64,000 nucleotides of DNA, from the NCBI RefSeq assembly GCF_000424625.1, contig NZ_AUKG01000001.1:248001-312000 (forward strand), read 5' to 3'. Within the stretch, counting starts at the first letter, position 1, and each line of letters starts with the position of its first letter. This stretch comes from Conexibacter woesei Iso977N. Lineage in GTDB: Bacteria > Actinomycetota > Thermoleophilia > Solirubrobacterales > Solirubrobacteraceae. The position numbers and the translations under genes were made by a program. Below, in pieces: positions 1-64,000 of the stretch. The notes under the pieces were generated by a model that saw nothing but the letters and a program-made list of their open reading frames with translations, searched no databases and was not told the origin of the DNA.

Positions 1-313
1 GGCCACCACCGCCGGCCCCGCCGCGCACGGCGACCGTCCTGCGTGCCCGCTCGGCGACCCGCCGGACCGCGCTCCTGCCGCCGATGACGGTCTCGAGATC
101 TGCGAGCAGCTGCTCGGTCTGCGAGCGGCCGGCCGTCAGCAGCGTCGCGAGCAGCTCCTCGGCGTCCTTGCGCGTCATCCGCCCGCGCCGGACCGCGTCG
201 TCGACCGCGTCCTGGAGGCGGTCGGTCGTCAGCGTCACCGACGACAGCAACCGCTCCCGCACCCGCGCGCTGAGGTCGTCGGCGGCGGCGGGCTTCCTGG
301 GCTGCGGCGACAT
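1..313 (-). CDS. phasin-like helical protein, N-terminal part (runs off the window)
   Basis: A frame opens at the ATG complementary to 311-313 and runs off the left edge without a stop, giving about 104 codons. The product begins MSPQPRKPAA and then forms a long charged, amphipathic helix rich in Arg, Glu, Asp and Leu, with the pattern typical of phasin-like or PHA-granule regulator proteins of soil actinobacteria (a short RxGRMTRKDAEEL stretch followed by SQTEQLL). No membrane segment or signal peptide is visible. The granule role is inferred from this general pattern only. Because the C-terminus is missing, nothing can be said about a terminal Pro/Ala tail. Confidence 0.6.
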   Translation of the reverse strand, partial: MSPQPRKPAAADDLSARVRERLLSSVTLTTDRLQDAVDDAVRRGRMTRKDAEELLATLLTAGRSQTEQLLADLETVIGGRSAVRRVAERARRTVAVRGGAGGGG

Positions 314-496
314 GGCGCCGACCCTACCCACAAACGCCAACGGGTTGGCGCAAGTTCTGGCGATGCACCACGTTCCAGGTGGTGCGACATCCCCACACGG
401 GTCCAGCAACGGGCCACGCGGGCCGACATTTCCCGGAACCCACACACCGACCCACTGGGAAGTGCGGCCCGCGCCCGTTCTGGGGCGTTCAGCGCT
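314..496. promoter_or_regulatory. intergenic region with two short hairpins
   Basis: This gap separates the phasin-like start from the end of argF. It holds two perfect 7-bp stems, CGCCAAC/GTTGGCG near 335-350 and GCACCAC (365-371)/GTGGTGC (379-385). They lie upstream of the leftward phasin-like gene and downstream of leftward argF, so they could be a terminator for argF or operators for the phasin-like gene. There is no T-run after either stem. Confidence 0.3.
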
Positions 497-1381
497 TTAC
501 AGGGCGCCGAGGAGCCACTCGAGCATCGCCTTCTGCGCGTGGCGACGGTTCTCGGCCTGGTCCCAGATGCGCTGGCGGTCGCCGTAGAGCACGGACTCGG
601 TGATCTCCTCGCCGGGGTGTGCCGGCAGGCAGTGCAGCGCGACCGCGCCCGGTGCCGCGGCGTCGAGCAGCGCGTCGTCGATCCGGTAGGGGCCGAGGGC
701 GGCGCGGCGGGCGTCGGCGGTGTCCTCGTCGCCCATCGAGACCCAGACGTCGGTGTAGATCGCCTGCGCGCCGGCGACCGCCTCGCGCGGGTCGTGGACG
801 GTCGTCACGCCGTCGAGCGAGAACTCGGGCGGCGTGGAGCACACGACGTCCAGCCCGGCGATCGACCCCATGTCGTACAGCGAGCGGGCCATGTTGTTGC
901 CGTCGCCCACGTACACCAACTTGAGGCCGTCGAGCCCGCCGAAGCCCTCGCGCAGCGTCAGCAGGTCGGCCAGCACCTGGCACGGGTGCGCGTTCTGGGT
1001 GAGCATGTTGAAGACCGGCAGCTGGTCCTCGGCGGCCAGGCCCTCCAGCTCGCTGTCGGCGTGCGTCCGGACCCCGACCGCCGCGACGTGGCGGCCGAGC
1101 ACGCGCGCCGTGTCGCGCAGGGACTCGCCGCGGCCGAGCTGCAGGTCGCCGTCGCGGATGACCAGCGGGTGGCCGCCCATCTCGACGATCCCGGCCTCGA
1201 AGCTGACGCGCGTGCGGGTCGACGGCTTCTGGAAGATCAGTGCGACCGTCCGGCCGTCCAGCACGCTGGAGGACTGCGGCGCGAGCTTCAGCGCCGCGGC
1301 GCGATCGAGGATCGCGTGGAGGTCGTCGGAGGTGAGCTCGGTTCCGGTCAGCAGGTGGCGCATGGGCGAGCGGGGCATCAT
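497..1381 (-). CDS. argF: ornithine carbamoyltransferase
   Basis: The protein transfers the carbamoyl group of carbamoyl phosphate to ornithine, giving citrulline in arginine synthesis in the cytoplasm. The carbamoyl-phosphate motif STRTR is at residues 54-58 within QKPSTRTRVSFEAG, and the ornithine-side HCLPAH motif is at about residues 250-255, followed by GEEITESVLYG. The length of 294 aa is slightly short for the family (300-335). Three Met codons lie near the start (1381, 1378 and 1363); family alignment (MRHLLTGTEL) favours 1363, and no clear Shine-Dalgarno sequence decides between them. The gene is divergent from the EEP-family gene with only 8 bp between the annotated starts. No other arg gene is adjacent. 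Confidence 0.95.
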   Translation of the reverse strand: MMPRSPMRHLLTGTELTSDDLHAILDRAAALKLAPQSSSVLDGRTVALIFQKPSTRTRVSFEAGIVEMGGHPLVIRDGDLQLGRGESLRDTARVLGRHVAAVGVRTHADSELEGLAAEDQLPVFNMLTQNAHPCQVLADLLTLREGFGGLDGLKLVYVGDGNNMARSLYDMGSIAGLDVVCSTPPEFSLDGVTTVHDPREAVAGAQAIYTDVWVSMGDEDTADARRAALGPYRIDDALLDAAAPGAVALHCLPAHPGEEITESVLYGDRQRIWDQAENRRHAQKAMLEWLLGAL

Positions 1382-1389
1382 AGGACGCT

Positions 1390-2046
1390 GTGCGCGTCAT
1401 CACCTGGAACCTGTTCCACGGCCGCTCGGTCCCTGACACCCCGCGGTCGTTGTTGGAGGAGTTCGGTTCGACCCTCGCCGCGTGGGAGTGGGACGTCGCG
1501 CTCCTGCAGGAGGTCCCGCCGTGGTGGCCGGGACCGCTCGCGCGCGTGTGCGGCGCCGAGGCGCGGGCGGTGCTGACGTCGCGCAACTTCGGCGCGGCGG
1601 CGCGGCGCTGGGCGGCGGAGCGGCGGCCGGACCTGATCAAGTCCAACGGCGGCGGCGCGAACGCGATCCTGGTGCGGCCGGGCGGCGGCGCGATCGGGCG
1701 GCACGCGACAGCGCTGATCCGGTGGTGGCCGGAGCGGCGCTACGTGCACGCGGTTGAGTTGGACGGCGGCCTGTGGGTCGGGAACGTGCACGCGTCGACG
1801 AGGGCGCGGCGCGCGCAGTCCGACATGGGGCGCGCGGGCGGCGCGCTGGCCGGGTGGGCGCGGGGCGCGCCGGCGCTGCTCGGGGGCGACGCGAACGTCG
1901 AGGACCCGCGGGTCGAGGGGTTCACGGACCTGGGCGGCGGCGGGATCGACCGGTTCCTCGGGCGGGGCCTGGAGGGCGCCGAGGTGGAGGTGCTCGACCC
2001 GGGCGCGCTGAGCGACCACGCGCCGGTGCGGATCGCGGTCTCGTAG
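1390..2046 (+). CDS. endonuclease/exonuclease/phosphatase-family protein
   Basis: This 218-aa protein has the EEP fold signature in order: an initial RVITWNLFHG, the metal-binding Glu in LLQEVPPWWPG, GNVHAST in the middle, GGDANVED and a final LSDHAPV. These correspond to the Asn, Glu, His, Asp-Asn and Asp-His residues that bind Mg2+ and cleave phosphodiesters in DNase I-, sphingomyelinase- and phosphatase-type enzymes. The substrate cannot be told from sequence. It has no signal peptide, so it probably acts in the cytoplasm. The GTG start immediately precedes the first beta strand, which fits the family. Confidence 0.85.
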   Translation: MRVITWNLFHGRSVPDTPRSLLEEFGSTLAAWEWDVALLQEVPPWWPGPLARVCGAEARAVLTSRNFGAAARRWAAERRPDLIKSNGGGANAILVRPGGGAIGRHATALIRWWPERRYVHAVELDGGLWVGNVHASTRARRAQSDMGRAGGALAGWARGAPALLGGDANVEDPRVEGFTDLGGGGIDRFLGRGLEGAEVEVLDPGALSDHAPVRIAVS

Positions 2047-2049
2047 GGT
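2044..2049 (+). promoter_or_regulatory. -10 element for a leaderless transcript
   Basis: TAGGGT lies 7 nt before the ATG at 2057 of the cupredoxin gene, so transcription would begin at or next to the start codon. No Shine-Dalgarno sequence precedes that ATG. Confidence 0.4.
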
Positions 2050-2056
2050 CTTGAGG

Positions 2057-2416
2057 ATGCGCCGCGCTGTCCTGCTCCTGTTCGCGTTGTTGTCGTTGTT
2101 GGTTGTCGCCGCGGGTTGCGGCTCGGGCGGCGGCAACGGAAAGGCGACCGTGCTGAAGCCGGGCGAGCAGATCTCGATGAAGGGCCTGCGCTTCCACCCC
2201 GACCACGCGCAGGTGACGGTCGGCCAGAAGGTGACGTGGGTCGACGACGAGTCGGTCCCGCACGACGTCAAGGCCGACTCGGGCGCGAGGTTCCAGTCGG
2301 ACACGTTCGGGCACAAGGGGACGTTCTCGATCACGCCGACGAGGGCCGGGACGATCAAGTACGAGTGCACGCTGCACCCGGGGATGACCGGGAAGCTGAC
2401 CGTCGTCGCGAAGTGA
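2057..2416 (+). CDS. cupredoxin (plastocyanin/azurin-like) lipoprotein
   Basis: The 119-aa product starts with a lipoprotein signal, MRRAVLLL followed by a hydrophobic core and the lipobox VAAGC (Cys21). The mature part is a single cupredoxin domain with a complete type-1 copper site: His69 in VPHDV, then Cys104, His107 and Met110 in YECTLHPGM. It is therefore expected to be a membrane-anchored electron carrier on the outer face. A TTG at 2051 is an alternative start, but the ATG gives the normal signal peptide. The stop overlaps the GTG of the LRR gene (GTGA). Confidence 0.93.
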   Translation: MRRAVLLLFALLSLLVVAAGCGSGGGNGKATVLKPGEQISMKGLRFHPDHAQVTVGQKVTWVDDESVPHDVKADSGARFQSDTFGHKGTFSITPTRAGTIKYECTLHPGMTGKLTVVAK

Positions 2417-3111
2417 GCGGCGCCGCGCTCGACCTCCGCGGGCAGCGCGCGATCGCGCCGGAGGTGTGGGCGCGCAGCGAGTTGTTGCGGTTGGTCGCGG
2501 CGGAGATGGAGCTGCGGGAGCTCCCGCGCGACGTGGAGCGCTTGACGTCCCTTATGACTCTCGATGTGGCTCACAACGCGCTGCGCGACGTGCCGCCGCT
2601 GCCGGGGTCGCTCCGGATCCTCTACCTCGGCGAGAACGCGCTGGACGCGGTGCCGGAGGCGGTCCGGGCGCTGGGCGCGCTGGAGTACCTGGGGATCGAC
2701 GACAACAAACTGGAAGCGCTTCCGGAGTGGATCGGCGAGTTGTCGTCCTTGGTCGAGCTGCGCATCCAAGGCAATGCCATCACCTCGCTCCCGCCCGCGC
2801 TCGGCGCGCTCAAGGACCTCCGCGAGCTCCACACCCGCGGCAACGGCCTGACCGAGCTGCCCGGGACGATCGCCGGCCTCGCCTCGCTGCGCCACCTGGA
2901 TCTCCGCGACAACCAGCTCCAGGAGCTCCCGGCGAGCATCGCGGCGCTCGACCGCCTCGACGTCCTCGACCTCCGCGCCAACCCGCTCCGCGCCCTGCCC
3001 GAGCTCCCACCGAACCTCAAGAAGCTCGACCTCCGCTGGACGCCCTTCTTCCCGGACCTCCCACCCGCCGCCCAAGCGGCGCGCGACCGCGGAGCCGTCG
3101 TCCTCAACTAG
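2413..3111 (+). CDS. leucine-rich repeat protein
   Basis: The 232-aa protein consists almost entirely of about eight tandem LRRs of 20-23 residues with the pattern LxxLxLxxNxLxxLPxxL, for example LEYLGIDDNKLEALPEW and LRHLDLRDNQLQELPAS. It ends with a capping segment (PELPPNLKKLDLRWTPFF). The repeats resemble the bacterial small-LRR type seen in protein-interaction proteins. No signal peptide or enzymatic domain is present, so it is probably a cytoplasmic binding protein with an unknown partner. The GTG start overlaps the cupredoxin stop, suggesting translational coupling although no shared function is evident. Confidence 0.88.
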   Translation: MSGAALDLRGQRAIAPEVWARSELLRLVAAEMELRELPRDVERLTSLMTLDVAHNALRDVPPLPGSLRILYLGENALDAVPEAVRALGALEYLGIDDNKLEALPEWIGELSSLVELRIQGNAITSLPPALGALKDLRELHTRGNGLTELPGTIAGLASLRHLDLRDNQLQELPASIAALDRLDVLDLRANPLRALPELPPNLKKLDLRWTPFFPDLPPAAQAARDRGAVVLN

Positions 3112-3602
3112 TGGACGAGCACCTTCAGGCCGACCATCAGCCCGCCCAGCGCGACGTTGAGGAAGCCGAAGAGGATCGGGCTGGCGCGGCGGTAGCCGAG
3201 GGCGCGGCCGACGGCGACGCCCCAGCCGAAGAGGCCGACGAGGCCCATGCCGATCGCCGCCCAGCCTGCCGCCTTGCGGTCCAGGATGCCGGCGACGCCG
3301 AGGATCAGCGGGATCGAGGGCAGGATCGCCGCCTCGAGGATCCCGATCTCCTCGCTGGCGTGCTCGCCCGCGATGTCCAGCCACGACCGTGCCGGGAACT
3401 CGACGCGCGAGGCCAGCGTGTCGGCGTAGACGTGGACGATCCAGAACACGAAGCTGGTGACGAGGACGCCGCCGAGCACGATGTCCGCCGACGCCCTGCC
3501 GGACTTCGTCAGCGCGATGATCACCGCCAGGACGAGCACCGTCCCGTAGAGCCCGCCGCTGCGCGGCGGCTCACGCGGCGGGTCGGCCTGCTCCGGGCTC
3601 AC
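3108..3602 (-). CDS. multi-pass membrane protein, VIT-like
   Basis: The 164-aa product has four or five hydrophobic segments: GLYGTVLVLAVIIAL, IVLGGVLVTSFVFWIV, ILEAAILPSIPLILGVAG, AAIGMGLVGLFGWGV and ILFGFLNVALGGLMVG. A short soluble stretch EHASEEIGILEA lies between segments. No transport motif is recognised, and its stop is next to that of the converging LRR gene. The GTG start at 3602 overlaps the stop of the upstream methyltransferase gene (GTGA), so the two are probably co-translated. Confidence 0.75.
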   Translation of the reverse strand: MSPEQADPPREPPRSGGLYGTVLVLAVIIALTKSGRASADIVLGGVLVTSFVFWIVHVYADTLASRVEFPARSWLDIAGEHASEEIGILEAAILPSIPLILGVAGILDRKAAGWAAIGMGLVGLFGWGVAVGRALGYRRASPILFGFLNVALGGLMVGLKVLVH

Positions 3603-4357
3603 GACGCGGTCTCCGCCACGACCAGGCGCGCGCCGACGTCGAGCGCGTCCACGTCCATGATGTCGCCGTGCCGCGCCGCCCAGGCGCCGGACTCCAGGTC
3701 GGCGCGCAGCGCGGCGACCGCGCGCGGCTCGGCGTCGGCCGGCAGCTTGGACCAGACCGACGTCGCGGCGCGCACCGCCGGGTCCAGGTAGGCCTCCGGC
3801 CGGCGCCAGTGGGCGTGGAAGAACGCGTCCTGCACGTCCCACGGGATCGGGACCGGCGTGAGCGTCGCGTCCGGCGCCAGGTAGGTCCGGGCGCGCTCGC
3901 CCAGCGACGGGCCGCGCTGCGAGTAGGTGATGAACTCGGGCACGTAGTCGGTGACCAGCCAGAAGCGCCGGACCTCCGCGTTGTCCCAGTTGAACAGCAC
4001 GACCCGGCGCCCGACGCGCGCGCACTCGCGCAGCCCGGTCGCCCAGTCCGACCAGTGATGATCGCTGAGCACGCTCATCACGACGTCGAACGCGTCGTCG
4101 TCGAACGGCAGCGCCTCGGCGCTCGCCGCGACGCACGGCGCCGCACCCCGCGGCCGCTGCGCCCGCATCACCGCGCTGGGCTCGACCGCGACGACCCGCC
4201 GGTCCGGCGGCTCGTAGCTCCCGGTCCCAGCGCCGACGTTCAGGACCGTCTCGGCATCGCCGAACCCAGCCCAGATGACCCGCGCGAGCCGCGGGTCCGC
4301 ACGGCGCAAGCCGCCGTAGTCCGTCCCGATCGCGTCGTACAGCTCGCCCGCCAGCAT
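3599..4357 (-). CDS. class I SAM-dependent methyltransferase
   Basis: The 252-aa protein has a Rossmann methyltransferase core: motif I is VLNVGAGTGSYE, the acidic ribose-binding strand ends VVAVEPS, and ALPFDDDAFDVVMSVLSDHHW covers motifs II-III. The substrate is unknown; the overall layout (UbiE/Methyltransf_11 type) suggests a small molecule. The ATG at 4357 is the natural start because the upstream part of the open frame is out of family. It lies downstream of the NTF2-like and thiG genes on the same strand and overlaps the membrane-protein gene after it. Confidence 0.88.
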   Translation of the reverse strand: MLAGELYDAIGTDYGGLRRADPRLARVIWAGFGDAETVLNVGAGTGSYEPPDRRVVAVEPSAVMRAQRPRGAAPCVAASAEALPFDDDAFDVVMSVLSDHHWSDWATGLRECARVGRRVVLFNWDNAEVRRFWLVTDYVPEFITYSQRGPSLGERARTYLAPDATLTPVPIPWDVQDAFFHAHWRRPEAYLDPAVRAATSVWSKLPADAEPRAVAALRADLESGAWAARHGDIMDVDALDVGARLVVAETAS

Positions 4358-4374
4358 CGGCGCAGCATCGCGGT

Positions 4375-6921
<2,547 letters not shown>

Positions 6922-6981
6922 GCCCTGTCGAGCGTATCGCCGCGCGCGACCGTGCCGTCAGTTGCCACACTGACGCGCCGA

Positions 6982-8073
6982 ATGACGTCGTCCCTGCTCC
7001 AGCGCCGTCGCCGGCGGCTCGCCGCCGCGCGGCTGTACCTCGTCAGCGACGCCCGGCCGGGCGGGCGCGACCTCGAGAGCGTGCTCGCCCCCGCGCTGCG
7101 CGGTGGCGTCGACATCTTCCAGCTGCGCTGCAAGGACGCCACCGACGCCGAGATCCTCGAGGCGGCGCAGGTCGCCCGCGAGTGGTGCGAGGTCGCCGAC
7201 GCGTTGTTCATCATCAACGATCGCCCGGACCTCGTGGCGGCCACCGGCGCCGACGGCGTCCACGTCGGCCAGGACGACACGCCCGTCGCCGAGGCACGCC
7301 GGATCGCGGGGCCGGACGCGCTCGTCGGGCTCTCCACGCACTCGCCCGAGCAGGTCGACGCCGCCCACGAGCAGGGCGCCGACTACATCGGCGTCGGCCC
7401 CGTCCACACGACGCCGACCAAGCCCGGCCGCCCCGCGGTCGGCCCCGACCTCGTCACCTACGCCGCGCTCAACGCGACGCTCCCGTGGTTCGCGATCGGC
7501 GGCGTCGACACCGACACCATCGACCCGGTGATGCTCGCGGGCGCCAACCGCGTCGCGGTCGTCCGGGCGATCACCGAGGCCGAAGACCCCGAGCGCGTCA
7601 CCCGCCAGCTCGCCCACGCGCTGGAGATCGGGCCGCCCGGCGCGCGCAGGCCGCGCAAGTCCTCCGAGGAGCGCACCGCCGAGATCCAGGCGACGCTCGA
7701 GCCGATCCCAGAGGGCGTCCGCCCGCTGCCGCTGCAGATCGCCACCGCGACCGCGATCGCGCTCGGCCTCGTCAACCTCGTGCTCGCGATCACCGGCCAC
7801 AGCGGCAGGGGCGGCGCCGGGACGCTGCTCGTCTACTGCGCGCTGATGTTCGCCGCCGCCTACGGGATGTGGAACAAGCGCTACCTCGCGGTGCTGCTGT
7901 TCCAGATCCTGCTGGCGGTCCTGGTCGTCTTCTTCTTCCTGTTCCTGCTGCGCGCCTCGTCGGTCGGCGACGTCGCGCTCAGCCTCGCCGTGATGCTCCC
8001 CGCGGGCGCGTTGTTCTGGAAGCTGGTGCGGGTCCTCGCCCGGCTCCAGATCCCGCCCGCGCGCACCGCCTGA
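6982..8073 (+). CDS. thiE: thiamine-phosphate synthase fused to a C-terminal membrane domain
   Basis: Residues 15-216 form a ThiE TIM barrel that joins HMP-pyrophosphate and thiazole phosphate: RLYLVSDARP, FQLRCKDA, FIINDRPDLVAATGADGVHVGQDD, GLSTHSPEQ, YIGVGPVHTTPTKPG and FAIGGVDTD are all present and look functional. A charged linker (217-248) follows, then about 110 residues with four hydrophobic segments (about 251-271, 281-298, 301-323 and 330-350). ThiE enzymes are normally 205-225 aa and soluble, so this 363-aa form appears to be membrane-tethered. The ATG at 6982 is chosen because family homology starts soon after. Confidence 0.93.
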   Translation: MTSSLLQRRRRRLAAARLYLVSDARPGGRDLESVLAPALRGGVDIFQLRCKDATDAEILEAAQVAREWCEVADALFIINDRPDLVAATGADGVHVGQDDTPVAEARRIAGPDALVGLSTHSPEQVDAAHEQGADYIGVGPVHTTPTKPGRPAVGPDLVTYAALNATLPWFAIGGVDTDTIDPVMLAGANRVAVVRAITEAEDPERVTRQLAHALEIGPPGARRPRKSSEERTAEIQATLEPIPEGVRPLPLQIATATAIALGLVNLVLAITGHSGRGGAGTLLVYCALMFAAAYGMWNKRYLAVLLFQILLAVLVVFFFLFLLRASSVGDVALSLAVMLPAGALFWKLVRVLARLQIPPARTA

Positions 8074-8115
8074 ACGGCACACCCGACCGGGCGTAGGGTC
8101 CGACCACCCGTTCGC

Positions 8116-8121
8116 TACATT
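8116..8121 (+). promoter_or_regulatory. -10 element for a leaderless lpd transcript
   Basis: TACATT ends 7 nt before the lpd ATG at 8129. That spacing puts the transcription start on the A of the ATG, and no ribosome-binding site precedes this codon. Confidence 0.5.
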
Positions 8122-8128
8122 GCGAGTC

Positions 8129-9466
8129 ATGTCCGACACGACGTTCGATGTCATCGTCATCGGTTCGGGACCCGGCGGCTACGTCGCCGCCGTGCGGTCC
8201 GCGCAGCTCGGGATGAAGACGGCGGTGATCGAGCGCGACGACGTCGTCGGCGGCCGCTGCTTGAACTACGCCTGCATCCCGGCCAAGGCGGTCCTCCGCT
8301 CGGCCGACATCCTCTCCGAGGTCCGCGACGCGGGCGAGTTCGGGATCAACCTCAACGGCACCGAGCCGACCGTCGACTTCGGCGCGATCGGCGAGCGCCG
8401 CAGGAAGGTCATCACGACGCTGACCGGCGGCGTGTCGGGGCTGTTCACCAAGAACAACATCGAGGTCATCTCCGGCGAGGCGTCGCTGACGCCCGACGGC
8501 GGCGTCAAGGTCGGCGACACGGTCTACACGGCCAACAAGGGCGTCGTGCTCGCGACCGGCTCGGTCCGCAAGCCGCTGCCCGGCCTGGACTACGGCGCCA
8601 ACGTCATCGGGACCGAGGAGGCGTGGGCGCTGAACGAGCTGCCCGGGACGCTCGCGGTCATCGGCGCGGGCGCGTCGGGCACGGAGATCGCCTCGGCCTA
8701 CCAGCGCCTCGGCACGCAGGTCACGCTCTACGAGGGCCTCGACCGCGTGCTGCCGACCGAGGACGCCGACATCTCGAAGGCCGCCAACCGCGGCTTCAAG
8801 AAGCAGGGCATCGAGATCAAGACCAACACCTTCTTCGACGCCGCCGACACCGGCAACTACGACTACGTCGTGATCGCCGCGGGCCGTGGCCCGGACGTCG
8901 CGGCGCTCGGCCTCGACGGCATCGAGCTGACCGACGCCGGCCTGATCAAGGTCGACGGCGCGATGAGGACGAGCAAGCCCAAGGTGTACGCCATCGGCGA
9001 CCTCGTGCCCGGCCCCGCGCTGGCGCACAAGGCGTCCGACGAGGGCGTCATCGCGGTCGAGGACGCCGCGGGCCTGAGGACGCACCCGATCTCCTACCTC
9101 GACATCCCGCGCGCCACGTTCTGCACGCCGAACGTCGCGAGCTTCGGCCTGACCGAGGCGCAGGCCAAGGAGCAGGGCTACGACGTCACGGTCGGCAAGG
9201 TCCAGTACGGCGCGGTCGGCGCGGGCACGGTCTACGGCGACCGCACCGGCGTCATCAAGATCGTCGGCGACAAGAAGTACGGCGAGATGCTCGGCGGCCA
9301 CATCGTCGGGACCAAGGCCACCGAGTTGATCCAGGAGCTCGTCAACGTGAAGCTCCTGGAGGGCGGCTACCCCGAGGTCGCGAGGATGATCCACGGCCAT
9401 CCGACGCTGTCGGAAGGCGTGATGGAGGCGGCGCGCGCCGCCGACGGCTGGCTCATCCACGGCTAG
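8129..9466 (+). CDS. lpdA: dihydrolipoyl dehydrogenase (E3)
   Basis: E3 reoxidises dihydrolipoamide of 2-oxoacid dehydrogenase or glycine-cleavage complexes with NAD+. The 445-aa protein has the FAD motif VIVIGSGPGGYVAA, the redox-active disulfide Cys44-Cys49 in GGRCLNYACIPAK, the NAD-binding LAVIGAGASGTEIAS, the second FAD motif KVYAIGDLVPGPALAHKA, and the C-terminal HPTLSE catalytic His-Glu pair. A TTG at 8120 is an alternative upstream start, but the promoter position favours 8129. The lipoate enzymes lipA and lipB and an E1-like pair lie further right, although not in one operon. Confidence 0.95.
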   Translation: MSDTTFDVIVIGSGPGGYVAAVRSAQLGMKTAVIERDDVVGGRCLNYACIPAKAVLRSADILSEVRDAGEFGINLNGTEPTVDFGAIGERRRKVITTLTGGVSGLFTKNNIEVISGEASLTPDGGVKVGDTVYTANKGVVLATGSVRKPLPGLDYGANVIGTEEAWALNELPGTLAVIGAGASGTEIASAYQRLGTQVTLYEGLDRVLPTEDADISKAANRGFKKQGIEIKTNTFFDAADTGNYDYVVIAAGRGPDVAALGLDGIELTDAGLIKVDGAMRTSKPKVYAIGDLVPGPALAHKASDEGVIAVEDAAGLRTHPISYLDIPRATFCTPNVASFGLTEAQAKEQGYDVTVGKVQYGAVGAGTVYGDRTGVIKIVGDKKYGEMLGGHIVGTKATELIQELVNVKLLEGGYPEVARMIHGHPTLSEGVMEAARAADGWLIHG

Positions 9467-9478
9467 TTGTAGGACCTG

Positions 9479-10099
9479 ATGGGCGGCCTGGAGGTCACGC
9501 AGCACGGCGGCGACGGCGACGAGGACGCCGGCGCGCCGCCGGAGCCGGAGCGCGCGGCCTTCTACTTCGACTTCGCCTCGCCGGTCGCGTACCTCGCGGC
9601 CGAGCGCGTGCTCGCGACGCTGCCGTTCGCCGCGGAGTGGATCCCGATCCGCGCGCCGCGCGCTTGGGACGACGGCTTCCGCTGCGCCGCCGAGCGCGAG
9701 GCCGCGCAGGAGGATGTTGTCCGTGTTGCCGGCGCGCGCTCGCTGCAGGCGGTCCGCTGGCCGCCGGAGGGCTTCGCGAGCGAGACCGCGCTGCGCGCCG
9801 CGACGTACGCCAAGTCGATCGGGCGCGTCGTCGCGTTCTCGCTGGCCGCGTTCCGCCAGGCGTATGCCGGCGGGGCCGACCTGAGCGACACCGACATGGT
9901 GTTGATCGCGGCGAGCGCGTGCGAGATGCACCCGCGCGCCGTGCTGCAGGCGCTGGAGCGCGCGGCGGTCGAGCGGGAGCTGACGGCCGCGACCGCACTG
10001 GCGGTCGCGCGCGGTGTGACCGAGGTGCCGACCGTCTGGATCCCCGACGGCCGGCTGCTGGAGGGCGACGCCGCACTGGACTCCGTCACCGCGCCATGA
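9479..10099 (+). CDS. DsbA-family / HCCA isomerase-like thioredoxin-fold protein
   Basis: The 206-aa protein starts with an acidic, disordered 20-residue tail. It then enters FYFDFASPVAYLAAERV, the N-terminal strand-helix typical of 2-hydroxychromene-2-carboxylate isomerases and kappa-class GSTs (DSBA fold). The end (VARGVTEVPTVWIPDGRLLEGD) is the cis-Pro region (VPT) of this fold. The CxxC of true DsbA proteins is absent; Ser-Pro occupies that place, as in HCCA isomerases. The substrate is unknown. Its stop overlaps the next ATG (ATGA). Confidence 0.82.
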   Translation: MGGLEVTQHGGDGDEDAGAPPEPERAAFYFDFASPVAYLAAERVLATLPFAAEWIPIRAPRAWDDGFRCAAEREAAQEDVVRVAGARSLQAVRWPPEGFASETALRAATYAKSIGRVVAFSLAAFRQAYAGGADLSDTDMVLIAASACEMHPRAVLQALERAAVERELTAATALAVARGVTEVPTVWIPDGRLLEGDAALDSVTAP

Positions 10100-10305
10100 A
10101 GGCTCGCGCCCGCTACGAGGTCCTGGTGGAGCGCGACTCGATCGAGGTCGTCGACCTCGACCAGGGCGAGGGCATCCTGTTCTGGGACTGCACGCCCCGC
10201 CAGCGCCGCCGCATGCACGAGGCGCTGATCCGCGACCTCGACCGCCTCAGCCCGCAGGACTTCCTGTACGAGTGGGCCGTGGCCGAGCCGTCGCAGTTCG
10301 ACTGA
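10096..10305 (+). CDS. small conserved-looking protein of unknown function
   Basis: A 69-aa acidic protein begins MKARARYEVLVERD and contains VVDLDQGEGILFWDCTPRQRRRMHEALIRDLDRL. It is joined to the preceding gene by an ATGA overlap and shows the same codon use, so it is probably real. I do not recognise the family. Its last 59 bp overlap the 3' end of the converging SRPBCC gene. Confidence 0.65.
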   Translation: MKARARYEVLVERDSIEVVDLDQGEGILFWDCTPRQRRRMHEALIRDLDRLSPQDFLYEWAVAEPSQFD

Positions 10306-10657
10306 GCCGCCGCAGCATGAGGCGGATCACCGGGCCGTAGGCGGCGCCGAGGGCGCGCTCGAGCGGCGGCGGTGCGGAGAGGGTGATCGTCAGGGTGTCC
10401 GGCGTGACGACGTGGTCCATCGTCACGGCGCCGCCGACGCGCCACGTCCACGAGCGGGTGCCCTTGTTGATGATCTTGGCCGGGACCGGCACGACGCCCA
10501 CCAGCCGGACGAACCCACTGCGCCCGATCTCCACCTCTGGCTCACCCAGCCCCCACGCGCCGCGGACATGCGGCGCCCACTCGTGCCACCGCCCCGGCTG
10601 CGCGAGCAGCGCCCACGCTGCGTCCGGCGCGTCGCACGGGACCTCGTAGCGGAGCAT
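10247..10657 (-). CDS. SRPBCC-fold (polyketide cyclase/START-like) protein
   Basis: The 136-aa product begins MLRYEVPCDAPDAAWALLAQPGRWHEW, the usual first strand and helix of the SRPBCC ligand-binding fold, followed by alternating strands (SGFVRLVGVVPVPAKI, RSWTWRVGGAVTMDHVV) and a C-terminal helix. Such proteins bind lipids or small hydrophobic ligands; the ligand is unknown. The final 20 or so residues are Arg/Pro/Thr-rich and fall inside the antisense overlap with the 69-aa gene, so they are probably not constrained. Confidence 0.75.
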   Translation of the reverse strand: MLRYEVPCDAPDAAWALLAQPGRWHEWAPHVRGAWGLGEPEVEIGRSGFVRLVGVVPVPAKIINKGTRSWTWRVGGAVTMDHVVTPDTLTITLSAPPPLERALGAAYGPVIRLMLRRLSRTATARPRPTRTGSPAG

Positions 10658-10672
10658 GCCCCGGGATACGCG

Positions 10673-11995
10673 TCAGCGCGTGTCCTGGACCAGGCGGCGG
10701 AGGTGGGACAGGGCCGCTGGGCGCCGGTCGTCGTCCTCGGGCAACGCCGCCAGGAGGCGGCGGCAGGCTTCGAGGTCGTCGCGACCGGCGGCCGAGTGGA
10801 CCCAGCGGTGAAGGTGGTTCGCGCTCCCGGAGCGCAGGACGGCTTGGCGGACCCGGAAGTCCAGCGCCTCGCGCGCCTCGGCGATCAGCGGCGTCTCGGA
10901 CCGCGGCAGCAGCGGGCCGGGGTAGGCGTCGAGCAGCGCGTCGAGGCCGGAGGCGTCGTCCGCGACGCGTTCCTGCGCGGTCAGGAAGTCGGCGCGGGCG
11001 AGCGCGTCGAGGCGGTAGGGCTCGGCGAGGAGGCGGTGGCCGAGGATGCGGCGCAGGCGCGACAGCTCGGCGCGGGCGGTCACGGGCTTGCCGAAGTCGC
11101 CGTGGGTGGCGATCGCGACCTCCTCGGCGGTCATGCCCTCGGGGCGCAGCGCCAACAGCACCAACAACTCGGAGTGGCGACGGGAGAGCGTGACCGTCTC
11201 ACCACGGGACACCTCGACCTCGGCGCGGTCGCGCCCCAAAGCGCGCATTCTCAACCCGGGGCGCGGCACGGCCAGCGGGAACGCGCCGCGCAACGCGGCG
11301 TCCTCGCGCGCCGCCTCGGCGCGGGCCGCCGCCTCGCGCGCCAGCACGCCCTCGACCATCCGCGCCGCCGCGGTCACCAGCGCGAGCGAGTGCGGATGCG
11401 CCGTCTGCAACGGCCCGGACAGGTCGAGGACACCAACGACCTCGCCGGTCACCGGATCGTGCAACGGCGCGGCGCTGCACGTCCACCCGTGCACCGGCGC
11501 CGCGAAGTGCTCGGCGCTGAACACCTGCAGCGAGTGGTCGACCGCCAGCGCGGTGCCCATCGCGTTCGTCCCGGCCGCGCTCTCGCTCCAGCGCGCGCCG
11601 CGCATCAGGTTCACGCCGCTGGCCCGCTCGATCATGCGCTCGTCGCCGTCGATCCACAGCAGCGTCCCGTCGGCGTCGCACACCAGCAGGACCTGCTCGC
11701 CCTCGGCCCGGACGTCGTCGAGCAACGACCTCAACACGCCCTCGGCCGCGGCCAGCGGCGAGGACGACCAGCGCTCCCCCGCCTCGTCGCCACCGAACAT
11801 CACCGGAGCAAGGCCACCAACAACGTCGACGCCCGCCGCGCGGCAGCGCCGCCACGAGTCCACGATCACGCCGCGCAGCTCCGGCCCCGGCTCGGCGCCC
11901 TCGCCGAGCACCGCGTCGTGCGCCCGCGCCAAGGCCAGCGCGCTCCGGCGCCGATCGCCCGTCGAGGGGATCGCGACCCAGGGATTCGTCGTCAC
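10673..11995 (-). CDS. GAF-domain transcriptional regulator (AcoR N-terminal type)
   Basis: The 440-aa protein has an AcoR/GAF-type sensor (about residues 45-215) with SWRRCRAAGVDV, LLVCDADGTLLWIDGD, WSESAAGTNAMGTALA and HGWTCSAAPLHDPVTGEVVGVLDLSG. Instead of an AAA+ and Fis domain it ends with a winged-helix-like region (VTLSRRHSELLVLLAL through AELSRLRRILG). It is divergent from the aldehyde dehydrogenase at 12086 across 90 bp, an arrangement in which such proteins usually control the enzyme in response to an alcohol, aldehyde or acetoin. The GTG at 11995 is chosen; no ATG lies near. Confidence 0.85.
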   Translation of the reverse strand: MTTNPWVAIPSTGDRRRSALALARAHDAVLGEGAEPGPELRGVIVDSWRRCRAAGVDVVGGLAPVMFGGDEAGERWSSSPLAAAEGVLRSLLDDVRAEGEQVLLVCDADGTLLWIDGDERMIERASGVNLMRGARWSESAAGTNAMGTALAVDHSLQVFSAEHFAAPVHGWTCSAAPLHDPVTGEVVGVLDLSGPLQTAHPHSLALVTAAARMVEGVLAREAAARAEAAREDAALRGAFPLAVPRPGLRMRALGRDRAEVEVSRGETVTLSRRHSELLVLLALRPEGMTAEEVAIATHGDFGKPVTARAELSRLRRILGHRLLAEPYRLDALARADFLTAQERVADDASGLDALLDAYPGPLLPRSETPLIAEAREALDFRVRQAVLRSGSANHLHRWVHSAAGRDDLEACRRLLAALPEDDDRRPAALSHLRRLVQDTR

Positions 11996-12085
11996 CGCGA
12001 CACCGTTTCTACGCCCGTCGCAACCGAGTTGCAACCCCCCTGCGCGTACGTTCGCGCCAACCCCAAAGCAGCAGGAGGAGAGATC

Positions 12086-13582
12086 ATGGCGCTCGACGCC
12101 ACCATCGACCAGCACGCACGCGACTTCGTCACCCGCGAGCACCGCATGCTCATCGGCGCGGACTGGGTCCCCGCCGCATCCGGCCAGACCTTCGAGACCC
12201 TCGACCCGTCCACCGGCGACGTCCTGGCCTCGGTCCCGCGCGGTTCGAGCGAGGACATCGACCGCGCCGTCAAGACCGCGCGCGCGGCGTTCGCCCCGGA
12301 CTCCCCGTGGCGGCGCATGAGCCCCGCCGACCGCGGCCGCGTCATCCACCGCATCGGCGACCTGATCCTCGAGCACGGCGACGAGCTCGCCACGTTGGAG
12401 ACGCTCGACAACGGCAAGCCGCTGGCCGTCGCCAAGGCCGCCGACGTCCCGCTCGCCGCCGACCTGTTCCACTACATGTCGGGCTGGACCAACAAGCACG
12501 GCGGGTCGACGCTGCAGATCTCCGTGCCCTACATGCCGGGCGCCGAGTGGCATGCCTACACGCTGCACGATCCCGTCGGCGTCGTCGGCCAGATCATCCC
12601 GTGGAACTTCCCGCTGCTGATGGCCTGCTGGAAGCTCGGCCCCGCGCTGGCGTGCGGCTGCACGGTCGTCCTCAAGCCCGCCGAGCAGACGCCGCTGTCC
12701 GCCCTCCGGCTCGGCGAGATCTGCCTCGAGGCCGGCGTCCCGCCCGGCGTCGTCAACGTCGTGACCGGCTACGGCGAGGAGACCGGCGCGCCGCTGGCCG
12801 CCCATCCGGACGTCGACAAGGTCGCGTTCACCGGCTCGACCGAGGTCGGCCGGCTGATCCTGCAGGCCGCGGCCGGCAACCTCAAGAAGGTCTCGCTGGA
12901 GCTCGGCGGCAAGTCGCCGAACGTCGTCTACGCCGACGCCGACCTGGAGACCGCGATCCCCGGCGCCGCCAACGCGATCTTCTTCAACCACGGCCAGTGC
13001 TGCGCGGCCGGCTCGCGGCTGTTCGTCGAGGAGTCGATCTACGACGACGTCGTCTCCGGCGTCGCCGACCACGCCAGGTCGATCCAGGTCGGCCCGGGCC
13101 TGGACCCGGCGACGCAGATGGGCCCGCTCGTCTCCCAGGAGCAGCTGGACCGCGTCTGCGGCTTCCTGGCCTCCGGCGAGACCGAGGGCGCCGAGACCGT
13201 CACCGGCGGCAAACGCCACGGCGACCGCGGCTACTTCGTCGAGCCGACGGTCCTGGCGGGCACGAACCCGCAGATGAAGGTCGAGGCCGAGGAGATCTTC
13301 GGCCCGGTCGTGACCGTGCGGCCGTTCGAGAAGGGCGGCCTGCCGCCGGACGCCAACGCGACGTCGTACGGGCTGGCCTCCGGCGTCTGGACGAAGGACC
13401 TCGCGAAGGCCCACCGCACCGCCAGGGCGCTGCGTGCGGGCACGGTGTGGATCAACTGCTACAACGTGTTCGACGCGGCGCTGCCGTTCGGCGGCTACAA
13501 GGAATCCGGGTGGGGCCGCGAGATGGGCGCCGAGGCGCTCGAGCTCTACACCGAGGTGAAGTCGGTGGTCACGCTCCTCTGA
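12086..13582 (+). CDS. NAD(P)-dependent aldehyde dehydrogenase
   Basis: The 498-aa enzyme oxidises an aldehyde to its acid. The ALDH core is complete: IIPWNFP (170-176), the cofactor loop FTGSTEVG (248-255), the general base Glu272 in LELGGKSPN, the catalytic Cys in NHGQCCAAGSR (Cys305/306), EEIFGPVV, and PFGGYKESGWGRE near the end. The paired Cys and the overall pattern match acetaldehyde/aliphatic ALDHs of the class usually found beside AcoR-like regulators, as here. The start is certain: AGGAGGAG lies at 12073-12080, five bases before the ATG. Confidence 0.95.
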   Translation: MALDATIDQHARDFVTREHRMLIGADWVPAASGQTFETLDPSTGDVLASVPRGSSEDIDRAVKTARAAFAPDSPWRRMSPADRGRVIHRIGDLILEHGDELATLETLDNGKPLAVAKAADVPLAADLFHYMSGWTNKHGGSTLQISVPYMPGAEWHAYTLHDPVGVVGQIIPWNFPLLMACWKLGPALACGCTVVLKPAEQTPLSALRLGEICLEAGVPPGVVNVVTGYGEETGAPLAAHPDVDKVAFTGSTEVGRLILQAAAGNLKKVSLELGGKSPNVVYADADLETAIPGAANAIFFNHGQCCAAGSRLFVEESIYDDVVSGVADHARSIQVGPGLDPATQMGPLVSQEQLDRVCGFLASGETEGAETVTGGKRHGDRGYFVEPTVLAGTNPQMKVEAEEIFGPVVTVRPFEKGGLPPDANATSYGLASGVWTKDLAKAHRTARALRAGTVWINCYNVFDAALPFGGYKESGWGREMGAEALELYTEVKSVVTLL

Positions 13583-13625
13583 CCCCCCGCTCGGCCGGGC
13601 GTCGCGGGTAGTCTCGTGGCCCGCG

Positions 13626-14417
13626 ATGCCCGGCCATCCCCTCCTCCCCACGATGCTGCTCCTGCGGCGCTTCGAGGAGCGCGCGCTGGAGCTGCACGGC
13701 GGCGGCGAGATCGCGGGGTTCCTGCACTCGTGCCGCGGCGAGGAGGCGGTGATCGCCGGCGCGGCGTCGGTGCTCGACGACGGCGACGCGGTGCTGACGA
13801 CGTTCCGGGCGGTCCCGTGGGTGCTCGCGCGCGGCGGGCCGGCGGAGCCGGTGATGGCGGAGCTGCTGGGGCGCGTCGACGGGTGCTCCGGCGGGCGCGG
13901 TGGCGCGACCCATGTGCATGATGTCGCTCACGGCGTGCTCGGCGGCTGGGGCATCCCGGGCGGGCACGCGCCGGTCGCCGCGGGCGTGGCGCTGAGCGGG
14001 CGGCTCGCGCTGTGCCAGATGACGGCGGGCGCGACCGCGCAGGGCGTCGTGGGCGAGACGCTGGCGCTGGCCGCCATGTGGGAGCTGCCGGTGGTGTTCC
14101 TGGTGACGCGCGACGTCGCCGCGCCCGGCCCGCCGCCGGCCCGGACCGAGCTGTTCGAGCGCAGCGCGGCGGCGGGCGTCGCGGGGCTGCGCTGCGACGG
14201 GATGGACGCCGGCGCGGTCGCGCGCGTCGTCGGCGAGGCGGTCGCGCGGGTGCGCGCGGAGCGGCGGCCGCTGCTGGTCGAGGCGCTGATCCGGCGGTCG
14301 GTCGATGTTGTAGGACAAGATCCGGAGCCGGAGCTGGAGGCGGAGGTCGCCAGGGTGATCGACGCCGCCGTCGCGTTCGCGCGCGCCTCCCCGGAACCGC
14401 TGGCGAGCGCGCTGTGA
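13626..14417 (+). CDS. divergent 2-oxoacid dehydrogenase E1-alpha-like protein lacking the ThDP motif
   Basis: Overall similarity to PDH/acetoin dehydrogenase E1-alpha is clear: RRFEERALELHGGGEIAGFLHSCRGEEA, then LLGRVDGCSGGRGGATHVHD, GVLGGWGIPGGHAPVAAG and LAAMWELPVVFLV. The cofactor site, however, is degraded. The family segment GDGAANQG reads TAGATAQG here (residues 133-140), so the Mg2+ ligand Asp is Ala134 and the Asn is Ala138. The usual YRxHxH is FRAVPW (60-65). At 263 aa it is about 60-80 residues shorter than normal. It is coupled to the E1-beta-like gene by a GTGA overlap. It may be structural, bind another ligand, or be decaying. Confidence 0.82.
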   Translation: MPGHPLLPTMLLLRRFEERALELHGGGEIAGFLHSCRGEEAVIAGAASVLDDGDAVLTTFRAVPWVLARGGPAEPVMAELLGRVDGCSGGRGGATHVHDVAHGVLGGWGIPGGHAPVAAGVALSGRLALCQMTAGATAQGVVGETLALAAMWELPVVFLVTRDVAAPGPPPARTELFERSAAAGVAGLRCDGMDAGAVARVVGEAVARVRAERRPLLVEALIRRSVDVVGQDPEPELEAEVARVIDAAVAFARASPEPLASAL

Positions 14418-15748
14418 GCGTCACCTACCGGGAGGCGCTCGGCCGCGCGCTGCGCGATGCGATGACCGCCGACGAGCGCGTGCTGTTGCTCGGCCAGGAC
14501 ATCGGCGCACACGGCGGCGCCTATGGCGTGACGGCCGGGTTGTTGGAGGCCTTCGGCCCGGAGCGTGTCCGGGATGCGCCGAGCGCGGAGGCGGCGCTGG
14601 TCGGGCTCGGGATCGGCGCGGCGCTGGCCGGGCTGCGCCCGGTGGTCGAGATCACGACCGCCGCGTTCCTGCCGCTGGCCTTCGACCAGGTCGTCCATCA
14701 ACTTGCGGCCGCCGGGCCGATGAGCGGCGGCGCGCTGCGGGCGCCGCTCGTCCTGCGCGTGCCGCAGGGCGCGGGCGCGCGGCTGGGGCCAGTGCATTCC
14801 GCCAACGTCGAAGGGCTGCTGCACCACGTCCCGGGGCTGCGCGTGCTGGCGCCCGCGAGCGTCGCCGACGCCTACGGGATGCTGCGCTGGGCGGCAACCG
14901 AGACCGACGAGCCGACGGTCGTCCTGGAGCATGTGCAGTTGTACAACTCGACGGGCGAGCATGTTGGTGTGGTCGATGACGTCGCGCGCGCGGCGGTCCG
15001 GCGCGCGGGCGGCGACGTGACGCTGATCGCCGCGTCGCGGATGGTCGGCGAGGCGCTCGCGGCCGCTGCCGTGTTGGCGGACGAGCACGGCGTCGAGGCG
15101 ACGGTGGTGGACCTCCGCACGCTGCGCCCGCTGGACCTGGAGACCGTCGCGACCGCGGTCCGGGGCGCGAACGGCCGCGCGGTGATCGCCGAGGAGGGCT
15201 GGCCGCACGGCGGCGTCGGCGCGACGCTGGCCGCCGCGCTGGGCGGGCGCGTCGTCCGGGTCAGCGGCGCGGACCGGCACGTGCCGTACGCCGCGACGCT
15301 GGAGGCGGCTGCGCTGCCGGACGCCGGGGCGATCGTGGCGGCGGCGCTCCCGCTCGCGCAGGTCCGCGACCGCCGCGCGCTGGGCGCACCCGACCACACC
15401 ATGTCGATCGAGGTCGCGCTGGCGTCGTTGGACCGGGGCTCGCCGATCGCCGACCAGGTGGCCGCCCGTTGCGCCGACCTGCTCAGCGGCTTCGGCGAAT
15501 GCGCGATCGTCGCGCCGGAGGAACCGCTCGTGCTCCTCGGCGAGAACCGCCGGGCGAGCGCGCGCCGCCCCGCGCTGACGCTGACCCTCGGCCCCGTGAT
15601 CGCCCGACCGTCGGCCCGCGACGGCGCCGTGACCGTCCACCGCTTCGCCACGCTGACGCTCGCGCTCGCCTCCGGGCTGGCGTCGGCCGGCGACGCCACC
15701 GAGCTGCTCGCCGCGCTGCGCGAGCGCCTCGCCGCGCCCGCCGAGTAG
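14414..15748 (+). CDS. E1-beta-like protein with a degenerate E2 C-terminal tail
   Basis: Residues 1-325 resemble E1-beta: TYREALGRALRDAM, Glu59 in DAPSAEAALVG, FLPLAFDQVVHQ, His128 in VHSANVEGLLHHVPGLRVLAP, and AVIAEEGWPHGGVGATLAA. From about 335 to 444 the protein continues as what looks like the end of an E2 acyltransferase (CAIVAPEEPLVLLGENR, then LTLALASGLASAGDATELLAALRERLAAP). The catalytic HRxxDG of E2 is missing: the equivalent stretch is ALASGLASAGD. A lipoyl domain is absent. Together with the cofactor-less E1-alpha this suggests a complex that is non-catalytic in the usual sense. Confidence 0.82.
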   Translation: MSVTYREALGRALRDAMTADERVLLLGQDIGAHGGAYGVTAGLLEAFGPERVRDAPSAEAALVGLGIGAALAGLRPVVEITTAAFLPLAFDQVVHQLAAAGPMSGGALRAPLVLRVPQGAGARLGPVHSANVEGLLHHVPGLRVLAPASVADAYGMLRWAATETDEPTVVLEHVQLYNSTGEHVGVVDDVARAAVRRAGGDVTLIAASRMVGEALAAAAVLADEHGVEATVVDLRTLRPLDLETVATAVRGANGRAVIAEEGWPHGGVGATLAAALGGRVVRVSGADRHVPYAATLEAAALPDAGAIVAAALPLAQVRDRRALGAPDHTMSIEVALASLDRGSPIADQVAARCADLLSGFGECAIVAPEEPLVLLGENRRASARRPALTLTLGPVIARPSARDGAVTVHRFATLTLALASGLASAGDATELLAALRERLAAPAE

Positions 15749-15762
15749 CCGCGTCGGGAGCG

Positions 15763-15780
15763 GCTCCGCGGCCGCGGAGC
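15763..15780. terminator. 18-bp palindrome between converging genes
   Basis: GCTCCGCGGCCGCGGAGC is a perfect palindrome 15 bp after the E1-beta-like stop and 29 bp before the end of the converging gene. It could act as a hairpin terminator for either strand, but no T-run follows. Confidence 0.4.
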
Positions 15781-15808
15781 GCTGCGCGTCCGGCGCGGCG
15801 GAGTAGTG

Positions 15809-16597
15809 CTACTTCTTGGGGGCGGAGCCGAGGCCGCCGAGGATGCCGCCGACGGCTTGGCCGACGCCGGTGACGGTCTGGCCGATGGCGTCACCGGCGG
15901 CGGTGACGGTGCCCGCGGCGGCCGGGGAGACGGGCTGGAGGGCCTGGCCCGCGGCTGCGGTGGTGTTGCTGACGGCTTGGCCGGCGGCCTGGGTCGTCCC
16001 GGCGACGGCCTGGCCGGCGGTCGCGGTGATCGTCGTCGCGACCGGAGGGGCGGTCGGCGTCGTCGGGGTCGAAGGCGTGGAGGGTGTCGAGGGGGTCGTC
16101 GTCGCCGGCGTGCTCGGGGTGGGCGCGGCGGCGGTGCTCGACGAGGACGACGGCGCGTCGTCGGTCGCGCGGGGCGACGCGGTCGTGTCGGCGGGGCCGT
16201 TGCTCGCGGCCGGCGCGTTGGACGGTGCGCCGGCCGGAGCGGTGGGCGCGTGGTCGCCGGACCTGCTGGGCGACGGCGCGGTGTGGGACGAAGCGTGATG
16301 GCGCGCGGTCCGGCGCGTCGGGACGGCGTGGCGCGATGTGACCGGCACCGCCGGCAGCGTCGACACGCTCGCCGCGGCCGCCTCAGCCCCGACCGCGGCA
16401 GTGCGCGTCCTGGCGACGCTGCTCGCGCCGCCGGAGTCCTGGGCCAGCTCGGTCGCGCCCGCGCCCACAGGCACGCGCATCCCGGGCCAGCCGTGGAAGG
16501 CCATGCCCGCGGAGACCAGGGCGAGGATGATCCCGCCCGCGGCGATGATGGAGCCCGAAGCCCCAGCCGCCGCAGCAAAAGCCCGCAAGAAGCGCAT
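15809..16597 (-). CDS. low-complexity Ala/Thr/Pro/Ser-rich membrane-anchored protein
   Basis: The 262-aa protein has one N-terminal membrane segment (IIAAGGIILALVSAGMAF, about residues 16-34). A region almost wholly of Ala, Thr, Ser and Pro follows, with repeats such as STPSTPSTPTTP and, near the end, AGQAV/AGQAL units (AGQAVAG, AGQAVSN, AGQALQP) and a Gly-rich finish. It is probably an extracytoplasmic linker or surface protein; no enzymatic motif is present. The reading frame is supported by position (converging with E1-beta, no competing gene) more than by homology. Confidence 0.6.
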   Translation of the reverse strand: MRFLRAFAAAAGASGSIIAAGGIILALVSAGMAFHGWPGMRVPVGAGATELAQDSGGASSVARTRTAAVGAEAAAASVSTLPAVPVTSRHAVPTRRTARHHASSHTAPSPSRSGDHAPTAPAGAPSNAPAASNGPADTTASPRATDDAPSSSSSTAAAPTPSTPATTTPSTPSTPSTPTTPTAPPVATTITATAGQAVAGTTQAAGQAVSNTTAAAGQALQPVSPAAAGTVTAAGDAIGQTVTGVGQAVGGILGGLGSAPKK

Positions 16598-16658
16598 CCG
16601 GGGGACCCATCGGCCGTAACGTTCGGGGCCTAAAGGTCAGTGGGCTGACAGGCGCGGA

Positions 16659-17309
16659 TCAGCCGCCGATGCGGCCCGGGTTGTCGGCGCCGGCGATCGT
16701 CGCGTTCGGCCGCTGATCCGGGTCGACCGTCTTGATCGGCACGGGCTCGTCCATCCGCACGATCACGCAGAAGTCCCTCGTCGGGTTCGGCCCCGACCAG
16801 CAGGTCCGGAAGACGTCCGGCGCCGGCCGCCACGTGTCCTCGCCATGCAGCGGCAGGTAGCGCGCGGGCGCGCGGTGGGCGGCGAACACCCGCGCCGCGC
16901 CGACGGCCCGCGCGGCGACGCGGTCGCTGTCGCGCAGCGCGCCGTGGTGCGCGAGCCCGCCGATCAGCAGCAGCGCGCACAGCGCGGCGATCCCGAACGC
17001 GCCCGCTCGGTCGGCGGCGATCTCGCGCGGCAGGTCCGGGCGCCGGATCCTGATCGCCAACACGCCGACCCGTGGCGCGACCGCGATGACGATGACGTTC
17101 AGGAGCCCCGCCGCGATCAACGACCCCCACAACGACGAGCGCCCGCCCGCGAACGGCAGCCGCGCCAAGATGATGGTGTCGGCGATCACCAGGACCGCGA
17201 ACGTCGGCCACATCCACGCGCCGCTCAGCCGCCAGCGCAGGCGTGCGCGCCAGACGGCGAACCCCTCGCGCTGCTCGGCGGCCTTGGACACGGTCTCCGA
17301 GTGTGCCAC
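16659..17309 (-). CDS. membrane protein of unknown function
   Basis: The 216-aa product has three hydrophobic segments (MWPTFAVLVIADTIIL, WGSLIAAGLLNVIVIAVAP and GAFGIAALCALLLIGGLA). A soluble C-terminal part follows that contains two Cys (FRTCWSGPNPTRDFCVIV), which may form a disulfide outside the cell. I do not recognise the family. The GTG at 17309 (AHSETVSKAAEQ) is chosen because the longer upstream frame overlaps the lipB promoter and start. It is divergent from lipB with 19 bp between the starts. Confidence 0.65.
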   Translation of the reverse strand: MAHSETVSKAAEQREGFAVWRARLRWRLSGAWMWPTFAVLVIADTIILARLPFAGGRSSLWGSLIAAGLLNVIVIAVAPRVGVLAIRIRRPDLPREIAADRAGAFGIAALCALLLIGGLAHHGALRDSDRVAARAVGAARVFAAHRAPARYLPLHGEDTWRPAPDVFRTCWSGPNPTRDFCVIVRMDEPVPIKTVDPDQRPNATIAGADNPGRIGG

Positions 17310-17315
17310 GCGACG

Positions 17316-17321
17316 TACACT
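17316..17321 (+). promoter_or_regulatory. -10 element for a leaderless lipB transcript
   Basis: TACACT ends 7 nt before the lipB GTG at 17329, putting the transcription start at the start codon. It lies inside the short divergent gap shared with the leftward membrane-protein gene. Confidence 0.45.
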
Positions 17322-17328
17322 GGACGTC

Positions 17329-18051
17329 GTGGATCTCTGGACCGTGCAGCTTCCCGGCCACGTCCCGTACGACGAGGCCCTCGACCTCCAGCGCCGCGTG
17401 CGCGCCGCGCGCCAGGCCGGGACGATCCCGGACACCGTGCTCACGCTCGAGCACGCGCCGGTCTACACGCGCGGCCGGCGCTCCGATCCGGCCGAGCTGC
17501 CGTTCGGCGACGCCTGGTACGCCGAGCGCGGGATCGACGTCGTCGACACCGACCGCGGCGGCAAGGTCACCTACCACGGCCCGGGCCAGCTGGTCGCCTA
17601 CCCGATCGTCGCCGTCGACGACGTCATGGCGTTCGTGCAGCGCCTCGAGGACGTCATGGTCGACGCGCTGCGCGAGGAGGGCCTCGACGCCCGCGGGCGC
17701 GCGCACGAGGGCCGCGACTTCACCGGCGTGTGGGTCGGCGACCGCAAGGTCGGCTCGATCGGCCTGCACATCTCCCACGGCGTGACGATGCACGGGTTGT
17801 CCATCAACATCGATGGCGACCTGGAGCCGTTCACCTGGATCGTCCCGTGCGGCCTGGGCGGCGTCGCGATGACGTCGATCGAGCGCGAGAACGGCCGCGC
17901 CGGCCGCATGAAGTGCGTGCGCGCGCGGGTCGCCCACGGGCTGGCCGACGCACTCGGCCACCGCCAGCGGATCGTCACCCCGCAGGCGCTGGAGCGCGCG
18001 CTGGCCGCCGTGCCGGCGGGCGCGGGCGCCGCGCTCTCGACATCCGGCTGA
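17329..18051 (+). CDS. lipB: octanoyl-ACP:protein N-octanoyltransferase
   Basis: LipB moves octanoate from acyl carrier protein to lipoyl domains. The 240-aa protein has the family signature RGGKVTYHGPGQ (77-88), the catalytic Lys140 in GDRKVGSIGLH and the acyl-accepting Cys174 in VPCGLGG. Two genes downstream lies lipA, so the two steps of lipoate synthesis are grouped here and supply the cofactor used with the E3 at 8129. The GTG start is placed at 17329 by family length and by the promoter. Confidence 0.95.
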   Translation: MDLWTVQLPGHVPYDEALDLQRRVRAARQAGTIPDTVLTLEHAPVYTRGRRSDPAELPFGDAWYAERGIDVVDTDRGGKVTYHGPGQLVAYPIVAVDDVMAFVQRLEDVMVDALREEGLDARGRAHEGRDFTGVWVGDRKVGSIGLHISHGVTMHGLSINIDGDLEPFTWIVPCGLGGVAMTSIERENGRAGRMKCVRARVAHGLADALGHRQRIVTPQALERALAAVPAGAGAALSTSG

Positions 18052-18106
18052 TCCCCCCGGTCGAGGGATCAAGCGCGCGGCGCGGCGCGCCGACCTCAGG
18101 AAGGCC

Positions 18107-18589
18107 ATGGACGGCACGCTTCGCATCCTCCTCGTCATCGTCGCGGCGACCCTGCCCGCGGCCCTGATCCACGAGCTCGGCCGCGCCGCCGCCGCGCTGC
18201 TGCTGACGAAGGGGCGCGTGATCGTCCTGCTCGGCAGCGGCCGCCCGCTGGCGTCCGTCCGGATCGGCAGGCGCCTGCTGCTGGCGCCGACCGCGCGGCT
18301 GCTGCTCGACGGCGAGTGCCTGCACGAGCCGACCACCTCTCCGCGCCGCGCGACCGTGATCCTGCTCGCGGGCCCGCTGGCCGGCGACGTCGTCTTCCTC
18401 GCCGCGGCCGCGCTGGCCGCGACCTGGCAGGGCGGCGTGCTGCAGCACCCGACGCTCCAGCTCGCGCTCTTCACCTTCGCGCTGGTCGCCCTGACCCGCG
18501 CCTCCGCAGACCTCATCCGCGCCCACGGCCACCGCCCCGGCCTCGTCGCCGCACCCGCCGCCGGCAAGCCGGTCCCGGCCGCTCGATAG
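18107..18589 (+). CDS. small membrane protein resembling an M50 metalloprotease with a broken HExxH
   Basis: The 160-aa product starts MDGTLRILLVIVAATLPAALIHELGRAAAALLL, which looks like the first membrane helix of a site-2 (M50) protease. The HExxH zinc motif is HELGR (residues 22-26), so the second His is lost. Two further hydrophobic segments follow (TVILLAGPLAGDVVFLAAAAL and LQLALFTFALVAL). Without the second ligand it is unlikely to be an active zinc protease. AGGAAGG lies eight or so bases before the ATG. It sits between lipB and lipA. Confidence 0.7.
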   Translation: MDGTLRILLVIVAATLPAALIHELGRAAAALLLTKGRVIVLLGSGRPLASVRIGRRLLLAPTARLLLDGECLHEPTTSPRRATVILLAGPLAGDVVFLAAAALAATWQGGVLQHPTLQLALFTFALVALTRASADLIRAHGHRPGLVAAPAAGKPVPAAR

Positions 18590-18601
18590 CCTAGGGCGGC
18601 G

Positions 18602-19603
18602 ATGGCCGCAGAACCGCAGACGCCCCGTCGTGAGCACAAGACGCGCTCGCGCTCGAACCCCGGCGGGATGGACGTGCTCACCGTCCTGGGCCCGGATGTC
18701 CTGGACATCAAGGCGCGCAAGCCGAAGTGGTTCAAGGTCCCGATGCCGGGTGGCCCGCGCTACCGCGAGCTGAAGGCCAAGATCGCCGACGACAACCTGC
18801 ACACGGTGTGCCAGGAGGCGGCCTGCCCGAACATCGGCGACTGCTGGGAGCGCGGCACCGCGACGTTCATGATCCTCGGCGACACCTGCACGCGCCGCTG
18901 CGGGTTCTGCCACGTCAAGACCGGCAAGCCGACCTGGAACGACCCGCTGGAGCCCGCGCGCGTCGCCCGCCAGGTCGCCCGGATGGGCCTGCGCCACGCG
19001 GTCATCACGAGCGTCGACCGCGACGACATGCCCGACAAGGGCGCGCACGCGTTCGTCGGCGTGATCCGCCAGATCCGGCGCCAGTCGCCGAACACGAAGA
19101 TCGAGATCCTGACGCCGGACTTCCAGGGCCTCGACATGCCGCTGGCCAAGGTCATCGCCGAGCGCCCGGACGTCTTCAACCACAACGTCGAGGTCGTCCC
19201 GCGCCTCTACCCGATCGCCCGCCGCGGCTCGACCTGGGAGCGCTCGCTGCGCGTCCTGGAGACCGCGAAGGAGATGGGCGGCGAGGCCGTCACGACCAAG
19301 TCGGGGATGATGGTCGGCCTGAGCGAGACGCACGACGAGATCGTCGACGCGCTCGGCCAGCTGCGCGAGAAGGGCGTCCAGGTCATCACGATCGGCCAGT
19401 ACCTGCGCCCGACCGAGAACCACCTGCCGCTCGTCCGCTACTGGGCGCCCGAGGAGTTCGACGCGCTCGCCGCCGCCGGGATGGCGATGGGCTTCGACCA
19501 CGTCGCCGCCGGCCCGCTCGTGCGCTCCTCGTACCACGCCGACGAGCACGTCCCGCAGCCCCAGCCGGGCACCGGCCCGCTGGCCGCAGCCGCCGCCGGG
19601 TAG
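18602..19603 (+). CDS. lipA: lipoyl synthase
   Basis: LipA is a radical SAM enzyme that inserts two sulfurs into protein-bound octanoate. Both iron-sulfur clusters are present: the auxiliary CX4CX5C at Cys70, Cys75 and Cys81 (TVCQEAACPNIGDCW) and the radical SAM CX3CX2C at Cys96, Cys100 and Cys103 (DTCTRRCGFCHVK). The 333-aa length is normal. The final stretch MAMGFDHVAAGPLVRSSYHADEH is typical of the family. Confidence 0.97.
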   Translation: MAAEPQTPRREHKTRSRSNPGGMDVLTVLGPDVLDIKARKPKWFKVPMPGGPRYRELKAKIADDNLHTVCQEAACPNIGDCWERGTATFMILGDTCTRRCGFCHVKTGKPTWNDPLEPARVARQVARMGLRHAVITSVDRDDMPDKGAHAFVGVIRQIRRQSPNTKIEILTPDFQGLDMPLAKVIAERPDVFNHNVEVVPRLYPIARRGSTWERSLRVLETAKEMGGEAVTTKSGMMVGLSETHDEIVDALGQLREKGVQVITIGQYLRPTENHLPLVRYWAPEEFDALAAAGMAMGFDHVAAGPLVRSSYHADEHVPQPQPGTGPLAAAAAG

Positions 19604-19626
19604 CCCGCGAGCCTCACGACCGGCCG

Positions 19627-20370
19627 TTGTTCCCGCTTAAGGACAACATCCCGACGACGCGCTTCCCGATCGTCACGGTCGCGCTGATCGTCATCAACAC
19701 GCTCGTCTACTTCGTGCTGCAGAGGGGTGGGATCCTCAGCGCGCCGCCGGACTCCGGCGTCATCGACTACGGCTGGATCCCCTACGAGATCTCGCACTCC
19801 GGCCAGCAGTGCGTCGCCCAGGGCCAGAACATCGCGTGCGGCGACATCTCCGGCCAGCCGTCGCTGCTCGTGACCGCGTTCACGTCGATGTTCATGCACG
19901 GCTCGATCGTGCACCTCGGCGGCAACATGCTGTTCCTGTGGATCTTCGGCAACAACGTCGAGGACTCGATGGGCCGGATCAAGTTCATCATCTTCTACCT
20001 GCTCGGTGGCCTGGCCGCGCTGGCGCTGCAGACCGTGGTCGACCCGAACTCGGCCGTCCCGACAATCGGCGCGTCGGGCGCGATCGCCGCGGTGCTCGGC
20101 GGCTACATCCTGCTCTACCCGCGGGCGCGCGTCCTGACGGCCGTGATCATCATCCTGTTCTTCACGCTGATCGAGATCCCGGCCATGTGGTTCCTGGTGA
20201 TCTGGTTCGGCGAGCAGCTGCTGCTCGGCGCGCTCGGCCTGACGACGCCGGGCAACAGCGGCGGCGGGGTCGCGTACTTCGCCCACATCGGCGGGTTCGC
20301 GTTCGGGCTCCTGGCGATCCGGGCGTTCGCGCACCGCCGCAACGACACCTACGCGGCGACGACCGCCTGA
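19627..20370 (+). CDS. rhomboid-family intramembrane serine protease
   Basis: The 247-aa membrane protein begins MFPLKDNIPTTRFP, the usual rhomboid opening, and has six or so hydrophobic segments. The catalytic dyad is complete: Ser150 in TIGASGAIAAVLGGY and His220 in FAHIGGFAFG. The helix-2 motif MFMHGSIVHLGGNMLFLWIFG is also intact. A periplasm-side loop (residues 34-80) carries two Cys that could pair. The start is a TTG, supported by the family N-terminus. Substrates are unknown. Confidence 0.92.
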   Translation: MFPLKDNIPTTRFPIVTVALIVINTLVYFVLQRGGILSAPPDSGVIDYGWIPYEISHSGQQCVAQGQNIACGDISGQPSLLVTAFTSMFMHGSIVHLGGNMLFLWIFGNNVEDSMGRIKFIIFYLLGGLAALALQTVVDPNSAVPTIGASGAIAAVLGGYILLYPRARVLTAVIIILFFTLIEIPAMWFLVIWFGEQLLLGALGLTTPGNSGGGVAYFAHIGGFAFGLLAIRAFAHRRNDTYAATTA

Positions 20371-20377
20371 CGCGCCG

Positions 20378-21334
20378 ATGCGACGCCGTTCCGTTGTCAT
20401 AGTCCTTGCGTTGCTCGCCGCGGCGCTCGCCGCGCTCGCCGCCGGCTGCGGGACCAACGGGTCGACCCCGACCACCAGGGGCAACGGCGTGCCCCGGGAG
20501 CCGCTCCAGGTCTCCAACGGCCCCGTCGCCGCGTCGCCGGGCACGAGCCCGCTGACGCTCCAGCTCACCACCGGCCAGCCCGACCCGGTCCAGATCAGGT
20601 TCGGCAGGCAGCCCCGCGCCGGCCTGCTGTTCGACCTCGACACCGGGAAGATCCTGTGGCGCAAGGACCCGACCCGGATCCTGCCGATCGCCTCGGTGAC
20701 CAAGATGATGACCGCGCTGGTCGTCACCGACAACGTCAGGCAGGGCGCCAAGGTCAAGGTGACCAAGGAGGCGCTGGCCTACCAGGGCTCCGGCGTCGGC
20801 GTGCTGCCCAAGGGCAAGTGGGTCGGGCTCTCCGCGATGTTGTACGGGTTGCTGCTGCCGTCCGGCAACGACGCGGCGATCGCGCTGGCCCAGCGCACCG
20901 CCAGGACCGTCCCGAGGTTCGTCGCGATGATGAACGAGCGCGCGCATCAGATGGGCCTGACGTGCACGCACTACTCGACGCCGAGCGGCTTCACCGACGC
21001 CGGCAACCACTCGTGCGCCGCCGACCTCGCGGTCGAGGCCCGCGCGATCCTCGACAACAGGCGCGTCGCGACGATCGTCAGGCACCGCAGCGCGGTCCTG
21101 CCGTTCCCGATCAAGGGCGGCAGGTTGTACTTGTACAACCACAACCCGCTGTTGAAGGACAACTACCCGGGCACGCTCGGGATCAAGACCGGCTTCACCG
21201 ACGCGGCGGGCAGGTGCCTGGTCGCCGCCGTCGAGCGCAACGGCCGCCGCCTCGGCGTCGTCCTGCTGCACTCGCCCGACATCGGCGGACAGGCCGAGAA
21301 GCTGTTCGACCGCGGCTTCCGCGCCATCGGCTGA
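20378..21334 (+). CDS. D-alanyl-D-alanine carboxypeptidase (S11), lipoprotein
   Basis: This penicillin-binding protein trims the terminal D-Ala of peptidoglycan peptides. All three active-site motifs are present: SVTK (Ser106-Lys109), SGN (162-164) and KTG (270-272). The N-terminus has a hydrophobic core and lipobox LAAGC (Cys24), so the enzyme is anchored by lipid, not by the C-terminal helix common in DacA. At 318 aa it is a one-domain form without the C-terminal beta domain. Confidence 0.93.
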   Translation: MRRRSVVIVLALLAAALAALAAGCGTNGSTPTTRGNGVPREPLQVSNGPVAASPGTSPLTLQLTTGQPDPVQIRFGRQPRAGLLFDLDTGKILWRKDPTRILPIASVTKMMTALVVTDNVRQGAKVKVTKEALAYQGSGVGVLPKGKWVGLSAMLYGLLLPSGNDAAIALAQRTARTVPRFVAMMNERAHQMGLTCTHYSTPSGFTDAGNHSCAADLAVEARAILDNRRVATIVRHRSAVLPFPIKGGRLYLYNHNPLLKDNYPGTLGIKTGFTDAAGRCLVAAVERNGRRLGVVLLHSPDIGGQAEKLFDRGFRAIG

Positions 21335-21362
21335 ACGTCCAGTTCCGGGTTCAGCCGGGAGT

Positions 21363-21380
21363 CGGGATGCCGACATCCCG
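21363..21380. promoter_or_regulatory. 7-bp hairpin just before the GGDEF gene
   Basis: CGGGATG/CATCCCG with a 4-base loop lies between a possible GGGAG ribosome site (21357-21361) and the ATG at 21386, and 29 bp after the carboxypeptidase stop. It could end the upstream transcript or modulate translation of the GGDEF gene. Confidence 0.35.
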
Positions 21381-21385
21381 GATCG

Positions 21386-23233
21386 ATGGCGATCCTGCCT
21401 CCGATCCCGCCCAACGAGGCCGAGCGCCTCGCGGCCCTGCGCCGGCTGAACCTCCTGGACTCGGAGGCCGACCCCGCCTACCAGGCGCTGGCCGAGCTGG
21501 CCGCGTCGCTGCTGGGCACGCCGATCGCGGCGATCAGCCTGATCGACGCCGACCGCCAGTGGACGAAGGCCGGCGTCGGGCTCGTGCACGGCGACCAGGA
21601 CCCGCGCGACATCGCGTTCTGCGCGCACACGATCGCCGCCGACACCGACCCGTGGGTGATCGACGACGCCGCGGCCGACCCCGACTTCGCCGACAACCCG
21701 CTGGTCACCGGCGGCCGTGTCGGCTTCTACGCGGGCGCGCCGGTCCGGACCGCCGACGGCCACGCGATCGGCACGCTGTGCGTGATCGACCCGACGCCGC
21801 GGACGCTCGACGACGCCGGGCGCCAGACGCTGCGCACGCTCGCCGCCGCCGTGTCCGCGCACGTCGAGGTGCGCCGCCAGACGATCGCCGCCGCCGAGCG
21901 CCACGCCGAGCTGCGCGCGGTCCTGGAGCACTCGCCCGACGCGTTCCTGCGCTGCGACGCCGAGTCCACCATCCTGGAGATCAACGCCCGCTGCGAGCGC
22001 CTGCTCGGGTGGGACCGCGACGCGCTCGTCGGGCTGCGCGCGGTCGACGTGATCCTGCCGCTCGCCGACCGCGAGCAGCACCTCGCCAACCTCGCGACGG
22101 CCGAGCGCACGCACGGCATCGACGGCATCCCGCACGAGCCGGCCGAGTTCACGGTCCGCCACCGCGACGCCTCCACGTTCCCGGTCGAGCTGTCGATCGG
22201 CGCGACCCCGGGCCCGGACGGCATCCGCTTCAACATCTTCCTGCGCGACATCACCGAGCGCGTCGAGCGCCGGACCGAGCGCGCCCAGGAGACCGAGGGC
22301 CTGGCCGCGCTGGCCGAGGTCACCTCGCGCCTGGCCCGCGGCCTCGACGACGCCGAGCTGCGCGACCAGCTCTGCCACGCCGCGGTCAAGGTCGCCTCCG
22401 GCGCCGAGGCGATGCTGTTGGTCGCCGACGGCGACGGCGTCCTGAGCGTCACCGGCGCGACCGACCCGGCCTGGAACGGCATCCGGATCGAGCACGAGAC
22501 CAAGTCGCTGGCGCGCGAGGCCCACCGCGCCCGCGCGATGCGCTTCACCGCCGACACCGCCGCCGAGGGCTGGACGGTCGCCGCCGAGCACGGCATGCGC
22601 TCGACGGTCATGCAGCCGATCATGGTCGACGGCCGCTGCCTCGGCGTCCTGTCGGTCCTCTGGCGCGAGCACCGCCCGGTGCTCGGCGAGCGCACCGAGC
22701 GCCTGCTCGGCCTGCTCGCCCACGAGGCGTCGACCGCGTTCGCCCGGACCGCGCTGTTCGCGCGCCTGGCCGAGCAGTCGCGGACCGACGCGCTGACCGG
22801 CGTCCTGAACCGCCGCGCGCTCGACGACGAGCTGCACCTGGCGCTGCTCAACGCGCGCCGCGACGGCGCCGCGGTCTCGGTCGCCGTGCTCGACCTCGAC
22901 CACTTCAAGAACTACAACGACACCCACGGCCACTCCGCGGGCGACACGCTGCTGAAGGGCGCGTGCGCCGCGTGGAGCGAGACGCTGCGCTCCGGCGACG
23001 TGCTCGCCCGCTTCGGCGGCGAGGAGTTCGTGGTGGTCCTGCCGGGCTGCGCGTCGGCCGACGCCGGCACGCTGATCGACCGCCTCCGCAGCGTCACGCC
23101 GGGCGGCCAGACCTGCTCGGCCGGCGTCGCGTCCTGGAACGGCTCCGAGGCGATCGGCGACCTGCTCGAGCGCGCCGACCAGGCGCTCTACCGCGCCAAG
23201 GGCGCGGGCCGCGACCAGGTCGCGCTCGCCTAA
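21386..23233 (+). CDS. GAF-PAS-GAF-GGDEF diguanylate cyclase
   Basis: The 615-aa soluble signalling protein has a GAF domain (about 20-165; LLGTPIAAISLIDADRQW, RDIAFCAHTI), a PAS domain (about 175-290; LEHSPDAFLRCDAES), a second GAF (about 300-450) and a C-terminal GGDEF domain (about 455-615). The active-site motif is GGEEF (544-548), preceded by LDLDHFKNYNDTHGHSAGD, so cyclic-di-GMP synthesis is likely. The family inhibitory RxxD site is not evident at the usual place. No membrane segment is present, so a cytoplasmic cue is sensed. Confidence 0.92.
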   Translation: MAILPPIPPNEAERLAALRRLNLLDSEADPAYQALAELAASLLGTPIAAISLIDADRQWTKAGVGLVHGDQDPRDIAFCAHTIAADTDPWVIDDAAADPDFADNPLVTGGRVGFYAGAPVRTADGHAIGTLCVIDPTPRTLDDAGRQTLRTLAAAVSAHVEVRRQTIAAAERHAELRAVLEHSPDAFLRCDAESTILEINARCERLLGWDRDALVGLRAVDVILPLADREQHLANLATAERTHGIDGIPHEPAEFTVRHRDASTFPVELSIGATPGPDGIRFNIFLRDITERVERRTERAQETEGLAALAEVTSRLARGLDDAELRDQLCHAAVKVASGAEAMLLVADGDGVLSVTGATDPAWNGIRIEHETKSLAREAHRARAMRFTADTAAEGWTVAAEHGMRSTVMQPIMVDGRCLGVLSVLWREHRPVLGERTERLLGLLAHEASTAFARTALFARLAEQSRTDALTGVLNRRALDDELHLALLNARRDGAAVSVAVLDLDHFKNYNDTHGHSAGDTLLKGACAAWSETLRSGDVLARFGGEEFVVVLPGCASADAGTLIDRLRSVTPGGQTCSAGVASWNGSEAIGDLLERADQALYRAKGAGRDQVALA

Positions 23234-23281
23234 CGCTCGCGGAGACAACGGCGGTGCCGTAAGGTCCGCGCTCCAATCGAC

Positions 23282-23295
23282 TGGCTGGTCAGCCA
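23282..23295. promoter_or_regulatory. candidate operator upstream of acyl-CoA dehydrogenase genes
   Basis: TGGCTG-GT-CAGCCA forms a 6-bp dyad with a 2-base centre, 21 bp before the GTG of the first acyl-CoA dehydrogenase. It is followed by AGGAGGAG, which is the ribosome-binding site. The dyad could bind a TetR/FadR-type regulator. Confidence 0.35.
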
Positions 23296-23316
23296 ACTCA
23301 GGAGGAGCGAGAGAGC

Positions 23317-24537
23317 GTGGATCTCAACGACACGCCCGAGCAGGCCGCGTACCGCGAGAAGGTCCGGGGTTGGCTCGAGCAGCACAGGGCCGAGGCGCCC
23401 GCGGCGCGTTCGACGCGCGCCGGGGCCGAGGACGAGTCCTACCTGGCGGCGCGGCGCGCGTGGCAGGGCAGGCTGGCCGAGGGCGGGCTGGCCGGCGTCA
23501 CGTGGCCGCAGGAGTTCGGCGGCCAGGGCCTCGGGCCGCTGGAGCAGGTCATCGTCAACCAGGAGCTCGGGCGCGCGCAGGTGCCGGGGATCCTCGACGT
23601 CATCGGCCTCGGCATGCTCGGCCCGTGCCTGATCGCGCACGGCACCGACGAGCAGAAGACGCGCTACCTCGGCCCGCTGCTGCACGGCGACGAGGTCTGG
23701 TGCCAGCTCTTCAGCGAGCCCGCCGCCGGCTCCGACCTGGCCGCCGTCCAGGCGCGCGCGGTCGTGCAGGACGACGGCTCGTTCGTGCTCAACGGCCAGA
23801 AGGTCTGGACCACGAACGCGCAGTTCTCGTCCTACGGCCTGCTGCTCGCGCGCACCAACCCGGACGTCCCGAAGCACAAGGGCATGACCCTGTTCATCGT
23901 GGACATGAACGCGCCGGGCGTGACCACCCGCGGTCTGCGGCAGATCAGCGGCGAGGCCGAGTTCAACGAGGTCTTCTTCGACGACGTCAGGATCCCGGCC
24001 GAGAACGTGGTCGGCGGCGTCGACAACGGCTGGGGCACCGCGCTGACCGTCCTGATGTTCGAGCGGCTGACGATCGGCCTGGGCTCGGAGGGCTTCGGCT
24101 ACAACGCCGACCGCTTCGCCCGCGCGCTGGCGTCCGACCCGGTCGCGGCCAGGGACAAGGCGGTGCGCAAGACGCTGGGCGAGATCGGCACCGACCTGCT
24201 CGCGCTGCGCTTCGGCAGCTACCGCACGCTCAGCGCGCTGCAGCAGGGCCAGATCCCGGGGCCGGAGTCCGGGCTGGCGAAGGTGACGACGGTCAACGCG
24301 GCGATCGCCGCGGGCGACCTGATCGCCGACGTCCTCGGCCCGGACGCGTTGGACGAGGACTCGGAGTGGGCCTACATGATCTCGTTCCTGCCGGGGCTGA
24401 AGTCCGCGGGCGGGACCGAGCAGATCCTGCGCAACACGATCGGCGAGCGGGTGCTCGGCCTGCCGCCGGAGCCGCGGCTGGACAAGGGGATCCCGTTCTC
24501 CGAGCTCCGCGCCAAGGAGAAGGAGGCGGTGGCTTAG
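23317..24537 (+). CDS. acyl-CoA dehydrogenase
   Basis: The 406-aa flavoprotein has the ACAD signatures LAGVTWPQEFGGQGLGPLEQVI, QLFSEPAAGSDLAAVQARA, VLNGQKVWTTNAQFSSYGLL and, at the C-terminus, GGTEQILRNTIGERVLGLP. It is expected to oxidise an acyl-CoA thioester at C2-C3 with FAD. The chain-length specificity cannot be told. It is immediately followed, with no gap, by a second ACAD gene, as in heteromeric acyl-CoA dehydrogenases of actinobacterial lipid or sterol breakdown (the FadE-FadE alpha2beta2 type). The GTG start is preceded by AGGAGGAG. Confidence 0.93.
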   Translation: MDLNDTPEQAAYREKVRGWLEQHRAEAPAARSTRAGAEDESYLAARRAWQGRLAEGGLAGVTWPQEFGGQGLGPLEQVIVNQELGRAQVPGILDVIGLGMLGPCLIAHGTDEQKTRYLGPLLHGDEVWCQLFSEPAAGSDLAAVQARAVVQDDGSFVLNGQKVWTTNAQFSSYGLLLARTNPDVPKHKGMTLFIVDMNAPGVTTRGLRQISGEAEFNEVFFDDVRIPAENVVGGVDNGWGTALTVLMFERLTIGLGSEGFGYNADRFARALASDPVAARDKAVRKTLGEIGTDLLALRFGSYRTLSALQQGQIPGPESGLAKVTTVNAAIAAGDLIADVLGPDALDEDSEWAYMISFLPGLKSAGGTEQILRNTIGERVLGLPPEPRLDKGIPFSELRAKEKEAVA

Positions 24538-25647
24538 ATGGACCTCTCACTGACCGACGAGCAGGAGTTCCTGCGCGAGGCCGCCCGCGGGACGCTGGCG
24601 CGCTTCAGGGTGATCGAGGCGGCGCGCGAGGCGCTCGACAACGGGCTGGGCGAGCTGCCCGACCTCTGGCCCGCCGCGCGCGAGGCCGGCTGGGCCGGGC
24701 TGCTGATCTCCGAGGAGCACGGCGGCGCGGGCCTCGGCGTCTTCGACGCGATGCTCGTGGCCGAGGAGACCGGGCGTGTCCTGGCGCCGGTCCCGTTGTT
24801 GGGGTTGTTGCCGGCGACGTCGATCCTCGACGCCTCCGGCGACGAGCGCTGCGCCGCGGTCGCGGCCGGCGAGCTGCGACCGGTGTGGATCCCCACGCGG
24901 CCGCCGGGCGACCTGGAGGCCAACTGGACCGTGGACGGTCCGGGCGCCGCCCGCCCCACCGCGCCCGTCATCGAGGGCGACGGCGACACGGTCCGCGTGA
25001 CCGGCCGCGCCGCGTTCGTCCCCGACGCGCCCGGCGCCGATCTGCTGATCGTCGTCGGCGTGGACGGCACGGTCGCGGCGGTCGAGGCCGGCGCCGAGGG
25101 CGTCACCGTCGAGCAGGTCGTCCGCTACGACGTCACCCGCGCGCTGGCGCACGTGACGCTGGAGAACGCGCAAGGCGTACGCCTTGCTGTCGACGCCGGC
25201 GTCGCAGCCGACGCCTGGTACGTCGCGCAGGCCCTGATCGCCGCCGAGGCGGTCGGGACCGTCCAGACGACGCTGGCGATGAGCGTCCAGTACGCCAAGG
25301 AGCGGTTCACGTTCGGGCGCGCGATCGGCAGCTACCAGGCGGTCAAGCACGAGCTCACCGAGGTGCTCCGGCGCCTGGAGAACTCGCGCTCGCTGCTGTT
25401 CTACGCGGGCTGGGCGCGGGACTCCGCGCCGGAGGAGTTCGCGCTCGCCGCGAGCGCCGCGCGCAGCGCCGCCGGGGCCGCGCTGGACTTCGCGGCACGG
25501 TCCAACATCAACGTGCACGGCGGCATCGGCGCGACGTGGGAGCACGACGCGCCGCTGTACTTCCGGCGCGCCCAGTTGACCCGCCGGCTGGTCGGCGGGC
25601 ACGGCGACGCGACCGATCGCGTGGCCGAACGGCTCCTCGCAGCCTGA
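24538..25647 (+). CDS. acyl-CoA dehydrogenase, second subunit-like
   Basis: The 369-aa protein starts at the base after the preceding stop. It has the ACAD fold (LSLTDEQEFLREAARGTLARF, AGLLISEEHGGAGLGVFDAMLVAEETGRVLAPVPLL, FTFGRAIGSYQAVKHELTEVLRRLENSRSLLFYAGWA, SNINVHGGIGATWEHDAPLYFRRA). The middle strand domain is short and divergent (residues 105-200), which suits the non-catalytic partner in a heteromeric FadE pair. FAD and active-site details cannot be assigned with certainty. Confidence 0.9.
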   Translation: MDLSLTDEQEFLREAARGTLARFRVIEAAREALDNGLGELPDLWPAAREAGWAGLLISEEHGGAGLGVFDAMLVAEETGRVLAPVPLLGLLPATSILDASGDERCAAVAAGELRPVWIPTRPPGDLEANWTVDGPGAARPTAPVIEGDGDTVRVTGRAAFVPDAPGADLLIVVGVDGTVAAVEAGAEGVTVEQVVRYDVTRALAHVTLENAQGVRLAVDAGVAADAWYVAQALIAAEAVGTVQTTLAMSVQYAKERFTFGRAIGSYQAVKHELTEVLRRLENSRSLLFYAGWARDSAPEEFALAASAARSAAGAALDFAARSNINVHGGIGATWEHDAPLYFRRAQLTRRLVGGHGDATDRVAERLLAA

Positions 25648-25664
25648 GTGCAGATACCCCCTGG

Positions 25665-25690
25665 GCCGGTGGGAAACCCTTCCCACCGGC
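25665..25690 (+). terminator. 10-bp hairpin after the acyl-CoA dehydrogenase genes
   Basis: GCCGGTGGGA/TCCCACCGGC is a perfect 10-bp stem with a 6-base loop, 17 bp downstream of the ACAD stop. No T-run follows. It could be the operon end or part of the leader region before the cold-shock gene. Confidence 0.5.
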
Positions 25691-25825
25691 GCTGAGGGTT
25701 GCTACGGTGCCGCGCGAAAGGCCCGATTCCGGGCTCCAGAGCAGCGTGTTGGCGTCGCAGGTGGTAGGTCCGCAGTGGCTCCCTCAGCGTCCGCAGCACA
25801 AGTACAACATGGGGAGTTGCAGCAC

Positions 25826-26029
25826 ATGGCACAGGGCGTCGTGAAGTGGTTCAGCGATGAGAAGGGGTTCGGGTTCATCACGCCGGACGAGTCCGGCAAG
25901 GACCTCTTCGTCCATCACAGCGACATCGAGGCGGACGGCTTCCGCACGCTCGCCGAGGGCGCGCGCGTGGAGTACAGCACCGAGGCCGGGGCCAAGGGCC
26001 CGAAGGCCGTCGGCGTCCGTCCCCTCTAG
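25826..26029 (+). CDS. cspA: cold-shock protein
   Basis: The 67-aa single cold-shock domain has both RNA-binding motifs: KGFGFITPD (RNP1) and DLFVHHSDI (RNP2). It begins MAQGVVKWFSDE, which is the family start, so upstream in-frame starts such as 25775 are not used. GGGGAG lies 10 bp before the ATG. It acts as a single-stranded nucleic-acid chaperone. The 178-bp gap upstream could encode a long leader, a common feature of csp regulation. Confidence 0.95.
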   Translation: MAQGVVKWFSDEKGFGFITPDESGKDLFVHHSDIEADGFRTLAEGARVEYSTEAGAKGPKAVGVRPL

Positions 26030-26092
26030 GGACGCAGAACATCACGCTGCCGCCGTCCGCCGGAGCAGGCGGGCGGCGCGCAGTCGCTGTCG

Positions 26093-26719
26093 CTAGGCGA
26101 AACGCCGGCGCGCCCGTGGGGCGTGCAGGAGCGTGCGCATCGCGCGCCAGCCGCGGCTCGGCGCGTCCGGGTCCTGGGCCAGGTGACGCGCCTGGTTGGT
26201 GCCCATCGCGATCGCGTTCATCGTGAACGCGACGTCGTCGGCGCGGGTCCCGCGCGGAAGGTCGCCGGCGGCGATCGCGGCCTGCGCCTCGCGCGCCAGG
26301 ACGCGCAGCCACTCCTCGTGCTGGGCGCGGATCGCCTCGCGCACGCGGCCGGGACGGTCGTCGAACTCGCACGAGGCGGCGGTGATGAAGCAGCCGCCGG
26401 GGAAGACGTCGCGGGCCAGGTAGGACATCCACGCGTCGGCGATCGCCAGCAGGCGCTTGCGCCCGGGCTCCGGCGCGACCGCCGCGGCGCGGTCCCAGAC
26501 CTCGCGCTTGTAGACGGCGCGCGCGGCCGAGAGCGCGGCCAGCTGCAGCTCCTCCTTGGTGCCGAAGTGCCCGATCACGCCGGCCTTCGACATGTCCAGG
26601 TCGGTCGCCAGGCGCCCGATCGTCAGGCCCTCCAGCCCCTCGACGGACGCGACGGCGACCGAGCGGTCGATGATCGACGCGCGGGTCAGCGCGGCGTCGG
26701 CGGCGGAGCGGCGGGGCAT
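26093..26719 (-). CDS. TetR-family transcriptional regulator
   Basis: The 208-aa protein has an N-terminal TetR helix-turn-helix (ASIIDRSVAVASVEGLEGLTIGRLATDLDMSKAGVIGHFGTKEEL) and an all-helical C-terminal domain of TetR_C type (YKREVWDRAAA, FPGGCFITAASCEFDDRPG, resembling the group near AcrR/YxaF). It is divergent from the MBL-fold gene at 26791, and an inverted repeat lies between them, so it probably represses that gene and itself. The ligand is unknown. Confidence 0.9.
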   Translation of the reverse strand: MPRRSAADAALTRASIIDRSVAVASVEGLEGLTIGRLATDLDMSKAGVIGHFGTKEELQLAALSAARAVYKREVWDRAAAVAPEPGRKRLLAIADAWMSYLARDVFPGGCFITAASCEFDDRPGRVREAIRAQHEEWLRVLAREAQAAIAAGDLPRGTRADDVAFTMNAIAMGTNQARHLAQDPDAPSRGWRAMRTLLHAPRARRRFA

Positions 26720-26740
26720 GACAGACGTCAGCTTACCGAT

Positions 26741-26774
26741 CGACCGGTCGCTATTGACATAGCGAACGACCGGT
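26741..26774. promoter_or_regulatory. candidate TetR operator
   Basis: The gap between the divergent genes carries CGACCGGTCG (26741-26750), a perfect 10-bp palindrome, and CGACCGGT again at 26767-26774. ATAGCGA at 26759-26765 is the reverse complement of TCGCTAT at 26748-26754. These repeats bracket the -35 element of the rightward gene. Confidence 0.5.
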
Positions 26775-26782
26775 AGTTAAGT
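26754..26782 (+). promoter_or_regulatory. promoter of the MBL-fold gene
   Basis: TTGACA at 26754-26759 is a perfect -35 element. With a 17-bp spacer it is followed by TTAAGT at 26777-26782, which ends 8 nt before the ATG at 26791, so the message would be leaderless. The sequence overlaps the candidate operator. Confidence 0.6.
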
Positions 26783-26790
26783 GCTGGCGC

Positions 26791-27603
26791 ATGAAGATCA
26801 CACGCCTCGGTTGGGCCGGCCTCGAGCTGGAGTCGGAGAGCGGCGACGTCGCCGTCATCGACCTGTTGACCTCCACGGAGCCGATGCGCGAGCGCATGGG
26901 CGAAGCGCACACCGCGCTGCCCGGGCCCTCGCGCCCCGGCGCCGCGCGCCTGGCGCTCGTCACCCACCTGCACCAGGACCACACCGACGCCGACGCGATC
27001 GCCGCCGCGCTCTCGCCCAAGGGCCGCCTGCTGCGGCCGGCCGCCGACAGCGGCCCGTTCCTGGAGGTCGCGGGCGAGCTGGAGGCCGAGAAGCGCCTCG
27101 TGCAGCTCGACGTCCGCCAGCAGGTCGTCCGCGAGTGGGAGACCGTCACGGCCGGCGCGTTCACGTGCACGGCGATCCCCGCGGCCGACGGGTTCGGCGA
27201 CGTCCAGGTGTCCTGGATCGTCGAGGCCGACGGCGTCCGGGTCTTCCACGGCGGCGACACGCTCTTCCACGGCTGGTGGTGGCGCGCCAAGATGCGCGCG
27301 GGCGGGCCGATCGACTACGCGTTCCTGCCCGCCAACGGGCCGGTCGTCACGCTGCCCCACCGCCAGCCGGCCTCGCCGCGCAACGCCTGCCTCTCCCCCG
27401 CCGAGGCGGCCGCCGCGGCCTACGTCCTGCAGGCCGGGCTGGCGATCCCGATCCACTACGACGCCCTCAACAACCCGCCGGTCTACGCCCAGGTCGACGA
27501 TCCGGCCGGGTCGTTCCTGGCCGAGTGCGCGGCGCTGGACGTCGCGGCGGCGGTGGTGGAGCCGGGCCAGGTCGTTCCTGACCAGGTGGTCAGCGCCGCG
27601 TAG
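26791..27603 (+). CDS. metallo-beta-lactamase-fold hydrolase (UlaG-like)
   Basis: The 270-aa protein begins MKITRLGWAGLELES, the usual opening of UlaG-like MBL hydrolases. The zinc motif is THLHQDHTD, with His59, His61, Asp63 and His64. The further metal ligands are plausible in VFHGGDTLFHGWWWR and IPIHYDALNNPP. The substrate is unknown. Its promoter overlaps the TetR operator, so expression is probably induced by the ligand of the TetR regulator. Confidence 0.88.
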   Translation: MKITRLGWAGLELESESGDVAVIDLLTSTEPMRERMGEAHTALPGPSRPGAARLALVTHLHQDHTDADAIAAALSPKGRLLRPAADSGPFLEVAGELEAEKRLVQLDVRQQVVREWETVTAGAFTCTAIPAADGFGDVQVSWIVEADGVRVFHGGDTLFHGWWWRAKMRAGGPIDYAFLPANGPVVTLPHRQPASPRNACLSPAEAAAAAYVLQAGLAIPIHYDALNNPPVYAQVDDPAGSFLAECAALDVAAAVVEPGQVVPDQVVSAA

Positions 27604-27621
27604 CCGGGTAGCCCCTGGCCC

Positions 27622-29493
27622 ATGGCCGCAACCGACGTCAGCGAACGCGAAGCACGACAGGTCGCCGAGGATGCGCGTGAGAGCGAGTGGAACCTGCCCT
27701 CGTTCGGCAAGCAGCTGTTCCTCGGCCACCTGCAGCTCGACCTGATCCATCCCCAGCCGAGGCTCGACCCCGCGCGCGTGGAGGAGGGCGAGGCGTTCCT
27801 GAAGGACTTGCGCACCTTCCTGAGCGAGCACGTCGACCCGCTGCTGATCGAGCGCGACGCGAGGATCCCCGACGAGGTGATCGAGGGCCTCAAGAGGCTC
27901 GGCGCGCTCGGGATGAAGGTCCCGAAGCAATACGGAGGCCTTGGCCTCTCGCAGGTGTACTACAACCGAGCGCTGACGCTCGTCGGCTCCGTGCACTCGT
28001 CGCTCGGCGCGCTGCTCAGCGCCCACCAGTCGATCGGCGTGGCCGAGCCGCTGCTGCACTTCGGCTCCGAGGAGCAGAAGCAGGAGTGGCTCCCGAAGGT
28101 CGCGACCGACCACATCAGCGCGTTCCTGCTGACCGAGCCCGACGTCGGCTCGGACCCCGCGCGCGTCGGCACGACCGCCGAGCCGACGCCGGATGGCAAG
28201 GGCTATGTGTTGAACGGGACCAAGCTGTGGGCGACCAACGGCGCGATCGCCGACATCGTCGTCGTGATGGCGAAGGTCCCCAAGAGCGACGGCCACCGCG
28301 GCGGGATCAGCGCGTTCGTGTTGGACTACAACACCGACGGCGTGAGCGTCGCACACCGCAACCAGTTCATGGGGCTGCGCGGGATCGAGAACTCCGTGAC
28401 GTTGTTGAAGGACGTCCACGTCCCGGCCGAGAACCTGATCGGCAAGGAGGGCCAGGGCCTGAAGATCGCGCTGACGACGCTCAACACCGGGCGCCTGGCG
28501 CTGCCGGCGATCTGCCTCGGGACCACGAAGGCCGCGACGAAGTACGCGCGCGAGTGGGCCGCCGAGCGCGTCCAGTGGGGCCAGCCGGTCGGCAAGCACG
28601 ACGCGGTCGCGCAGAAGATCGCGTTCATCGCGGCGTCGTCGTTCGGCCTGGAGGCGATGCTCGACGTGGCCTCGCGGATGGCCGACGACAAGCAGCGCGA
28701 CATCCGGATCGAGGCTGCGATCGGCAAGTTGTACGGGTCGGAGATCGGCTGGAAGGTCGTCGACGAGCTGATCCAGATCCGCGGCGGCCGCGGCTACGAG
28801 ACCGCCGAGTCGCTGAAGGCGCGCGGCGAGCGGCCGGTCCCGGCCGAGATGATGCTGCGCGACATGCGGATCAACCGCATCTTCGAGGGCTCGACCGAGA
28901 TCATGCACCTGCTGATCGCGCGCGAGGCGGTCGACCAGCACCTCGCGGTCGCCGGCGACATCCTGGAGCCCGAGGTCGCGCTGGGCGACAAGGCCAAGGC
29001 CGCGGTCGGCGCGGCGCAGTTCTACGCCAAGTGGCTGCCGCAGCTCGCGGTCGGCGAGGGCATGAAGCCGGGGTCGTTCGGCGAGTTCGACGCGCTCGGC
29101 ACGCACCTCCGGTACGTCGAGCGCGCGTCGCGCAAGATGGCGCGGTCGACGTTCTACGCGATGGGCCGCTGGCAGGCCAAGCTGGAGCGCAAGCAGACGG
29201 TGCTGGGCCGGATCGTCGACATCGGCGCCGAGCTGTTCGCGATCTCGTCGGCCGTCGTCTACGCCGACACGATCCGGCGCGAGCAGCCGGGCCGCGCCGA
29301 GGAGGCGTTCGCGCTGGCCGACCTGTTCTGCAAGCAGGCGCGCCGCCGCGCCGACGCGCTGTTCGGCGACCTCTTCGACAACGACGACGACGCGGCCTAC
29401 GCCGTGGCCCAGGACGTCCTGGCCGGCAAGTTCACGTGGGACGAGGAGGGCATCCTCGACCTCTCCGGCGACGGGCCCGCGGTCGCCTCCTAG
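27622..29493 (+). CDS. long acyl-CoA dehydrogenase
   Basis: The 623-aa flavoprotein has an ACAD core (MKVPKQYGGLGLSQVYYNRALTLVGSVHSSLGALLSAHQSIG, FLLTEPDVGSDPARVGTTAE, VLNGTKLWATNG, VQWGQPVGKHDAVAQKIAFIAA, IRGGRGYETAESLKARGERP). A C-terminal extension of about 170 residues follows, as in VLCAD and ACAD9-type enzymes and their bacterial relatives. It is the third acyl-CoA dehydrogenase in 6 kb and probably acts on long-chain acyl-CoA. An unusual N-terminal stretch (SEREARQVAEDARESEW) precedes the core. Confidence 0.93.
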   Translation: MAATDVSEREARQVAEDARESEWNLPSFGKQLFLGHLQLDLIHPQPRLDPARVEEGEAFLKDLRTFLSEHVDPLLIERDARIPDEVIEGLKRLGALGMKVPKQYGGLGLSQVYYNRALTLVGSVHSSLGALLSAHQSIGVAEPLLHFGSEEQKQEWLPKVATDHISAFLLTEPDVGSDPARVGTTAEPTPDGKGYVLNGTKLWATNGAIADIVVVMAKVPKSDGHRGGISAFVLDYNTDGVSVAHRNQFMGLRGIENSVTLLKDVHVPAENLIGKEGQGLKIALTTLNTGRLALPAICLGTTKAATKYAREWAAERVQWGQPVGKHDAVAQKIAFIAASSFGLEAMLDVASRMADDKQRDIRIEAAIGKLYGSEIGWKVVDELIQIRGGRGYETAESLKARGERPVPAEMMLRDMRINRIFEGSTEIMHLLIAREAVDQHLAVAGDILEPEVALGDKAKAAVGAAQFYAKWLPQLAVGEGMKPGSFGEFDALGTHLRYVERASRKMARSTFYAMGRWQAKLERKQTVLGRIVDIGAELFAISSAVVYADTIRREQPGRAEEAFALADLFCKQARRRADALFGDLFDNDDDAAYAVAQDVLAGKFTWDEEGILDLSGDGPAVAS

Positions 29494-29555
29494 CGGACCG
29501 GGCGATAGCGTGCGCAGGGATGTCGAGAACCGCCCCGCGGCTCCGACTCCCTGCC

Positions 29556-29918
29556 ATGCGATACATGATCATGATCTATGACAACGCGCAGTCCCGGGAG
29601 CTCTTCACGGGGCCGGAGGGCGCCGCGCTGATGGGCGACATGGAGGCCCTGATGGCCGAGCTGAGGGACTCGGGCGAGTACCTCGGCGGCGAGGCGCTGG
29701 CCGATCCGGCGCAGACGCGCTCGGTCCGGGTCGTCGACGGCGTTCCCGCCGTCACCGACGGGCCGCTGGCCGAGGCCAAGGAGCACTTCGGCGGCTACCT
29801 GATGGTCGAGTGCGACTCGTTCGAGCGCGCCTGCGAGATCGCGCGGCGCTGGCCGAGCGCGCGCTTCACGCCGCTGGAGGTCCGGCCGCTGATGTCCGGC
29901 GGTGGCGAGGAGATGTGA
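29556..29918 (+). CDS. YCII/DGPF-domain protein
   Basis: The 120-aa protein opens MRYMIMIYD and has the DGPF-type motif VTDGPLAEAKEHFGGYLMVEC. Such proteins are small alpha-beta barrels, often encoded next to a special group of ECF sigma factors, as here (GTGA overlap). The exact biochemical role is unknown. An in-frame ATG at 29520 sits 8 nt after a possible -10 (TAGCGT, 29506-29511), so a leaderless start adding 12 residues is an alternative. Confidence 0.88.
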   Translation: MRYMIMIYDNAQSRELFTGPEGAALMGDMEALMAELRDSGEYLGGEALADPAQTRSVRVVDGVPAVTDGPLAEAKEHFGGYLMVECDSFERACEIARRWPSARFTPLEVRPLMSGGGEEM

Positions 29919-31168
29919 GCACCGCGTCGCCGTCCGGCGCGACCGAGGAGCTGCTGCGCGCGCTGGCGCCGCGGGTCCTCGGCGCGCTGGTGCGGCGCCA
30001 CGGGCAGTTCGACGCGTGCGAGGACGCGGTCCAGGAGGCGCTGCTGGCCGCGGCGCTGCAGTGGCCGGAATCCGGAGTTCCGGACGAGCCGTTCGCGTGG
30101 CTGCTGACGGTCGCCTCGCGGCGGCTGGTCGACGGGTTCCGCGCCGACTCGGCGCGCAGGCACCGCGAGGACGCGGTGTTCGTGGAGGGCGAGCGGCTCG
30201 TGGCGGAGCCGACCGCCGACGCGCTCGACGCGCCGCCGGACGAGGACGACTCGTTGTTGGTGTTGCTGCTCTGCTGCGACCCGTCGCTGTCGGCGCCGTC
30301 GCAGCTGGCGCTGACGCTGCGCGCGGTCGGGGGTCTGACGACCGCGCAGGTCGCGGCGGCGTTCCTGGTCCCGGAGGCGACGATGGCGCAGCGGATCTCG
30401 CGCGCCAAGGCGACGCTGAGGAGAGCGGGCGCGCGCTTCGCGCTGACCGACGACGACACCGCCGAGCGCATGGGCGTCGTGCTCCATGTGCTGTACCTGA
30501 TGTTCAACGAGGGCTACATGGCGTCGTCGGGCGACGTGCTCGCGCGCGCGGAGCTGACGACCGAGGCGATCCGCCTGACCCGGATGGTCCACGCGCTGCT
30601 GCCCGGCGACGGCGAGGTCACGGGCTTGTTGTCGTTGATGCTCCTGACCGACGCGCGCCGCGCCGCGCGCGCGACGAGCGGCGGCGACCTGATCCCGCTC
30701 GCCGAGCAGGACCGCATGGCGTGGAACCACGCGGAGATCGCCGAGGGCCTGGCGCTGATCGAGGACGCGCTGCGCGCCACGCCGCTCGGGCCCTACCAGG
30801 TGCAGGCGGCGATCGCGGCGCTGCACGCGGAGGCGCGCGCGGCCGACGAGACCGACTGGCCGCAGATCCTCGCCTTGTACAGGTTGTTGGAGCGGTTGCT
30901 CCCGGGCAACCCCATCGTGTCGCTCAACCACGCCGTCGCGGTGGCCGAGGTCGACGGCCCGCGCGCCGCGCTGGCGTTCCTGGACGAGCGCGACCTGGAC
31001 TCGCGCCTGGGCGAGGCGACGCACCGCGCGGACGCGGTCCGGGCGCACCTCCTGGAGCGCGCGGGATCCCCGCGGGCCGCGCGCGAGCTGTACCGCGCGG
31101 CGGCCCGGCGGACGACGTCGCTGCCCGAGCGCCGCTACCTCGAGTCGCGCGCCGCAGCGCTCGATTGA
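29915..31168 (+). CDS. ECF sigma factor with a large C-terminal domain (ECF42-like)
   Basis: The 417-aa protein has region 2 near the start (ALVRRHGQFDACEDAVQEALLAAALQW, FAWLLTVASRRLVDGFRADSAR) and region 4 (GGLTTAQVAAAFLVPEATMAQRISRAKATL). It continues for about 230 residues as a helical TPR-like domain (NHAEIAEGLALIEDALRATPLGPYQVQAAIAALHAEARA, LLPGNPIVSLNHAVAVAEV), as is usual for the sigma group paired with YCII/DGPF proteins. No anti-sigma gene is adjacent, and the C-terminal domain is thought to control activity in that group. Confidence 0.9.
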   Translation: MSTASPSGATEELLRALAPRVLGALVRRHGQFDACEDAVQEALLAAALQWPESGVPDEPFAWLLTVASRRLVDGFRADSARRHREDAVFVEGERLVAEPTADALDAPPDEDDSLLVLLLCCDPSLSAPSQLALTLRAVGGLTTAQVAAAFLVPEATMAQRISRAKATLRRAGARFALTDDDTAERMGVVLHVLYLMFNEGYMASSGDVLARAELTTEAIRLTRMVHALLPGDGEVTGLLSLMLLTDARRAARATSGGDLIPLAEQDRMAWNHAEIAEGLALIEDALRATPLGPYQVQAAIAALHAEARAADETDWPQILALYRLLERLLPGNPIVSLNHAVAVAEVDGPRAALAFLDERDLDSRLGEATHRADAVRAHLLERAGSPRAARELYRAAARRTTSLPERRYLESRAAALD

Positions 31169-31257
31169 CCGCGCGCTGGGCAGGGTTGGGCAGGTTCGGG
31201 GGAACGGCGTTCACCGCGGGGCGCCCATCGTTCGCCGCGCGATCACGCCTAGGAGGC

Positions 31258-31608
31258 ATGACGACGACGACCGAGCGGTTCTCCATCGGCGGCCGGGCCG
31301 CCTCGCTGGCGCTCCTGCGGGCGCGGATCGCGCGGCTGCCGGGGGTCGCGGTGCTCGACGACGCGCACGCGACGCGGCGCGGGCCGGCGCGGCTGCTGAT
31401 CGACGTCCGGGGCACGGGGTCGACGGGCTACGAGATCGGGCGCAGGATGCGCGCGTTCTCGGGCGTCCCGCTGGACGTGTGCCGCGAGCACCGGCTGGTC
31501 GTGGAGTTCGACGAGCACGAGGAGATCGCCGAGCGTGGCGAGCGGCTGCTGTTCGCGCTCGCGCACGCGTGCCATGCGGCTTCGGGAGCGGCCGCCACGC
31601 ACGCGTAA
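31258..31608 (+). CDS. standalone C-terminal-type domain of an Orn/Lys/Arg decarboxylase-like protein
   Basis: The 116-aa product contains RLLIDVRGTGSTGYEIGRRMRAFSGVPLDVCREHRLVVEF. This resembles the segment after the PLP domain in fold-I ornithine/lysine/arginine decarboxylases, which reads DVRGTGxTGYEIA. The PLP-binding domain is absent, and a fresh start with TAGGAGG directly before the ATG is present, so this looks like a separate small protein. The function is unknown. Confidence 0.55.
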   Translation: MTTTTERFSIGGRAASLALLRARIARLPGVAVLDDAHATRRGPARLLIDVRGTGSTGYEIGRRMRAFSGVPLDVCREHRLVVEFDEHEEIAERGERLLFALAHACHAASGAAATHA

Positions 31609-31674
31609 GGGGGTCGCGGGTGCGCGTAAGGGGTGATGTGCACCGTCCTCCCGATGTGGCGCGGGGGCCTTACG
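31602..31674. promoter_or_regulatory. triple CGTAAGG element before a small gene
   Basis: CGCGTAAGGGG occurs at 31602-31612 and again at 31623-31633, exactly 21 bp apart (two helical turns), and the inverted form CCTTACG lies at 31668-31674. The set sits at the end of the decarboxylase-like gene and just before the next gene. It may be an operator. Confidence 0.3.
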
Positions 31675-31680
31675 AGCAAC

Positions 31681-31995
31681 ATGATGGTCATGACCTCCTC
31701 GATCTCCCTCCGCCCCGCCCGCCCCGACGACGACGCGTTGTTGGAGCGGTTGTCCGCACTCGACTCCTCCGCCGAGCGCCCGGTCGTCCGCCCGGCGCTG
31801 CTGGCCCTGCGCGACGACCGCGCGATCGCGGCGATCTCGCTGCGCGACGGGCGGGTCGTTGCCGACCCGTTCGAGCCGACGCGCGACGTGGTCGCGCTGC
31901 TGGCGACGCACGCGCGTGGCGGCGGTGGCCGCGTGCGCCGCGGCTGGCGCTTCCCGCCGCGCCCGGCGCGCCCGCTGGTCCCGCGCGCCGCCTAA
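31681..31995 (+). CDS. small protein of unknown function
   Basis: The 104-aa product contains ISLRPARPDDDALLERLSALDSSAERPVVRPALLALRDDRAIAAISLRDGRVVADPFEPTRDVVALLATHAR and ends in a run rich in Arg, Pro and Gly. The opening resembles the first strand-helix of a GNAT acetyltransferase, but the acetyl-CoA-binding part is missing. Met codons at 31681, 31684 and 31690 are all possible starts. I do not recognise the family. Confidence 0.6.
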   Translation: MMVMTSSISLRPARPDDDALLERLSALDSSAERPVVRPALLALRDDRAIAAISLRDGRVVADPFEPTRDVVALLATHARGGGGRVRRGWRFPPRPARPLVPRAA

Positions 31996-31998
31996 AGT
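31993..31998 (+). promoter_or_regulatory. -10 element for a leaderless truncated haemoglobin transcript
   Basis: TAAAGT ends 6 nt before the GTG at 32005, so the transcript would begin on the start codon. It overlaps the stop of the preceding gene. Confidence 0.45.
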
Positions 31999-32004
31999 AG
32001 AGGC

Positions 32005-32469
32005 GTGCTGCCGAACGACCCCCGCGACATCCAGACCCGCGCGGACTGCGAACGGCTGGTCCGCTCGTTCTACGGCAAGGCGATGACCGACCCGATGATC
32101 GGGTTCCTGTTCACCGACGTGGCCAGGTTGGACCTGGAGGAGCACGTCCCGGTGATCACGTCGTTCTGGGAGACGATGCTGCTCGGCACGAGGTCCTACG
32201 GCGGCGGCGCGTTCGCGCCGCACGTGTCGCTGCACCGCAAGGCGGGGCTGCGCGGGCCGCACTTCGAGCGCTGGCTGGTGCTGTGGACCGGGACCGTGGA
32301 CGAGCTGTTCATGGGCGAGCGGGCCGAGGAGGCCAAGGCGCACGCGCAGCGGGTCGCCTCGGCGTTCGCGCGGCGGCTGTCGACGTTGGCCGACGACGAG
32401 GTCGTGGCGGAGGAGATCGACGGCGCCGCCGGCCTGCCGGTGTCGCTGGCGATCACGCGACACGGCTAG
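32005..32469 (+). CDS. group III truncated haemoglobin
   Basis: The 154-aa protein has the TrHbIII layout: IQTRADCERLVRSFYGKAMTDPMIGFLFTDVARLDLEEHVPVITSFWETMLLG, then SLHRKAGLRGPHFERWLVLWTGTVDELFMGERAEEAKAHAQRVASAF. The proximal His is likely that in GPHFERW. It is expected to bind haem and O2 or NO in the cytoplasm. It is followed after 4 bp by a GNAT gene. Confidence 0.9.
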   Translation: MLPNDPRDIQTRADCERLVRSFYGKAMTDPMIGFLFTDVARLDLEEHVPVITSFWETMLLGTRSYGGGAFAPHVSLHRKAGLRGPHFERWLVLWTGTVDELFMGERAEEAKAHAQRVASAFARRLSTLADDEVVAEEIDGAAGLPVSLAITRHG

Positions 32470-32473
32470 CGCT

Positions 32474-33010
32474 GTGGAGGTCCGGGTCGCGCACACGGCG
32501 GAGCTGGACGCGGCGACCTTGGCCGCCGCGCGGGAGTTGTTGTACGAGGTGTTCCCGGACGACCTCGAGGAGTCCGACTGGGAGCATGCCTTGGGTGGGA
32601 TCCACGCGTTGGCGGTCGTCGATGGCGATCTGGTCGGGCACGCGTCGGTGATCCAGCGGCGCCTGGTCCACGGCGGCCACGCGTTGCGCGCGGGGTACGT
32701 GGAGGCCGTGGCGGTGCGGGCGTCGCACCGCAGGTCGGGGGTCGGGACGTTGTTGATGTCCTCGATCGAGGAGATCATCGCGGGGGCCTACGACCTGGGT
32801 GCCCTGGGCGCGAGCGATGAGGCCGTTCCGTTCTACACGGCGCGCGGCTGGCAGCGCTGGCGCGGGCCGTCGTGGGCGCTGACGCCTTCGGGTGTCGTCC
32901 GCACCGCGGAGGAGGACGGAGCCATCTACGTGCTACCGCTGCCGTCGGGCCCGCCGCTGCAGCTGGACGAGCCGCTCATGGCCGACTGGCGCGAAGGCGA
33001 CGTCTGGTGA
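32474..33010 (+). CDS. GNAT-family N-acetyltransferase
   Basis: The 178-aa protein has the GNAT elements LGGIHALAVVDGDLVGHASVIQRRLVHGG, then VEAVAVRASHRRSGVGTLLMSSIEE (acetyl-CoA pyrophosphate loop RRSGVG) and GALGASDEAVPFYTARGWQRW. This is close to aminoglycoside 2'-N-acetyltransferase-like members (AAC(2')-type pattern with FYTARGW), but the substrate is not proven. It starts at GTG 32474, 4 bp after the haemoglobin stop. Confidence 0.85.
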   Translation: MEVRVAHTAELDAATLAAARELLYEVFPDDLEESDWEHALGGIHALAVVDGDLVGHASVIQRRLVHGGHALRAGYVEAVAVRASHRRSGVGTLLMSSIEEIIAGAYDLGALGASDEAVPFYTARGWQRWRGPSWALTPSGVVRTAEEDGAIYVLPLPSGPPLQLDEPLMADWREGDVW

Positions 33011-33226
33011 TCAGGCCGCCTGCTTCGCCCGCAGGTCCGCGACGATCGCGTTGGCATGCCCATGGCCCATGTTGTGCGTGTCCTTCAACCACGCGACCAT
33101 CTCCATGTGCTTGGTGATGCCGGTGGCAGCCACCAGCTCCTGCCACTCGGAGACCGGGCGCCCGTACTTCCTCTCGATCGACGGGAAGTAGCTCGCCGGA
33201 CCCTTGACCTTGTTGTCGTCGCTCAT
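33011..33226 (-). CDS. DUF4287 protein
   Basis: The 71-aa protein has PASYFPSIERKYGRPVSEW, then TGITKHMEMVAWLKDTHNMGHGHANAIVADLR, the DUF4287 signature found in short actinobacterial proteins. No function is known. Its stop is immediately next to the stop of the converging GNAT gene. Confidence 0.88.
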   Translation of the reverse strand: MSDDNKVKGPASYFPSIERKYGRPVSEWQELVAATGITKHMEMVAWLKDTHNMGHGHANAIVADLRAKQAA

Positions 33227-33231
33227 GCCGC

Positions 33232-33783
33232 CTAAGACGGAGCGACGACCGCGGACTCATCGCAGACCGTCGTGACCAACCCGGTCGTGACGTCGTAGAC
33301 ATGCCCGGAGATCGGGTGCCGCCCCTTGAGCTGCGGTGCACCGAGCAGCTTCCCGACATCAGCGGCGACCGTCTCCACCGGATCGACGACCGCCCCCTCG
33401 CGCAGCGCGTCCGGATCCTCCACACCGATCCGCTCCGCATACCGCGCCCGGAACCCCGCATCCGCCAGCGCGCCGGCGCCGCACTGCGTGTGGTGCATGA
33501 CCGCGATCTCGAACAGCGGCCCCTCGCCGCCGGGCATCAGCGTGTCGGCGAGCACCCCCAAGAACACCAACTCCCGCACCACCTCGTCGGTCACGCGCCC
33601 ACCGACGTTCCGGATGACGATCGCCTCACTCAACTCCAGCCCCAGCACATGCGCGGGATCCACCCGCGGATCCAGACAAGCGATCACCGCCACCCTCAAC
33701 CGCGGCACCACCACCGCGCCCTCATACCCACCCTCCTCGGCGAACCTCCGGTTCCGCCCCGACACCTCCGCAAGTTGCGTCAT
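33232..33783 (-). CDS. beta-carbonic anhydrase-like protein
   Basis: The 183-aa protein has the zinc site of beta-carbonic anhydrases: CLDPRVD (Cys36, Asp38, Arg40) and HHTQCGAG (His98, Cys101). It is short and lacks much of the N-terminal helical arm, as in the small mycobacterial-type members. It would interconvert CO2 and bicarbonate in the cytoplasm. The ATG at 33783 (MTQLAEVSGRNRRFAEEG) is favoured over longer GTG or TTG extensions. Confidence 0.9.
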   Translation of the reverse strand: MTQLAEVSGRNRRFAEEGGYEGAVVVPRLRVAVIACLDPRVDPAHVLGLELSEAIVIRNVGGRVTDEVVRELVFLGVLADTLMPGGEGPLFEIAVMHHTQCGAGALADAGFRARYAERIGVEDPDALREGAVVDPVETVAADVGKLLGAPQLKGRHPISGHVYDVTTGLVTTVCDESAVVAPS

Positions 33784-33857
33784 GCAACGCAGTGTGGAGG
33801 TTCGGCCTTCCACCCGCAAGCACGCGCATCCTGCGCCGGGAGCTCGTCGCCGATACC

Positions 33858-34361
33858 GTGCCGCGCATTCCTCGACCGTTCGGCATCGTTCTCTGCGTCG
33901 TCGCACTCGCCGGGTGCGGCGGCAAGGCGCAGCACACCACCACGACCACAGCACCCGCGGAGCACACCGCGTCCGCGGCCGAGCGCGCGGCGCTCACGCA
34001 GGTCGCCGCGGACCTGATCAACGCCTACGAACAGGCCGACGCGAAGACGTTGTGCGGCCTGCTGACCCCCGCTGCGCGCGACCACTGGAGGTCCCAGCTC
34101 GCCGCCGGCAACCCGGCGCTGGACGGCAGGCCCTGCCCCCAGCTGATCACCTCCGACACGTTCGGCGACCCGGCCGACCAGCCGCCGGCCATCGACGAGG
34201 CCGGCACGTTCAAGTTCCGCCGGGTCACGACCGACGGCACCCACGCCACCCTGACGTTCCCGGACGGCCGCAGCTGGCACCTCATCCGCACCGGCGGCCA
34301 CTGGCTCATCACCGACATCCCCCTCGTCCCGAGGTCGCTGATGTCGTCGCAGACGACCTGA
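33858..34361 (+). CDS. small lipoprotein, NTF2-like extracytoplasmic domain
   Basis: The 167-aa product has a hydrophobic signal FGIVLCVVALAGC ending in a lipobox (ALAGC). A Thr-rich linker follows, then a domain with AALTQVAADLINAYEQADAKTLCGLLTPAARDHW and GRSWHLIRTGGHWLITDIPL, similar to NTF2-like lipoproteins of actinobacteria. GTG 33858 is chosen because it gives a normal signal length. The function is unknown. Confidence 0.75.
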   Translation: MPRIPRPFGIVLCVVALAGCGGKAQHTTTTTAPAEHTASAAERAALTQVAADLINAYEQADAKTLCGLLTPAARDHWRSQLAAGNPALDGRPCPQLITSDTFGDPADQPPAIDEAGTFKFRRVTTDGTHATLTFPDGRSWHLIRTGGHWLITDIPLVPRSLMSSQTT

Positions 34362-34511
34362 CGCCCCGCGGCGCCGGCGGAGACCACCAACCGCCTGAAG
34401 CGCTGGCTCGACCACGCGCCGGTACACCAAGCGATGGCGGCGGTGGAAGTGTGGCCGCGGACGCGACGGGTGGCGCTTCCTCGGCGTCTCGATACCGCGT
34501 GAACCGAGGGA

Positions 34512-34584
34512 TGGAGCCAGACGGGATCGAACCGACGACCTCCTGCTTGCAAAGCAGGCGCTCTCCCAGCTGAGCTATGGCCCC
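34512..34584 (-). tRNA. tRNA-Ala (anticodon TGC)
   Basis: The reverse strand folds into a full cloverleaf. The acceptor GGGGCCA pairs with TGGCTCC (one G-U), the D arm contains AGCTCAGCTGGGAGAGC, the anticodon stem-loop is CCTGC-TTTGCAA-GCAGG-type with loop TTTGCAA and anticodon TGC, and the T arm contains GGTTCGATCC. The 3' CCA is not encoded. Confidence 0.97.
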
Positions 34585-34615
34585 AAGGGCTGGGAGTGTA
34601 GCTCGGAAACGGGTG

Positions 34616-35929
34616 TCAGCGGCGGCGGAGGGTGCGCCACTCGTCGAGGGCTTCGCGTTCGCGGAGGTGGGCGATGGCGGAGGTGTCGATGTCGAAGTCG
34701 TGGGCTGCGTCGGAGCACCAGACGGAGGGATGGCGGTCCAGCCAGCGGCGGGCGTCGCGGCGGCCGAGGTCGATCAGCCGCTCGACGTGCTCCTCGTCGA
34801 AGAGCAGGAACGACAACAACTCGCCGCGCGACGGCGAGCGGCCCCCGCCGAGCAACCGCGACATGAAGGGGTAGTCCGGCCGGAGCCAGCCCTTCACCCC
34901 CGAGTAGCGACGATCGAACACGTCGTCGGCGATCGCCGCCAGCTCGCCGCGGCGCTCGGGCGCGACCAACGCGTAGGAGATCTTCTTGTAGGGCTTGCGT
35001 CCCCGCGCCGCGCGGTACGCGTCCGCCGCGCCCCGCCCCGGCGGCGCGTCCACGATGAAGGAGTTGATCGTCGCCAGGCGGTGGAGATCATCCACAACTT
35101 GGTCGACCAGCAGCCCGTCCAGGATGTTCGCCGCCACGTCCGCCAGGCGCGGCGCCCCAACACCACCAACAACGGGATCGAGCCGCGACTGGAACGGCTG
35201 GAACCCGATGACGACAACTCGGTCGGCCCCCAGCGCCAGCGCCGGCGCAACGGGCGCGTTCAGCCGCGTGCCCCCATCGACGTAGTGCCCCGCCATCGGC
35301 GCCGGGTGCTCCACCTCGACCGGCGGGAACAGCACCGGGATCGCCGCGCTCGCCCGGACGTGCTCGCCGTCCAGCACCGCCGGCACGTACTGCAGCGGGT
35401 CCGCGGGCCGCGACGCCGGCACGCGCCGCACGCTGTCCACGAACGCCACCGGCCCGGACCGCGCCAGCGACGTCGCGACCACGCACGCCGACTCGATCAG
35501 CCCCGTCCGGACGTTGCGGTGCAGCGCGTCCCAGTCGACCCACCGGTCCAGCGACCTCCGCAGCGGCGCCGGGTCCAGCAGCCCCGCCAGCCGGACGCCC
35601 GGGACCTCCAGCGCCTCGCCGAGCATCCGCAGCGCGGTCCACCCCAGCCCCGGCCCGACCAGCGGCTTGATCACGTCGCCCTTGCGCATCCCGCGCCACT
35701 GCGCCAGCAACACCTCGACCGCCTCGTCGGCCGGCCGGTCGGCCACCGCGCCCAGCGCCGTCGCGTTGATCGCGCCGACGCTCGTCCCGCACAGGATCAC
35801 CGGCCGCTCGCCGCGCGCCTCCAGCAGCGGCAGCAGGACCGACAGCGCGCCCACCTCGTAGGCCCCGCGCGCGCCCCCGCCCGGAAGCACGATCGCGACG
35901 CGCGGCGACTCGGCGGCAGTGGCGGACAC
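34616..35929 (-). CDS. patatin-like phospholipase
   Basis: The 437-aa protein has the patatin catalytic layout: the oxyanion loop PGGGARGAYEVGAL, the Ser nucleophile in GTSVGAINA (GxSxG), and the Asp of the dyad in YVDGGTRLNAP. It probably hydrolyses acyl esters of lipids; there is no signal peptide. The C-terminal part after residue 330 (RYSGVKGWLRPDYPF, LLSFLLFDEEHVERLIDLGRRDARRW) is typical of bacterial patatins of this size. A TTG at 35980 would add 17 residues without family support. Confidence 0.92.
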   Translation of the reverse strand: MSATAAESPRVAIVLPGGGARGAYEVGALSVLLPLLEARGERPVILCGTSVGAINATALGAVADRPADEAVEVLLAQWRGMRKGDVIKPLVGPGLGWTALRMLGEALEVPGVRLAGLLDPAPLRRSLDRWVDWDALHRNVRTGLIESACVVATSLARSGPVAFVDSVRRVPASRPADPLQYVPAVLDGEHVRASAAIPVLFPPVEVEHPAPMAGHYVDGGTRLNAPVAPALALGADRVVVIGFQPFQSRLDPVVGGVGAPRLADVAANILDGLLVDQVVDDLHRLATINSFIVDAPPGRGAADAYRAARGRKPYKKISYALVAPERRGELAAIADDVFDRRYSGVKGWLRPDYPFMSRLLGGGRSPSRGELLSFLLFDEEHVERLIDLGRRDARRWLDRHPSVWCSDAAHDFDIDTSAIAHLREREALDEWRTLRRR

Positions 35930-36218
35930 CCCGGAAGGTTCCGCTGCCACAGGCCCCCGCGGTACCGACCGGCGGTCCAAAGCGGCGCCCCACGCGAGCG
36001 ACAGGAAAGAACGCGGACGCGCCGGGGCTGAGGTGGCGTTCCGGCGCGTCCGCGGCGTCCTTCGTCCTCCGTCTCCGGAGGGCGTAGCGCGCCGGGACTG
36101 TTCCCCGATGCCGGCGCGCTGCCTGTGTCACGGACTTCTTCGGCCCGCCGCTGAGGGACCCTCAACGCATGCGGCCGGAACTGGACGTCTGGACGACCCG
36201 GACGCCCGGACGACCCGG
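35930..36218. other. gap between patatin and PhzF-like genes
   Basis: This gap contains the strong hairpin at 36012-36054, which reads as a terminator for the leftward PhzF-like gene, and the promoter region of the patatin gene. I see no coding region in it. Confidence 0.5.
36012..36054 (-). terminator. 14-bp-stem terminator after the PhzF-like gene
   Basis: CGCGGACGCGCCGG (36012-36025) pairs perfectly with CCGGCGCGTCCGCG (36041-36054) across a 15-base loop. On the minus strand the stem is followed by TTCTTTCC, so it is a good rho-independent terminator for leftward transcription. It lies about 165 bp after the PhzF-like stop. Confidence 0.7.
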
Positions 36219-37091
36219 CTACAGCCGGATCGCGCCGTCCATCAGGACCACGCAGTCCCCCGCGACCTGCACGCGATCCCCGGCCACAGCGGTCTCCAGC
36301 CGGGACGGGCGGCCCATGTCGACGCCCTGGGCGATCGTCGCCGCCGGGCGGCCGGCGTGGTGGTGCAGGTACGCGCACAGCGGCCCGGCGGCGCTGCCGG
36401 TCGCCGGATCCTCCAGGACGTACGAGCGCTCGGCGAAGAACCCGCGCGCGTGGACGAGCCCGTCGCCGCCCTCGTCGCCCTCGCACACGAAGGCGTACAA
36501 CACCATCGTCGAGGTCCGGTCCTCGAGCGACTCCACGCGCTGCAGGTTGGGCCGGATGCGCTGCAGCGCAACGTGGTCGCGGAGCGGGACCATCAGGTGG
36601 AAGATCCCGGTGCTGACCGGCTGCACCGGCAGGTCCGGGTGCGCGTCGGCGGGGCCGAGGCCGAGCGCGCCGAGGACCGGCAGCGGGTCGACGGGCGCGC
36701 CGAACTCGCTCGGCTCCTGGAGCATCGAGGCGCGCGCCACGCTGTCGCTCGCGAACTCCACCTCGACCGGCTGGATCCCCGCGATCGTCTGCTGCAGGTA
36801 CCGCGCCTCGCGCTCCCCGCGCGCGTGCGCGACGGCGACCGCGGTCCCCAGCGAGGGATGCCCGGCGAACCGGATCTCCTCGACCTGGGTGTAGATGCGG
36901 TTGCGGTAGTCGGCGCCGTCGGCGGTCGGGCGCTGGACGAACGTGGTCTCCGACTGCGCGGTCTCGCGGGCGACGGCGACCATCGTCGCGTCGTCGAGCC
37001 CGTCGGCGTCGTGGATGACCGCCAACCCGTTCCCGGCAAGGGGTGTCGACGTGAAGACGTCGAGCCAGGTCAGCGGCCGCGCGGTGCTCAG
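36219..37091 (-). CDS. PhzF-family isomerase-like protein (probable CTG start)
   Basis: The protein has the PhzF opening LTWLDVFTSTPLAGNGLAVIHD, then RIYTQVEEIRFAGHPSLGTAVAVAH and VLEDPATGSAAGPLCAYL. The catalytic Glu of the family is expected in the VEEIRFAGHP segment. The first ATG, GTG or TTG in frame is a TTG at 37025, which would remove the first beta strand. Homology extends upstream, where the only candidate is CTG at 37091; it overlaps the stop of the gene before it (CTGA), giving 290 aa. The substrate is unknown. Confidence 0.85.
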   Translation of the reverse strand: MSTARPLTWLDVFTSTPLAGNGLAVIHDADGLDDATMVAVARETAQSETTFVQRPTADGADYRNRIYTQVEEIRFAGHPSLGTAVAVAHARGEREARYLQQTIAGIQPVEVEFASDSVARASMLQEPSEFGAPVDPLPVLGALGLGPADAHPDLPVQPVSTGIFHLMVPLRDHVALQRIRPNLQRVESLEDRTSTMVLYAFVCEGDEGGDGLVHARGFFAERSYVLEDPATGSAAGPLCAYLHHHAGRPAATIAQGVDMGRPSRLETAVAGDRVQVAGDCVVLMDGAIRL

Positions 37092-37708
37092 AAGTCGAAG
37101 TCCTTGGGCGGCTTCTGCTCGAACCAGAGCCTGTCGTGCTCCGGGGTCTCCTGCAGGAAGTCCGGGGTGTCCTGGAGCTCGTCGTCGGCGTCCGGCTCCG
37201 GGTCCTCGTCGGCCGGGACCGCGTCGTGCGCCGCGGGCGCGGCCGGCGGCGGCGCGACCGGGTCGCCGTGGGGCGGCGCGGACGTCTCGTGGTGACCGAG
37301 CGCCTCGCCCAGCTCGGTGGCCGAGAACTCGCGCGTGGCCTGGTAGGGATCGCCGTGCGGCGGCGTGGACGACTCGTCCTCGCGCTCGGCGAACGGCGCG
37401 TCGTGGGTCGCGGGCGGGTCGGAGGGCACGGCGTGCTCCGCGGCGGGTGCGGCGGGCGCGTCGTCGAAGCCGAACTCGTCGTCGTAGGCCCCGGCCGGCT
37501 CGTCCAGGCCCGCACCATCGTGATGGTCCGCGAACGAACCGCCGTGATCCTCCGCGACCGCCGCAGCAGCGCCGGAGTCGGCGCCGGGCGCCTCGCGCCG
37601 GACCGGACCGAGCGCCTCGGATTCCTCGCGCTCGATCTCGCTGGGGTCCGCCCCACGGCGGCGCTTCAGCTCGAGATGCTCCCGGATGGCGTCATCCAAC
37701 AGGCCCAT
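37088..37708 (-). CDS. acidic protein of unknown function
   Basis: The 206-aa product starts MGLLDDAIREHLELKRRRGADPSEIEREE and ends TPEHDRLWFEQKPPKDFDF. The middle is low-complexity, rich in Ala, Asp, Glu, Pro and His. The conserved-looking ends with a disordered middle suggest a linear-motif protein such as a scaffold; no domain is recognised. It is followed by the PhzF-like gene. Confidence 0.7.
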   Translation of the reverse strand: MGLLDDAIREHLELKRRRGADPSEIEREESEALGPVRREAPGADSGAAAAVAEDHGGSFADHHDGAGLDEPAGAYDDEFGFDDAPAAPAAEHAVPSDPPATHDAPFAEREDESSTPPHGDPYQATREFSATELGEALGHHETSAPPHGDPVAPPPAAPAAHDAVPADEDPEPDADDELQDTPDFLQETPEHDRLWFEQKPPKDFDF

Positions 37709-37755
37709 GGTCGCTTTAGCGTAACGAGCCCTGCCGCCGGAGGGCGAAGGCGGCG

Positions 37756-39690
37756 TTAGCCCGCGGAGACCGTGCGGTTCTTCCCGGCGCGCTTGGCCTG
37801 GTAGAGCGCCTCGTCGGCGGCGGCGATCAGGCCGCGGACGTCCTCGGCCGACACCGGCAGCGCGGCCGCCCCGAACGACGCGGTCACGCGCAGCGGCTCG
37901 GCGGCGTCGTCGCCGAGGATCGGGAGCCGCAGCGCCTCGATGCCCTCCCGGACGCGCTCGGCCAGCTGGTGGGCGCCCTCCAGGTCGGTGCCCGGCAGGA
38001 CGACTGCCAGCTCCTCGCCGCCGTAGCGCGCGGGCTCGTCGATCTCACGCGAGGAGGCCCGCAGGATCCGGGCGACCTCGCGCAGGACGACGTCGCCCAT
38101 CTGGTGGCCCCAGGTGTCGTTGACGGCCTTGAAGTCGTCGATGTCGAGCATCACCAGGCCGAGCTGGGAGTCGAAGCGCTTCGCGCGCTCGACCTCGGTC
38201 GCCATCGTCTCCTGGAAGCGGCGGCGGTTGGAGAGGCCGGTGAGCTCGTCGGTGACCGCCTGGCGGTTGACGGTCTCGTGCAGGCCGACGTTCTCGACGC
38301 TGACCGCCGCCTGGCCCGCGAGGTAGTGGAACAGCTCGCGCTCGCGGTTGGAGAACGGCTTGCCGACGCGCCAGACGCAGATCGCGCCGGCGATCGCGTC
38401 CGCCTCCGGGCCGGCCGCGGGGCCCTGCCGGAGCGGATGGGCCAGCGCGTGCGCGCCCTCGACGTCGGCGAACGCCGGCTGTCCGGTGCGCAGGACGAGG
38501 CGCTCGACCTCGTCGGCGGCGGCCGCGGGGCGGGTGGGCGCGCCGACGGCCGTCAGCGGGCGGCCGTCCATGAACGCCTGGCCGCCCTGGGCGGCGACCG
38601 CGTCGACCGCGGTGCGCACGACGATCTCCAGGAGCGCGTCGCGGTCCAGGTTGGAGGCGAACGTCTCGCCGATGCGACGGAGGCTGAGCTCCAGGCGGAC
38701 GCGTTCCTGGGAGAGCTCCTCGAGGCGCTGCTCGAGCTGCTCCGACATGTTGTTGAACTCGTCGCCGAGCTGGGCGAACTGGTCGGTGCCCGACGTCGGG
38801 ATCTTGGAGGAGAAGTCGCCGGCGCCGAGGCGGCGGGCCGCCGCGAGGAAGCCGTCGACCTGGCGGTTGAGGCTGCGCGACACGACGACCGCGGCGACGA
38901 GCGCGAGCAGCGCGAAGCCCAGCAGGACCACGCCCGCGACGAGGCGGCCGCGGGCGATGTCGTCGTTGGTCAGCGAGCGGGGCTCCAGGACGGCGACCTG
39001 CAGGGGTTGGTCGTTGAAGCCCGGAGCGGTGAAGGAGGCGGAGCGGTAGTCGGTGTTGTTGATGGACGTGGTCCCGGCGTGCTGCGGGAGGTCCGGGCTT
39101 TTCGGAGTGCTCGAGATGGTGCTGGCGATCGTCGCGCCCGCGCGGGTGACGATGGCCTCCAGGCCGGTGGCGCGCTTGACCTCGTTGGCATAGACCTGGG
39201 CGTCCTTGACGGAGACCTGGAGGTCCGCGACCGGGCGGCCGTCGGCGACGAGCGAGCGCGTCGCCGGGAACGAGGCGCGGGGGTTGCCGGCGTCGGCGAG
39301 GGGCTCGGCGTCCTGGGAGAGGACGATGCGCTTGGCGTCGGTCGCCTTCAGCAGCCGCTCCGCCTCTTGTTGTACGCGTTGCGGGTCGTTGGAGCGCAGC
39401 GCCTGCGCGAGCCTGGGGTCGCGCCCGATCCGGGCGGCGATCCGGTCGGCCTCGCCGCGGGCGGCGTAGTACTGCGAGATCGCGGTCTCCTGCCGTGCTG
39501 CGACGCGGGCGTCCGCCTGGCCGTTCTCGGAGTCCGCGATCAGCCGGAAGACCACGAAGGTCACGGCGACCATCGGGACGATGACGATCAGCAGGAAGAA
39601 CAGCCGCAGGCGCGTGCGGAAGCTGCCCAGCCTCGCGCGCGCGGAGCTGAAGCGATCCCCCAGATCACCGCTTGGTGCAAGGTTCGACAT
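37756..39690 (-). CDS. membrane sensor diguanylate cyclase (dCache-like, HAMP, GAF, GGDEF)
   Basis: The 644-aa protein has an N-terminal membrane helix (LRLFFLLIVIVPMVAVTFVVF), an extracytoplasmic sensor of about 200 residues, and a second helix (LVAGVVLLGFALLALVAAVVVS). A HAMP domain follows (LNRQVDGFLAAARRLGAGDFSSKIP, then a coiled coil EQLEQRLEELSQERVRLELSL), then a GAF-like region and a GGDEF domain with GGEEL (557-561). Cyclic-di-GMP production in response to an external signal is likely. A TGA-less short gap separates it from the tRNA-Ala(CGC) gene to the right. Confidence 0.92.
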   Translation of the reverse strand: MSNLAPSGDLGDRFSSARARLGSFRTRLRLFFLLIVIVPMVAVTFVVFRLIADSENGQADARVAARQETAISQYYAARGEADRIAARIGRDPRLAQALRSNDPQRVQQEAERLLKATDAKRIVLSQDAEPLADAGNPRASFPATRSLVADGRPVADLQVSVKDAQVYANEVKRATGLEAIVTRAGATIASTISSTPKSPDLPQHAGTTSINNTDYRSASFTAPGFNDQPLQVAVLEPRSLTNDDIARGRLVAGVVLLGFALLALVAAVVVSRSLNRQVDGFLAAARRLGAGDFSSKIPTSGTDQFAQLGDEFNNMSEQLEQRLEELSQERVRLELSLRRIGETFASNLDRDALLEIVVRTAVDAVAAQGGQAFMDGRPLTAVGAPTRPAAAADEVERLVLRTGQPAFADVEGAHALAHPLRQGPAAGPEADAIAGAICVWRVGKPFSNRERELFHYLAGQAAVSVENVGLHETVNRQAVTDELTGLSNRRRFQETMATEVERAKRFDSQLGLVMLDIDDFKAVNDTWGHQMGDVVLREVARILRASSREIDEPARYGGEELAVVLPGTDLEGAHQLAERVREGIEALRLPILGDDAAEPLRVTASFGAAALPVSAEDVRGLIAAADEALYQAKRAGKNRTVSAG

Positions 39691-39776
39691 CTCCCGCGCC
39701 GCAGCGTACCCGCGCGCGGGCGTATGTCCGCAAGGCGTCCACCACGACTTCCCAGCTACAATCGCCCTTCCACCTC

Positions 39777-39849
39777 GGGGCTATAGCTCAGTTGGGAGAG
39801 CGCCTGGATCGCACCCAGGAGGTCGGGGGTTCGAGTCCCCCTAGCTCCA
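39777..39849 (+). tRNA. tRNA-Ala (anticodon CGC)
   Basis: The acceptor GGGGCTA pairs with TAGCTCC (one G-U). The D arm contains AGCTCAGTTGGGAGAGC, the anticodon stem CCTGG/CCAGG encloses ATCGCAC with anticodon CGC, and the T arm is GGGGGTTCGAGTCCCCC. The discriminator is A and CCA is not encoded. The gene marks the left edge of the compositionally different island. Confidence 0.97.
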
Positions 39850-39856
39850 CTCGGAT

Positions 39857-39882
39857 GAAACCCCTGCTACCGCGGGGGTTTC
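39857..39882 (+). terminator. hairpin after tRNA-Ala(CGC)
   Basis: GAAACCCC/GGGGTTTC forms an 8-bp stem with a 10-base loop, 7 bp after the tRNA 3' end. The downstream bases are GTCGTTC, so it is a modest intrinsic terminator for the tRNA. Confidence 0.55.
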
Positions 39883-39926
39883 GTCGTTCACGGGGTGTGT
39901 GGCTGCCGGCCGATTTCGAGGTCGCG

Positions 39927-39946
39927 TAAAGGCACTAGTGCCTTTA
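39927..39946. repeat. perfect 20-bp palindrome
   Basis: TAAAGGCACTAGTGCCTTTA is a perfect inverted repeat with no spacer. It lies between the tRNA and the end of the SIR2 gene. It may terminate the leftward SIR2 message, bind a dimeric protein, or mark an insertion boundary. Confidence 0.5.
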
Positions 39947-40007
39947 TTCCGCGATATGTGCCCAGATCACCGCGGATTGATTGCGATTCGGGCCACCATC
40001 CCCGCCG

Positions 40008-41654
40008 CTACAGACCGCGCCCGTATCGCAGCCAGTCGTAGAGACAGACTGCCTTTGCCCACTGCGACGAGACCGGCTGACGATCGGTGTCGAACGACTC
40101 GCGGTTCGCGACCAAGAAGTTGCGGAGCCCGTCAAGCTCGATCACATCTTCGTCCAGGAACGGCAGGTAGTAAAGGACATCGTCCGCCGAGCAGGCCTCG
40201 ACCAACGCCGCAAACGACGCAACCCCCTTCAGGTTCCGCTCCGCCCGCTGCCTGTACGAGCCCAGGCCTTTAAGCAAGGTCTCGCGCGCCTCGACCCGAT
40301 CGACGACCCGAGGAGGCAGCTGCGCCTCATCAGCGACGCGACCGTCGGCGTGAAGAAGGTCAGCGCCACGGAGGTACTTGTAGACCGGCAACATGGTGGT
40401 CTTGCTTCCTAGGCGTGGATTCGGCAACGCCTCCAAGACAACCCGGGAAGGGTCGTAGCCTCTGTCGTCAAGGACGTCGTCGAGCAGGTCGGCACGATTG
40501 AGACCCACGTACGACGTCGTCAGCTTGGCAATCGCGCCGATGCCCGCGTAGACCTCGACGCTCGACGGATCCGCGGAAGGCTCGAGTTCCTCGACGTACG
40601 CCCGGGCCGTGGGCTCACTGGTTTTCACGAGTTCGTAGATCTCTTTGCGCAAGTGCCGAAGGAGCCGTGCGGGGATCCGGCGCTTGACCGTCCCCAGCGC
40701 GGTGAACACCTCGCGGAAGTCCGGAACCACGATGCTCTGGACTGGGATAGCGAATCCTTCCGCCGAGATGACGGTGGACGCCATAGCTGGCGTAGCCCCC
40801 GGCTTCCACTCAACGAAGAGCAAGCGATCCCGCAAGTCCTGAATGCGATCGTCGGTCAGACACCGCGCGATGTCGACGAGGACCCGCTGGACGTTGCGAT
40901 CTGTCAGTGAGTAGCCCAAGAAGATCACGGGATGCTCGACGAAGATCGTGAGCAGCTTCGCAGCGAGGTATGGATTGCGCTCGTCGAATCGAGCGTAATC
41001 CTCGGCGGTCAGTACCAGGGAATTCGGCTGTTCAAATGAGCCGTGGATCTTGTAGATCTCGCCGATGCCCTGCGGGTCAGAGAACAGCAGTTCGTCTTGA
41101 CCGACGTACGGATGCAGGTCGGGCCGCACGTGCTCGAGAACCGGATCGAAGTTCGTGGTGATGATGCCGTCGATCACCGCCGCCTTCAGCAACTCGATCT
41201 CCTTGGCAAGTTCGCCTTCCGTAGGCAGACGATCGACAGCCTTGGCGAGGTGCGCGCTGATCTCAACCTTCAAGGCCGAGTCGCGAGCCACGATGAGTTC
41301 GGCATTGGCAGCCCGGCTTTCCTCGTACCGAGGATCGGACCACCACATCTCGTGAAAGTCGTTCGCCAGCAGCGTTGCAAGCCGAGGGAGGTCGCCGTCG
41401 GCGGTCGAGGCGTAGTACTCGTATGGCTTACTCAGCGGCTCCGCGAAAAGACGAAGCAACGCGGGCCAGCTCTCCGCACCCGTGTAGCGGATCGACAACC
41501 CAGCACCGACGAAGAGATACGGCACGGTCAGGCCGCCCAGGTGCTCGGTGAGCTGGTCCGCCAGGCCGCCCGCGGCCACGTCTGACTTGCTGACACGACG
41601 ACGCGCGCGTTGCCGAGGTCGAGGTGACGACGAAGACCCTGAGTCCGTTGCCAT
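40008..41654 (-). CDS. SIR2-domain protein, probable defence NADase
   Basis: The 548-aa protein has an N-terminal SIR2 domain of the SIR2_2 type: LFVGAGLSIRYTG (Gly-Ala-Gly at 50-52), GIITTNFDPVLEH (Asn and Asp at 168-170), YKIHGSFEQPNSLVLTAEDYARF (His204) and FLGYSLTDRNVQRVL. These are the NAD-binding and catalytic residues. About 250 residues of alpha-helical sequence follow with no recognised domain. Standalone SIR2 proteins of this layout are known as antiphage NAD-depleting effectors (DSR-like, ThsA-like). It is divergent from the radical SAM gene and has lower GC than the chromosome. The ATG at 41654 has no strong ribosome-binding site. Confidence 0.85.
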   Translation of the reverse strand: MATDSGSSSSPRPRQRARRRVSKSDVAAGGLADQLTEHLGGLTVPYLFVGAGLSIRYTGAESWPALLRLFAEPLSKPYEYYASTADGDLPRLATLLANDFHEMWWSDPRYEESRAANAELIVARDSALKVEISAHLAKAVDRLPTEGELAKEIELLKAAVIDGIITTNFDPVLEHVRPDLHPYVGQDELLFSDPQGIGEIYKIHGSFEQPNSLVLTAEDYARFDERNPYLAAKLLTIFVEHPVIFLGYSLTDRNVQRVLVDIARCLTDDRIQDLRDRLLFVEWKPGATPAMASTVISAEGFAIPVQSIVVPDFREVFTALGTVKRRIPARLLRHLRKEIYELVKTSEPTARAYVEELEPSADPSSVEVYAGIGAIAKLTTSYVGLNRADLLDDVLDDRGYDPSRVVLEALPNPRLGSKTTMLPVYKYLRGADLLHADGRVADEAQLPPRVVDRVEARETLLKGLGSYRQRAERNLKGVASFAALVEACSADDVLYYLPFLDEDVIELDGLRNFLVANRESFDTDRQPVSSQWAKAVCLYDWLRYGRGL

Positions 41655-41899
41655 AAGTGGCCACAGAGTGCCGCATTTTGGTGCCCCGAGGAGTCACGCG
41701 AGAGCGAGGCCCCGTACTGGCCGCAGCCTGACCGACATGTCGTAGGAAGCGATGCCTTTTGACGATTCGTTCAACACGGTCAGCACGACTGCACGGCGTT
41801 GCCGGCTTTCGCGCCATTACAAGGGACATACGAGAATCGTGGATCGGTGGCAGAAGACAGTTCGGGACCGTCCGATCGATGCTTTACCAATTCAGGGTG
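41655..41899. promoter_or_regulatory. divergent region between SIR2 and radical SAM genes
   Basis: This 245-bp, relatively A/T-rich gap holds the promoters of both genes. An in-frame extension of the radical SAM gene to 41759 exists but has no family support. I see no convincing dyad or SOS box here. Confidence 0.4.
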
Positions 41900-43270
41900 A
41901 TGTCACCGCTGGCCTCTCTTCATTCCGATCCGGCCCGTATCGCCATCCTTTATCCCGAGGTCTACGACTTGGCGCGCTTTCGCGAGGGTCGCCGCGAATT
42001 CCCGCCCTTTGGCCCGTTGTACCTCGCGGCCGTCGCAGAAGAGGCCGGGCACGAAGTCGTCCTTATGCGGATCCAAGAAGACGCACCCGACGTCAACCTC
42101 AAGGGCTTCGACGTCGTGGGATTCTCGATCTCCTCGTCGGCGACGTATGGCGTGATGCTGCGTGCGCGCCGCACCGCCTCACTGAGGCCCGACGCGCTGC
42201 TTCTCGCCGGAGGAGTTCACGCAAACTTCTACCCCGAACAGACCCTCGCGGACTTCGGCGTCCATGCCGTCGGCGTCGGTGAGGGCGAGGCCGCGCTTCT
42301 GGAATGTATCGACCGGCGCCACGCCCCGGATCGACTTAGCGAGGTCGCCGGTCTATGCCTCCGGGCCACCGACGGAACCACATACCAGACCGGTAACCGC
42401 TCAGTCAGCAAAGACATCAGCGATCTCCCGCTCCCGTCGCGCCACCTGCTGCCCGACGACGCAGTCGTGATGACCGACCGTCTAGCCGATACCGATCTGC
42501 GCATGGCACACGTCATGTTCAGCCGCGGCTGCCCGTTCCCCTGCCGGTTCTGCGCGGCCGCGAGAACCATCATTCAGTACAGATCAGGCGCCAGCGCACG
42601 CGCCGAACTCGAACAGCTCCAAGAGCGTTACGCCATCGAGGGATTTGCGATTGTCGATGACAACTTTATTGTCAACCGCAAGAAGGTCGCTGAGATTTGC
42701 GCGGCGATCACGCCGCTCGACCTTCGCTGGTCTGCGCTGTCGCGAGTCGACACCGTCACCCCAGAGTTGCTCGCAACGATGCGGTCCGCCGGCTGCATCG
42801 AGCTGAAGTTCGGCATGGAGTCGGGCAGCGCCCGGATGCTTGAGTTGATGAATAAAGGCGGCAAGGTCAGCCCCGATGTGATCCGACGCGCCGTCGCCGA
42901 CGCGCGAGCGGCAGACATCGGCGTGAAGCTGTTCGTCATCCACGGCTACCCGGGTGAAAACCGAGCCTCGACGGCGGAGACGATGAGCCTGCTCGATGAG
43001 CTAGCGCCCTCGGTCGACCGGGTCTCGCTCTTCCGATTCGTTCCGTTGCCTGGAACCTATGTCTATAACAACCCCGAGGAGTTTCGGCTTAGCGGAACCG
43101 ACCGAGACCCCGAGTGGGACGGCGACTGGGGCCGCTTCCACATTCACCACAACGAGCACCACTGGTGGGGAGACGAGAGCGACTTCGCCGAACTGGAGTC
43201 CTCGTATCGCGAACTCCGCGAGTACGTAGATTCGACCTGGCCAGACCGCCATGAATCCGCCGCGCCGTGA
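41900..43270 (+). CDS. B12-binding-domain radical SAM protein
   Basis: The 456-aa protein has an N-terminal B12-binding-like domain (about 12-140; RIAILYPEVYDLARF, PPFGPLYLAAVAEEAGHEVVL, LLAGGVHANFYPEQTL). A radical SAM domain follows with the [4Fe-4S] motif CPFPCRFC (Cys211, Cys215, Cys218), then FAIVDDNFIVNRKKV, ELKFGMESGSARMLELMNKG and VKLFVIHGYPGENRAST. The layout matches Elp3/MiaB-like B12-rSAM enzymes used in unusual methylations and rearrangements. The substrate is unknown. The stop overlaps the PRTase start (GTGA), so the two are coupled. Confidence 0.85.
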   Translation: MSPLASLHSDPARIAILYPEVYDLARFREGRREFPPFGPLYLAAVAEEAGHEVVLMRIQEDAPDVNLKGFDVVGFSISSSATYGVMLRARRTASLRPDALLLAGGVHANFYPEQTLADFGVHAVGVGEGEAALLECIDRRHAPDRLSEVAGLCLRATDGTTYQTGNRSVSKDISDLPLPSRHLLPDDAVVMTDRLADTDLRMAHVMFSRGCPFPCRFCAAARTIIQYRSGASARAELEQLQERYAIEGFAIVDDNFIVNRKKVAEICAAITPLDLRWSALSRVDTVTPELLATMRSAGCIELKFGMESGSARMLELMNKGGKVSPDVIRRAVADARAADIGVKLFVIHGYPGENRASTAETMSLLDELAPSVDRVSLFRFVPLPGTYVYNNPEEFRLSGTDRDPEWDGDWGRFHIHHNEHHWWGDESDFAELESSYRELREYVDSTWPDRHESAAP

Positions 43271-43821
43271 ATGTCATCGTCGAGGAGGACGGCGCAGATG
43301 CGCTGCTCAGAGTGATCGTCGCCCTTGGCGATTACTCGCATGAGGCAGACCAAGATTTAGGCCACCGCCGACATCGTGCGCGGGCCGACATCGGCGTGCT
43401 TCTCAACCGCGCCAAATACCACCCTGAATCTCCTCGCAGCCAAGAGGACGCTCAAGCGAACCTCGTCGGTCTGCTTCTAAAGGAACTCGAAAGCGACCCG
43501 CGCCTCGCAGTCGCGGACGCAGTGGTCGCCGTACCGTCAAGCAGGGGCACTTTCTCGAACGACATCGCTGCCGATCTGGAACACGGACTCAAGATCCCGG
43601 TGTACATAGGTCGCGCCCGGGTCCAAGGAGGTCGAGCCGCCAAGAACCACGCGGTCAAGCGGCAGTACGACGTCGACACGCGGCTCGACGACATGAGCGT
43701 GGTGATCTTCGACGACGTCTACGACACCGGCAGTTCGCTGTATGCCCTCGCCAGCGCGGCGATCGCGGCTGGCGCGAAGAACTGCGCCGGTCTGGTGATT
43801 GCCCGAAAGCTCAGCGGCTAG
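43267..43821 (+). CDS. phosphoribosyltransferase-fold protein
   Basis: The 184-aa protein contains a PRPP-binding loop VVIFDDVYDTGSSLYAL (about 145-160), preceded by AVVAVPSSRGTFSNDIAADLEH, the usual strand-loop of type I PRTases, and ends LVIARKLSG. The Cys cluster of ComF proteins is missing, and no hood typical of uracil or adenine PRTases is obvious, so the base substrate is unknown. In this island it is coupled to a radical SAM gene and followed by a DprA-like gene. Confidence 0.85.
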   Translation: MNVIVEEDGADALLRVIVALGDYSHEADQDLGHRRHRARADIGVLLNRAKYHPESPRSQEDAQANLVGLLLKELESDPRLAVADAVVAVPSSRGTFSNDIAADLEHGLKIPVYIGRARVQGGRAAKNHAVKRQYDVDTRLDDMSVVIFDDVYDTGSSLYALASAAIAAGAKNCAGLVIARKLSG

Positions 43822-43828
43822 GTGCCTC

Positions 43829-43842
43829 CGAACATATGTTCG
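43829..43842. promoter_or_regulatory. SOS box (LexA operator) candidate
   Basis: CGAACATATGTTCG is a perfect 14-bp palindrome that fits the LexA operator of Gram-positive bacteria and actinobacteria (CGAAC-N4-GTTCG). It lies 36 bp upstream of the DprA-like ATG at 43878 and would cover the promoter. An ATG inside the palindrome (43836) is therefore unlikely to be a start codon. Confidence 0.75.
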
Positions 43843-43877
43843 CCCTTTCGTCCGTCCGTGTCCCTACGCTCCCTAAT

Positions 43878-44738
43878 ATGCCCTCCGCCCAGCCTATGCC
43901 GGGCTCCCACCACCGCCCTTTGACCACCGACTACGGCCTGCGTCGCCTCGCGCTGACCGCTGTCGGGCAACGCCATGCCCGTGAGGCCCTTCGCGACGGC
44001 CGCGGTAGCCGACTCTGGGACGAGCTCGAAGAGGAGCAGCGCGCTCGGCTACGTGAGCTTGCTGAGAATCTCGACCAGCGCAACGTGCGCATGCTGTTGC
44101 CAATCGACCCCGACTGGCCCGCAGCCCTGAACGACTTGCCGACCCCGCCTGTCTACCTCTTCGCGTGGGGTTCGACCGTCCTTCTCCAAGAGCCCGGTGT
44201 CGGTATGTGCGGATCACGCAACGCAACCGAGCGAGGTTTAGATGCCGCCCGAGCTTGCGGGCGCGAGGCTGCGCTTCAGGGCATGCACGTCATCTCGGGC
44301 TACGCCAAAGGCGTCGACACCGTCACCCACCTCGCCGCGCTCGAGTCTGGCGCCGGCACCGTAATCGTTCTCGCCGAAGGGATTCTTCATTTCCGGCCTA
44401 AGCGCGTCTTCGACAACGTCGGTCTTGATCCCGAGCGCGTCCTCGTCCTCTCGCAGTTCCCGCCCTCCCAGCGATGGACCGCCGGCGCTGCCATGACACG
44501 CAACGGCGTCATCTGCGCGCTCGGCCGCGCGCTGGTCGTAGTAGAGGCTGGCGAGCGCGGGGGCACCCTGAACGCCGGTCGCCAAGCGCTCAAGTTGGGC
44601 CGACACGTCTTCGCTCTGCAGTTCGGTGACGACGCTCCCGCGGGCAACCGGTCGCTATTCGCCGAGGGCGCTCGCCGGTTAGCGTCCACCGGTCAGCTGA
44701 GTCAAGCGCTACGAGAATTACGCCCCGCCTCACCCTGA
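43878..44738 (+). CDS. DprA/Smf-like (SLOG superfamily) protein
   Basis: The 286-aa protein has a Rossmann-like DprA core: MCGSRNATERGLDAARACGREAALQG, HVISGYAKGVDTVTHLAALESGAGTVIVLAEGI, then QRWTAGAAMTRNGVICALGRALVVVEAGERGGTLNAGRQALKLGRHVFAL. True DprA loads RecA on ssDNA during transformation, and the Arg-Asn pair of its loop is kept (TRNGVI). The N-terminal SAM domain and C-terminal winged helix are absent, and the neighbours are not competence genes, so a nucleotide-sensing (SLOG) role in a conflict system is more likely. The ATG is 36 bp after the SOS box. Confidence 0.85.
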   Translation: MPSAQPMPGSHHRPLTTDYGLRRLALTAVGQRHAREALRDGRGSRLWDELEEEQRARLRELAENLDQRNVRMLLPIDPDWPAALNDLPTPPVYLFAWGSTVLLQEPGVGMCGSRNATERGLDAARACGREAALQGMHVISGYAKGVDTVTHLAALESGAGTVIVLAEGILHFRPKRVFDNVGLDPERVLVLSQFPPSQRWTAGAAMTRNGVICALGRALVVVEAGERGGTLNAGRQALKLGRHVFALQFGDDAPAGNRSLFAEGARRLASTGQLSQALRELRPASP

Positions 44739-44769
44739 GCGGCAGGAGCAAGAATCCACGCGGCGAAAG

Positions 44770-45996
44770 GTGCTGCGTCCGCGCATGCCTGCCCCTGCCG
44801 CCCGCATCTCGTCGTCATCGGCCCTCGCGGCTCTCCTCGCGCAGCGACCGCTCATCGAGATCTCGGCCGTCACCGAGCGAGGTTGGCGGTTGGCTCGCCA
44901 GGGACTCGCTCCCGCGCATCCCACAAACCTCGAAGACTTGGCCCGCATCCACTGCGGCCTTCACTCAGCTCGTCAGCTCACCCCTTGGGTCACGCTCCAC
45001 GCACGCCAGAGCACAGCGTCACCGGCACTGCTCCGGCAATCGCTCATCGAGCGCCGGCTTCTGCGCCTTCGCTGCATGCGACGCACCCTGCACCTCGTCC
45101 CGCAGGATCTCGCACCGATCGTCCACAGTGCCACCCTCGCCCAACGCATCGCGCCATGCCGCCTTGCTCTCCAGCGGTCTGGACTGAGCGCTCGATTGTG
45201 GTCCGCAGTCTCCGACGCCGTGACTCTTTCGCTAGAGGACGGGGAGCTTGGCTACCGCGACCTTGAGCATGAGGTCATCGCACGAGTCCCGCGCTTGATT
45301 CGCCGGAGAGACGACTGCCTCGCCATGGTGCGTCTAGCGATCAAGACGCTATGGGAAGAAGGCGCGCTCCTGGTCGGCGACTCAAGCCCGAGCCTCCATC
45401 ACGAACACCGCACCTTTGCGTTGACCACCCAGGCAGCGCCCGGCCTCGATCTCAATGCCCTGACTCCTCGCGCGGCGACATCGCAGCTTCTGCCGCTATA
45501 CCTCGAGGGCTACGGCCCTGCAAGCGTTCGCGATTTTCGGTGGTGGTCAGGTATCGGGCTGTCCGACTCTCTCCCCGCATGGGAAGACCTGGCTGATCAC
45601 CTCGTGCGTGTGCGTATCGCGGAGCGCCCCCACGAAGAGCTCATCGCTCTTGATCGCACCATTTCTGCCCTACTCGAGGGTCAGTGGGAGACGCTGGTCG
45701 ACGACGGCGCCGCACAGGTACTTGCGTACGAAGATCCTGCCCTCAAAGGCTACTTCGCGACACGCTGGCGCTACGTCGATCATGCTCACCAGCACCGACT
45801 GTTCAACACCATCGGTGAAGCGCGCGCATCGCTGATGCTTGACGGACGAGTCGCAGCTGTGTGGCACTGGGACCGGCCTAGCCAAAGCCCGCGATTAGAG
45901 CCGCTCCGCCCACTTCGCGCCGGCGAGCGGGACAGACTGAACACGGCGCTGAGTCGAGTTACCGGCTATCTCCGCAGCGAACCCCTGCTCCGCTGA
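44770..45996 (+). CDS. HTH_42/AlkZ-like winged-helix DNA-binding protein
   Basis: The 408-aa protein has the layout of the AlkZ/AlkX (YcaQ) group: an N-terminal part with VTERGWRLARQGLAPAHP, three tandem winged-helix-like units, then PLYLEGYGPASVRDFRWWSGIGLSDSLPAWEDL, which is the most family-like stretch. AlkZ members are DNA glycosylases that unhook crosslinks or act on bulky lesions, but the catalytic QxQ motif of AlkZ is not evident here (GLHSARQLTPW in its place), so catalysis is uncertain. GTG 44770 is chosen; an ATG at 44785 is an alternative. It follows the SOS-boxed DprA-like gene by 31 bp on the same strand. Confidence 0.8.
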   Translation: MLRPRMPAPAARISSSSALAALLAQRPLIEISAVTERGWRLARQGLAPAHPTNLEDLARIHCGLHSARQLTPWVTLHARQSTASPALLRQSLIERRLLRLRCMRRTLHLVPQDLAPIVHSATLAQRIAPCRLALQRSGLSARLWSAVSDAVTLSLEDGELGYRDLEHEVIARVPRLIRRRDDCLAMVRLAIKTLWEEGALLVGDSSPSLHHEHRTFALTTQAAPGLDLNALTPRAATSQLLPLYLEGYGPASVRDFRWWSGIGLSDSLPAWEDLADHLVRVRIAERPHEELIALDRTISALLEGQWETLVDDGAAQVLAYEDPALKGYFATRWRYVDHAHQHRLFNTIGEARASLMLDGRVAAVWHWDRPSQSPRLEPLRPLRAGERDRLNTALSRVTGYLRSEPLLR

Positions 45997-46163
45997 CCAA
46001 GCGCGAGGTTGGCTGACCTTTGCCACGCGTCAGCGCCTTCGGCGCGGGCAAAATGGCCCACAAGAAGTCTCACCGTATGTCGGCCAGCCGACTAATCTCC
46101 GCTTCCGCAGTTTCTGGGAGGTCCGGCGGCCGCGAACTATCGAGGTTTCTCAGGGGCCACGCC

Positions 46164-47783
46164 TCACGGAGCTCGGGGGCCGTAGTTCAGGATCTCTTGC
46201 ACAGAGACGGGCGCCGCCGTGTTGTCATCGGCAATCGCGACGGTGACGCCACCAGCTTGAACTTCACACCGATACGGCGCCGCGCTCTGGCACCAAGCCG
46301 TGGCAACGACCGTCCCGCTGTTGTCGGCGCTCTCCAAGACGTACGCCTTGATGCCAGGCTCGTCTTTGGCGGGGTCACGCGTCGGCCAGGACGTGGTGCG
46401 CAACGCGGCAGAGGCGGTCACCCATCCGCGAGCGAGCGCGGGAGGCAACTCGACGTACTGCTTGCCGCCAGGCTCGACGTCCGCACAGCGGCGCGGCTCG
46501 GACTTCACTCCGCCCCCACCATCCGACAGCACCGAGCGCACGAGCACCCATGTGCCAGCGGTCGTGAAGATGATCTGGAAGTCACCGGTTGCGATAGGGG
46601 TGCGTTCCGAAACGCCCAGCAGCGTTCCGTCGGCAGCGAAGCGAAGGCCCTCCGCGACCGGATCAATCGCAGCCTTCGGGTTCGCCAAAAGCACAGCTGC
46701 GGGATGGTTTGGGCCGACGACGCCCAACGCGCGGGTGGTGCCATCCGCCTGGCACACGCCGAGAACGGTGAACACCTCGGTGCGTCCGACTCGCACTGCC
46801 AGGCCCGGGCAGCCCAGGGTCGGGCCGCCGATAGTCGCCCACGCCATCGCCAGCCCCGCGCGCGCCTGCTTGTAGGTGTCGCCGGCCTGCGCTTCCTGCC
46901 GATCACCGCCTACGCCGGAACCAGCGGGGATCGCGCAGGTATCACCTTCGGGGGGCGCGGGGTCGGGCACAGCCGGCAGCGGCGTTGTCGTCTGAGGTGC
47001 GGTGGTGGTGGAGGCGGACGAGCCACGGTGCCTCGGCGCGTTGCCACCGCCGTGCTTGCCACCCTGCAGTGCGTCATCGTTGTGCTTGACATGTGCGAAC
47101 CACTTTTTGACGGACGGCGCGAGGGCCATCGCCTGTGCACCGCAGCTGCCACTCAAGATCACGAACCACACGATGACTAACGCGCTGAAGGCCCTCGGGG
47201 AGCGCTCGTTCGCGAAGAGCCGCTGGTCGATTTGGTTGATCCGATCGGAGTCCAGGCGCCCCATCACGTTCCCCCGAGCCGCGGTGATCCGAGGGCAGGC
47301 GCGAACGATCTCGGTCCCCGTGGGGAGGTGTCCAAGATCGGCGAGCACAATCTTCCGGTCCGCAATGAGCCAGCCGACCGGCCAAGCGGGCAAGGTGAGC
47401 GCTAGCGCCCGCCATGGATGAGGCTCGCTGAGTAAGAGGGCAACGCCGACGGCGAGGAGGTAGAGGCCCCCGGCGATCTCGCTCGCGTCGAGCGTGTTCA
47501 GGCATCGACGCCGGTACGCCGTCCAGTTGGGATTCGCGACGGCCCGGTGATTCCAGTAGCCGCCGGCGAGGTGAACGACCCCGCGACCGAGCACGATGAG
47601 CCCCAGCGCGACGTTAGCCGCCGCCCCGTAGCGGGTGAGTCCAGCGGTAGACAAAGCGTGCGACCAGCGCAGGACGACGCCGCCGGCCGAGAACGCCGTC
47701 GCGGCGATCGCGACGCGACGACGCCGAGGAACGCGCGTCTCGGACGAGGCGCCGCTGTCGTCCTGGGGGGTGCTGGAAGGCAT
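46164..47783 (-). CDS. multi-pass membrane protein with an extracytoplasmic C-terminal domain
   Basis: The 539-aa product has about five membrane segments in residues 20-215 (AATAFSAGGVVLRW, AANVALGLIVLGRGVVHLAG, ASEIAGGLYLLAVGVALLL, ALALTLPAWPVGWLI and ALVIVWFVILSGS). A Ser/Thr/Pro-rich linker follows (STTTAPQTTTPLPAVPDP), then a Cys-containing domain of about 250 residues that probably lies outside the cell. No family is recognised. The region is A/T-richer than the chromosome and lies between the AlkZ-like gene and a winged-helix gene. Confidence 0.7.
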   Translation of the reverse strand: MPSSTPQDDSGASSETRVPRRRRVAIAATAFSAGGVVLRWSHALSTAGLTRYGAAANVALGLIVLGRGVVHLAGGYWNHRAVANPNWTAYRRRCLNTLDASEIAGGLYLLAVGVALLLSEPHPWRALALTLPAWPVGWLIADRKIVLADLGHLPTGTEIVRACPRITAARGNVMGRLDSDRINQIDQRLFANERSPRAFSALVIVWFVILSGSCGAQAMALAPSVKKWFAHVKHNDDALQGGKHGGGNAPRHRGSSASTTTAPQTTTPLPAVPDPAPPEGDTCAIPAGSGVGGDRQEAQAGDTYKQARAGLAMAWATIGGPTLGCPGLAVRVGRTEVFTVLGVCQADGTTRALGVVGPNHPAAVLLANPKAAIDPVAEGLRFAADGTLLGVSERTPIATGDFQIIFTTAGTWVLVRSVLSDGGGGVKSEPRRCADVEPGGKQYVELPPALARGWVTASAALRTTSWPTRDPAKDEPGIKAYVLESADNSGTVVATAWCQSAAPYRCEVQAGGVTVAIADDNTAAPVSVQEILNYGPRAP

Positions 47784-47821
47784 CCGAACTGGGCGTCACG
47801 TGGCAACCGTGATCGCTGCGC

Positions 47822-48238
47822 TCACCCCTCCTGCCGGATCCGTGGATCGTCGCCGTGGACGGCAGCGAGGTACGCCGTCACGGCCTCATCCTCAGTCACC
47901 TCTGCGCGAAGCGCCTCTGTCTCTGCTGCCCTCCGGAGGATGTCCAAAGCGGCGGCCCAATACGGTTCAGAACGTGGTGAGCGTTCGTAGAGACGGCGGC
48001 GATCCCACGCCGCAATCGAAATTGCGGTCAGAAGGTTGTTCGTGGCGAGACGCGAAAGCTCCGCCGACACCTTGTTTTCGGGGACGTCGAGCTGGCCTGC
48101 CATCTCGCGCGCCCAAAAAGGCCCCCTGCCGACGGCGATGAACGCACCGACCTCAGCTCTGAACTGCGTCCCGAGCAACGACTTGGACAGCGCGCGCGTG
48201 TGTTCCTTGATCCGTCCGACGTCTGGCGTACGGTCCAT
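47822..48238 (-). CDS. winged-helix transcriptional regulator-like protein
   Basis: The 138-aa protein has a helix-turn-helix (FWAREMAGQLDVPENKVSAELSRLATNNLLTAI) followed by a helical C-terminal part. It resembles small MarR/ArsR-type regulators without a metal or ligand motif. GGAGG lies nine bases before the ATG, which decides the start. It is upstream of the membrane-protein gene on the same strand and may control it. Confidence 0.7.
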   Translation of the reverse strand: MDRTPDVGRIKEHTRALSKSLLGTQFRAEVGAFIAVGRGPFWAREMAGQLDVPENKVSAELSRLATNNLLTAISIAAWDRRRLYERSPRSEPYWAAALDILRRAAETEALRAEVTEDEAVTAYLAAVHGDDPRIRQEG

Positions 48239-48557
48239 CCTGGGCCTCCGTCCCCAAATTTCGAGAACTAGCCTAGCTTAGATGGTCACCAGACTCTAGT
48301 TGCTGGTTGCTGGCCTCTGGCGACTCGGAACCACGAAGCTGACCGCCGGCCACCGAGAGCTCCCGACGAGGACCCGCACCCGGGCCTTGGCAGTTCCGTG
48401 AACCCCCTTCGGAGCCAATACTCGGCGCCGCCCGCGGACCGCAAATATTTACGAGCGAACGATCGCTTTGACTAGCTCGGTGGATGCCGCCCGTAAGCGT
48501 GCCCGGTCATGTGCGTTAGAGACGTGCGCGAGCCGAGGTTCGTCCCGCGCCGGGCAT
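48239..48557. other. intergenic region at the boundary between the cargo island and the conjugative element
   Basis: This 319-bp stretch has no coding frame that I would support. It holds the upstream region of the winged-helix gene. It includes an A/T-rich patch (GCAAATATTTACG near 48441-48453), an imperfect inverted repeat GCGAACGATCGC and the sequence CTAGCTCGG (48472-48480), which also appears at 63613-63621. GC content changes noticeably across it. Confidence 0.4.
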
Positions 48558-49016
48558 TCACTGCGTGCGGGAGGGCACCACAGCAGCGGTGTAGCGGCGC
48601 GGCTTGTCGCTGACCTGCTTGAGGTCGCCGGCCTTGGCGCGGCGGGTCAGGCAGTTGGCGACGGCGCCGGAGGAGCGGCCTAGGGCGCGGGCCACGCCGA
48701 CCGGGCCGACAGGCTCGTCGAGCGAGCGGACGTGGTTCATGACGAGGTCGTCGAGCTGGCCGGGGCGCAGGCGGTCGATAGTGGCCTTGGCCCAGCGGTC
48801 GGGGGCGCGGCGGCCGCCGTCGCGCTTGCCCGTGGTGCGGGTCACCGTTCCGGCGCGTTCGAGGGCGGCGAGCTGCTTGCCGACGGTCGAGCGGACCAAC
48901 CCGGTGGCGTCGGCGATCTCGGCGGCCGTCGAGCCGGGCTTCTCGGTGAGGGCCTCCAGGATGGACTGGCCGGCGTCGGCCGTGGCGTTGGTCTTGTTGC
49001 TGGTCTTGGCGGGCAT
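48558..49016 (-). CDS. protein with two winged-helix domains
   Basis: The 152-aa product begins with a basic N-terminus and carries two winged-helix units: ILEALTEKPGSTAAEIADATGLVRSTVGKQLAALERAGTVTRTTG, and after a DxW linker, NHVRSLDEPVGPVGVARALGRSSGAVANCLTRRAKAGDLKQVS. It is a likely DNA-binding protein of the element, perhaps controlling transfer or replication. It is not part of the overlapping operon to the right. Confidence 0.75.
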   Translation of the reverse strand: MPAKTSNKTNATADAGQSILEALTEKPGSTAAEIADATGLVRSTVGKQLAALERAGTVTRTTGKRDGGRRAPDRWAKATIDRLRPGQLDDLVMNHVRSLDEPVGPVGVARALGRSSGAVANCLTRRAKAGDLKQVSDKPRRYTAAVVPSRTQ

Positions 49017-49043
49017 GATGATGTCCTTCGGTGGTGGTTGTAC

Positions 49044-49340
49044 CTAGCGCTCGGTCGAGCGAGGCGGGTTGTTGGTGGTGTCGGTGAGGACTTCGGCGGT
49101 GAGGGCGAGCGCGATGGCCTCGCCGGTCTCCCAGATGCGCTCGCCGGTCGGCGAGCGCCAGGGGCCGGTCCTGCCGCGCCACTGGCCGCGAGTCCAGCCG
49201 CGGGCGGCCAGGAGGGTTTCGGTGGCGGCCGAGGGCAGGAAGACCATCGTCACCCCTCGGCGGTCCCAGTCGCCACGAAACGCCTCGTGTGCCCGGCGCA
49301 GCCCGTCGGCGGTCGTGTGGTTGTTGGTGTGGTCGGTCAT
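49044..49340 (-). CDS. small protein of unknown function
   Basis: The 98-aa product starts MTDHTNNHTTADGLRRAHEAFRGDWDRRGV and has a conserved-looking middle (TMVFLPSAATETLLAARGWTRGQWRGRTGPWRSPTGERIW). No function is recognised. Its ATG overlaps the stop of the membrane-protein gene upstream. Confidence 0.65.
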   Translation of the reverse strand: MTDHTNNHTTADGLRRAHEAFRGDWDRRGVTMVFLPSAATETLLAARGWTRGQWRGRTGPWRSPTGERIWETGEAIALALTAEVLTDTTNNPPRSTER

Positions 49341-49657
49341 CGGTCGTGGTCGTTGTCGGTGGGGATGGCCCAGCGGCGGGTCGGATCGAGCTGCTCGCGC
49401 AGGACGTCGAGGAAGAGGCGGCGCGCGAGCGGCGACTTGTAGGTGTGGTGACGCAGCGCGTAGTGCCAGTGGCCGGCGACCCACATCACGGCGCCGAACG
49501 CGGTGATCAGCAGGCCGAGCGGGTGGCCCGCCAGCGCGAGCAGGAGCCCGGTGACCGCCACGGCGATCCCCGCGATGCGCAGCAGGAACCCGCCGGCCAG
49601 CCAGGCGACGACCAGCAGCACCGCGACCAGCGCCAGGAGAGTGGCGAGCAAGGACAT
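49337..49657 (-). CDS. small membrane protein
   Basis: The 106-aa product has three hydrophobic segments (ATLLALVAVLLVVAWLAGGFLL, AGIAVAVTGLLLALAG and LGLLITAFGAVMWVAGHW) followed by a basic soluble tail. It is typical of the small membrane proteins of conjugative elements, but no family is recognised. It lies between the integrase and the preceding small gene. Confidence 0.7.
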   Translation of the reverse strand: MSLLATLLALVAVLLVVAWLAGGFLLRIAGIAVAVTGLLLALAGHPLGLLITAFGAVMWVAGHWHYALRHHTYKSPLARRLFLDVLREQLDPTRRWAIPTDNDHDR

Positions 49658-49660
49658 GGC

Positions 49661-50998
49661 CTACGCCGCCACGAGTTCGCGATCGGCGCTGACGGGCAGC
49701 GCCAGCGGCTCGGCCGGCTGGGGCTCGTAGTCGTCGTAGACGAAGGCCTTGAGCCGTGCGCGCTCCTCTGGGCTGCGGCGCATCATGTGCGCGTAGACCT
49801 TCAGCGTGAAGCGCGGGTCGGTGTGGCCGAGCTGAGACATGACGCTGGTGGGGTCCTCGCCGCAGGCCACGAGGATCGAGGCGAAGGTGTGGCGCAGCTT
49901 GTGCGGGGTCAGGCCCTTGGGCAGCGGCACCTCGCCGCGAGCGAGCAGCAGCTCGTCGGCCGGTGCGAGGGCCGGGGCGAGCATCCGGTTTCTGACGTTG
50001 TCCTTGTCGCGCCGCGTGCCCTTGTCGGTCGGGAAGACGTAGTCGTCGGGACCGGCCTGCGGGTGGCGAGCCTTGTGGGCGGACAGGATCCGATGCAGCA
50101 GCGGCAGCATCGGGATCTCGCGCAGGCCGGCGTCGGTCTTGGAGCGCCCGACGTAGAGGCGGCGGTTGACCAGGTCGACGTCGCGCCAGAGCAGGTAGCC
50201 CAGCTCCTCAGCACGGGGGCCGGCGAGCACCAGGGTGGCGATGAGCGCGTGGCGGTCGGTGGCGCGCCAGTAGGCACTGGCGTCCAGGTCGGCTGCGGCG
50301 TCCAGCAGGGCCATGATCTGGCCGACGGCGTCGAGGTGGACGGGGCGCTTGGCGTCGACCTTCAGGCGCCGGCGCCGGCCGTGGGCGGCGTTGGTGGTGG
50401 CCTTGCCGTAGTCGACGGCGACCGACAGGTAGGAGCCCAGGACGTCGATGGTCTTGTTGATCGAGGTCGGCGCCAGCGGGCGCAGCACGCGCCGGTTCTC
50501 GTCGCGCAGCGGCCGGCGCCGGTCGATGGCGGCGCGGCGCTCGGCGCCCTCTTCGAGCTTGAAGAGGCGGTACTCGTCGACGGCCTCGGCCTCGAACTGC
50601 GACAGCGGCCGCGGGCCGAAGTAGGGCCAGAGGTGCACGCGCAGCGCCCACTCCTCGTACTCCCACATCCGCTTGGACACCTCGAGCTTGCGGCGAGCCA
50701 GGCGCTTCTTGGAGAACCCATAGAACGTCAGCTCGGCCGTCGGCACCTCGCCGTCTGCGTCCTCGGCGTCAGCAACGACCGGGGCCGGTGCGTTGCGCTC
50801 GGGCGGCACCCAGATGCCGCGGCGCACGTCGGCCAAGATGTTGTCCAACTCCTCTTCGGCCTTGGTGTGCGTCCAGCCGTCGTGCTCGGTGCCGAGGGTG
50901 AGGTAGACGCGCTTGCCGTAGGCCAGGAACCGCAGCGCGTAGGTCCGCCCGCTGCTCCACGGCCGCTCGATAACCGTCCCTTCCTTCTTGCGCCCCAT
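49661..50998 (-). CDS. int: tyrosine-type site-specific integrase
   Basis: The 445-aa recombinase has an N-terminal arm-type DNA-binding region (residues 10-65), a core-binding SAM-like domain (about 100-215) and a catalytic domain. The residues Arg262 (AGPRAEELG), Lys287 (SKTDAGLREIP), His366 and Arg369 (HKLRHTF), His392 (LGHTD) and the nucleophile Tyr402 (KVYAHM) are all present, so the enzyme should be active. Integrases of this size often use tRNA genes as targets. It lies just right of the left end of the element and next to a small paralogous gene. Confidence 0.92.
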   Translation of the reverse strand: MGRKKEGTVIERPWSSGRTYALRFLAYGKRVYLTLGTEHDGWTHTKAEEELDNILADVRRGIWVPPERNAPAPVVADAEDADGEVPTAELTFYGFSKKRLARRKLEVSKRMWEYEEWALRVHLWPYFGPRPLSQFEAEAVDEYRLFKLEEGAERRAAIDRRRPLRDENRRVLRPLAPTSINKTIDVLGSYLSVAVDYGKATTNAAHGRRRRLKVDAKRPVHLDAVGQIMALLDAAADLDASAYWRATDRHALIATLVLAGPRAEELGYLLWRDVDLVNRRLYVGRSKTDAGLREIPMLPLLHRILSAHKARHPQAGPDDYVFPTDKGTRRDKDNVRNRMLAPALAPADELLLARGEVPLPKGLTPHKLRHTFASILVACGEDPTSVMSQLGHTDPRFTLKVYAHMMRRSPEERARLKAFVYDDYEPQPAEPLALPVSADRELVAA

Positions 50999-51004
50999 GG
51001 CCGG

Positions 51005-51226
51005 CTACCGCCGCTTGCGCGGGCTCGAGGCCAGCGGGACGCGGCGCGCGGCCGTGACGACCAGCAGCACCGTGTCGGCCAGCGAGCGGGTCCAGCCCTC
51101 TCGCTCATGGCCCAGCGCGAGGTAGACGCGCCGTCCGTCTCCTGCGGCCAAGCGCAGCCCGTAGCTGCAACCGCCCGGCTGGCGACGTTCGACGATGTGT
51201 CTGTTCTTATATGTCAACTTGACCAC
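51005..51226 (-). CDS. small integrase arm-domain-like protein
   Basis: The 73-aa product reads IVERRQPGGCSYGLRLAAGDGRRVYLALGHEREGWTRSLADTVLLVVTAARR. It aligns with residues 9-60 of the adjacent integrase (VIERPWSSGRTYALRFLAYGKRVYLTLGTEHDGW). It appears to be a standalone version of the integrase N-terminal DNA-binding domain. It could compete for, or help arrange, arm sites. The start is a GTG just upstream of LTYKNRH. Confidence 0.75.
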   Translation of the reverse strand: MVKLTYKNRHIVERRQPGGCSYGLRLAAGDGRRVYLALGHEREGWTRSLADTVLLVVTAARRVPLASSPRKRR

Positions 51227-51311
51227 CCTTTGATGACGGGGCGGCGAAGCGGACGAGGGCGTCGAGGAGCGAGCCGACGGCCCACCGGGTTGGTGGGAGT
51301 AGGCTTCTCAT
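51207..51311 (-). CDS. possible 34-aa small protein
   Basis: The frame MRSLLPPTRWAVGSLL to a TAA has AAAGGA about ten bases before the ATG. It overlaps the start of the 73-aa gene by 20 bp, so it could be a short leader or coupling peptide. No homology is evident, and it could be chance. Confidence 0.3.
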   Translation of the reverse strand: MRSLLPPTRWAVGSLLDALVRFAAPSSKGGQVDI

Positions 51312-51352
51312 CGCGTCGAAGTCCTTTGCTTCGCCGCCGTGGCCGGGGGCGT

Positions 51353-51799
51353 TCACGCGCCGCCCGGCCGTCTTGATCTCTGCGTCGCAGACGTTAGCTC
51401 TGCTCGCCCCCGAAAGGGAAGTCCTTCTGCGCAATCGGACGCAATCCCGGGCGATCGTCGGACATCTGCCCCGTGGGTTTCGCCGACCGGGGCGGCGATG
51501 GCGGGACCGGGGCGCTCGAGGTAGGCGGCGACACGCGTGGGGTCAAAGCGCAGCCGTGGGCGCACGCCGGTGCCCAGCCGTCGCACGCCGAGGTCGTCGG
51601 CGTGCTCGTAGACCCAGCTGCGTTCGATGCCCCATCGCGCGGCGACCTGCGCTGCCGACAGCAACCGGCCGTCGTCTTCGACTGGCGCCCTGACCGGTTC
51701 ATGTTGTTGGTGGACAAGGTCGGCGACGCGGTGGGCGAGCTCGTCGAGGCTGCCCGGGTCCAGCCGGACGACGATGACCTCACCGTCCTGGTCGCTCAT
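51353..51799 (-). CDS. excisionase-like helix-turn-helix protein
   Basis: The 148-aa product contains RLLSAAQVAARWGIERSWVYEHADDLGVRRLGTGVRPRLRFDPTRVAAYL, a MerR/Xis-type helix-turn-helix as used by excisionases of actinobacterial integrative elements. It is preceded by an acidic segment (MSDQDGEVIVVRLDPGSLDELAHRVADLVHQQHE). The location close to the integrase fits an excision role. Its ATG overlaps the stop of the methyltransferase gene. Confidence 0.8.
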   Translation of the reverse strand: MSDQDGEVIVVRLDPGSLDELAHRVADLVHQQHEPVRAPVEDDGRLLSAAQVAARWGIERSWVYEHADDLGVRRLGTGVRPRLRFDPTRVAAYLERPGPAIAAPVGETHGADVRRSPGIASDCAEGLPFRGRAELTSATQRSRRPGGA

Positions 51800-52863
51800 G
51801 CCGGCCGCCGTCGAGCGGCTCGGGTAGGGCGGACGGGGGGCGGGACCTCCTGGACCGCTGCGTCGGTGCCGTCGCTCCAGTGGGTGATCCGGGCGCGGGC
51901 GATGTCGATGTAGTCGAGGTCGCGTTCGATCCCGAGGAAGCGGCGCTGCTCGAGGAGCGCGGCGATTCCGGTCGAGCCCGACCCGCAGAACGGATCGAGC
52001 ACCAGCCCGCCCGGTGGGGTGATGAGGCGCACCAGCCACCGCATCAACTCGATCGGCTTGACCGTCGGGTGCGGGTTGTGCAATGGCTTCTTATGGGGGT
52101 TGGTCGCGCCCGGGAAATGCGCAAGCCGGCGGGCGGGCAGGTGCTCGCAGCCGGCGTCGCGCTCGGAACGGCGGGTCTTGGTGACGTACAGAAACCGGCT
52201 GGCACCGGGCCGCTGGGCCTCGATCTCATCCACCGGACAACGATCCGCGCACCTGTTGGGCTGGCAGTGCTCGTCATGGCTGGCGATCATGTGCGCTGGC
52301 CAGCGCCTCATGCCGGGCTCGTCGGGCCAGCGCACGGCGCAGGCATCGACGTTCAGTGCCCCGGTGCCGTGCCGCTTGAGGTTGTCGGTGGTTGTTCCGT
52401 CGACCGGGCGGCGCGCGAGGACGATCGGCTCGTAGAACGGCTTGAGCGTCGTCGCGCGGCCGCCGTCAAAGCGGCGAGACTTCGGGATGCCGGGACCGAA
52501 GATCCACATCAACATGTCGCGGATCTCCAGGCCGCCGTCCTCCAGGCCACTGGTCAGGCGGTGCGTCATCCGCGTAGCCCCGAACGCGACGACGTGCCCG
52601 CCAGGCTTGAGCACCCGGTGCAGCTCGGCGGCCCAGGTGGTCGTCCAGCGCTCGAACGCCTGGCCCGGGGTCATGCGGCCGTGGGCTTGGCGGGCTTGGC
52701 GCCGGATCGCTGTGCCGTCCCAGGAGTGGTTCTTGATGTCGATGCCGTAGGGCGGGTCGCAGACGACCGCGTCGACGCTCTGGTCGGGTAGCCCGGGCAA
52801 CAGCTCCAGCGTGTCGCCCGGCACGACGCGCCAGCGCTGGCCGTCCTCGAGCAGCGGGGTCAT
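51796..52863 (-). CDS. DNA methyltransferase (N6-adenine/N4-cytosine type) with a Cys-rich insert
   Basis: The 355-aa protein has motif IV VVCDPPYGID (DPPY at 36-39) before motif I LDPFCGSGSTG (about 289-299), the beta-class order. The target-recognition middle carries a Cys/His-rich segment (HDEHCQPNRCADRCPVDEI) that could bind zinc. It is probably a plasmid- or element-borne modification enzyme without a cognate endonuclease nearby. It is coupled on both sides by ATGA-type overlaps. Confidence 0.9.
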   Translation of the reverse strand: MTPLLEDGQRWRVVPGDTLELLPGLPDQSVDAVVCDPPYGIDIKNHSWDGTAIRRQARQAHGRMTPGQAFERWTTTWAAELHRVLKPGGHVVAFGATRMTHRLTSGLEDGGLEIRDMLMWIFGPGIPKSRRFDGGRATTLKPFYEPIVLARRPVDGTTTDNLKRHGTGALNVDACAVRWPDEPGMRRWPAHMIASHDEHCQPNRCADRCPVDEIEAQRPGASRFLYVTKTRRSERDAGCEHLPARRLAHFPGATNPHKKPLHNPHPTVKPIELMRWLVRLITPPGGLVLDPFCGSGSTGIAALLEQRRFLGIERDLDYIDIARARITHWSDGTDAAVQEVPPPVRPTRAARRRPA

Positions 52864-53729
52864 GCGCTCTCGCCGGTCCAGTTGACCGGCCGCTGAACAT
52901 GTAGGCGTTGGAACGTCGTCGCCCACGGACCCTGGCTGAGCAGGTCCTCGAGCGTCACGATGGAGATCGCGACCTGCGGCGTGGCTTGCAGCAGCGGATC
53001 GGCCTGGCAGAGCGCCAGGACGGTCTGTGCCCGGCGCCGTAGGGCGGCGGCGGGGGCGTTGGTCAACACGACCAGCACTTCGGGGAACACGGGGTAGGTC
53101 TGGTGCCATTGGGGCTCCTTGTCGTTCTTGGTGGTGTAGGTGTGCAGCCGGGCGTAGCGGCCGAGCTTTGAGGCGAGCGCGGCGGTGGGTTGGGTGGCGC
53201 GGTCGAGTTCGAGGAAGCGGTAGTGGAAGGCCAGTCCACCGTCTTGGAGGTGTTGGAGGTAGGTCAGGACGGCGTCGGCGATGACCAGCTCCGGACGCCG
53301 GCCGGGTGTGGTACCGATCGGGTGGGCGATCTCGTGGCGCCAGGCCAGCGGCCCGAACTCGTCGCCGCGCTCCCGCGCCGCCGCCACGAAGGCCAGGCCG
53401 ACGTCGTTGACGGCCAGCGTGTGAGCGCTGAGCGCGCTGGCCGCGTGCCGGGCGTCATCGGCGCCGCGGCGCGCGCCGGCGGTCTGGGGGTGGGCGAGGT
53501 GTAGGGCTTGGTGGCCCTCGGCGGTCAGGAAGTAGATCCGCCGCGAGCCGCCCGTGTGGACGAAGTCGACGAGACCCGCCGCGACGACGCGGGCCATGAC
53601 CTTCTCGATCCAGCGGCGTCCCGCGGTCGGGGCGTGCAGCGCCCGGAGCTGGCCGGCTGTCAGCAGCCGGTGGGCGTCCAGGCTCTCGAGCATGTCGCCG
53701 GCCACGGCCGGCAGCGCCGAGGCGCTCAC
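52860..53729 (-). CDS. replication-relaxation family protein
   Basis: The 289-aa protein has an N-terminal winged-helix segment (MLESLDAHRLLTAGQLRALHAPTAGRRWIEKVMARVVAAGLVDFVHTGGSRRIYFLTAEG) and a mixed C-terminal domain (VIADAVLTYLQHLQDGGLAFHYRFLELDRATQPTAALASKLGRYARLHTY). This layout matches the Replic_Relax family of actinobacterial plasmids and conjugative elements, with the ELDRAT strand as a possible nuclease-like position. The GTG at 53729 overlaps the upstream stop (GTGA). Confidence 0.8.
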   Translation of the reverse strand: MSASALPAVAGDMLESLDAHRLLTAGQLRALHAPTAGRRWIEKVMARVVAAGLVDFVHTGGSRRIYFLTAEGHQALHLAHPQTAGARRGADDARHAASALSAHTLAVNDVGLAFVAAARERGDEFGPLAWRHEIAHPIGTTPGRRPELVIADAVLTYLQHLQDGGLAFHYRFLELDRATQPTAALASKLGRYARLHTYTTKNDKEPQWHQTYPVFPEVLVVLTNAPAAALRRRAQTVLALCQADPLLQATPQVAISIVTLEDLLSQGPWATTFQRLHVQRPVNWTGESA

Positions 53730-56332
53730 GACCCGGCTTCCGGGTTGCCGGTGCGGATGACGTGCGGACCCGACGGAACCGACGCCGATCGGCCGCCCGT
53801 CGTCGTCTTGGTCAGGTGGGCGAGGATGCGGCCGGCGTGGCCGTCGACCTGGGCGAGGCGTTCCTGTACGGGTTGACGTCCCGCGGTTGCGTCGATGGCC
53901 TCGTCGAGCAGCGCGACCTGGTTGGGCTGGCGGTGCTCGGCGTGCAGCTCGGCGGCGGGGATGCCGTGCACGAGAAACGGCGGGGTTACCTCGCGACCGA
54001 GGGTGACCGAGGCCAGGTAGGTGAAGCGTTCCAGCCGGCCGAGCACGGCGGGGTCGGGATATGTGCCCCACTCGGCGCTGATCTTGCGGGCGGCCTTGGC
54101 GTTGACGGTGGTGGAGTGCATGTGGGACCGGTTGGTCGCCACCGCCGTCCAGGTCGAGTCCAGTAGCCGTGCGGGGTCCTGGTTAAACAGCTCGCCGCGC
54201 CCGCCGAACTTCGCCATCTGCTCAAGCAGCGTCGCGAGGTTCGGGCTGTCATAGGTCTGCAGCTCATCCAAGGACACCAAGAACGGCTTCCGTGCCTCCG
54301 GCGCCATCGCCCCGCGCGCCTTGAGCGCGTGCAGGAGGTCGTAGACGATGAGGTTGGCTACGAGCCGGTCGCGCGACGAGCCCGGACCTGGGCAGACCAG
54401 GACGATCTGCTCGCCGGCCAGCGCGCGGCGAGCGTCGTAGGTCGAGACGGGGCTGCCGAAGAGCGCGGCGATCGACTGCGAGGCGCGCAGGCGATCCAGG
54501 ACGTTGGTGACCGCGGTGATCGCCTCGCCCGGCAGCGACGGGAAGCGGTCGGTGAAGAAGCCGCGGTTTGCCGGCCGCAGGTGCGGCAGCGCCGCTGCCC
54601 GCCAGTCCTCGTCGGAGAGCAGGACGGGGACCTCAAAGATCGTCGGCGCCAGCTCGGGCGGCAACGTCAAGGCGAGTTCGGTCAGCGCTTGGGCGGCTTG
54701 GGTGGCGAGGTTCAGCGCGCGGGTGTTGCGCTCGTCCCAGCGCAGCGCGGCCGCGAAGGCGTCGACGAACGCATCGACCTTTGCCGCGGCCTCGTTCGGC
54801 GTGCGGGCGGTGAGCGCGAGGAGGTTCCAGCCGGGTTGGTTGTTGGTGGACTTGCGTTCGGAGAGGTCGATCTCCACGACCCGGTCGCGCAGGCCGGCGG
54901 CGGTCAGGTAGGTCTTGATCTCGGCGATCGCGTCGCCGTGGGGATCCATGAACAGTCCGCCGCGGCCGGCCAGCGCCCAGGCGACGAAGCGGACGATCGC
55001 CAGCTCGGTCTTGCCGTAGCGCGACCGGCCCGACATGTAGGTGAAGAACGTCTCGCTGGCGTGAACGCCGACGACGCGTTGGCCGGTGCGCGTGTGGATC
55101 CGACCGAGCGGGATGACGTCGGGCTGGCCGTGGTAGTCGGGTAGGCCGCGTGGCGGGGATGGGATCGCTCCACGACTGCGGGCGACGTTGTCGGCGTGGC
55201 AGTGCACGGTCGGGGGCTTGAGCAGTCCTTGGACCTCGCGCACCGAGACGATGTCGCCGCGGCGCGCCGCGAACCGGCCGGACGCGAGCCGGCGGTCGAA
55301 CAGCCGGCGGCGCCATGGGAGGTCGTCGCCGAGGAAGCCGAGGCCGCCGAGACGCAGGCCTCGGGCGCGGAGGTGGTTGGCGGCGCCCATGGCGTCGGTG
55401 ACGGCCAGCACGGAGCGCGTGGTGGCCAGCGCCCGGCCGCGGTCTCGGGCCTCGACGCGCAGCGCGAGCTGGAACTGCAGCAGCGGGTGCTGCGGGGCGA
55501 GCTTGCGATCCAGGCCCTGCGTGTCGTGGCGACGCTGCACCGTGTCTGACGGCGTCGTGCGACCCCGCGACCGGCCCTCGTCCAGCAGCGCGGCGAGGGG
55601 CTGGTGGTCGGGGTCGCGAAGCAGGCGACGACGGACGCGACGGGCCTCGCCGGGTGAGAGGACGCGGGCGTCCAGGACAAGTCGGGCTTGCTCGCCGTCG
55701 GCGGGCTCAAGCTGGTCGACGGCAGCGGCCAGGCCCTGAAGCAGGTCGGGTCGCAGGCCGGTCTCGGCCAGCGCCTCACGGGCCGAGCGGGCGAGCACGA
55801 GCCGCGCCCGCACCACGCGCCGCAGCCTGCTCGTCACCGGCCCGGGATCCGGGGCGGGGTCATGTAGCTCGACACCGGGGTAGGCGGCCAGCGCGCTCTC
55901 CAGCGCCGGGCGCGAGCGCCCCGGGGCACTGACCCGGAAGCGGACCAGCCCGTCGGTGTCGGTGACGACCTCGAAGCGCACCGCGCTGGCCGGACGCGTC
56001 AGCCAGCCACCTCGAGGACGGACCCGGCCCAGCCCGGCGACCATCTGCTCAACGTCCTCGGAGGTCGGGTCAAACTCCTCTGGGGGCAGCAGGTCAAGCG
56101 TCACCCGGGAGGCCAGCGCCCTGCGCGTCAGGACCGCTCGCAGCAGCACGACCGCGGCAGCGAGACCGGCGCTGCCAGCGGCTACCGGTAGGGCGTCGAC
56201 GAGCGAGACCGAGACGCCGCCGGAGCCAGCCAGCCGGGAGACCATCCGACCAGCCAGCAGCAGCAGGAGACCCGCGCCCATGGCGATCGCCGCCGCGCGA
56301 TCACGAGGTGAGTCAGGCCTCACCGCCAGCAC
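53726..56332 (-). CDS. VirD4/TraG-like conjugation ATPase
   Basis: The 868-aa protein has two N-terminal membrane helices (AIAMGAGLLLLLAGRM and AAGSAGLAAAVVLLRAV), an extended middle, and a RecA-like ATPase with Walker A GRSRYGKT (435-442) and Walker B FLVSLDELQ (Asp-Glu at 689-690). LFMDPHGDAIAEI and FGGRGELFNQDPARLLDSTW match coupling-type proteins that bring DNA to a type IV secretion channel. The start is a GTG after a 181-bp gap, which may hold the promoter or an origin of transfer. Confidence 0.88.
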   Translation of the reverse strand: MLAVRPDSPRDRAAAIAMGAGLLLLLAGRMVSRLAGSGGVSVSLVDALPVAAGSAGLAAAVVLLRAVLTRRALASRVTLDLLPPEEFDPTSEDVEQMVAGLGRVRPRGGWLTRPASAVRFEVVTDTDGLVRFRVSAPGRSRPALESALAAYPGVELHDPAPDPGPVTSRLRRVVRARLVLARSAREALAETGLRPDLLQGLAAAVDQLEPADGEQARLVLDARVLSPGEARRVRRRLLRDPDHQPLAALLDEGRSRGRTTPSDTVQRRHDTQGLDRKLAPQHPLLQFQLALRVEARDRGRALATTRSVLAVTDAMGAANHLRARGLRLGGLGFLGDDLPWRRRLFDRRLASGRFAARRGDIVSVREVQGLLKPPTVHCHADNVARSRGAIPSPPRGLPDYHGQPDVIPLGRIHTRTGQRVVGVHASETFFTYMSGRSRYGKTELAIVRFVAWALAGRGGLFMDPHGDAIAEIKTYLTAAGLRDRVVEIDLSERKSTNNQPGWNLLALTARTPNEAAAKVDAFVDAFAAALRWDERNTRALNLATQAAQALTELALTLPPELAPTIFEVPVLLSDEDWRAAALPHLRPANRGFFTDRFPSLPGEAITAVTNVLDRLRASQSIAALFGSPVSTYDARRALAGEQIVLVCPGPGSSRDRLVANLIVYDLLHALKARGAMAPEARKPFLVSLDELQTYDSPNLATLLEQMAKFGGRGELFNQDPARLLDSTWTAVATNRSHMHSTTVNAKAARKISAEWGTYPDPAVLGRLERFTYLASVTLGREVTPPFLVHGIPAAELHAEHRQPNQVALLDEAIDATAGRQPVQERLAQVDGHAGRILAHLTKTTTGGRSASVPSGPHVIRTGNPEAGS

Positions 56333-56513
56333 CCCACCGTTACCGCATTGAAGAAGATCTCGCCAGCGAGATCCGGCCCAGATGCCGCGCGATAGCGGGC
56401 GATCTCGGCCGATCGAGGTCCAGGGCCATGTGCCCCGCCCCGCGACCCTGCATGCGACCCACCCGGCGACCCTGCATGCGGCCGACAGGCGTACTGCGCG
56501 ACGAGCTGAGCTC
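56333..56513. promoter_or_regulatory. gap in the conjugative operon with tandem repeats
   Basis: This is the largest gap inside the transfer operon. It contains the two 15-bp direct repeats at 56442-56480, GC-rich dyads and the GTG of the VirD4-like gene. It may carry a promoter or the origin of transfer. Confidence 0.35.
56442..56480. repeat. two 15-bp direct repeats
   Basis: GCGACCCTGCATGCG occurs at 56442-56456 and 56466-56480, starts 24 bp apart. Each copy contains a GCATGC palindrome. The pair could be binding sites for a transfer or replication protein. Confidence 0.5.
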
Positions 56514-57686
56514 TCATCGATTCTGCTCCTTGTTGGTGGTGAACGCGTCGACCCATGCCGGCGCGAAGTAGGTGCTGCGCGGGGCGTTCTGCGCCTCGCC
56601 GGTCGAGGCCGAGGTCAGCCAGGAGAGGTGCAGGTGCGCGTTGCCGCCACACGCGCAGTGGGCGGGGTCCCCGTGGCCGGGGTAGCCGTCGTAGCCGACG
56701 AAGCGAAACGGCGGCCGCGCACATGCCGGCGCCACACCCGAGGCCGCACAGGACCGCTTCCAACCGACGGCTCGGGCGAGGCGTTCGGTGCTGGTCTGCC
56801 AGCTCTGGCCGGGGTCGGGGACGAGGTCGACGGCGGCGCCGAGCGGGTGCTCCCCACCCGAGGCGTGGATGGCGTAGCAGGCGGTGACCGTCACGCGGTA
56901 GCGACGCGCGAGCCACAGCACGTCGTCTCGGATGCGGCGATCGCACTCGATCGCCGCACCGACGGTGATGGTGATCGGCAACGCCTGAAGCCCGCCCGGA
57001 CCGTGGTCGCGGACGACCGGCCCGAGGCCACCGTCGCCAGCGGGCTGCACGTCGGTGCTGCCGCCGCAGCCGCCCCCGCCGTCGGAAGCTTGGCCGGAGC
57101 CGAAGCCGTAGGTCACGGCGCGGGCCATGACCTGGTCGGCGTAGTCGGCGGTGGCGTCGCCGCAGGCGCCGTAGTAACCGCAGGCGGCGTCGTAGTAGTC
57201 CTTGTAGCTGCCGCCGACGGGCGGAGCTTGCTTGGCCTGGCGCAGGATCCGCGCCGCGGTGAAGACCGCGTCGGCCGGATCGTCGGGATCGATACGGCCG
57301 TCGTGGTCGGCGTCGACGCCGTAGCGCTCCCAGAGCGTCGGCCCGTCGCCGGGGCTGCACGGCGACCCGCGCCGGACGGCGATCTGCATCGGCCCCGCGC
57401 AACCCGATCCGTTATCGCCCGCGCAAGATCCGTGGTTGCACTCCTGCGCGCCGATCGAGGCCAGGAAGGCCCAGTCGATGTCAAACCGCCGACCAGCGGC
57501 ACGGTAGATGCGCAGGCGCACAGGCGGGATCTCGTGGGCCTTGTTGGTGGTGTTGCTCGCCGCTGCCGTGGTGCAGCCGCCACCGAAGCTCGCGCCGGCG
57601 ATGGCGATCACGACGCCGACGACCGCCGCGGCGCCCAGGCCGATCGGGGCCGCTGCCGCGAGCGCGACTCGCGTTGCGGTGCTCAT
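56514..57686 (-). CDS. lytic transglycosylase fused to a VanY/M15-like domain
   Basis: The 390-aa protein has an N-terminal membrane segment, then a goose-lysozyme/SLT-like domain with the catalytic Glu82 in SIGAQECNHG and GCAGPMQIAV. Inside it lies DADHDGRIDPDD (125-136), which fits a calcium-binding EF-hand loop. The C-terminal half resembles a peptidoglycan D-Ala-D-Ala peptidase: HASGGEHPLGAAVDLVPD and NAHLHLSW supply the zinc His/Asp ligands. It probably opens the wall for the transfer channel. Its stop is followed by the 181-bp gap. Confidence 0.85.
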   Translation of the reverse strand: MSTATRVALAAAAPIGLGAAAVVGVVIAIAGASFGGGCTTAAASNTTNKAHEIPPVRLRIYRAAGRRFDIDWAFLASIGAQECNHGSCAGDNGSGCAGPMQIAVRRGSPCSPGDGPTLWERYGVDADHDGRIDPDDPADAVFTAARILRQAKQAPPVGGSYKDYYDAACGYYGACGDATADYADQVMARAVTYGFGSGQASDGGGGCGGSTDVQPAGDGGLGPVVRDHGPGGLQALPITITVGAAIECDRRIRDDVLWLARRYRVTVTACYAIHASGGEHPLGAAVDLVPDPGQSWQTSTERLARAVGWKRSCAASGVAPACARPPFRFVGYDGYPGHGDPAHCACGGNAHLHLSWLTSASTGEAQNAPRSTYFAPAWVDAFTTNKEQNR

Positions 57687-59635
57687 GACGTCTCAGTTGG
57701 ACGGCCCGCGTCGTCGGGGCGTGGTCGCAGCGACGGTCGTCGGGATGGTGGTGGCGGATTGCTCGGCGGTCTCTTGGCGTCGTGGCGCTTGCGGCGCGGG
57801 CGCGGCGACGAGGTCTGGGCGGTGTCGGTCTGCTCGCGCTCCGCGTGGCCGCTGGGGCGGGTGACCGGACGGCGAGGCGCGGTCTCCTCATCGGCCTCGC
57901 GATCGATCGGCGCGCTCTCATCGCGTGCCGGACGCGCGCCGCCGTGGTCGCGGCGCGCCGTCGGCCGTTGGTGGATCCGCGGCGACGGCTCGGCAACACG
58001 CGGCGCCGGTACGGGCGCGAGCTCGGGTTCGACCGGTGGCGGCCGATGGTCGACGGGAGCCTGGTCGCGCCGAGGCCGAGCGGGAGGCTTGGCGAGCTTG
58101 GCCAGTCGGTAGCCGACAAAGCCCGCACCGAGGAGCTTCTTGAGGTGGGCTTCGCGTTGGGGTTCGTGACCGGAGACGGCGGCGATGATGCTCCCGGCGA
58201 GCTTCTGGCGTCCGAGGAAGACCATCCACATAAACATGGACTGGCAGCCAAAGCTGAACAACCACCCCATGTTGGTCGTCGCGTCCTGCAGCGCCGCCAC
58301 GACGGTGAGCAGGATCGTCAGCACCAGCGCGTAGACGGCCTTGCGGACGAGGTAGGTGCCCAGCTGACTGGCCCAGTTCTTGAACAGCGCGTGACCACGG
58401 CCGGGGACGATCGCGGCGATCAGCGCGACGACCGAGAAGGCCGCGAGCAGCAGCACGACCATCTGGGCCAGCAGGATCGAGATGGCCAGCGTCCCGAGCA
58501 GCAGGACCGACCCGAGCTCGCCGACGAGAACGACGATGGCGAGGAGCAGGCGCTGGTATTGGCCGCCCTTCTCCATCGCGTCGGTCGCGGGCTTGTCGGC
58601 AACCGCGGGGTTGTAGGTGTTCTTCTCCGGGTCGCTGTCGGGCAGCTTGGACGGATCGGCGTTGTTGATGGCGTCGTACTCGGCGTCGCGATCGGGCGAG
58701 CCCGGCGCGAAGGCCAGGAAGTGCTGGGGGTAGCGCAGCGAGTTGTCGATGCACTCCTTGCCGGCGGCGGTGACGTGGCCGTCGCGGTGCAGCCGCGCGC
58801 GGGCGTGCGCGTCGGCCGCGGGGTCGGCGGCGAGCGGCAGGACGGGGACTGAGATCGGGTCGTGGTCGGTGCTGCCGGTGCCGATCTTGATGCAGTGCTG
58901 GGTGCCGCCGAACTCCAGCGCGACCCACGGACGCAAGACGAGGACGTCGAAGAGCTCGTCGCTGGCTTGGCGGTGGGCGTCGGGGCCGGTGGTGACCTTG
59001 CCGTGGATGCTGACCGACAAGAACGCGTCGGCGATCCGGTTGTCCCACTGGGTCGCGCGGCCGATCGTCGCGTCGGTGTTGAAGACGATCGCTAGCGCTA
59101 TGACAACGTAGATCACCGACATGCCCAGCCCGGCGGCGGTCTCGCTGTAGCGGCGCTGTACGAGCGCGCGCCACATCGCCCAGCAGCCGGCGACGACGAC
59201 CGCGGCTTCCATCCACGGCGCGCCCAAGGTGTTGGCGTACAGGTTGTGGATCGCGTCGGAGACCGGGGCAAGCGCGCCCGCGCCGCCGGTCTGGGGCGAG
59301 CCGTTGACGAGGTCGATCGAGAAGGCCAGCGAGAAGAGCTGGATGACCGAGTACACCAAGAACGCCGTGACCTGCCAGATCATGTCGGCAAAGAACCCCG
59401 CGATCCCCGGACCGATCCCGGAAGCGTCGACGCCACCGGTCAGGCTGGCCTTGACCATGCTGAAGTGCTGGTCGAGGTCGTAGGCGCCCAGCGGGTAGCG
59501 GTCGGCCAGCGGGCCGACCGGATCGCCCGGCCCGGAGTTGTAGTACAGGTCGCTTGCCCCGTGAGCGATGGCCGGCGCGGCAAGCACGCCGAGGACGACC
59601 AGCGCCAGGACCGCGAGGATGCGTCGGCGGCTCAT
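57683..59635 (-). CDS. VirB6/TrbL-like conjugal transfer membrane protein
   Basis: The 650-aa product has a signal-like N-terminus, a large extracytoplasmic loop (residues 230-330) and six to eight membrane segments (IIAGFFADMIWQVTAFLVYSVIQLFSLAF, WMEAAVVVAGCWAMWRALV and the cluster LLLAIVVLVGELGSVLLLGTLAISILLAQMVVLLLAAFSVVALIAAIVPG). The C-terminal 150 residues are Pro/Arg-rich and disordered. This is the usual channel-protein layout, placed next to a VirB4-like ATPase. The ATG at 59635 overlaps the upstream stop (ATGA). Confidence 0.82.
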   Translation of the reverse strand: MSRRRILAVLALVVLGVLAAPAIAHGASDLYYNSGPGDPVGPLADRYPLGAYDLDQHFSMVKASLTGGVDASGIGPGIAGFFADMIWQVTAFLVYSVIQLFSLAFSIDLVNGSPQTGGAGALAPVSDAIHNLYANTLGAPWMEAAVVVAGCWAMWRALVQRRYSETAAGLGMSVIYVVIALAIVFNTDATIGRATQWDNRIADAFLSVSIHGKVTTGPDAHRQASDELFDVLVLRPWVALEFGGTQHCIKIGTGSTDHDPISVPVLPLAADPAADAHARARLHRDGHVTAAGKECIDNSLRYPQHFLAFAPGSPDRDAEYDAINNADPSKLPDSDPEKNTYNPAVADKPATDAMEKGGQYQRLLLAIVVLVGELGSVLLLGTLAISILLAQMVVLLLAAFSVVALIAAIVPGRGHALFKNWASQLGTYLVRKAVYALVLTILLTVVAALQDATTNMGWLFSFGCQSMFMWMVFLGRQKLAGSIIAAVSGHEPQREAHLKKLLGAGFVGYRLAKLAKPPARPRRDQAPVDHRPPPVEPELAPVPAPRVAEPSPRIHQRPTARRDHGGARPARDESAPIDREADEETAPRRPVTRPSGHAEREQTDTAQTSSPRPRRKRHDAKRPPSNPPPPSRRPSLRPRPDDAGRPTETS

Positions 59636-62049
59636 CGCGCGGCCTCGCTGCCTCTTGAGGGGACGGTGTCGATCGCGATCAGGAGGTCGGCGTCGGGGAC
59701 GTGGATGCGGATCGGCGCGACACGTCCGTGCAGGTCGCGGATCACGCCGACGCCCGGCGCTGGGTTGGCGTCCAGCCCGTGGTGGGGCGCGTCGGCGCCG
59801 ACCAGGCGCAGGACGTCCTGCCAAGGGCCGAAGCCCATCCGGGTTCCGGCGAGTTCGTCGATGCCGTCGAGGTCGCCGACCAGCTGGGTGATGAGCACGA
59901 CCGTGGCGTTGAACGCCCGCGCCAGCCGCAGCAGCCGGTTGATCAGCGCACGGCCTTGGGGCGAGGACAGCAAGAACCAGGCCTCATCGAGGATGACGAC
60001 CTTGTGCTGGGCGCGGTCCTCGCAGACCAGCGCCAGCGCCAGCGCGGCGATCAGAGACAGGGTCGCGACCGAGACGCGCTCGGCGCGCGTGTAGGTCTCG
60101 CGCGCGACGCCGGGCTCGGGCAGCGTCAGCCCCGGCGTACGGATCGTCAGGATCGGCCGTTTCAAGGTGATGGGCTCGGTCCTGCCGTCACCGAAGCCCA
60201 GGCGGGCCAGGCCGACGTCGGCCAAGACGTCAAGCGCGTCGGCCACCTCGGTACCGGCGCCGTCGAGCTGGCCGAGGCGGTCGATGACCGCGCGTGTGCT
60301 CGGCGCGGGTTGGCGTGCGATGTCGCGCACGGCGCGGGCGATCGCGCGCTCCCACGAGGCCGGCGGATCGCGCAGCAGCTCCAGCAGGTAGGAGATCGCC
60401 AGCTCCTCACGCAGCTCCGGGACGCCGATGACCATCGGATCCAGCCGGCCCTGCTGGCCGGCCTCGCCGCTGAGCTCAACGACATCAACCTGATCCTCCA
60501 GGCCGGGGATGCGGGTCCAGCCGTGGTCGGGCTTGGGGTCGAAGTCGACGACGATGCTGCCGCGGCAATGGGCGCCGTGGCCGATGACCTGCGCGGTCAC
60601 CGACTTGCCCGCGCCGGGCGGCCCGGCGACCAGCACCGCGGTCGGCTTGGACTCGCGCGAGGGCGCGGTGACGTCGAAGTACAACGGTGCGCACAGCCCG
60701 TCGATCGAGTGCCCGAGATACAGGCCCCCGTCGTCGCCGATCTGCGAGGTGGCGACCGGGACCATCGCGCCGAACTGCTGGGCGGTGACGTGCTGGACGT
60801 ACTCCCCCACCCGGCCGCCGTCGGTCCGCGGCAGATGGTCAAACCACAGGCGCTCCTGCAGCCCGCGCGGCCGGTACAGCGGAAGGTCGCCAAAGGCGGT
60901 GCGCAAGCGTTCGATGCGGCGCTCGAGCAGCTCGCGGGTCTCGGCGCCCAGGGTCAGTGAGATCGAGGCGTACAACATCGGCGGCCGTGCACCGGACTGC
61001 AGGACCTGCTCGTACTCGCGCGCCAACGTGCGGTCATCGTCGGCCTGCCACGCCGGGCCCGTGCTGGACTCCAGCTGATCGCGATAGACCTGCTCGGCAT
61101 CCACGACGCGCTTGCGCACCTGCCCCAGGGCCTCGCGGTTGCCGATCCAGCGCGCGTGCACGACCGCGTCGACCGGGAAGTTCAGGACGTCCAGCGGTGC
61201 GTGCAGGACCTCGGCCGCCGGACCGGGGAAGACCGGCTCGTCAGCTAAAGCGCCCACGCACAGCGCGGCCTGGAAGCTCTCCTGTTCATCGGCTTCGACG
61301 TGCAGGCTCGGCGGATGCGCCGGGTCCTCACACAGGACCGCGGCGGGTAGGCGCCAGAGGTCCCAGCCCAGCGGCTCAAAGCGGGCGACCTCGCCATCGT
61401 CGGTTTCGATGACCAGCGCGTCGGGCTGCCAGTGCGGTTCGAGGTCGGGCGCGGCGACGCCGCGCAACGGCGCACGCGCAAGCAGCCACTGCACCTCGCG
61501 CGTGCGCGCGCGACGCAACCCGATCACGCCCGCAAGCCGCTCATGGACCCGCGCCTCGGACTCGGCCAGCACGCTGAGCTGGCGCTGCGATAGCGCCGAG
61601 CCCCTCCCGAAGCCGGGTACCGCCGCCAGCACGCGACCAGCCTCCGCCGTCAGGCGAGCACCGAAGCCGTGCGGCGCGTCGGCCTCCAAGCGCACGCCGA
61701 CGAAGGTCTCGACCTCGCGCCCACCGCCGCAGGCCAGCGCCTCACGGTGCGACGCGAGCAGCTCGTCCCAGGCTTCCGGCGCGTACGGCGAGCGCAAGCC
61801 GGCGACCTGGTCGACATAGGCATCGGGGTCGATCGGCCGGCAGACGCGCCAGAGCGAGAAGTCGGCCGCGATCGCGTCGACCATCCGCTCCAGGCGCCGC
61901 TGCACGGTCCACTTCTCGCCGTCATCGAGCAGCGGGTAGACGACGGGCTCCAGCCGGTACAGCGCCATCGCCTCGCCACTCGGACCGAGCAGCAGGTTCG
62001 CGCGCGTGTAAGTCAGCCCGATCTCGCGCGCCGCGGCACGGGCGGTCAT
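59632..62049 (-). CDS. VirB4/TraC-like conjugation ATPase
   Basis: The 805-aa protein has an N-terminal VirB4 region (residues 10-460) and a motor domain with Walker A AGPPGAGKSVTA (475-486), Walker B VVILDEAWFLLSS and the sensor segment ATVVLITQLVGDL. It is expected to energise pilin movement and substrate transfer. It is preceded by a TcpE-like gene and followed by the VirB6-like gene, both with 4-base overlaps. Confidence 0.9.
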   Translation of the reverse strand: MTARAAAREIGLTYTRANLLLGPSGEAMALYRLEPVVYPLLDDGEKWTVQRRLERMVDAIAADFSLWRVCRPIDPDAYVDQVAGLRSPYAPEAWDELLASHREALACGGGREVETFVGVRLEADAPHGFGARLTAEAGRVLAAVPGFGRGSALSQRQLSVLAESEARVHERLAGVIGLRRARTREVQWLLARAPLRGVAAPDLEPHWQPDALVIETDDGEVARFEPLGWDLWRLPAAVLCEDPAHPPSLHVEADEQESFQAALCVGALADEPVFPGPAAEVLHAPLDVLNFPVDAVVHARWIGNREALGQVRKRVVDAEQVYRDQLESSTGPAWQADDDRTLAREYEQVLQSGARPPMLYASISLTLGAETRELLERRIERLRTAFGDLPLYRPRGLQERLWFDHLPRTDGGRVGEYVQHVTAQQFGAMVPVATSQIGDDGGLYLGHSIDGLCAPLYFDVTAPSRESKPTAVLVAGPPGAGKSVTAQVIGHGAHCRGSIVVDFDPKPDHGWTRIPGLEDQVDVVELSGEAGQQGRLDPMVIGVPELREELAISYLLELLRDPPASWERAIARAVRDIARQPAPSTRAVIDRLGQLDGAGTEVADALDVLADVGLARLGFGDGRTEPITLKRPILTIRTPGLTLPEPGVARETYTRAERVSVATLSLIAALALALVCEDRAQHKVVILDEAWFLLSSPQGRALINRLLRLARAFNATVVLITQLVGDLDGIDELAGTRMGFGPWQDVLRLVGADAPHHGLDANPAPGVGVIRDLHGRVAPIRIHVPDADLLIAIDTVPSRGSEAAR

Positions 62050-62756
62050 GGACGCAACTCCAAGCGCTCGCCGATCGCGAGCTCGACGGTCTCGACCATC
62101 GCGCCGCGCACCCGCCCAGCAGTGGCGACCGGCGTCGCCGCCGCACGCCCGCGGCGCCGGCGGTGAAGCACGACCGGCTCGGCGAACCGGACCCGGCACG
62201 GGCCTGCGACGCGGCCGCGGACGACCGTCGGGCGGTGCTCGTCGCGCGCGATCCGGACCGCGGCGCGGGTGACCGTCTGCTGGCCGCGCACCGGCAGCGC
62301 CTCGCCGACGCGGCGCCGGCCCGCGATCCGGACCTGCGCCAGAGACCAGAGGTGGCGGTGCAGGCTGCGCCCGTCGGGCGTGATCTGCGACAGCGCCGTC
62401 GCCGCGACCGCGGGCACGACGACGAACCGCGTGGGCCAATCGAGAACCCCAACAACCCACCCCACGATCGTCAGCGTGCTGCCGACGACCGCGGCGCGAG
62501 TCGCGCCCTCCAACCGACGGCCGAGCCGGGCGCCCGACATGTAGGCCAACACCGCGCCCACGAGCGCGACCACCGGGCTGCGCCCGGCGATCACCGCCAC
62601 TCCCGCCGCCACCGTGGCGGCGTAGGCCAACCAGCGCAGCGGCACGCCGCCGGGCACCGGGATCGTCCGGCCGTCGATCGCGTAAATCCGCCGGTCCGGG
62701 CGGAACACGCGTTGATAGCTGCGCACGACCGCGCGCCGCTGCTGCTGGGACATCAA
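62046..62756 (-). CDS. TcpE-like conjugal transfer membrane protein
   Basis: The 236-aa product opens RSYQRVFRPDRRIYAIDGRTIPVPGGVPLRW, the TcpE-family start (YQxxxxxxRxIYxIxDxxLP). Two membrane segments follow (LAYAATVAAGVAVIAG and TLTIVGWVVGVL), then a basic soluble C-terminal domain. TcpE works with TcpD- and VirB4-like proteins at the inner-membrane platform of Gram-positive conjugative elements. Two Met codons begin the protein (62756 and 62753). Confidence 0.85.
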   Translation of the reverse strand: MMSQQQRRAVVRSYQRVFRPDRRIYAIDGRTIPVPGGVPLRWLAYAATVAAGVAVIAGRSPVVALVGAVLAYMSGARLGRRLEGATRAAVVGSTLTIVGWVVGVLDWPTRFVVVPAVAATALSQITPDGRSLHRHLWSLAQVRIAGRRRVGEALPVRGQQTVTRAAVRIARDEHRPTVVRGRVAGPCRVRFAEPVVLHRRRRGRAAATPVATAGRVRGAMVETVELAIGERLELRP

Positions 62757-62773
62757 TCCGCTCCCGGTCCCGG

Positions 62774-63076
62774 CTAGAGGATCTGGTTGCCGAGCGACCG
62801 CGCCGTCTTGGCGATCTGGTCAGGACTGAAGACCAGCCACGCCACCACGATCGCCGCCATCAAGAACGTGGCCAGCTCGCGGTAGCGACGGTTGGCCAAG
62901 AACCCCAGGCCGAAGATCGCCACCACGCCCGTGTACAGCTCGGCGGCGTAGTGGCGCATCAACTTGCTGACGTTGGCCCCGACGTCGTTGCCCGCCGCCC
63001 ACGCAAAGGCAGGGAAGACCAACAACACCAACAAGGCGCACGCCACAACGACGACGGCTCGGCGCTTCAGACGCAT
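62774..63076 (-). CDS. pilin-like/TcpD-like small membrane protein
   Basis: The 100-aa product has a signal peptide (VVVVACALLVLLVFPAFAWAAG), a short loop with VGANVSKLMRHYAAEL, and two further hydrophobic segments (YTGVVAIFGLGFLA and LATFLMAAIVVAWLVF). The size and layout match VirB2/TrbC-type pilins or TcpD. It is the first transfer gene after the regulator and overlaps its end by 10 bp. Confidence 0.8.
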   Translation of the reverse strand: MRLKRRAVVVVACALLVLLVFPAFAWAAGNDVGANVSKLMRHYAAELYTGVVAIFGLGFLANRRYRELATFLMAAIVVAWLVFSPDQIAKTARSLGNQIL

Positions 63077-63495
63077 GACGTCGGCTCCTCGCCATCCGCG
63101 TCGTCGGCCGCGTCCTCAAGGACGCGTTGGCGTAGGCGGAAGGCGAGTTGATCGAGCACCCAGAGACTCGGCCAGTCGACCAGCTCGTAGACCGCCCGAT
63201 CGCCGTCCTCCACGCGCCGGACGATCCCGGCGCGAAAGAGGACGGCGAGGTGGGCGTGGACCGCGACGTCGGGTTCGCCGACATCGCCGACGAGCCGATC
63301 GAAGGTCTTCGGACGCCCGTCGAGCGCCTGAAGGATCCGGATCCGCGTCGGGTGGCCGAGCATGCGCAGCCGCGTCGCGACGACGTCGGTGCCCAGCTCG
63401 GTGAGATGCGTAGACGCGGCCGACGGGTGACGCCGCGTGTGACGAGGCAGCCGAGGGCCGACCTCACGTTCATGCCTGCGAGAAGAAGTGCTCAT
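63067..63495 (-). CDS. ArsR-family transcriptional regulator
   Basis: The 142-aa protein has an ArsR winged helix (LRMLGHPTRIRILQALDGRPKTFDRLVGDVGEPDVAVHAHLAVLFRAGIVRRVEDGDRAVYEL) behind a basic, disordered N-terminus. The metal-binding Cys of classic ArsR is absent, so it probably senses something else or acts constitutively. AAGGAGGT lies immediately before its ATG, an unusually perfect Shine-Dalgarno with very short spacing. It opens the operon and may control transfer; an inverted repeat lies upstream. Confidence 0.85.
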   Translation of the reverse strand: MSTSSRRHEREVGPRLPRHTRRHPSAASTHLTELGTDVVATRLRMLGHPTRIRILQALDGRPKTFDRLVGDVGEPDVAVHAHLAVLFRAGIVRRVEDGDRAVYELVDWPSLWVLDQLAFRLRQRVLEDAADDADGEEPTSCV

Positions 63496-63532
63496 ACCTC
63501 CTTCTCAGGCCACCGCCCGCAGATCCGGTCAA

Positions 63533-63579
63533 GGACTACATGTCGCGTGTCCTCGTCTGGACAAATCGAGATGTAGTTC
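63533..63579. promoter_or_regulatory. candidate operator of the ArsR regulator
   Basis: ACTACATGTCG (63535-63545) and CGAGATGTAGT (63567-63577) form an 11-bp inverted repeat with one mismatch, centred 32 bp apart. It lies 38-84 bp upstream of the arsR-like ATG, where a regulator would control the transfer operon. Confidence 0.4.
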
Positions 63580-63615
63580 TTGGTCGGGACCCCGCGCGCT
63601 CAATACCATCGCCTA

Positions 63616-63643
63616 GCTCGGCGCGCGTCACGGCACGCCGAGC
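63616..63643 (-). terminator. hairpin after the AtpZ-like gene
   Basis: GCTCGGCG/CGCCGAGC is a perfect 8-bp stem with a 12-base loop, 69 bp after the stop of the leftward AtpZ-like gene. No T-run follows on the minus strand. Confidence 0.4.
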
Positions 63644-63711
63644 CTGCAGCGGCGCATCCGTCCCGCAGGAAACGCCGCCTCCAGGCGCACCGCGGGGCAA
63701 TCTCCAAAGAA

Positions 63712-63975
63712 CTATAACTTCTTGTACCGCACGTAGGCGGCAGCAAAGCCGGCCGGCACACCGAGCACGCCGCCGATGGCAGCACTGGCGATCGGGGCGT
63801 CGAAGAGGCTCCCGAGGAACCCGAACGCGACCGTGAGGATGACGAAGACGGCAAGCGCCGTCAGGCCCGCGTCTGTCGCGTCGGTCACGCCCGATCGGGG
63901 CGCAGGACGTGGTTGCGGCGACCGGGGTGCCGCGACGGGGATGGGGTCGTCGTCAGGCGGCCGAAGAGCCGACAC
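63712..63975 (-). CDS. AtpZ/AtpI-like small membrane protein
   Basis: The 87-aa product has an acidic/Pro-rich N-terminus and two membrane segments (AGLTALAVFVILTVAFGFLG and ASAAIGGVLGVPAGFAAAYV), ending YKKL. The layout matches the AtpZ/AtpI family usually found at the start of ATP synthase operons. No atpB follows it here; the transfer operon does instead. It may be chromosome at the right edge of the island. Confidence 0.6.
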   Translation of the reverse strand: MSALRPPDDDPIPVAAPRSPQPRPAPRSGVTDATDAGLTALAVFVILTVAFGFLGSLFDAPIASAAIGGVLGVPAGFAAAYVRYKKL

Positions 63976-64000
63976 GGCTCAGCAGGCGACGATCAGGTAG

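Follow-up and report, generated by a model that had tools for sequence, protein, structure and literature searches.

Does the palindrome that lies in front of a DprA-like gene in Conexibacter woesei Iso977N serve as an operator of LexA, and if so, which of the surrounding genes would it couple to the SOS response? The DNA analysed here, termed the window, is a stretch of 64,000 nucleotides from this genome. The palindrome lies among the following features:

39777..39850, strand +: tRNA-Ala(CGC); the repeat at its 3' end (39805-39854) probably marks where an island begins on the left
40008..41654, strand -: SIR2-like gene, an uncharacterised defence candidate (PDC-S25; PADLOC 7.6e-154), with no upstream box
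41759..43270, strand +: B12-binding radical SAM gene, sharing 4 bp with the start of the next gene
43267..43821, strand +: phosphoribosyltransferase (PRTase) gene, putative toxin (ShosT/PsyrT-like, short form), assigned by PADLOC, Pfam, and fold
43829..43842, strand '.': predicted LexA operator CGAACATATGTTCG, with the consensus of the organism's own lexA operator and a box in four of five close-clade members
43836..44738 (or with its start at 43878), strand +: DprA-like gene, putative antitoxin (ShosA/PsyrA/RqlI-like), assigned by Pfam and PADLOC
44770..45996, strand +: AlkZ-like (HTH_42) gene, assigned by Pfam AlkZ-like (104.4 bits, cut-off 25.9)

Excerpts of one published study describe pairs of DprA and PRTase genes as giving phage defence, with DprA homologues as the antitoxins in shosTA, syrTA, and rqlHI (PMC9122126). 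We propose, at a probability of roughly 0.82, that the box in the window is the LexA operator of the DprA-like and AlkZ-like genes and that it accompanies a PRTase–DprA pair resembling ShosTA, PsyrTA, and RqlHI.

A palindrome in the form of the host lexA operator

The sequence CGAACATATGTTCG at 43829-43842 is the sole exact CGAAC-N4-GTTCG in the window, and both the sequence and the coordinates of the original prediction are thereby confirmed. A loose match alone tells little, since allowing up to two mismatches to CGAACN4GTTCG yields 85 matches in the window, against a mean of 55 and a largest count of 76 in shuffled sequence. By a 22-column matrix built from nine sites of the organism's own genome, from which the window site at 43829 was excluded, the palindrome scores 23.8 bits and the second-best place in the window 12.8. 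A score of 23.8 bits was reached in one of 500 Markov-shuffled 64-kb windows; a separate run of 100 shuffled windows had a top score of 28.2, hence at least one of these also reached 23.8. The PRTase gene ends (43821) 7 bp upstream of the box, 35 bp separate the box from the ATG at 43878 of the DprA-like frame, and a further ATG of the same frame (43836) falls within the box, which sits between the putative toxin and putative antitoxin genes. One-mismatch sites fall within two coding sequences, those of SIR2 (41081) and radical SAM (42799). The stretches upstream of these genes are free of sites, as had been stated from the sequence at the outset: the best matrix score between the SIR2 and radical SAM genes is -7.2, and that before the PRTase gene is 1.0. 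Elsewhere in the window, a one-mismatch LexA-like sequence, CGACCACCCGTTCG at 8101-8114, is located 5 bp before a 448-aa frame and has a low matrix score (9.5).

The genome of the host (5,695,417 bases on nine contigs) was scanned with the same pattern, using the reversed pattern as control. Exact CGAAC-N4-GTTCG occurs 18 times genome-wide versus once for the control, and the looser GAAC-N4-GTTC 47 versus 17 times. An exact box is found 25 bp before the predicted start of lexA (C2:707263; NCBIfam lexA, 226 bits), and recA, of which a single gene was found, carries CGAACGTGCGTACG, which has one mismatch and is located 70 bp upstream of the closest suitable ATG. The original prediction had been staked on the consensus of the organism's own lexA and recA operators, and this consensus does not differ from the palindrome: the lexA site agrees exactly and the recA site with one mismatch. 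Because the two host operators share its form, the window palindrome is very probably a real LexA operator; we infer that LexA binds at 43829-43842 and that the box mediates induction, the binding itself being a prediction in which we have high confidence. A closely related pattern, tCGAAC-N4-GNNCGa, is bound by LexA of Streptomyces venezuelae according to ChIP-seq and SPR data reported in passages of PMC9380542.

The other exact sites in the genome give a mixed picture. Seven of the 17 are located at damage-linked genes, namely lexA, genes for ImuB-like, DnaE-like (a label given by reading the sequence by eye), DinB, and RecQ-like proteins, and an Rv2578c-type radical SAM gene with two boxes; the box of the RecQ-like helicase falls inside the predicted frame, close to its start. 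The Rv2578c-type gene contains an intein, and its two LexA boxes lie 19 bp apart in front of it (L013 1501-1547). One further exact site lies beside a small gene adjoining ligD. Eight of the 17 are at no obvious damage gene: seven are without a candidate by eye, and for the eighth (L012) a DinB-like gene is located about 1 kb further downstream, beyond another open frame. At the canonical dprA of the host (C2:1243920), 3.6 kb contain no box, even with one mismatch allowed.

Another of the 17 has the very sequence of the window palindrome, CGAACATATGTTCG, and ends 3 bp ahead of a gene for a cytosine-5 DNA methyltransferase (C3:135692; L021 1501-1514). The sequence occurs again in a second genome, G052 (C7:71460; L117 1501-1514), over the start codon of what by eye is a cytosine-5 DNA methyltransferase, with a frame beyond it that by eye is Vsr-like. 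These positions in two genomes make SOS control of the methyltransferases possible.

The genes on either side of the box

The family names DprA-like and AlkZ-like, which had been assigned from the letters of the sequence, proved correct by Pfam (155.9 bits to DNA_processg_A for the former and the score listed above for the latter). In PADLOC, the DprA-like protein matches PsyrA at 2.6e-44 and ShosA at 4.2e-42. Its score to the NCBIfam dprA equivalog, 139.4 bits, is under the cut-off of 191.15 for a canonical DprA, and a PF02481 gene with a higher score (230.7 bits) is found elsewhere in the genome. The ShosA structure 9vzo is among the profile matches of the protein; since the ordinary DprA 3uqz matches better, membership specifically in ShosTA is only putative.

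The gene upstream of the box had been overlooked in the original prediction. Together with the DprA-like gene, which it adjoins with the toxin-like gene first, this PRTase gene probably forms a PsyrTA/ShosTA-like pair, the PRTase call being derived from weak profile matches and the fold. The protein matches PADLOC PsyrT at 5.1e-6 and ShosT at 2.2e-4, and scores 21.3 bits to Pfam Pribosyltran, under the cut-off of 26.3. It aligns to PRTases from three relatives of the clade described below with 27-31% identity and contains a DDVYDTG stretch, while about 90 N-terminal residues are absent compared with these three. Its predicted fold (mean pLDDT 72) resembles purine PRTases, with a best E of 1.1e-6 and TM-scores of 0.49/0.58. 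That PRTase and DprA-like protein work as a toxin–antitoxin or defence pair is, by analogy with published systems, somewhat more probable than the contrary.

Downstream, the AlkZ-like gene begins 31 bp after the DprA-like gene, a gap from which a common transcript appears probable. When aligned to AlkZ (PDB 5uuj), the AlkZ-like protein has H-S-A in place of the Q-A-Q of AlkZ, a QxQ motif that we take to be catalytic, and glycosylase activity is therefore doubtful. The original prediction had the cassette as a whole responding to DNA damage. This has to be narrowed, as only the DprA-like gene and, by the 31-bp distance, the AlkZ-like gene are located behind the box; the SIR2, radical SAM, and PRTase genes are not.

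On the far side, the SIR2-like gene is divergent from the B12-binding radical SAM gene. The last 46 bases of the tRNA-Ala gene plus four further bases (39805-39854) are repeated at C1:357654-357703 with 49 of 50 positions identical, and this direct repeat places the cassette probably within an island of about 70 kb. The cassette, whose stretch of lower GC content begins at this tRNA gene, has about 62-68% GC, compared with about 69-76% around it. In another genome of the genus (G060), six partial copies of the repeat are listed at 230-268 kb and the genome's own tRNA copy is at about 278 kb, which makes a repeatedly used insertion site, or hot spot, at this tRNA likely.

Recurrence of the box at DprA–PRTase modules

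At a threshold of E <= 1e-45, a survey of the phylum for the DprA-like protein found one in 396 genomes (the organism's own), and a survey of the class three in 399 (own, G051, and G052). The same three genomes were recovered by a PRTase search of 232 genomes of the order. Scans with the DprA-like protein returned one locus from GTDB contigs (L026, Amycolatopsis oliviviridis) and one from viral contigs (L057, found again as L073), and a viral-contig scan with the L025 query returned no locus. No match was obtained in a PRTase search of phages with the Amycolatopsis query, and the PRTase query from L025 gave one match, a ComF-type enzyme on a Priestia plasmid. A survey with the PRTase profile, matched by 114 of 396 phylum genomes, was set aside: beyond the organism's own protein, it mainly matched the C-terminal PRTase part, as ComF-type enzymes would.

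The resulting clade is small and consists of the window and four loci (L024, L025, L026, and L057) whose DprA-like proteins are 45-48% identical to that of the window. L024 (from genome G052) and L025 (from G051) belong to one genus, different from that of the window but in the same order, and are not fully independent. A PRTase gene lies beside the DprA-like gene in all four relatives, and an exact box is present at the module in four of the five members. In L024, where the two genes form a PRTase–DprA operon, one in-frame ATG falls within the box and the next follows 2 bp after its end; in L025, whose PRTase and DprA genes likewise make up a two-gene operon, the box borders directly on the start codon of the PRTase gene; in L026 it is placed between divergent PRTase and DprA genes. 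On the viral contig L057, 6.9 kb contain no box, even with one mismatch allowed. Since the surroundings of the module differ among the window, L024, and L025, the box seems to move with the module. Exact-pattern counts in the two related genomes are hardly above the reversed control (14 vs 11 in G051 and 21 vs 14 in G052), so that the argument there rests on the position of the box and on the other G051 sites, which by eye lie at DinB-, UvrA-, RecN-, and Mfd-like genes.

A wider set was picked by hand and comprises 19 more distant actinobacterial DprA loci, 17 on plasmids and two in Gordonia phages; the sources were sets of 139 and 70 plasmid records, from which 20 loci were taken (17 of them actinobacterial), and eight of 27 phage records. 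An exact box precedes DprA in two of the 19, on Pseudonocardia plasmid pBCI1-2 (75 bp) and in Gordonia phage Vasanti (28 bp), a proportion that, as the loci were hand-picked, is no estimate of frequency. Vasanti is a temperate phage whose DprA–PRTase pair, with its exact LexA box at L076 2264-2277, lies about 2 kb from an integrase gene. Among the 17 loci without an exact box, three from Streptomyces share one type, as do two from Rhodococcus; in one of the 17, the Mycolicibacterium aubagnense locus L088, a box with one mismatch is located 199 bp upstream. By annotation, ten of the 19 loci, both boxed ones included, have a PRTase-type neighbour; the other eight of these ten have no exact box. 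At least three of the nine loci without such an annotation encode a hypothetical protein that may be a PRTase, namely L063 (aligned as one), L064 (similar), and L086 (with a PRTase-like motif). Clade and wider set together have the exact box in six of 24 loci, counted between 250 bp ahead of the start and 60 bp past it; under a Markov model from seven of the loci, a 311-bp stretch of this kind would contain an exact box with a chance of at most 0.0028.

In the Streptomyces plasmid loci L061, L062, and L067, a half-site, TTCGAACA, is conserved upstream while the second half is absent; these were scored as misses. L061 also has a one-mismatch LexA-like sequence, CGTACGCATGTTCG (5076-5089), 54 bp before dnaE; a single ligase gene separates it from a DprA–ComF-type pair lacking a box of its own.

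Outside the actinobacteria, an E. coli-type LexA box was found directly before DprA in none of eight loci (L060, L070, L074, L075, and L078-L081). Four of these are weak tests because little sequence precedes the first gene: 50 and 80 bp in the RecQ–DprA loci L060 and L070, hardly a test at all, 147 bp in the P2-like phage module L078, and 34 bp in L081. A one-mismatch match lies 285 bp before DprA in Pseudomonas phage Riah (L080), and L069, scanned instead with a cyanobacterial pattern, gave no match.

These loci bear on how the window is to be read. The box could be a real LexA operator of nothing more than a DNA-repair accessory operon, composed of the DprA-like and AlkZ-like genes, that has no toxin–antitoxin role, the PRTase belonging instead with the radical SAM gene. 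Such an arrangement would suit the 4-bp overlap of PRTase and radical SAM genes, the separation of PRTase and DprA-like genes by the box, the weakness of the PRTase profile matches, and a predicted LexA site before dprA in Dinoroseobacter shibae (in excerpts of PMC6473078). We nevertheless consider it unlikely, because a PRTase gene neighbours the DprA-like gene in L024, L025, L026, and L057 and, by annotation, in ten of the 19 wider loci, and the window PRTase is recognisably similar to three of the clade PRTases at the identity given above. It is highly improbable that the palindrome is bound not by LexA but by another dimeric repressor of a mobile island. Mobile elements often carry their own repressors, and the cassette belongs to an island of lower GC content beside a tRNA gene; yet the palindrome has the form of the host lexA operator and accompanies the module in different actinobacterial genera. 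That it is a chance palindrome, or a remnant over the start of a coding sequence, is scarcely credible even though shuffled windows occasionally contain an equally good site, given its exact placement at a gene start and its recurrence in four of five clade members at the low per-locus chance stated.

Proposed control of the pair and its relation to known systems

What is new is the predicted LexA-type control of a DprA–PRTase module, with the operator placed, in the window, between the toxin-like and antitoxin-like genes. No report of such control appeared among the best matches in the open-licence literature. Under the proposed control, LexA bound to 43829-43842 would repress the DprA-like and downstream AlkZ-like genes in the undamaged cell. 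RecA filaments on single-stranded DNA would trigger self-cleavage of LexA and thereby switch both genes on. Genotoxicity would probably come from the PRTase, with the DprA-like protein holding it in check; damage, whether caused by an attacking phage or by the PRTase itself, would then raise the amount of the restraining partner in a feedback. We infer the toxin and antitoxin roles by analogy with published RqlHI and ShosTA. If the toxin is constitutive and LexA represses the antitoxin, the cell would be in danger unless leaky expression of the antitoxin is enough.

In its gene arrangement, the pair resembles ShosTA and PsyrTA, with adjacent PRTase and DprA-like genes, the toxin-like one first, and PsyrA/ShosA profile matches of 1e-44/1e-42; it differs from them by the LexA-type operator between the genes, the short PRTase, and the extra AlkZ-like gene. 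ShosT disturbs purine metabolism and DNA, whereas ShosA binds DNA and likely favours recombination, according to parts of a review that also names a T7 inhibitor of host RNA polymerase as the trigger of ShosTA (PMC12593503). Another source gives, in the section available, a phage single-strand-binding protein or a replication intermediate as an alternative likely trigger (PMC10732053). RqlHI of extraintestinal E. coli combines a RecQ-like helicase–PRTase fusion with the DprA-like RqlI, while the window has no helicase. Passages on this system report that the PRTase domain of RqlH is genotoxic and causes SOS induction and filamentation unless RqlI is present, i.e., a PRTase domain restrained by a DprA-like partner, which is the feature that the window pair would share (PMC4670107). 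In these passages, the PRTase causes damage and SOS, and SOS is a consequence and not the controller (PMC4670107).

The operator consensus links the window to the LexA/SOS regulon of Actinomycetota, and the S. venezuelae regulon likewise contains a radical SAM gene; the DprA–PRTase module is not among the regulon members named in the consulted portion of that study (PMC9380542). A toxin–antitoxin system inducible by a DNA-damaging drug has a precedent in higBA of IncC plasmids, which is described in part of one report as ciprofloxacin-inducible and SOS-linked and belongs to another protein family (PMC8265657).

A more specific possibility, which we regard as speculative and rather improbable, is that the module guards the integrity of the SOS response itself. 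The PRTase, expressed from the radical SAM operon, would be free of LexA, and the DprA-like and AlkZ-like genes would be limited by SOS inducibility. Low-level damage by the PRTase would then elicit SOS and more antitoxin, while a phage that stops host transcription or blocks RecA/LexA would prevent this answer, and the toxin would kill the cell. Such gating would fit the T7 inhibitor of host RNA polymerase as a ShosTA trigger (the same review excerpts, PMC12593503). It would apply only to the arrangement in the window, as both genes of the pair are downstream of the box in L024, L025, and the two boxed wider loci.

Control by LexA of the DprA-like and AlkZ-like genes, next to a PRTase–DprA pair, remains our preferred reading. 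That the operator recurs, also in a temperate Gordonia phage and on a plasmid, suggests a regulatory input from the damage alarm of the host into some of these modules. Judged from the sequences compared here, such defence modules appear to be tied to the damage alarm of the cell, at least in some bacteria and phages.
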